A DNA stretch of 20,621 nucleotides from a virus, in IMG/VR virus record IMGVR_UViG_3300042881_003381, positions 1-20,621 of that record. The stretch is one strand, 5' to 3'. Of this stretch, positions 1-20,621 are shown piece after piece; the stretch's first letter is position 1, and the number at the start of each line of letters is the position of its first letter. Made by a program: the position numbers and the translations under genes. Under the pieces are notes generated by a model. That model ran no database searches, was not told the DNA's origin, and worked only from the letters and a program-made list of their open reading frames with translations.

Positions 1-541
1 ACAGGAATATCCGCATCTTGGTTCCCTTGTAGAGCGTACACACAGCACCCCAGCTGGCACCAAAGCAATCCATCTGTGCCTGGAGCTGCACCGGGCCGCG
101 ATAAAGCGGTGGAGCGTCCTCTACGTCAGCTGCGGTCAGCTTGGCCTCCATGATCCCAACGCCATCGAGCTTGATGCTGGGCTGGCCCATGACGTAAATG
201 CCCAGGTCTGGATTGCTCTCGATCACCAGGCCGCGACCATCAGCTGTGCCATCGAGCGAACACGCAAGCTTGAGCAGCTTGTGGCAATAGGGCTCCGAGT
301 GATCCAGCTCCAGGTTATCGAGACCCAGCCTCTCAGCTGCGCGAATCAGAATGCGACCCTCAAAATCGTTGCCCCAGGTCATCGATTCGTTGGTGATGTC
401 CTCGCGCTCCAGGCCATCGATGGCCCGAATGCAGGTCTGTAGGCTGTCGTTGGGTGTGGAGTAGTCAGAGATGCCCAGGATGGCAGGCAGCATTGATGCG
501 CTGGCCTGATCGTCGGGTGTAACTTTTCCATAGCTTTTCAT
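1..541 (-). CDS. YqaJ/lambda-exonuclease-like recombination nuclease (partial, 3' end beyond window)
   Basis: Reading leftward from the ATG at 541 gives 180 codons with no stop before the window edge, so the C-terminus is missing. Seen: WGNDFEGR near residue 56-63 (Glu61), SLDGTADG around Asp97, MEAKL with Glu132 and Lys134, and QLQAQMDCF at 152-160. This E...D...ExK followed by a Q-x-Q helix is the active-site pattern of YqaJ-type PD-(D/E)XK exonucleases, which degrade one strand at DNA ends to feed a single-strand annealing protein. The start is fixed by an AAAGGAAAA ribosome site and an ATGA overlap with the stop of the upstream HTH gene. A RecT/Bet/Erf-type partner would be expected further left but is out of view. 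The family call rests on motifs read by eye. Confidence 0.8.
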   Translation of the reverse strand, partial: MKSYGKVTPDDQASASMLPAILGISDYSTPNDSLQTCIRAIDGLEREDITNESMTWGNDFEGRILIRAAERLGLDNLELDHSEPYCHKLLKLACSLDGTADGRGLVIESNPDLGIYVMGQPSIKLDGVGIMEAKLTAADVEDAPPLYRGPVQLQAQMDCFGASWGAVCTLYKGTKMRIFL

Positions 542-750
542 TTTGTTTTCCTTTTTGCTTTGATTAGTCGATAGCTCGCGTAACGCTTGCCGTTGGTGTA
601 AATCATTGTGGTGTGGATGTTGTGGCCAACCTCTCGCAGCTCCGCGATCCGCGCTGCCAGGCGAAAGCATTGGCACCCGGCCAACGCAGCGATAGGCGTA
701 ACGTGAGCTCCGCGTTGCAACTCCTCTAAGATCCATGCGTTCTGGTTCAT
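538..750 (-). CDS. HTH_39-type helix-turn-helix protein, 70 aa
   Basis: A small basic protein. The stretch THVTPIAAL-like start, then GCQCFRLAARIAELREVG, matches what I know of the HTH_39 domain (PF14090): a leucine/alanine-rich helix, a C-x-R-L-A-A-R-I-x-E-L-R recognition helix, then a beta wing ending in Y-A-S-Y-R-L. Such proteins are common in phage early operons and are presumed DNA binders; no specific target is known to me. A GAGAGG ribosome site lies before the ATG. Its stop overlaps the start of the YqaJ-like gene (ATGA), so the two are probably translationally coupled. It is a candidate regulator of its own operon or an accessory factor of the recombination genes; that is inference. 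Confidence 0.75.
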   Translation of the reverse strand: MNQNAWILEELQRGAHVTPIAALAGCQCFRLAARIAELREVGHNIHTTMIYTNGKRYASYRLIKAKRKTK

Positions 751-762
751 AGGGTGAGCCTC

Positions 763-927
763 TCAGATAAATGCAACGATTAAAAAGAGCGCGGCCAGAG
801 CAAATGCGCCTGCTGCCTTGAGCCAGCCTGGCTCATCAACCTCGGCTGGCTCCACCGGCAACATATCTCGCCAGCTCTTGGCGTGGTTGAGCCTGGGGTC
901 AATCATGGGGTCATACTTTCTCTTCAT
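763..927 (-). CDS. 54-aa protein with a C-terminal membrane segment, unknown function
   Basis: ATG at 927 is preceded by a strong GAGGAG ribosome site; the frame ends in TGA at 763. The N-terminal 35 residues are polar and charged (MKRKYDPMIDPRL, then a PVEPAEVDEPGW stretch). The last ~17 residues (AAGAFALAALFLIVAFI) form one hydrophobic helix ending at the stop, as in a tail-anchored protein with the N-terminus in the cytoplasm. It lies between the serine recombinase (17 nt upstream) and the HTH_39 gene (12 nt downstream), whose ribosome site overlaps its last codons. The family is not recognised. Its good start signals and tight spacing support a real gene. Confidence 0.6.
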   Translation of the reverse strand: MKRKYDPMIDPRLNHAKSWRDMLPVEPAEVDEPGWLKAAGAFALAALFLIVAFI

Positions 928-944
928 CTTTACTCTCCTCGGGG

Positions 945-1601
945 TTAAGCAGCTAGACGCTGCAATAGGTTTGATACCTGGGACGGTGACCAGGTAGTGC
1001 CGCCACGGGCGGTCTGCACGCTCTCGGCCTGGAGCTGCTTGGCGATTGCACGCAGGGATGCCGCACCCATCTTGGCCACGATTGCGCGAACAATCGGTGC
1101 CACGGTGGCTGCGTACTCATCAGCTGCTGCGGCCATGACTGCGCCACCAGCTGCTGGGTTGGGTGAGCCCAGCTTTTCGCCACGGGCCTTTTTAGCTGCT
1201 AGAGCGTCTTTGGTACGCACGCTGATTAGCCTGCGCTCAAACTCAGCAAAGCCACCGAGCATATTGAGCATCAAACGCCCGGTGGGTGATTCGTTGATCT
1301 CGGGCAAGTCAACAAAGCGCACCTTGATGCCGCTGTTGACGATGTTAAGAATCTTCTCAGCATCACGAGCCAGGCGATCAAGCTTGGCCACAATTAAAGT
1401 GGCTTTGAATTTCTTGCAGTCAGCCAAAGCTTTCTTTAGCTCTGGCCGATCATTCTTGGCACCGGATTCAACCTCGATGTAAGAAACATCTGGCTCGGCA
1501 CCGAGGAAGTTTTTAACTGATTCTTGCTGTGCCTCAAGGCCAAGGCCAGAGCGGCCCTGGCGGTCTGTGGATACGCGGTAGTACGCAACGTAGTTGGCCA
1601 T
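945..1601 (-). CDS. Small serine recombinase (resolvase/invertase family), 218 aa
   Basis: The N-terminal catalytic domain is clear: YYRVSTDRQ with the nucleophile Ser11 and Arg9, KLDRLARD at 73-80 with active-site arginines, and GGFAEFERRL around 116-125 leading into the dimer helix E. The linker KKARGEKLGSP (137-147) is typical of resolvases. The C-terminal region 182-216 (SLRAIAKQLQ...WSPSQVSNLL) is a helix-turn-helix DNA-binding domain. At 218 aa it has the size of Tn3-type resolvases and invertases, not of the ~450-600 aa large serine integrases. It would cut and rejoin DNA at a paired site through a covalent phosphoserine. The ATG at 1601 lies 2 nt past the stop of the preceding gene and has AGGGG upstream. 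Integration, dimer resolution or inversion cannot be told apart from sequence alone. Confidence 0.88.
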   Translation of the reverse strand: MANYVAYYRVSTDRQGRSGLGLEAQQESVKNFLGAEPDVSYIEVESGAKNDRPELKKALADCKKFKATLIVAKLDRLARDAEKILNIVNSGIKVRFVDLPEINESPTGRLMLNMLGGFAEFERRLISVRTKDALAAKKARGEKLGSPNPAAGGAVMAAAADEYAATVAPIVRAIVAKMGAASLRAIAKQLQAESVQTARGGTTWSPSQVSNLLQRLAA

Positions 1602-1603
1602 GA

Positions 1604-1915
1604 TTAAACCCCTGCCCGAATAGCTGCAAGAATCTCTGCGTCCCGTGCGCGTAATTGTTCCATTTTGCGCTCACGGGCAATCTGACGCATTGCCCATGCA
1701 ACTGCGTGAACTTGAGCGTCAGCGTAGGTTTTAAACTGGTGATGGCGCGTGCTGCCTTTGCCCCAAGCGCGGCTCTTGCCGAGTGAGCGGCCATCTGGCC
1801 AGACGGTGATTGTGTACTGGTAGTCAAGGCTGTTGCCGCGATCTGGCATTCCATCTGCGCGGAGCCTAACAATCGTCATGCCGTCAAAATTAAATGTCTC
1901 TTTAAATTCAATCAT
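1604..1915 (-). CDS. Hypothetical protein, 103 aa, first gene of the leftward operon
   Basis: The family is not recognised. The start at 1915 is preferred over a possible start at 1978 because AGGAGA lies at the right distance before it and because 1978 would fall inside the promoter region. The N-terminal half looks beta-rich (FKETFNFDGMTIVRLRADG, then YQYTITVWPDG), the C-terminal half is a long charged helix (AVAWAMRQIARERKMEQL). It is the first gene after the candidate leftward promoter and ends 2 nt before the recombinase start. A role as an accessory or regulator of the operon is possible but not shown. Confidence 0.6.
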   Translation of the reverse strand: MIEFKETFNFDGMTIVRLRADGMPDRGNSLDYQYTITVWPDGRSLGKSRAWGKGSTRHHQFKTYADAQVHAVAWAMRQIARERKMEQLRARDAEILAAIRAGV

Positions 1916-1968
1916 TTTCAATCTCCTAGTTGGTAGTTGACGGACACAGATATCTGCGCCCAGGTGAG

Positions 1969-1998
1969 ATAAGAACACATGAGATATCTGCTTGTCAA
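1969..1998 (-). promoter_or_regulatory. Candidate leftward sigma70-type promoter
   Basis: Read on the minus strand: TTGACA at 1998-1993 (perfect -35), an 18-nt spacer, then TCTTAT at 1974-1969 (4 of 6 match to TATAAT). The palindrome AGATATCT (1982-1989) sits inside the spacer, so a protein bound there would block polymerase. Transcription would start near 1962, leaving a leader of roughly 45 nt before the 103-aa gene. Read by eye, without scoring. Confidence 0.5.
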
Positions 1999-2005
1999 CA
2001 CCCTA

Positions 2006-2033
2006 TTGCAAAAAAGATATCCACAGGTATATC
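2006..2033 (+). promoter_or_regulatory. Candidate rightward promoter
   Basis: TTGCAA (2006-2011), a 16-nt spacer and TATATC (2028-2033) give a weak sigma70-like promoter facing the replication operon. The third AGATATC motif (2015-2021) lies in its spacer, mirroring the leftward promoter. The match to consensus is only 4 of 6 in each box; TTGTCA at 1992-1997 is another possible -35 box but has no good -10. Confidence 0.32.
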
Positions 2034-2060
2034 CTTACGCCTATTTAACCGGGGGGATAT

Positions 2061-2258
2061 ATGGCAACAACAGAGTTTTCTGGGTTCTACTTTCGCCTGC
2101 GCCCACAGGCCAGGCACCTGCTGGCAGCTGCTAGCAAGAAGTTAAAGAAGGATCGCACGGCTATCTTGCATGAGCTCATCGAGACCCACCTGGCCGAGCA
2201 CCTGGAGGTGGACAACCGCATAGATGCCCTGATCGCCAATCAGCCAGATATCCAATGA
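2061..2258 (+). CDS. 65-aa putative ribbon-helix-helix-like DNA-binding protein
   Basis: First gene of the rightward operon. Pattern: a short strand-like stretch (FSGFYFRLRPQ), then two helices (ARHLLAAASKKL and RTAILHELIETHLAEHL) with a KKDR turn between them. This is the strand-helix-turn-helix order and length of Arc/CopG-type ribbon-helix-helix proteins, but no diagnostic residue proves it. The ATG follows a GGGGGG tract that may serve as ribosome site. Its stop overlaps the next start (ATGA). Position beside the operator-like repeats makes it a candidate regulator of the divergent region; this is inference. Confidence 0.6.
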   Translation: MATTEFSGFYFRLRPQARHLLAAASKKLKKDRTAILHELIETHLAEHLEVDNRIDALIANQPDIQ

Positions 2259-2611
2259 ATGGCCGGGGCAGGCGTAACAAGGGCGCGACAGGCGAGCGCG
2301 AGCTAGCTGCGCTACTGACTGAGCAGCTAGGGTTTGAGGTCAAGCGCAAGCTTGGCCAGGCGAGAGACGGTGGCCATGACATCGAGGTTGGCCGGTTTTG
2401 CATCGAGGTCAAACGCCAGGAGCGGTTGGCCATCGAGGATTGGTGCCGCCAGGTGGAGCTCTCGGTTACCACCAGCTCACAAATCGATTCTGAGGGCTCT
2501 ATTGGCTCGCCTGTGCCTGTGGTGATCTTCAGACGCTCTGGGCAACCCTGGAGGGCTGTGGTGCCTCTGGATTGGTTCTGTAAGGCCGTGAGGGAGGATC
2601 TCAATGCCTAA
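2255..2611 (+). CDS. Holliday-junction-resolvase-like PD-(D/E)XK nuclease, 118 aa
   Basis: The basic N-terminus leads into KGATGERELAALLTEQLGF (Glu14/Glu16), then RKLGQARDGGHDIEV with Asp42 and FCIEVKRQE with Glu51-x-Lys53. An early Glu helix, GHD and ExK in a 110-120 aa protein is the layout of Hjc-like resolvases and related phage nucleases. It probably cleaves branched DNA made during recombination or replication, clearing it before packaging. The start overlaps the stop of the upstream gene by ATGA. A different specificity within the PD-(D/E)XK fold is possible. Confidence 0.72.
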   Translation: MNGRGRRNKGATGERELAALLTEQLGFEVKRKLGQARDGGHDIEVGRFCIEVKRQERLAIEDWCRQVELSVTTSSQIDSEGSIGSPVPVVIFRRSGQPWRAVVPLDWFCKAVREDLNA

Positions 2612-2804
2612 CGAGCTATACCAGCACGTTACCAAACGGGAAGAGGAACTACTTGGAACCAGGTGGTGCTCGCATTGCAGGCACCGAAGACAAGCAGCGG
2701 GGGGAATATGGAAACTATTGAACCAGGGCAAGAACCGAAGGTGGCAATGTGCGACCTGCGTGGAGAACCAGAGAAGTCGAGCTGTGCCGACTGCAAGAAC
2801 GTAA
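2604..2804 (+). CDS. 66-aa zinc-ribbon-like protein
   Basis: The protein carries two CxxC pairs, Cys22-Cys25 (WCSHCR) and Cys49-Cys52 (CATC), about 24 residues apart, which could hold one zinc ion. GGGAGGA lies before the ATG, and the start overlaps the end of the nuclease gene by 8 nt. The exact function is not recognised; such small Cys-rich proteins are frequent beside phage replication genes. Its last ~97 nt overlap the next gene in another frame, and its own frame stays open after the TAA at 2802-2804 up to 3155. Confidence 0.62.
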   Translation: MPNELYQHVTKREEELLGTRWCSHCRHRRQAAGGIWKLLNQGKNRRWQCATCVENQRSRAVPTART

Positions 2805-2893
2805 GCTTTCGGGGATGGTTTCTGTGGTGTCGGTTCTTTGATAAGCCAACGACAGGGAGGGTCAACGGATGTTCCGCATACCACCCAGAGTGA
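2708..2893 (+). CDS. 61-aa Cys-rich protein, unknown function
   Basis: Five cysteines (15, 26, 29, 41, 55) include CADC at 26-29 and end in NGCSAYHPE, a pattern of small phage proteins with C-x2-C, C and final GC. It probably binds zinc; the function is not recognised. ATG 2708 has a GGGGGG tract close by; ATG 2747 (48-aa product) has AAGGTGG at better spacing and may be the real start. The part after 2804 is the more convincing coding stretch. Confidence 0.5.
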   Translation: METIEPGQEPKVAMCDLRGEPEKSSCADCKNVSFRGWFLWCRFFDKPTTGRVNGCSAYHPE

Positions 2894-3155
2894 TGAGCTA
2901 CGCTGCCGGTCTTGCGGCTGTGTGCACCCTGATAGTCGGTTGGTCAATCTGTCTTACGGTGGCTCTGTTGGGAATTATTCTGAGAGGTATTACCTGCACG
3001 GCGAGGCTGCGTGGGTACTCAAGAGATATCGCACCAAGAAGACCCGCCTGGCTTACCTCGATGCTGTGGAAGAGAAAAGGGGGCGAACCGCCCGAGTGGC
3101 GTTACGGGAAGAGATGATGAGGATATGGGAACACAAACAAACACAGCGCAAGTGA
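2838..3155 (+). CDS. Up to 105-aa protein with one CxxC pair and a helical basic C-terminus; start uncertain
   Basis: The frame has no ATG before 3114, so a TTG (2838) or GTG (2922) start is needed. Seen: CRSCGC, then YSERYYLHGEAAWVLKRY and RLAYLDAVEEKRGRTA..LREEMM, which reads as a natural charged helical protein. An overlapping frame, 2869-3117, has an ATG and a better ribosome site (AGGGAGG) but translates to a hydrophobic stretch followed by an Arg/Pro-rich tail, so I judge it the less likely gene. The last 31 nt overlap the replication-initiator-like gene. Function unknown. Confidence 0.5.
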   Translation: MISQRQGGSTDVPHTTQSDELRCRSCGCVHPDSRLVNLSYGGSVGNYSERYYLHGEAAWVLKRYRTKKTRLAYLDAVEEKRGRTARVALREEMMRIWEHKQTQRK

Positions 3156-4048
3156 TCGAGTTCAAGCTGCCCAAGCGGCCCAAGATAATTGAGAAGCAGG
3201 CACCGCCTGACCAACGTAAGTTCGCCGTGGTACCGATGCGAGCTGCGTTGGATACGGAGCTCCACGGTTTCTCGGTCAAGGTGCTGGTGCTGCTCTGCTC
3301 ATACGCCAACAGAGCTGGGATAACCTGGGTTGGCCAGCAGAGGATTGCCGAGCACCTGGGAGTGGCCAAGCAGCAGGTAGCGAGAGCTATGAAGCAGCTG
3401 CGAGACCGTGGCCACATCGAAGTGATGAGTAAGGGATTCAGGGGCGAGCGAGCTAACACGACCAGGGTGATCTACGACACGGAGATCAAGGCAGAGGATG
3501 CGATAGCTATCACCAGCGGACAGGAAGACACCAGGCCACCGCACCAGATCAAGCAAGAGACAGCGCAGGCCACCGAGCCTGAGTTCACAGAGGAACAGAT
3601 GGCAGCTAACCGAAAGAGACTCAGAGAGATGCTCGGAGGGCTAGCTGGCAGAGATGGGTTTCACTACAACAAACCAGAAAGGATTGGAGATATCGTGGCT
3701 AGGAAACTGAAGGCAAAACCAACACCAAAGACACCTCACATAGACAACACACAGGTTGTCAATGAAGAGGCTCTCATAGACAACATCATAGACAACACAG
3801 GTGTTGTCCAAACACAGAAAAACATAGGTTATGAAGAGGTATTAAGGTTATATGAAGATATAAGTAAACATAGGTTTTCTAATGTTAGGACAACACGGAT
3901 CGATGAGGTTGACCTGCGCTGCGCTGCGATCATGTGCGAGGTAGGGGTCAGCCGGGAGAAGTTCATCGATGCCTGCCAGACCATGCCGGTATGCCTACGG
4001 TTGTCTGAGGTCTGTGAGCAATTGGCAGGGGAGGCTACAGGATTCTGA
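3125..4048 (+). CDS. Winged-helix replication-initiator-like protein, 307 aa
   Basis: Residues ~30-105 (FAVVPMRAALDTEL, then GITWVGQQRIAEHLGVAKQQ and MKQLRDRGHIEV) form a winged helix-turn-helix like those of phage and plasmid initiators and of other phage replication proteins. The middle (~105-250) is polar linker. The C-terminal ~55 residues (VDLRCAAIMCEVGVSREKFIDAC) are helical and might contact a helicase or loader; that is inference. The start at 3125 (MGTQTNTAQ) is preferred over a GTG at 3011 because the upstream codons belong to another gene. The linker contains IDNTQVV, IDN and IDNTGVV, encoded by repeats and palindromes that resemble an origin. This mirrors lambda, whose origin lies inside gene O. 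A plain transcription factor is the alternative. Confidence 0.65.
   Translation: MGTQTNTAQVIEFKLPKRPKIIEKQAPPDQRKFAVVPMRAALDTELHGFSVKVLVLLCSYANRAGITWVGQQRIAEHLGVAKQQVARAMKQLRDRGHIEVMSKGFRGERANTTRVIYDTEIKAEDAIAITSGQEDTRPPHQIKQETAQATEPEFTEEQMAANRKRLREMLGGLAGRDGFHYNKPERIGDIVARKLKAKPTPKTPHIDNTQVVNEEALIDNIIDNTGVVQTQKNIGYEEVLRLYEDISKHRFSNVRTTRIDEVDLRCAAIMCEVGVSREKFIDACQTMPVCLRLSEVCEQLAGEATGF
3739..3890. other. Candidate replication origin inside the initiator gene
   Basis: CATAGACAACA occurs three times, at 3739-3749, 3775-3785 and 3787-3797, with start spacings of 36 and 12 bp. The first and third belong to palindromes: GACAAC/GTTGTC at 3743-3760 and GACAACAC-AG-GTGTTGTC at 3791-3808 (8-bp perfect arms). 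A second repeat pair, AACATAGGTT, is at 3821-3830 and 3867-3876, and ATGAAGAGG at 3762-3770 and 3831-3839. The stretch 3811-3890 is about 72% A+T by hand count (58 of 80), unlike the surroundings. Binding sites beside an AT-rich tract is the architecture of iteron origins. Confidence 0.5.
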
Positions 4049-4339
4049 TGCCTCTAGGACGCGATTACAGCCCCGCTGTTGGCTCCGTATAGGTGAGTGG
4101 CTACCCTTGCTTACCCGAGGTAGCGCAGAGCCTCCTAGAGCCCGCTATGCGATTCCGTACAAAGGCATACGTTCCTATGCATCTGGACACCGGTGGGAGG
4201 GGTGGCCAGGGAGATTCGGTGTGGCCCGGCAGAGGCACCCATGCTCCCCCCCACCCCAGACGTATGTCCGGGGGTGCAACCCTCAAATTTTCCCCATATT
4301 TTCATGGCACAGGTTTTTGACTTTACTTGGAGGAGATGT
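4049..4339. other. Gene-free structured gap between early and late genes
   Basis: No convincing gene is seen; frames across it translate to Pro/Gly/Arg-rich, unnatural sequence. It holds CTCTAGGA (4052-4059) facing TCCTAGAG (4133-4140), a nested GCTACC/GGTAGC pair (4100-4105, 4119-4124), GCATA/TATGC pairs near 4163-4180, a run of seven C, and a hairpin CACCCC-A-GAC-GTAT-GTC-CG-GGGGTG (4252-4276). It could be a structured RNA leader, the terminator of the early operon, or a packaging site (cos or pac), since it lies ahead of the terminase genes. No clear sigma70 promoter was found in it. Confidence 0.45.
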
Positions 4340-4498
4340 ATGACGATGGAAGATATCTTGCGTGACTTTGTGTTGCAATTGCTACGCAGAGGATTTACCG
4401 TGGCACAGATTGCAGAGGCTTTGGCAGCTCAGAAGATAGCTCTGATGCAAGCTGACGAATACCTGGCTGCAATCAAAGAATCAGACTTACAACCTTGA
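4340..4498 (+). CDS. 52-aa helical protein, unknown function
   Basis: The ATG at 4340 follows a strong TTGGAGGAGATGT ribosome site. The protein is two to three helices: DILRDFVLQLLRRG, then TVAQIAEALAAQKIAL and ADEYLAAIK. The segment RGFTVAQIAEALA is compatible with a helix-turn-helix, but nothing more specific can be said. It is the first gene after the structured gap, 12 nt before the SSB-tail gene. A reading from 4193 would extend it into sequence that does not look coding. Confidence 0.6.
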   Translation: MTMEDILRDFVLQLLRRGFTVAQIAEALAAQKIALMQADEYLAAIKESDLQP

Positions 4499-4510
4499 GG
4501 AGATATACAC
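4498..4510 (+). promoter_or_regulatory. Strong ribosome site resembling the T7 gene 10 leader
   Basis: GAGGAGATATACAC precedes the ATG at 4511. The core GGAGATATACA is the same as in the phage T7 gene 10 translation start, one of the strongest known. It predicts heavy translation of the SSB-tail protein. Confidence 0.55.
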
Positions 4511-4807
4511 ATGGCGTATGAACCAAAACCTGGTCAGGGGTCTGCCTGGCCAAACGAGAAGAAGATTGAAGATTGGCACGCAGACTTTACTGGAAAGATA
4601 GTGCTGCCAGATGGCAAGACACATTGGCTGGAGGTCTACCCCAAGAACTCGGATGGGAAGACCTGGTATCAGGTGAAGATTCGCAAGGAGGTGGTGTCCA
4701 AAGGTGATTCCTACTCCGCAGCTCACAAACCTTTCCCGGCCCAGGACAACCACAACAAAGCCAAGGCCAACGGGTTTGTGGATCTCGATGAAGATATTCC
4801 GTTCTGA
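4511..4807 (+). CDS. 98-aa protein with an SSB-type acidic C-terminal tip
   Basis: The N-terminal part (KPGQGSAWPNEKK, then DFTGKIVLPDGKTHWLEVY and WYQVKIRKEV) resembles small phage proteins with a beta-barrel-like core that often begin with a GSxWxNEKK-like motif. The last residues, DLDEDIPF (91-98), match the acidic-hydrophobic tip (DDDIPF) by which bacterial SSB recruits repair and replication enzymes. A single-strand-DNA-binding role, or recruitment of SSB partners, is therefore likely but not proven, because no canonical SSB OB-fold could be recognised. Its stop overlaps the TerS start (TGATG). Confidence 0.6.
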   Translation: MAYEPKPGQGSAWPNEKKIEDWHADFTGKIVLPDGKTHWLEVYPKNSDGKTWYQVKIRKEVVSKGDSYSAAHKPFPAQDNHNKAKANGFVDLDEDIPF

Positions 4808-5265
4808 TGGCCAGACCTAAGTCGCGTATATCCGAGCAAGTACCCAGCCTCAAGAACTGGGGCGGGGTGCGCTCGATCTCCAGGCGCATGGAGAGGTCTG
4901 CCACCATCATAGAAAATCGAGAGGCCATTGCGTTTTCCTTGCTGTGCATGGCCAACACGAAGATCACAGATATCCTAACTTGGGACGAGGACGGAAATGT
5001 CAAGGTTAAATCGGCAAGTCAAATTCCTGACCACGCCTTGCAGGCAATCAAAAATATCAGGGTCAAGCGTGAGAAGGATGGTTCGCAGACGCTGGACGTT
5101 GAACTCTACGACAAAGTTGGCGTGCTCCGTTTACTTGCTAAAGCGTCTGGACTGCTGGATAGCCCGGACGATGGATCAGATAAACCGTCAGTAATCGGAA
5201 TCAACGTCCAGGCCCCAGAACCCATCGATGTGGAGGTGAAAGATGAAACAAGATTGGATCAATAG
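4807..5265 (+). CDS. terS: Terminase small subunit
   Basis: Role: recognises the packaging site on concatemeric DNA and brings the large subunit to it. The middle of the 152-aa protein reads MANTKITDILTWDEDGNVK, then SASQIPDHALQAIKNI, and ELYDKVGVLRLLAKASGLL. This K-I-T-D-x-L-x-W-D-x-x-G followed by Y-D-K-x-x-x-L-x-L-L-A-K is the signature of a common phage small-terminase family (Terminase_2-like). It lies directly before TerL, separated only by a tiny membrane gene, and begins at a TGATG overlap with the preceding stop. The acidic C-terminus may contact TerL. Confidence 0.82.
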   Translation: MARPKSRISEQVPSLKNWGGVRSISRRMERSATIIENREAIAFSLLCMANTKITDILTWDEDGNVKVKSASQIPDHALQAIKNIRVKREKDGSQTLDVELYDKVGVLRLLAKASGLLDSPDDGSDKPSVIGINVQAPEPIDVEVKDETRLDQ

Positions 5266-5374
5266 CATTGCCCACTTGAATGCCCAGAGCGCGGGGATTT
5301 TCTTGCTTTCAATGTTGGCCATAGTGGTGATAACAATCATCATAGATATACGAAAAGAGAATGACAAAAACTAA
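5243..5374 (+). CDS. 43-aa single-span membrane protein between TerS and TerL; holin candidate
   Basis: The ATG at 5243 has GGAGGTGAAAG before it and lies inside the end of terS; the stop at 5374 lies 14 nt into terL. The protein has a polar N-terminus (MKQDWINSIAHLNAQ), one hydrophobic helix (AGIFLLSMLAIVVITIII) and a charged tail (DIRKENDKN), so N-out/C-in or the reverse is possible. In T7 the holin gene 17.5 also sits next to the terminase genes. It is shorter than most holins, no endolysin is visible in the window, and it may instead have another membrane role. Confidence 0.55.
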   Translation: MKQDWINSIAHLNAQSAGIFLLSMLAIVVITIIIDIRKENDKN

Positions 5375-6920
5375 AGAGCGCAGCCAAAAACAAACCCCAT
5401 CTACCGGGCTGAATTTAGATTTCTCCAGGTCTCCAGCGGTCTGGGGGTTCTTGCAGTCTAATGCGTTTGTCCGTGGTCTGATGGGGCCGGTGGGCTCGGG
5501 TAAGAGCTACGCCTGTGCAGCTGAGATAATGATGCGAGCTGTACAGCAAAAGCCCAGCCCCGTGGATGGCATCAGATATACCCGGTTTGTGATCGTGCGT
5601 AACAGCTACCCGGAGCTGAAGACCACCACAATCAAGACCTGGCAAGACCTGTTCCCAGAGAACACCTTTGGCCCGATGCTGTGGACACCGCCGATTACCC
5701 ACCACATACGCCTGCCATCGAGAGAGGGCGCGTCTGGGATCGACTGCGAGGTGATCTTCCTGGCCCTAGACCAGCCAAAGGATGTGCGTAAGCTCCTCTC
5801 CCTTGAGCTCACGGGTGCGTGGGTCAACGAGGCCCGAGAGCTGCCCAAGGCCGTAATCGATGGTCTCACCCACCGGGTTGGCCGCTATCCCACCAAGCGA
5901 GACGGTGGTGCCACCTGGCACGGTATCTGGTTAGATACGAACCCGATGGATGATGACCATTGGTACTTCAGGATGGCCGAGAAAGAAAAGATGACCGGCG
6001 CATATGCGTGGAAGTTTTACAGACAACCAGGCGGGGTGATCGAGGTATCTCCAGGTGACCTACCAGAGAATCCAGAAGCCAACGATCACATCTTCTCTTC
6101 TGGTCGGTGGTGGAAGTTAAATCCGAAAGCAGAAAATATCTCTAACCTACCGCCTGGCTACTACCAGCAAATGCTGCTGGGCAAGAACCTGGATTGGATT
6201 CGGTGCTACGCCGAGGGGCAATACACCTACGTCCAAGAGGGCAAGCCCGTCTGGTCTGAGTACGATGACAACCTGATGAGCGGCGAGGTGGACTACGATC
6301 CAAGCATACCGCTACAGGTTGGCCTAGACTTTGGTCTTACGCCAGCTGCGGTCATAGGTCAGCGGCTCGCTAACGGGCGTTGGATAGTTCTGCATGAGAT
6401 TGTGACTTTTGATATGGGCCTGGAGCGGTTCGGCCAGCAGCTCCTGGCTGAGTTGAATGCGCGGTTTCCAAAGGCGCAGCTCATGGTCTGGGGTGACCCC
6501 GCCGGTATGCAGAGGGACGCGATCTACGAGGTCACCGCTTTTGACCACCTGAGAACCCTGGGGCTGCGAGCTCAACCCACGCCATCTAACGACTTCAAGG
6601 TCAGGCGTGAGGCAGGTGCCGCCCCGATGCAACGTCTCATAAACGGCAAACCTGGATTGATTGTCAATACGCAATGCAAGCTCCTCCGAAAATCGTTAGC
6701 CGGTGGATATCATTTTAAACGGGTATCCGTTGGAGCTGGCCAGGAAAGATTCAGAGATAGCCCAAATAAAAACGAGCACTCCCACGTTGGTGACGCATTC
6801 GGATACCTTCTACTCGGTGGCGGCGAACATAGGCGTATGACCAAGAGTGCATTTGCCCAAAACACACAGATAGCCCAAACGGTGGTCAATGCCGACTTTG
6901 ATGTCTTTACAACTCGCTGA
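5361..6920 (+). CDS. terL: Terminase large subunit (ATPase and nuclease)
   Basis: This is the motor that pumps DNA through the portal and cuts it. The 519-aa protein has a Walker A motif GPVGSGKS at 42-49, a Walker-B-like block ELTGAWVNEARE with Glu157, and the RNase-H-like nuclease acidic residues Asp323 (GLDFG), Asp379 (WGDPAG) and Asp478 (HVGDAFGY). Length and order fit the podovirus TerL group. It overlaps the 43-aa membrane gene at its start and the GNAT-like gene at its end. The ribosome site is weak (AAGAGA), suggesting coupling to the upstream reading frame. Confidence 0.95.
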   Translation: MTKTKERSQKQTPSTGLNLDFSRSPAVWGFLQSNAFVRGLMGPVGSGKSYACAAEIMMRAVQQKPSPVDGIRYTRFVIVRNSYPELKTTTIKTWQDLFPENTFGPMLWTPPITHHIRLPSREGASGIDCEVIFLALDQPKDVRKLLSLELTGAWVNEARELPKAVIDGLTHRVGRYPTKRDGGATWHGIWLDTNPMDDDHWYFRMAEKEKMTGAYAWKFYRQPGGVIEVSPGDLPENPEANDHIFSSGRWWKLNPKAENISNLPPGYYQQMLLGKNLDWIRCYAEGQYTYVQEGKPVWSEYDDNLMSGEVDYDPSIPLQVGLDFGLTPAAVIGQRLANGRWIVLHEIVTFDMGLERFGQQLLAELNARFPKAQLMVWGDPAGMQRDAIYEVTAFDHLRTLGLRAQPTPSNDFKVRREAGAAPMQRLINGKPGLIVNTQCKLLRKSLAGGYHFKRVSVGAGQERFRDSPNKNEHSHVGDAFGYLLLGGGEHRRMTKSAFAQNTQIAQTVVNADFDVFTTR

Positions 6921-7386
6921 GAAACTCAACGACAACCGCAGAAGAACGGGCCTGTTCTTTATGCCCTTTCACAAAAACCACGCCGCCAGGATAGATATCA
7001 AATCCGAGGAGGTGCTGGTTGTGGCCAACCGAGAGGAGGCCATCGATGTCTTTGATCAACAGGAACAGATGGGCGCAGCTGTTACCGCTTTTGTCTACAA
7101 CCAGCCAGCAGCTATCTTTGGTTTCGTTTCAATCTGGAAGGGCGTTGCCGAGGCGTGGCTAGTGGCAGATGACGTTATGAGATCAATGCCGGTTACGTTT
7201 ACTAAGAGCGCAAAGCAGGTATTAGATATCTCTGCGATATCTATGGGATTGCATCGAACACAGATAACCGTTAGATCTACGGATACACGGGCGTACAAAT
7301 GGGCATCAGCGGTTGGATTCAAGGAAGAGTGTCTGATGCAAAAGTACGGAACGGATGGCGTAGATTACTTTTTAATGGCGAGGTAA
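6889..7386 (+). CDS. GNAT-acetyltransferase-fold protein, T7 gp13-like candidate
   Basis: The 165-aa protein shows the GNAT order: an N-terminal strand-helix, then GFVSIWKGVAEAWLVADD (central strands), a helix with residues FTKSAKQVLDIS, and a C-terminal TDTRAYKWASAVGFKEE, where R-A-x-K-W-A-x-x-x-G-F-K is the usual acetyl-CoA-domain end. A clear Q/R-x-x-G-x-G/A pyrophosphate loop is not seen, so it may be non-catalytic. T7 internal protein gp13 has this fold, and a GNAT-like gene near terminase and portal is frequent in podoviruses. ATG 6901 is an alternative start; 6889 has GGTGG before it. It overlaps terL by 32 nt. Confidence 0.6.
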   Translation: MPTLMSLQLAEKLNDNRRRTGLFFMPFHKNHAARIDIKSEEVLVVANREEAIDVFDQQEQMGAAVTAFVYNQPAAIFGFVSIWKGVAEAWLVADDVMRSMPVTFTKSAKQVLDISAISMGLHRTQITVRSTDTRAYKWASAVGFKEECLMQKYGTDGVDYFLMAR

Positions 7387-7389
7387 AGC

Positions 7390-7632
7390 ATGAGCGGGAT
7401 GTTTAAAAAACCAGACACCAGCGCACAAGAGAGGGCTATCGAAGAGACACGCAAAGAAAATGCGCGTCTCAAGATACAGGCTGAAGAAGAGCGCAGAGAA
7501 CTTGGCGAGCAGGCCGCATCAAAGCGTATGGCCAGGTTGCGTGGTGGGTCGCGGATGTTGTTGTCGGCTGCTCGGGTCTCCCCAGAGCAGGGAATACAAA
7601 CTTTAGGATCATCTAATGCGGAGGTAGCTTAA
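7390..7632 (+). CDS. 80-aa coiled-coil micro-protein, paralogue 1
   Basis: A charged helix (SAQERAIEETRKENARLKIQ and on) is followed by a compact basic module RLRGGSRMLLS, then RVSPEQGIQTLG. The next gene has the same organisation, so the two are probably a tandem duplication. GAGGTAAAGC precedes the ATG. R-G-x-x-x-L-L motifs followed by a TLG end recur in small head-associated proteins next to phage portals; no defined function is known to me. Confidence 0.65.
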   Translation: MSGMFKKPDTSAQERAIEETRKENARLKIQAEEERRELGEQAASKRMARLRGGSRMLLSAARVSPEQGIQTLGSSNAEVA

Positions 7633-7634
7633 TC

Positions 7635-7883
7635 ATGGGTGGAACGGTTAGAAAACTTACAGGCGAAGATAAAGTGCGAAAAGCTATGGAGGAAGCCTCG
7701 CGACAAGCTGCCGCTGAACAAGCACAAGCTGCAAAATTAAAATCAACGTCTGCTGGGGTCGAAGAAGATCGAGCAGCTCGCCGTAGAGCTCGCCGTGGTG
7801 GAAGGGCTTTGTTATCTGAAGAGCGTCTATCACCGGAAGCTGGTGTTGGCCAATCAACTCTGGGCGCAGGCCCAATGGCATAA
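7635..7883 (+). CDS. 82-aa coiled-coil micro-protein, paralogue 2
   Basis: The N-terminal helix is charged and Ala/Gln-rich (KAMEEASRQAAAEQAQAAK), followed by RRARRGGRALLS and RLSPEAGVGQSTLG. The motif R-x-x-x-G-R-x-LLS-x-x-R-x-SPE-x-G...TLG aligns with the preceding gene while the helices differ. The GGAGGTAGC ribosome site is built into the end of the upstream gene. Presumed minor virion or assembly factor, by position only. Confidence 0.65.
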   Translation: MGGTVRKLTGEDKVRKAMEEASRQAAAEQAQAAKLKSTSAGVEEDRAARRRARRGGRALLSEERLSPEAGVGQSTLGAGPMA

Positions 7884-7891
7884 GGACAATC

Positions 7892-8047
7892 ATGGATAAA
7901 AAAGACAAGATGCAAAAGAAAGTGGCCAAGGTCATGCGCGAGTACAAATCAGGAACCTTGCACTCTGGAAAAGGTGGCCCGGTAGTTAAGAGCCAAAAGC
8001 AGGCCGTGGCAATTGCAATGTCTCAAGCAGGGATGGCCAAGAAATGA
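7892..8047 (+). CDS. 51-aa DUF6496-like micro-protein
   Basis: The pattern KVAKVMREYKSGTLHSGKG, then PVVKSQKQAVAIAMSQAG matches the short DUF6496-like domain as I know it (K-V-M-x-E-x-K-x-G-x-L-x-S, then R/K-Q-A-x-A-I-A-x-S-x-A). The family occurs in phages and bacteria without a known role. ATG 7892 has AAGGACAATC before it. The stop overlaps the next start (ATGA). Confidence 0.7.
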   Translation: MDKKDKMQKKVAKVMREYKSGTLHSGKGGPVVKSQKQAVAIAMSQAGMAKK

Positions 8048-8196
8048 AGCCCGGACTATATGCCAACATCCATAAAAAGCGTGAGCGGATAGCCGAGGGC
8101 TCTGGCGAGAAGATGCGTAAGCCTGGCGCACCAGGCGCACCAACTGCCGATGCATTTAAGAAGGCAGCTAAAACCGCAATGAAGCCCAAGAAATAA
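8044..8196 (+). CDS. 50-aa basic phage micro-protein (LYANIHKKR/GSGEKMRKPG type)
   Basis: The sequence LYANIHKKRERIAEGSGEK, then MRKPGAPGAPTADAFKKAAK is a recurrent small phage protein. It is very basic (many Lys/Arg) and Gly/Pro-rich in the middle, so it may bind DNA or the capsid interior. It is joined by ATGA to the gene before and by TAATG to the gene after. Function unknown. Confidence 0.7.
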   Translation: MKPGLYANIHKKRERIAEGSGEKMRKPGAPGAPTADAFKKAAKTAMKPKK

Positions 8197-8780
8197 TGGC
8201 AATTATTGTTCAGCGAGAATCTGACAATACAAAGTCAATATTTGTTACGTCAACATTTATTGATAAAGATGGCAATCAAACTGTTGCTGGGTCAGAAAAG
8301 CCATTTGTAGTTGCTGACATTAACCATGTCAGGCTGCACGAAGGCCGAGCCTTTTATGCTTACTACTTAAATGGTGACGCAAATCAACTGGCTGACGATG
8401 CGTCTATTGACATTGCTGTTGCCTGGGCTGCTGGCAAATATCCTCACCTGGTGTTTGATGTTAACTGTGGTGGGGATGCGGAATTCACTATTTACGAAAA
8501 CGCAACGGTAACTGGTGGCACATCGTTTACAGCCATCAATCGTTATAGATCATCAGCCAATACGAGCTCAAGCGCAATACTAATCAACCCAACAGTCACT
8601 ACTACCGGAACGGCTTTGACCGGAGAGTTCCTTGCCGGTGGGTCTGGCGGTCAGGCCGGTGGAGCCGCTGCATTTTCGTTTCAATATGTTTTAGCACCCC
8701 TGACAACTTATTTATTTAGGTTAACAAACAGAAGTGGCCAAGCGCACATGGCTCATTTGATGATTGAGTGGTACGAATAA
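8196..8780 (+). CDS. Beta-rich virion protein, decoration- or fibre-like, 194 aa
   Basis: The protein is Thr/Ser/Gly/Ala-rich, with regular strands: FTIYENATVTGGTSFTAINR, then ILINPTVTTTGTALTG, a Gly-rich loop (AGGSGGQAGGAAAF), and LAPLTTYLFRLTNRSGQ ending in HLMIEWYE. The N-R-x-R, P-T-V-T-x-x-G-T and Y-L-x-R-L-x-N features match a phage structural family that I know only as 'virion protein', found beside portal or terminase genes. A capsid-surface or fibre role is probable. Base composition is more AT-rich than in its neighbours. Confidence 0.6.
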   Translation: MAIIVQRESDNTKSIFVTSTFIDKDGNQTVAGSEKPFVVADINHVRLHEGRAFYAYYLNGDANQLADDASIDIAVAWAAGKYPHLVFDVNCGGDAEFTIYENATVTGGTSFTAINRYRSSANTSSSAILINPTVTTTGTALTGEFLAGGSGGQAGGAAAFSFQYVLAPLTTYLFRLTNRSGQAHMAHLMIEWYE

Positions 8781-9052
8781 TGGTTCAGAAAAAATATCAA
8801 AACCCAGAAGGTGGACTAAATGAAGCAGGCCGCAAATACTTCAAAAACAAAGAAGGCAGCAACCTCAAATCCCCGGTCAAGTCTGGAACGAACCCGAGGC
8901 GCGTTAGCTTTGCTGCGAGATTTGGTGGAATGGCTGGGCCTCTCACGGACGAAAAAGGTAGACCCACCCGCCTCAAGCTCGCCCTCAAAGCGTGGGGTTT
9001 CGGCAGCAAAGAAGCGGCCCGTAATTTCGCGCAAAGGCACAAAAAGGACTAA
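8780..9052 (+). CDS. 90-aa DUF6321-like protein
   Basis: Order of motifs: GGLNEAGRKYFKNKEGSNLK, PVKSGTNPRRVSFAARFGGM, then GRPTRLKLALKAWGF. This G-L-x-x-x-G-R...G-S-N-L-K-x-P-V...R-R-x-S-F-x-x-R-x-x-G-M...P-T-R-x-x-x-A-L pattern is that of DUF6321 as I recall it, common in phages and without a known role. The start at 8780 (TAATG overlap) is preferred; an upstream reading from 8768 lies inside the previous gene. Confidence 0.7.
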   Translation: MVQKKYQNPEGGLNEAGRKYFKNKEGSNLKSPVKSGTNPRRVSFAARFGGMAGPLTDEKGRPTRLKLALKAWGFGSKEAARNFAQRHKKD

Positions 9053-9057
9053 ACAAA

Positions 9058-10635
9058 ATGGCTGAAATGATGAGACTATCGCCAGAGGATGTGCTCAAGC
9101 GGCACGACATGGCGTTACGAAAGAAGGATGATTTCCGCGACCTCTATGAGGATGCCTACGAGTTTGCGCTCCCACAGCGCAACCTCTATGACGGGTACTA
9201 CGAGGGCAAAGTTGGCGGCGCAAAGAAAATGAATCGGGTGTTTGATTCCACGGCGATCAACTCCACCCAGCGATTTGCTAACCGCCTGCAATCAGGAATC
9301 TTCCCACCGCAACGTAAGTGGGCAAGGCTTGAGCCAGGCGCAGACATTCCAGATGATCGCAGGGGCGAGGCGCAAGCTGCGCTCGACATCTACACCGAGA
9401 AATTATTTGCCACGCTCAAGCAGTCAAACTTTGACATTGCTATGGGCGAGTTCTTGCTAGATCTCTCTATTGGCACAGCCGTAATGATGGTGCAGCCTGG
9501 AGATGACGTTAACCCGCTAAACTTTGTGCCGGTGCCGCAATACCTTGTGGCGTTTGAAGAAGGCGCCAATGGCCAGGTGGACAACGTCTACCGCCGTATG
9601 CGAATCAAAGGCGAATCAATCCAGCGTCAATGGCGAGATGCCAAGATTGATGGCCAACTAAAGTTAAAGATTGAATCAAAGCCAACGGAAGACCTTGAAT
9701 TTGTAGAGGCCACGGTTTACGACAACCAGCGCGGTGACTACTGCTACCACGTTATCCAGAAAGAGACCAAGCAAGAGATTGTCTATCGCAGGCTAAAGAC
9801 TAGCCCCTGGGTGGTAAGCCGATACATGAAGGTGGCTGGCGAGATCTATGGGCGCGGCCCGGTAATAACCGCAATGCCAGACATTAAGACCTTAAATAAG
9901 GTCAAAGAGCTGGTGCTCAAAAATGCATCTCTATCAATTGCTGGTGTCTACACCGCAGCTGATGACGGCGTACTCAACCCGGCAACGATCAAGATTGTCC
10001 CAGGTGCCATTATTCCCGTGGCGCGTAATGGTGGGCCACAAGGTGAATCGCTCAAGGCTTTGCCGCGAGCTGGTGACTTCAACCTGTCGCAGCTGGTGAT
10101 CAACGACCTGGTGCAAAACATCAAGCGCATTTTGCTAGACGAATCCTTGCCACCGGACAATATGTCGGCCAGGTCAGCTACCGAGGTGGTTGAGCGGATG
10201 AAAGAGCTCTCGCAAAACCTGGGCTCTGCCTTTGGCCGGTTGATCAACGAGACCCTGATTCCCGTGGTCACTAAGATTCTTGAGGTTATGGACGAGCGCG
10301 GCATCATCACAATGCCCCTGCGGGTCAACGGCCTGGAGATTAAGGTATCTGCTGTAGCTCCGCTGGCAATGGCCCAGAACATGGAAGATGTCAGCAACAT
10401 TCTCCAGTACGCTCAGATTGCAGCCCAGGCTGGCCCAGAGGGTCAGATGGCAATCAAGGTTGGGGATATGCTCGACATGGTTGCTGAGAAGTTGGCCATT
10501 CCACAGTCGATCCGAATGACCAAGGCCGAGCGCGAGGCGAAGATGGCCGAGGCGCAAGAGATGGCCCAGCAGGCAGCTCAGATGGCCCAGGAGAACCCTG
10601 AGATGGTTGAGCAGATGGTTGGGGGCATGACCTGA
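9058..10635 (+). CDS. Portal (head-to-tail connector), T7 gp8-like
   Basis: Role: the dodecameric ring at one capsid vertex through which DNA enters and leaves, and the docking site for terminase and tail. The 525-aa protein has the podovirus connector N-terminus (KKDDFRDLYEDAYEFALPQR, then RVFDSTAINSTQRFANRLQS and GIFPPQRKWARLEPG), the WVVSRYMKVAGEIYGRGP block and a Met/Gln/Glu-rich C-terminal helix. T7 gp8 is 536 aa, close to this. AAGGA lies 9 nt before the ATG. The stop overlaps the next start (TGATG). Confidence 0.93.
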   Translation: MAEMMRLSPEDVLKRHDMALRKKDDFRDLYEDAYEFALPQRNLYDGYYEGKVGGAKKMNRVFDSTAINSTQRFANRLQSGIFPPQRKWARLEPGADIPDDRRGEAQAALDIYTEKLFATLKQSNFDIAMGEFLLDLSIGTAVMMVQPGDDVNPLNFVPVPQYLVAFEEGANGQVDNVYRRMRIKGESIQRQWRDAKIDGQLKLKIESKPTEDLEFVEATVYDNQRGDYCYHVIQKETKQEIVYRRLKTSPWVVSRYMKVAGEIYGRGPVITAMPDIKTLNKVKELVLKNASLSIAGVYTAADDGVLNPATIKIVPGAIIPVARNGGPQGESLKALPRAGDFNLSQLVINDLVQNIKRILLDESLPPDNMSARSATEVVERMKELSQNLGSAFGRLINETLIPVVTKILEVMDERGIITMPLRVNGLEIKVSAVAPLAMAQNMEDVSNILQYAQIAAQAGPEGQMAIKVGDMLDMVAEKLAIPQSIRMTKAEREAKMAEAQEMAQQAAQMAQENPEMVEQMVGGMT

Positions 10636-10898
10636 TGTCTGGCGGCTGGGAAGACCTAGAGGCCATACCAACAGATATCCGTGGAGCGCAGCAGGCGGTA
10701 GAAGATTTAAACAAACTCTGCCTGCGTGTACTCGGCTCAGAAGATGGCCAGAAATTGATGGGGTGGTTACGAGCTGCCCTACTAGAGCAGCCCGTTGCCG
10801 TGCCGGGCAGCGATCCCTCATTCGCTTTCTACCGTGAAGGGCAGAACAGCGTGGTGCGAGACTTAGAAGCACGGATCAAAAAGGCAAGGAGCCTGTAA
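10635..10898 (+). CDS. Bbp19-like protein, 87 aa
   Basis: The run LCLRVLGSEDGQKLMGWLRA, then YREGQNSVVRDLEARIK matches small proteins named after Bbp19 of Bordetella phage BPP-1, found between portal and scaffold. Helical throughout; a role in head assembly is assumed from position. It is coupled to the portal (TGATG) and to the scaffold (adjacent TAA-ATG). Confidence 0.75.
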   Translation: MSGGWEDLEAIPTDIRGAQQAVEDLNKLCLRVLGSEDGQKLMGWLRAALLEQPVAVPGSDPSFAFYREGQNSVVRDLEARIKKARSL

Positions 10899-11681
10899 AT
10901 GGAAACGCAAGCAAACGAGCCCAGCGGCGAAAGCCAAGAAGCTGGCCTACTCGATTCGGTATCAATTACTGAAGACCAAGGCCAGCAGGCAAGCCCAAGC
11001 AGTTCAGACATCGAGCACCGCGAGGAGCAAGATGACGATACACCACTAGAGCGTCCAGATTGGTGGCCAGAGAACTTCTGGAAAAGGGACGATTCCTCAC
11101 CCGACCTGGAGGGCATAGCCAAGAGCTGGCAAGACCTGCGAAAGCAGATAGCTCAAGGCAAGCACAAACCGCCAGCTGACGGCAAATACGACACCTCGGT
11201 CTTTGGGGATATCCCAGAAGATGACCCGGTGCGTGGCCACGTTATGGGGTGGGCTAAAGAATATGGGATATCTCAAGCAGCTCTAGACAAGCTGGTTGGC
11301 GATGTTGTGGCCATGAACGGCGAGCAGGCGCAGCAGGTATCTCGCACCATCGAAGAAGAGCGCAAGGCCCTTGGCCCTAACGCAGATGCAATCATCAAGG
11401 GCATGGGCGATTGGGGTGCTGGCCTGGTTCGCAAGGGAATTCTCAGCAAGGATGACTTTGAGGAATTCAAGGTCATGGGCGGCACAGCTGCTGGGGTGCG
11501 TGTATTTATGAAGATACGAGAGACCTACGAGGGGATGAAGATTCCTTTGCAGTCTGCTCCGGTTGAGGGTTCTGCCAGCAAGGACGAGCTCTACGCAATG
11601 GTGGCCGATCCAAAGTACAAGACAGACCCATCCTATCGGTCAAAGGTCGAGCGGATGTTTGCATCGACTTTCGGTAACTAA
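10899..11681 (+). CDS. Capsid scaffolding protein, T7 gp9-like
   Basis: The 260-aa protein is acidic and mostly helical, with a disordered N-terminus rich in Glu, Gln, Asp and Ser, a RPDWWPENFWKRDD block (common at this point in phage scaffolds: 'P..WPE.FW'), and a C-terminus with charged helices. It sits between portal and major capsid, as scaffolds do, and is expected to guide capsid assembly and then leave. The stop at 11681 is followed by a terminator. Confidence 0.82.
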   Translation: METQANEPSGESQEAGLLDSVSITEDQGQQASPSSSDIEHREEQDDDTPLERPDWWPENFWKRDDSSPDLEGIAKSWQDLRKQIAQGKHKPPADGKYDTSVFGDIPEDDPVRGHVMGWAKEYGISQAALDKLVGDVVAMNGEQAQQVSRTIEEERKALGPNADAIIKGMGDWGAGLVRKGILSKDDFEEFKVMGGTAAGVRVFMKIRETYEGMKIPLQSAPVEGSASKDELYAMVADPKYKTDPSYRSKVERMFASTFGN

Positions 11682-11690
11682 TCCTCCTCA

Positions 11691-11706
11691 CTCTCCGCAA
11701 GGAGAG
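11691..11706 (+). other. Six-bp hairpin with GCAA tetraloop
   Basis: CTCTCC-GCAA-GGAGAG is a perfect stem with a GNRA tetraloop, directly after the scaffold stop and 9 nt before the terminator stem. It may stabilise the 3' end of the upstream mRNA. Confidence 0.55.
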
Positions 11707-11714
11707 GCTTGAAC

Positions 11715-11744
11715 GCCACCGGCTAACCACCGGTGGCTTTTTTT
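11715..11744 (+). terminator. Intrinsic terminator between scaffold and capsid
   Basis: GCCACCGG (11715-11722) pairs perfectly with CCGGTGGC (11730-11737) around a 7-nt loop, followed at once by seven T (11738-11744). It should stop part of the transcription from the portal-scaffold operon before the capsid gene. Confidence 0.9.
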
Positions 11745-11914
11745 CTTGCATTTTATTTTTAGAACCGTTAGATATTCGTTTAAGGCCAATCGATATCCAT
11801 CGACCCTTACCGCAGCGGATGCTGACGAGCGGCTAGCGTAACTAGCAAGCAAGAGGCCCAGAACACCGGCTAACCGAAGCGACTAAACCTTTTTAACTTT
11901 CTTGGAGATTTCAA
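11745..11914 (+). promoter_or_regulatory. Capsid gene leader with a candidate promoter
   Basis: No gene is seen in this 170-nt leader. TTGCAT (11746-11751), 17 nt and TAGATA (11769-11774) is a weak promoter candidate just behind the terminator. The 12-mer CACCGGCTAACC at 11864-11875 repeats the one in the terminator stem-loop at 11717-11728. GCTAG/CTAGC (11832-11836, 11842-11846) can form a small hairpin. TTGGAGA precedes the capsid ATG. Confidence 0.4.
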
Positions 11915-12757
11915 ATGGCGATTTCATTATCAAACGCCTTTGTAACCCTCTTTGACGCTGAAGTTAAGCAAGCCTACCAGGGTAAAGCAATGCTGGTTGG
12001 TGCGGTTCGTCAGCGCAGGGGTGTCGAAGGCTCAACTGTAAAATTCCCTAAAGTCGGCAAGGGCGTGGCCACCGTGCGCGTTCCCCAATCCGATGTTAGC
12101 CCATTAAACGTAGCGTTCTCTAACGTCACCTGCACGCTGACTGATTACAATGCCGCTGAGTACAGCGACATCTTCAATCAGGCTAAAGTTAACTTTGACG
12201 AGCGTTCCGAGCTTGTCCAGGTGGTTGGTTCCGCTATTGGCCGCCGTCAAGACCAAATCGTTTTGGATGCACTCGCAGGTTCGAGCACAAGCTTGATCGT
12301 GACCGAAGACGAAGGTGGCACCAACACCGGTCTGAACGTGGCTAAACTGCGTGCTGCTAAGAAATTGCTGGATAAGGGCAACGTCCCAATGGACAACCGC
12401 CACATGATCATCCACGCAAACTCTTTGGCATCGTTGTTAAGCGAGACCTCGGTAACCAGCGCAGATTTCAATACCGTCCGCGCCCTGGTATCTGGTGAGC
12501 TCAACACATTCCTCGGCTTTACTTTCCACACAATCGGTGACCGTACCGAGGGTGGTCTTCCCGTTGCATCGTCTGAGCGCAAGCTGTGGGCTTTCCACCG
12601 TGACGCAATCGGCTATGCAGAGGGTATCGCTCCTCGCACGGAAATCAATTACATCCCTGAGAAGACCAGCTTTTTGGTCAACGCAGTATTCTCAGCCGGT
12701 GCGATTGCCATCGATGCCGAAGGTATTGTCGAAGTCCAAACCACCGATTCGGTATAA
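11915..12757 (+). CDS. Major capsid protein
   Basis: The 280-aa protein builds the icosahedral shell. Position after the scaffold, its own leader, and the sequence support the call: FVTLFDAEVKQAYQGKAMLV at the start, the KFPKVGKG loop, then DYNAAEYSDIFNQAKVNFDE and VQVVGSAIGRRQDQIVLDAL (the long spine helix region), and a C-terminal FSAGAIAIDAEGIVEVQT. It resembles podovirus capsid proteins of the HK97 fold; it is shorter than T7 gp10A (345 aa), so insertion loops are probably lacking. The strong ribosome site and separate leader fit a highly made protein. Confidence 0.88.
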   Translation: MAISLSNAFVTLFDAEVKQAYQGKAMLVGAVRQRRGVEGSTVKFPKVGKGVATVRVPQSDVSPLNVAFSNVTCTLTDYNAAEYSDIFNQAKVNFDERSELVQVVGSAIGRRQDQIVLDALAGSSTSLIVTEDEGGTNTGLNVAKLRAAKKLLDKGNVPMDNRHMIIHANSLASLLSETSVTSADFNTVRALVSGELNTFLGFTFHTIGDRTEGGLPVASSERKLWAFHRDAIGYAEGIAPRTEINYIPEKTSFLVNAVFSAGAIAIDAEGIVEVQTTDSV

Positions 12758-12768
12758 GGAGAACGACA

Positions 12769-13047
12769 ATGGCATTTTCTATTACTGGTTTAAACTCTGT
12801 CAGCCCCAATAAGCGCGGCAATGCACCATCGATCTACGCTTATAAGACAACTGACTCTATGGCCACAGTAAATACCGAGGGCTATTTCAACAGCCTGGCT
12901 GATACCCTAGAAGTTGGGGATCTGATTTACTGTGTAACGTCAACAGGCACAACTGCTGTTGCTACTTTGACCGTAGTTCGCTCCAACGCTTCTGGGGTGG
13001 TTGACGTAGATAACGGCACAACGCTTTCTGCTATTGACAGCGACTAA
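12769..13047 (+). CDS. Putative capsid decoration/cement protein, 92 aa
   Basis: Located 11 nt after the capsid gene with AAGGAGAACGACA before the ATG. The pattern APSIYAYKTTDSMATVNTEG, YFNSLADTLEVGDLIYCV then a Thr/Val-rich C-terminus matches small proteins that follow capsid genes in many phages (Y-x-x-x-D-x-x-A-x-V-x-x-x-G-Y-F-x-x...L-x-V-G-D-x-I). The beta-rich nature and position suggest a cement protein; a receptor or fibre role is less likely. Confidence 0.62.
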   Translation: MAFSITGLNSVSPNKRGNAPSIYAYKTTDSMATVNTEGYFNSLADTLEVGDLIYCVTSTGTTAVATLTVVRSNASGVVDVDNGTTLSAIDSD

Positions 13048-13077
13048 TCAAGAGGGGGTCACGAGCTCCCGATTGTG

Positions 13078-13632
13078 ATGCCGCAGTCTTACGATGTACA
13101 ACACAAGGGGTGTGCCATTATCTGTGGCGCGGCCCCTTGTGTCTTTGAAGACCTAGAAAACGCACTCAAGCTGCGCCCAGGTGCCACCATTGTTGGGGTC
13201 AATAACGCAGCTGCAATAGTTCCCGAGATTGAGCATATCTGGACGCAGCACAACAACTACGCTCAAGAATATAAAACCAAGGCTGGCAGGCCAATAAAGG
13301 TTCACGCCAGGGCAGGCATCATGGGAAATGATGTGGACTACTGGTGGAGTAGCATGGTTGGCATGAAGGGGTCGAGTGGGATTGTGGCTGCAATTTGGGC
13401 CAAGGCTATGGGTTTTGATGAGGTAATTATGGCTGGCATCCCGCTAAGTGTTAGCAGCACCGATTACTACGCTCAGTACCCGGACAGCAAACCGGACAGG
13501 GTATTTGCGCCCACCAATAATATTGAGCATTGGCAGAGGTTTTTGTATATACACAAAGAACACGGACGCATGGATGGTGTAACCTCTCTTAGCGGATATA
13601 CACGCCAAGTTCTAGGAGCCCCGGTTGGATAG
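13078..13632 (+). CDS. DUF115/MptE-like Rossmann-fold enzyme, 184 aa
   Basis: CAIICGAAPCVFEDL near the start is a nucleotide-binding-like loop, followed by GATIVGVNNAA and, later, SSGIVAAIWAKAMGFDEVIM and AGIPLS. The combination strand-G-x-x-P, V-G-V-N, then S-G-x-x-A-x-x-x-A-x-x-x-G-F-x-x-x-x-x-x-G resembles DUF115 (6-hydroxymethylpterin kinase MptE-like) and sugar-transferase-type folds; the substrate is not known. ATG 13078 or GTG 13075 can start it, both far from the GAGGGGG upstream. It is the first of three enzymes inside the structural operon. Confidence 0.55.
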   Translation: MPQSYDVQHKGCAIICGAAPCVFEDLENALKLRPGATIVGVNNAAAIVPEIEHIWTQHNNYAQEYKTKAGRPIKVHARAGIMGNDVDYWWSSMVGMKGSSGIVAAIWAKAMGFDEVIMAGIPLSVSSTDYYAQYPDSKPDRVFAPTNNIEHWQRFLYIHKEHGRMDGVTSLSGYTRQVLGAPVG

Positions 13633-14059
13633 GTACGCAACGCATCTTGAGCCGCTAGTCAAAGCGGCCCTACAAGCCAAGACCGGAATTCTTGAGCTTG
13701 GCTGCGGAAACTACTCGACACCAATTTTGCAAGAGATATCTAAATTTAAAGGTATACCTTTCCTGTGCCAGGCTAGCGATGTAGAGTGGGCAAAGCAATT
13801 TGACGAAGTACAGATTGTGAGCTGGCCAACGTGGACACCACCGGAAGGCAAGTGGGACATGGCATTTCTTGATAGCGAAGAGCCAACCAAGGACAGAATC
13901 AAGAAATTGCCTGCGTTATGTGAGATATCTGATGTTGTGGTTATGCATGACGCAGATGCGGCAATGGCTCAAGAAAACTTTGATAAATACATTAGCGTAT
14001 TTACAGAAGTTATTTGGTATCGCAAACACAGACCCTGGACGATAATTCTGTATGCCTGA
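13625..14059 (+). CDS. Class I SAM-methyltransferase-like protein, 144 aa, TTG start
   Basis: The motif ILELGCGNYSTPIL (Glu24 to Ser31) is the glycine-rich SAM loop; WDMAFLDSEEPTKDR (77-91) and VVVMHDAD with His108-Asp109 follow in the order of a family of phage methyltransferase-like proteins. TTG at 13625 is taken as start because AGGAG lies 6 nt upstream, while no ATG precedes the SAM loop. It overlaps the previous stop by 8 nt and the next start by 8 nt. The target (DNA, sugar, protein) is unknown. Confidence 0.62.
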   Translation: MDRYATHLEPLVKAALQAKTGILELGCGNYSTPILQEISKFKGIPFLCQASDVEWAKQFDEVQIVSWPTWTPPEGKWDMAFLDSEEPTKDRIKKLPALCEISDVVVMHDADAAMAQENFDKYISVFTEVIWYRKHRPWTIILYA

Positions 14060-14717
14060 CATAACCGTTGTCTGCGTTCTCAAATCTGGCCGCTTTAGCC
14101 AATCAGCTGGCAAAGAACCCTACACCCCAGCCGATGTGGAAAGATTGATGAATATGGTTGCCAAGAATCTTGGAGACCATAGGTTTGTCTGTTTCTCGGA
14201 TGTAGATGTACCCTGCGAGCGGATACCGCTCAAACACGGGTGGCCAGGTTGGTGGTCTAAGATCGAGCTCTTCTCTTGGGTGTTTGATGGCCCGGTGCTT
14301 TACTTTGACCTGGATACCGTTATCTGTGGTGACCTGACCGAGCTGGCCGAGTACCCACATAAATTCACGATGCTCAAAGACCTGGGCAAGCGCGATACCC
14401 CGGCAAGTGGAATGATGGCCTGGAACGGGGACTATTCGCACATTTACCTGACATTTAGGTCAGACCCATCGTTTTACATGACTATGTACTCTGGGAGCCT
14501 GAATCTTGGAGATCAGGCATTTATTGCTAAGAATCAGAAGCCAGACTGCTTGTGGCAACAGATATTCCCCAATAGAATCTTCTCATACAAATTTCATCTT
14601 CTTGGCAAGCAAAAACCAGACGAGGCAAAAGTAGTTTGTTTTCATGGCGAGCCAAAGGGTTCTGGTTCAAGTGGCTGGGTAAGAGATATATGGAGTAATG
14701 CAAATGGCAGCAGGTGA
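14052..14717 (+). CDS. GT8-like glycosyltransferase, 221 aa
   Basis: DITVVCVLKSG, then FVCFSDVDV, WWSKIELFSW and YFDLDTVICGDL with the metal-binding DxD at Asp86-Asp88 form the layout of retaining GT-A sugar transferases (GT8-like); GLGDQAF-like SLNLGDQAFI and a C-terminal CFHGEPKG (His probably a metal ligand) complete it. It would move a sugar from a nucleotide sugar to an unknown acceptor. It overlaps the methyltransferase-like gene and the tail tubular gene, so it is part of the late operon. Confidence 0.75.
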   Translation: MPDITVVCVLKSGRFSQSAGKEPYTPADVERLMNMVAKNLGDHRFVCFSDVDVPCERIPLKHGWPGWWSKIELFSWVFDGPVLYFDLDTVICGDLTELAEYPHKFTMLKDLGKRDTPASGMMAWNGDYSHIYLTFRSDPSFYMTMYSGSLNLGDQAFIAKNQKPDCLWQQIFPNRIFSYKFHLLGKQKPDEAKVVCFHGEPKGSGSSGWVRDIWSNANGSR

Positions 14718-15318
14718 TTCCGCACTATCGATTTGTTCAGACGCTCTCTTGATGCTGGGTGCCAAGGCTATATCATCGTTTAACGAGGGAACCAACGCAG
14801 CCAACGTATGTGACCGGCTATACCCAGACATCAAGAACCAGGCACTTCTGAATTACCCTTGGTCTTTTGTTTATAAAAAGATCCAGCTATCTCAACTAAT
14901 CACTACGCCAACCACAGAATACAGGTACGAATATCAACTGCCAGGTGATCGGATTGGGCCTCCCAGGCAGATATTCGTTACCAACGCTATTGGTGCCAGA
15001 CCGATTAAAGCCTACCGGATATTCCAAGACAAGCTGCTCACCAACGAGACCACCATCTACGCTGACTATCCATATGCCGTCCAAGAGTACGAGATGCCGG
15101 TTTACTTTGTGCAGCTGCTCAAGTACATGATGGCCTGGCATCTATCTCTGCCAATTACCGACCAAATCGACAAGACCCAATACTGGCAGCAGATTGCTAT
15201 TGGAGCTGCGTCAGAAAATGGCCGGGGTGGTTATATGCGTACCGCCACCACCATCGATGGCCAGGGCCAGCCAATCTCTGTCATTGAAGATTACAGCTTG
15301 ATCGATGTGAGGAACTGA
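14704..15318 (+). CDS. Tail tubular protein A, T7 gp11-like (head-tail adaptor)
   Basis: The 204-aa protein begins MAAGDSALSICSDALLMLGA, the typical start of podovirus gp11-like adaptors, and contains YPDIKNQALLNYPWSFVYKK and ADYPYAVQEYEMP. It forms the ring between portal and nozzle; T7 gp11 is 196 aa. ATG 14704 is preferred over 14698 because GGAG then lies at 8 nt. It overlaps the glycosyltransferase gene by 14 nt and the next gene by TGATG. Confidence 0.88.
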   Translation: MAAGDSALSICSDALLMLGAKAISSFNEGTNAANVCDRLYPDIKNQALLNYPWSFVYKKIQLSQLITTPTTEYRYEYQLPGDRIGPPRQIFVTNAIGARPIKAYRIFQDKLLTNETTIYADYPYAVQEYEMPVYFVQLLKYMMAWHLSLPITDQIDKTQYWQQIAIGAASENGRGGYMRTATTIDGQGQPISVIEDYSLIDVRN

Positions 15319-17318
15319 TGGCACGTTTTACGTCAATCCAAACCAACTTCACAACCGGGGAGCTCGATCCCCTACTGAGGGCTAGGGTTGACCTACAGGC
15401 TTATGCTAACGCCCTAGAGGAGGCCACCAATGTTGTGGTGCAGCCGCAGGGTGGGATTAGGCGCAGACCGGGTTCTAAGTACATTATGGCCCTGCCAAAC
15501 GCAGGGTCGGATTCTGTAGCCAATGGCGTGCGCCTGGTTCCGTTTGAGTTCTCAACATCCGATAGCTATATGCTTTGCTTTACCCATAATCGGATGTATG
15601 TTTTTAAAAACTCCGTGCAGCAGCTGGCAATCAATGGCGGGGCAAACGATTACCTGGACACCAGCTCATATGGCCTAACCGCCGCCAGGCTCGCCAACCT
15701 AACCTGGACACAATCAGCTGATACCCTGATTGTCTGCCACCAGGACATTAACCCAGTAAAGATTGTGCGCGGGGCTTCTGATACATCTTGGACGGCCAGC
15801 ACGCTATCATTTGACAGTATTCCTAAATATGCTTTTACGTTATCGGTATCTAATCCATCTGGAACATTGACACCGTCTGCTGTAAGCGGCAAGGTTACAC
15901 TTACGGCATCCACGGGTACGCCATTTAGCGCAGGCTCTGTTGGCCAATATGTCAACGCTAGCCCACAGGGCAGGGCCAAGATAGTCAAGTACACAAGTGC
16001 CACAGTAGTTGACGCAATAGTTGAGTTCCCGTTCTTTAATACCTCTGCCATTGCAAACGGTTCATGGGAATACGAATCTGGTTACGAGGCTGTGTGGTCA
16101 TCTGGAAAAGGTTGGCCACGCTCGGTTACGTTCCATGAGGGAAGGCTTTTTTTTGCTGGATCTAAGTCGCGGCCATCAACCGTATGGGGTTCCAAGGTTG
16201 GATTGTTTTTTGACTTTGAGCCAACCGAGGGGCTAGACGATGATGCGGTGGAGGCTACGCTAGACACCAACACCTTTAACGCAATTGTCGATGTAGCCTC
16301 TGGTCGAGACCTGCAAATCTTTACAACTGGTGGAGAGTTCTATTGTCCACAAGAGGGTTTAGAGCCAATCACGCCAACCAACTTTTTTATGAAGGCGGTC
16401 ACCCGCAATGGTGCCAAAGAGGGTGTCCGTGTCCAGCAGCTGGAATCAGGCACCCTATTTTTGCAGCGGCAGGGAAAATCACTTAATGAGTTTGCGTTTA
16501 CAGACACGCAATTAACCTACGTTACAAGCAAGATATCGCTACTGGCTGGCCATTTACTAAAGTCTCCCACAAGGATGGCTCTGCGCCGGTCAGTAGCTAC
16601 CGATGAAAATGACCTGCTACTGATAGTCAATAGCACAGGCGGGACAATCGCTGCCTTTTCTATGCTGCGGGTACAAAACATAATTGCGCCGTCTGAGTTT
16701 ACAACCGATGGCGAATACATCGATGTTGGCGTAGATCTCACCACTATTTATACGGTGGTAAAACGTACGATAAATAGTACGATTCAGTATTACATTGAGG
16801 TGTTCGATGACAGCCTCCAGCTCGATTGCGCCAAGTCTGGCGGCGCAGCTGCGTCTGTGTCGATGTCCCACCTTGTGGCCAAGTCCGTGCAGGTTGTTTT
16901 AGATGGCGCGGTGCAGGCAGCTCAGACAGTACCTGGTGGCGGCACGGTGACATTCCCTCGGTCAGCTGCTAGCTCATACCAGGTAGGTCTTAACTTTACT
17001 ACCCAGGCGGTCACCATGCCAGCAGATATCAAGATTGCAGCTGGCACCAGGCTCGCCTATCAGAAACGAATTATTGAAGTAAACGCTATTGTCAAAGACA
17101 CCCAGCATTTAATCGTCAATGACAACGAATTACCCTTTAGAAGTTTTGACACAGGAGACACACTCGATGATCCCGTACCTCTCTTTACTGGCACAAAAAC
17201 TATCGACAGCATTCTCGGATATACGACAGAAGGCAAAATCACTATTAGGCAAACTATTCCGCTAAAGATGACTTTGCTAGGTTTAGAGTACAAAATATCT
17301 ACATACCCTGGGGCATGA
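15318..17318 (+). CDS. Tail tubular protein B, T7 gp12-like (tail nozzle)
   Basis: The 666-aa protein starts FTSIQTNFTTGELDPLLRAR, with VVVQPQGGIRRRPGSKYI next: the conserved N-terminus of podovirus nozzle proteins ('F..GE.sP.l.gR.D...Y' and 'GG..rRpGt.f'). Later parts are beta-rich (VTFHEGRLFFAGSKSRPSTV, GGEFYCPQEG), as in propeller-like nozzles. T7 gp12 is 794 aa. It would hexamerise below the gp11-like ring. Confidence 0.88.
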   Translation: MARFTSIQTNFTTGELDPLLRARVDLQAYANALEEATNVVVQPQGGIRRRPGSKYIMALPNAGSDSVANGVRLVPFEFSTSDSYMLCFTHNRMYVFKNSVQQLAINGGANDYLDTSSYGLTAARLANLTWTQSADTLIVCHQDINPVKIVRGASDTSWTASTLSFDSIPKYAFTLSVSNPSGTLTPSAVSGKVTLTASTGTPFSAGSVGQYVNASPQGRAKIVKYTSATVVDAIVEFPFFNTSAIANGSWEYESGYEAVWSSGKGWPRSVTFHEGRLFFAGSKSRPSTVWGSKVGLFFDFEPTEGLDDDAVEATLDTNTFNAIVDVASGRDLQIFTTGGEFYCPQEGLEPITPTNFFMKAVTRNGAKEGVRVQQLESGTLFLQRQGKSLNEFAFTDTQLTYVTSKISLLAGHLLKSPTRMALRRSVATDENDLLLIVNSTGGTIAAFSMLRVQNIIAPSEFTTDGEYIDVGVDLTTIYTVVKRTINSTIQYYIEVFDDSLQLDCAKSGGAAASVSMSHLVAKSVQVVLDGAVQAAQTVPGGGTVTFPRSAASSYQVGLNFTTQAVTMPADIKIAAGTRLAYQKRIIEVNAIVKDTQHLIVNDNELPFRSFDTGDTLDDPVPLFTGTKTIDSILGYTTEGKITIRQTIPLKMTLLGLEYKISTYPGA

Positions 17319-17319
17319 C

Positions 17320-17913
17320 ATGAGCAGATTTAATATCAACGTCCACGGGCTACCGCTTGGTGACCCACACAACCCACCTGGATCAAGCAGGGTTCAGAAC
17401 GATCCATTTACTGCCGCAGCTGTGGCCGCATCTGTTATGTCTGCTTACAGCTCATACCAGCAGGGCCAGATCCAGGGCAAGCAGCTAGAGCTCAAGGGAA
17501 GGCTAGAGCAAACCCAGTATGACCGCCGGGCGATTCAGTATCAGCAGAAAGCCAACCAGGTTTTAGAGCGGCTTAAGAAGACTAACGCCAACCTAACGGC
17601 AAAAGGATTTGCTGGTGGTGTTGATTCGTTTAGCGGGTCAACAGATATTGTTCGGGCATCTAATGAAACATCTGCCGGGCGAGAGTTCAAGATTTATCTA
17701 GATGACGCAGATGCAGCAATCCGAGCTGGAGACATTGCCTTGGCATCTAATCTAGCTGCGGCCCAACAAGCAAAAACGTCTGGCAAGTTAGATGCAGCTA
17801 CCAAGCTTTTGATGGCCGGTGCAACCGCAGGCAAGGGCGGTGGATTTGATCGAACAAGTTATAACTGGCTTGTTCCAGCACCAGTTGAAACCAGAATGGT
17901 TGTACCAACATAA
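17320..17913 (+). CDS. Internal virion protein, T7 gp14-like
   Basis: The 197-aa protein has a hydrophobic Ala/Val/Ser stretch (AAAVAASVMSAYSSYQQGQ), a long Gln/Arg-rich helix (RAIQYQQKANQVLERLKK), GFAGGVDSFSGSTDIVRASN and a second helix (IALASNLAAAQQAKTSG). These features and size (T7 gp14 is 196 aa) fit the ejected core protein that inserts into the outer membrane. It starts 1 nt after the nozzle stop and overlaps the next start (TAATG). Confidence 0.75.
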   Translation: MSRFNINVHGLPLGDPHNPPGSSRVQNDPFTAAAVAASVMSAYSSYQQGQIQGKQLELKGRLEQTQYDRRAIQYQQKANQVLERLKKTNANLTAKGFAGGVDSFSGSTDIVRASNETSAGREFKIYLDDADAAIRAGDIALASNLAAAQQAKTSGKLDAATKLLMAGATAGKGGGFDRTSYNWLVPAPVETRMVVPT

Positions 17914-19568
17914 TGGCACGCATACCTAGATACCAAGAATCAGGGGTCATCTCAGCGGATGTTCCTAGCATGAGCTTTCCGATGGCCAGTACGTCACAGG
18001 CTGTTGGGAAGTCACTAGACCAGCTTATGCAGTTTGCGTTTGGCGAAGTTAAGGAACGCAAAGACAAAGAAGACAAAATCATTGCTGCCCAAATGCGATC
18101 AGAGCTAGAGCTTGAAGTCGCAAAGAAAGTTAATGATTTAGACACCTTAGTTTCTACCGGCCAACTTACAGATGCCCGTGAGCTACAAAGTGAAATTCGA
18201 TCTCTAGAATCATTTGCCCGGCCATTGTTTGATAGAGACGTTACCCAGGCTGCTGGTTTAATTCAATCGATTACATCTTCTGGAAAAGCATTAATGGCCA
18301 AGAGCACAGACATGATGCTCAAGAATTATAGTGCCGCCAGAAACGTAATAACAGACGATGCAATCAGGCAAAACACAAAACTAATTGAACGGCTATGGGA
18401 AACAACAGCATCATATGAAGATCCCGCAATGGGAGAGCAAGCAAGAACAACTAGAAACGTAGAAGAGCAATCTATTTTTTCAAAGATGTTTAATGTTGCA
18501 AGAATGAATCCAGGTTCATCTGATGAAAAAATGACGCAGTTTTTAAAATCTGTAGAAGCAGCAAAAATTAATGTTATTTCTAAATACTTAAAAGATGAGC
18601 TATCCCAGGGCAACATGACAATCCTTAACGCAAAGATGGCCGCTGGGGATTATGGCAAATACACCAGGGATGTTATGTCTTTCACAGAGGAACAAAAGTC
18701 AGCTATCCGCACAGCAATCAAAAAACGATTTGTTGAATCTACAGATATTCTAAAAGCCGAAGCAGAGCTTAAAAAATCTGGAGATGAGACAGAAGCTCGC
18801 GCACTAATCGCTGATTACTTTAGTTCCCCAAAACCAGCAACCCTAGAAAAGTTGCGAGCCATTGCTATTCGTTCTGGTGCCGTCTCGCCAGAATATGTAG
18901 CCGAGTTGCCAAACAAGGTTTCTAGCGCAGAGCCAAGAAACGTAATGGGCGAGATGATGCTTAAGGATGAAATTCAAAAAGGTTTAATTACTAGCCTAGC
19001 TGATTTTCAAAATCGAGGTCGGTCACTCGGAGTCGGGATTCGCAGGCTTTCTGAATTGCAAGATAACTGGTACTCCGGTAATCGCTCAGTTGAGAATGAC
19101 ATTGAAGGAATTGCCAGGGGTCAAGCAAGACTTGTTCCTGGGCAAACTAACATTAGTCAACGCCAACAACAGGACTACTATAAATTTATTTCAAATGTTG
19201 AAGACGGATTTCAACAGGAAACGCAAGCGTGGAAAGATGGGGGCTCAAAAGGCCCAGCACCATCTAAAAGAGATATTGCAAATAAACTTGTTGTTAAGCG
19301 CAGGGAAAGTATTCAGTCTAGGAAAATTGACAATATTACGGAAAGCTTGATCTCTTCCTACGGGCCACAAGGAACGGTTAAAAAAAGCAACATTGATTTT
19401 AATAACATTGAAATGCAATACAGCAAAGACGGGGAAGCTGTTGGTTTATCTTCAGACGTAAAAGCAGCGTTGCGCAGAGATCGTTTTAGCGATGATCAGA
19501 TTGATGACATTGAACAAAAAATGATTGGACTTGATAAACAACGAAAAGAATTGAGCACTATTAGATGA
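17913..19568 (+). CDS. Internal virion protein, T7 gp15-like candidate
   Basis: The 551-aa protein is highly helical: IPRYQESGVISADVPSMSFP at the N-terminus, then long charged helices to the end, with many Lys/Glu. Its place between the gp14-like gene and a long open gene is that of T7 gp15 (747 aa), part of the ejected periplasmic tunnel. No enzymatic motif was seen. From about 18300 the gene is AT-rich (18541-18600 about 23% GC by hand count), unlike the GC-balanced upstream genes. Family membership rests mainly on order and helical character. Confidence 0.6.
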   Translation: MARIPRYQESGVISADVPSMSFPMASTSQAVGKSLDQLMQFAFGEVKERKDKEDKIIAAQMRSELELEVAKKVNDLDTLVSTGQLTDARELQSEIRSLESFARPLFDRDVTQAAGLIQSITSSGKALMAKSTDMMLKNYSAARNVITDDAIRQNTKLIERLWETTASYEDPAMGEQARTTRNVEEQSIFSKMFNVARMNPGSSDEKMTQFLKSVEAAKINVISKYLKDELSQGNMTILNAKMAAGDYGKYTRDVMSFTEEQKSAIRTAIKKRFVESTDILKAEAELKKSGDETEARALIADYFSSPKPATLEKLRAIAIRSGAVSPEYVAELPNKVSSAEPRNVMGEMMLKDEIQKGLITSLADFQNRGRSLGVGIRRLSELQDNWYSGNRSVENDIEGIARGQARLVPGQTNISQRQQQDYYKFISNVEDGFQQETQAWKDGGSKGPAPSKRDIANKLVVKRRESIQSRKIDNITESLISSYGPQGTVKKSNIDFNNIEMQYSKDGEAVGLSSDVKAALRRDRFSDDQIDDIEQKMIGLDKQRKELSTIR

Positions 19569-20621
19569 ATGATGACGATACCGGATATATAGATTACGCC
19601 CTTGATCGGGCGTATCCTCCGCTCAGAATTGACATTACTGGTGTTGCGCCACAGGCTACACCTCCAGAAGAGGTTGCCCCTGCTACCGGCGCAGCTGAAG
19701 AGTTTCTTGCCCAGGGCGGCATGACGCTACCAGCTGATGCCCAAAGCATGACACCGGCCCAGATGGGCCAGGTGGTGCTCGATGGCCTGGCCGGTATGAG
19801 CCGTGGCGGCGTAAAGGCCGTGGCTGGATTTGGCGGGGACGTTGAGCAGCTCGGTACGTTTATCAAAAACTTTATAACCGATAACCAGGGCGGCGGTTTT
19901 GTAGAGCGGGTGAAAAGGTCTGCCGGTGCTTTTGAATCTCCAACATTGCTACAGACATCAAAGGACGTTGAGAGAGAAGGTATCGGGCTGTTGCCTGGCG
20001 CACCGCTTGGCAGCGTCAAGCTGCCACCAGTAATACCGCCTGGCGTTACTACTGACAGGGCAATGCGGGAGAAAGCTGCGGCTGGTGGAGAGCTGGCCGG
20101 TGAGGTACTTGCTGACCCGTTCCTGGCGGCCAGGGCTGTTAAGGCTGGGGTTGGAGCCGTTAAGGGCATAGCCCAAGAAATAAAAACAACCGCACCTGTT
20201 GGCGCAATAACATTAAAAGGAAAACCACAGTCTGCGGATGAAGCATTGTCAAACACAAAAGCTTATCAAGACACAATATCCCAAAGCTTTGGAGAAGAAA
20301 ACACAAAAATTGTCAGCGACAACATCCGTTTGTATACAGATCAAGGATTAAAACCTGCTGCAATTATTAAAAATCTTGAAGCAGATGTTGGATCTAAGCT
20401 GACAAAAGAGCAATCAGCTCTTGTTAAAGAATACGTTAATTCTCAAAAAGCACTTAAAAAAGAATTGGTTACACCAACAAATCCGCGAGAGCTTTCGTTT
20501 GAGCAAATGCTAAATCAAAAAATGAGGGTTGAGCCAACCGATAGCACATTGGCGCAATCTTTCAACAGCTCATTAGCTAGATTGCCAGGATTATCTGTTG
20601 AGCAAAAAAGAGAATTAGCAT
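19565..20621 (+). CDS. Large internal virion protein, gp16-like candidate (partial, runs off right edge)
   Basis: ATG 19565 overlaps the previous stop (ATGA) and the frame stays open for 352 codons to the window end. Seen: an acidic start (MNDDDTGYIDYALDRAYPPL), a Pro/Ala/Gly-rich region, hydrophobic Gly/Ala helices (QVVLDGLAGMSRGGVKAVAG; LADPFLAARAVKAGVGAVKG) and then charged Lys/Glu helices. The place after a gp15-like gene suggests the long ejection protein gp16; no transglycosylase motif was seen in this part. Base composition changes sharply within the gene, about 63-65% GC before ~20170 and about 30-38% after. Confidence 0.6.
   Translation, partial: MNDDDTGYIDYALDRAYPPLRIDITGVAPQATPPEEVAPATGAAEEFLAQGGMTLPADAQSMTPAQMGQVVLDGLAGMSRGGVKAVAGFGGDVEQLGTFIKNFITDNQGGGFVERVKRSAGAFESPTLLQTSKDVEREGIGLLPGAPLGSVKLPPVIPPGVTTDRAMREKAAAGGELAGEVLADPFLAARAVKAGVGAVKGIAQEIKTTAPVGAITLKGKPQSADEALSNTKAYQDTISQSFGEENTKIVSDNIRLYTDQGLKPAAIIKNLEADVGSKLTKEQSALVKEYVNSQKALKKELVTPTNPRELSFEQMLNQKMRVEPTDSTLAQSFNSSLARLPGLSVEQKRELA

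Follow-up and report, generated by a model that had tools for sequence, protein, structure and literature searches.

Gene content of the window and predicted activities of A, B, and C

The DNA analyzed here, which we call the window, is a whole virus record of 20,621 bases that carries podovirus-type packaging and structural genes. Genes for the portal (PF12236), capsid (PF19821), tail tubular protein A, nozzle, and internal virion protein were assigned by family match, and those for the terminase and scaffold from their position and a reading of the open reading frames (ORFs). The major capsid protein gene (11915–12757, plus strand; PF19821, 5e-73; phrog_3437) is followed by a small gene (12769–13047, plus strand; phrog_18004, 1.9e-19) that is homologous to gp30 of the Methylophilales phage MEP301. 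Ser and Thr together make up 27% of the small protein, whose position suggests a putative decoration protein. In relatives of the window, this small gene is kept ahead of gene A, described next.

Three overlapping plus-strand ORFs fill positions 13078–14717, just as the preliminary description placed them, between the small head gene and the gene for tail tubular protein A (14698–15318, plus strand; phrog_394, 1.1e-28), downstream of which lies the nozzle gene (phrog_376). These are gene A (13078–13632), gene B (13625–14059, TTG start), and gene C (14052–14717, ATG start). Translation of A may begin at a GTG at 13075 or at the ATG at 13078, the start chosen earlier. A and B overlap by 8 nt, as do B and C; a Shine-Dalgarno-like TAGGAG stands upstream of B within the 3′ end of A, and C overlaps the start of the tail tubular A gene (14698 or 14704) by 14–20 nt. 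A, B, and C are real genes under purifying selection, since 2000 Markov simulations of the stretch never produced three frames staying open for 144 codons or more, and dN/dS against relatives, wherever dS could be estimated, was well below 1 (0.01–0.33). The ratios for C resemble those of its structural neighbors, and those for A are somewhat higher.

Elsewhere in the window, a minus-strand ORF at the left end (945–1601) resembles serine recombinases (resolvases), and MEP301 is also reported to have a resolvase-domain protein. An ORF at 6889–7386 overlaps the end of the terminase gene and has the same position as MEP301 gp44, a “putative acetyltransferase”. The second internal-virion-type ORF (17913–19568) shows ~35–40% identity in several relatives in which capsid and tail are >95% identical, which suggests another fast-changing or exchanged gene.

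The 184-residue A protein is best called a member of the GT42/Maf/MptE superfamily on the overall fold of its model, and is a probable glycosyltransferase. A sequence search against solved structures (PDB) gave no match, and the alignment to phrog_4603, annotated as “alpha-2,3-sialyltransferase”, had an E value of 0.0015. The predicted structure (pLDDT 94.3) matched the flagellin glycosyltransferase Maf (5mu5), CstII, and CstI with VIA Z scores of 11.7, 11.6, and 11.5, respectively, over 167–179 residues; SteA scored 10.8 and an MptE-type HPPK 10.1, and unrelated entries scored 7.5 or less. A thus has a predicted fold in common with Maf and with the GT42 sialyltransferases CstI and CstII at an identity of just 11–13%. 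The earlier label “DUF115/MptE-like” stands as far as the fold is concerned, and 10 of 27 A homologs match PF01973 (MptE-like/DUF115) at E ≤ 0.01 (best 1.3e-4). A itself, however, scores 14 bits against this family (E 0.045), under the Pfam curated cut-off of 34.6 bits, and DUF115/MptE proper was rejected as its identity on that ground. The aspartate of a GxD motif that is kept in other A-type proteins (VGYD in PmgO of phage P1 and LGFD in the L119 fusion protein described below) is replaced in the window family (AGIP or AGIG).

B, of 144 residues, matched no family in Pfam, PHROG, or NCBIfam and, by sequence, no solved structure. Its predicted structure (pLDDT 91.5) nevertheless bears out the proposal of a methyltransferase: the top Foldseek matches are all methyltransferases, the PDB matches are all class I methyltransferases, with a VIA Z of 14.4 to COMT over 140 residues, and E24, G26, and G28 of motif I (E-x-G-x-G) are invariant among seven diverse homologs. 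By this modeled fold and motif I, B is a compact, minimal class I SAM-dependent methyltransferase. For C, the proposed assignment as a GT8-type glycosyltransferase is supported by its match to phrog_1962 (8e-41) and by a profile search of the PDB, which found the Skp1 galactosyltransferase Gat1 (6mw5; E 3.7e-4) and glycogenin (0.14), both GT8 enzymes to which C is remotely related. The DLD (DxD) motif is kept, D86 being nearly invariant and D88 invariant in 14 diverse homologs, in all of which G199 of a C-terminal HG motif (mostly FHGxP, in a few GG or SG) is also retained.

None of the three proteins has a hydrophobic 19-residue membrane segment (maximum KD 1.31). Tblastn against 50,697 phage records gave no match for A or B and distant matches only for C. 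Scans of species genomes with A and B patterns, which are limited by the shortness of the patterns, produced pattern matches and no confirmed relative.

An exchange slot downstream of A

The relatives of the window are viral contigs, and 55 distinct sequences were used to count what follows A. The order is small post-capsid gene, A, a slot of variable content, and tail tubular protein A, with A fixed. The slot is empty in 13 sequences and holds C alone in 27 (in one of these, L100, C is followed by a GT2-like gene), B and C in four, and methyltransferases of other families in 11. The latter are of the Methyltransf_11 or Methyltransf_23 kind and unrelated to B, so that methyltransferases of three families replace each other at this place. 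Comparison of the junctions puts the 5′ boundary at 13611–13632 (plus strand), comprising TAGGAG and the A stop that overlaps the next start, and the 3′ boundary at the start of the tail tubular A gene, which overlaps the last slot gene. Most junctions are tight, with a GGAG-like sequence at the end of A and an overlap of 4 to 8 bases between A and the next start. The reading frames of many slot genes extend across the opening codons of the tail gene, which gives their products a C terminus of -GSR or similar.

The three genes had been described as a three-enzyme cassette. Their co-occurrence is real, but they do not form a fixed trio; as judged from the sequences of the relatives, the cassette is a core A with a usual C and an optional, exchangeable methyltransferase. 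MEP301, the nearest cultured relative by capsid (75% identical), is without the cassette.

Mean identity among the relatives is 56% for A and 56% for the small head gene, the fastest-diverging, and 81% for the capsid protein. The small head protein and A diverge in a correlated manner, with a partial r of 0.57 once capsid and tail genes are allowed for, but we dropped this correlation as evidence of a substrate because adjacency explains it equally well. In some relatives (L053, 2821–3853, and L075, 2624–3880), ~1 kb or more separates the scaffold gene from the capsid gene, compared with ~240 bases in others. The difference points to a possible additional insertion slot.

Related enzymes in other phages

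A search with B reached phages that lack the capsid family of the window. In L108 and L116 one gene separates the capsid gene from B, which is followed by a gene for a 467-residue fusion with C at its start and an MptE-like domain (3.7e-16) at its end; A aligned with the MptE domain of L108 over 38 columns only. L119 encodes, downstream of a PF05065 capsid gene, a single 586-residue protein with B (hhalign 1.5e-23), C (6.9e-30), and A-type (phrog_4603, 2.5e-31) domains, the C domain lying 651 bases from the capsid gene. The third domain was named by phrog_4603; A itself did not match the triple fusion when the two were compared directly by hhalign. In another viral contig, L117 (4430–7058), a B–C pair stands just ahead of terminase-like and portal-like genes and is preceded by a second methyltransferase gene and an ORF of unknown kind. 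In L120 (1436–5060), glycosyltransferase genes of the GT1 and GT2 kinds form a run upstream of a distant B homolog (27% identical).

A wide scan of IMG/VR with C yielded at least 502 confirmed loci. For 44 records chosen by similarity to C, which comprise ~22 C clusters at 60% identity and whose figures describe that branch, a phrog_4603 gene is present in 33, and in 30 of them no more than 1.5 kb separates it from C. An HK97-type (PF05065) capsid gene is present in 27 records, and in 23 of these C follows it at a distance of up to 5 kb; among records >20 kb the count is 8 of 10, compared with 1.5 expected. Ten records have the tight order capsid, A-type, C, the last two genes sharing 1 to 4 bases. 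The neighboring families are head protein, protease, and portal genes upstream and head–tail adaptor and head closure genes downstream. Thus, the search for the same trio that the preliminary description had proposed as a check found it next to the capsid gene in unrelated phages, and the A and C pair widely so. C also occurs in other settings: it does not adjoin the capsid gene in a 137-kb record (L034), stands upstream of the terminase genes in Citrobacter phage phiNP, and lies near tail-fibre genes in Chlobot. Small ORFs between the capsid and A-type genes of the siphovirus records are dissimilar and mostly not Ser/Thr-rich, and no common small substrate was seen among them.

Several known phages have comparable gene sets. 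Tetraselmis viridis virus S20 (TVGG_00049 to TVGG_00041) has two A-type genes, a methyltransferase gene, and a C-type gene directly before the head closure gene Hc1. This cluster is larger than that of the window, with further genes, and its methyltransferase belongs not to the B family but to phrog_24759, the family of an alternative slot gene in the relative L085. In P1, a row of genes encodes PmgO (phrog_4603, 4.4e-74), PmgP (weakly of the same kind), Ppp, and PmgQ (phrog_1962, 2e-127). The A-type PmgO and C-type PmgQ are close together, as in the window cassette; unlike in the window, there is no methyltransferase, a phosphatase gene stands between the pair, and the capsid gene does not adjoin. 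The genes pmgO, pmgP, pmgQ, and ppp are listed as nonessential, the three pmg genes with a “putative morphogenetic function” (PMC10695390). A sequence search with PmgO against the PDB gave nothing useful. Of 5,426 complete E. coli genomes, 751 contain a match to the P1 stretch, and almost every such place is on a plasmid, as expected because P1-like prophages are plasmids.

Mycobacteriophage-type precedents resemble the window in function and not in family. The structural operon of Corndog includes, between portal and protease, genes for an O-methyltransferase and for glycosyltransferases (PMC4351075), and a further report, which cites Freeman 2023, describes glycosylation of its virion proteins and capsid (PMC12363180). 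The overlapping O-methyltransferase and glycosyltransferase genes of Corndog (gp35–gp38) and of its cluster O relative Firecracker (gp33–gp36), through which the comparison was made, are like the window genes in lying within the structural operon. They precede the capsid gene, however, whereas the window genes follow it, and their products belong to other families (phrog_6608, 4447, 1721, and 854) and did not match the A, B, and C profiles. A gtr-type seroconversion operon was considered for the window and rejected, as A, B, and C have no membrane segments and are not accompanied by a further gene (flippase).

Proposed modification of the head and alternative readings

The reading that we favor, by a modest measure, is that the cassette forms a module, expressed late, by which the virion, most likely a head protein, is glycosylated and methylated. 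A, as a soluble Maf/GT42-like glycosyltransferase, would put the first sugar on this protein, for which the capsid protein and the 12769–13047 protein are the candidates; C, as a GT8 enzyme, would use a nucleotide-sugar to extend it; and B, where present, would O-methylate the sugar. Through the exchange slot, related phages could carry a bare, extended, or differently methylated sugar. We infer the enzymatic activities, the order of the reactions, the head as substrate, and a benefit that may consist of shielding or altered adsorption. The fusion and repeated pairing of the A, B, and C domains show that they act together, the position near the capsid gene in unrelated phages favors the head as target, and proteins devoid of membrane segments would be suited to a substrate in the cytoplasm. 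A cytoplasmic protein glycosyltransferase of this sort has a precedent in Maf, which acts on a surface protein that self-assembles. The preliminary description had envisaged a sugar pathway of the phage's own, acting on virion proteins or on host surface sugars; a joint sugar and methyl pathway is retained here and tied to the head, with the virion favored by the linkage to capsid genes.

Modification of host cell-surface sugars late in infection, which could serve receptor masking, superinfection exclusion, or the prevention of progeny binding to debris, is the main rival, and we consider it rather unlikely. The place in the operon would then signify late expression only, which any late position would give, so that the closeness to capsid genes in unrelated phages is unexpected. 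Envelope sugars are common substrates of glycosyltransferases and methyltransferases, and lipooligosaccharide is the substrate of those GT42 enzymes whose structures have been solved. The GT1 and GT2 genes around the distant B homolog in L120, the tail-fibre genes near C in Chlobot, and the fast divergence of A, which fits adaptation to varying host sugars, point the same way. A membrane-bound or flippase gene, on the other hand, does not accompany A, B, and C, and relatives of A or B were not confirmed in bacterial species genomes within the reach of the short-pattern scans. Some observations sit poorly with modification of the head itself: C in L034 and pmgO and pmgQ in P1 are away from the capsid gene, C takes the other positions noted in phiNP and Chlobot, MEP301 dispenses with the cassette despite its similar capsid, and a common small substrate protein was not found.

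The remaining readings have lower probabilities. It is improbable that the set makes a modified metabolite, with A serving not as a glycosyltransferase but as a pyrophosphokinase of the MptE kind or as some other enzyme of small molecules. The MptE-type HPPK and SteA are nearly as close to A in structure as the glycosyltransferases, and PF01973 is matched by the homologs counted above, but A-type and C-type domains are repeatedly paired and fused in unrelated phages, and the GxD aspartate is replaced in the window family. Still less probable is a slot into which mobile accessory genes insert without their products sharing a pathway; its occupants are varied and it is empty in 13 of the 55 sequences, yet all occupants are glycosyl- or methyltransferases, and A, B, and C domains are fused in unrelated phages. 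The least probable of the readings, and a very improbable one, is that the set puts sugar on the bases of phage DNA. Phage glycosyltransferases that modify DNA are known (reviewed in PMC12619734), but no hydroxymethylase or base-hypermodification gene was noted in the window, an incomplete genome, or in the MEP301 annotation, A is of a protein-type superfamily, and the cassette lies by capsid rather than replication genes.

Under the favored reading of head modification, many environmental phages would carry variable, sometimes methylated, head sugars, which would matter for adsorption, decoy binding, and the recognition of phages. We also put forward, more tentatively, that the phrog_4603 and phrog_1962 pair may constitute a widespread, unnamed system that glycosylates head proteins of tailed phages, in which the Maf/GT42-like A enzyme adds the first sugar to a capsid or decoration protein, interchangeable methyltransferases provide variant caps, and PmgO and PmgQ are included. 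Among phages, a few mycobacteriophages have been shown to have glycosylated virions. While such glycosylation is already known, the enzyme families, the exchange slot, the recurrence beside capsid genes, and the P1 link appear undescribed; a literature search, mostly outside subscription journals, found no description of the A and C pair, the enzyme set, the slot, the capsid-side recurrence, or the P1 link. The module is widespread and lies beside capsid genes in unrelated phages, and its counterpart in P1 makes pmgO and pmgQ directly testable. Within the P1 stretch (L190; NC_005856, 79592–82150), PmgO and PmgP look like the products of two related A-type genes, and the Ser/Thr phosphatase gene ppp, between these and the GT8 gene pmgQ, may represent a second protein-modification theme.
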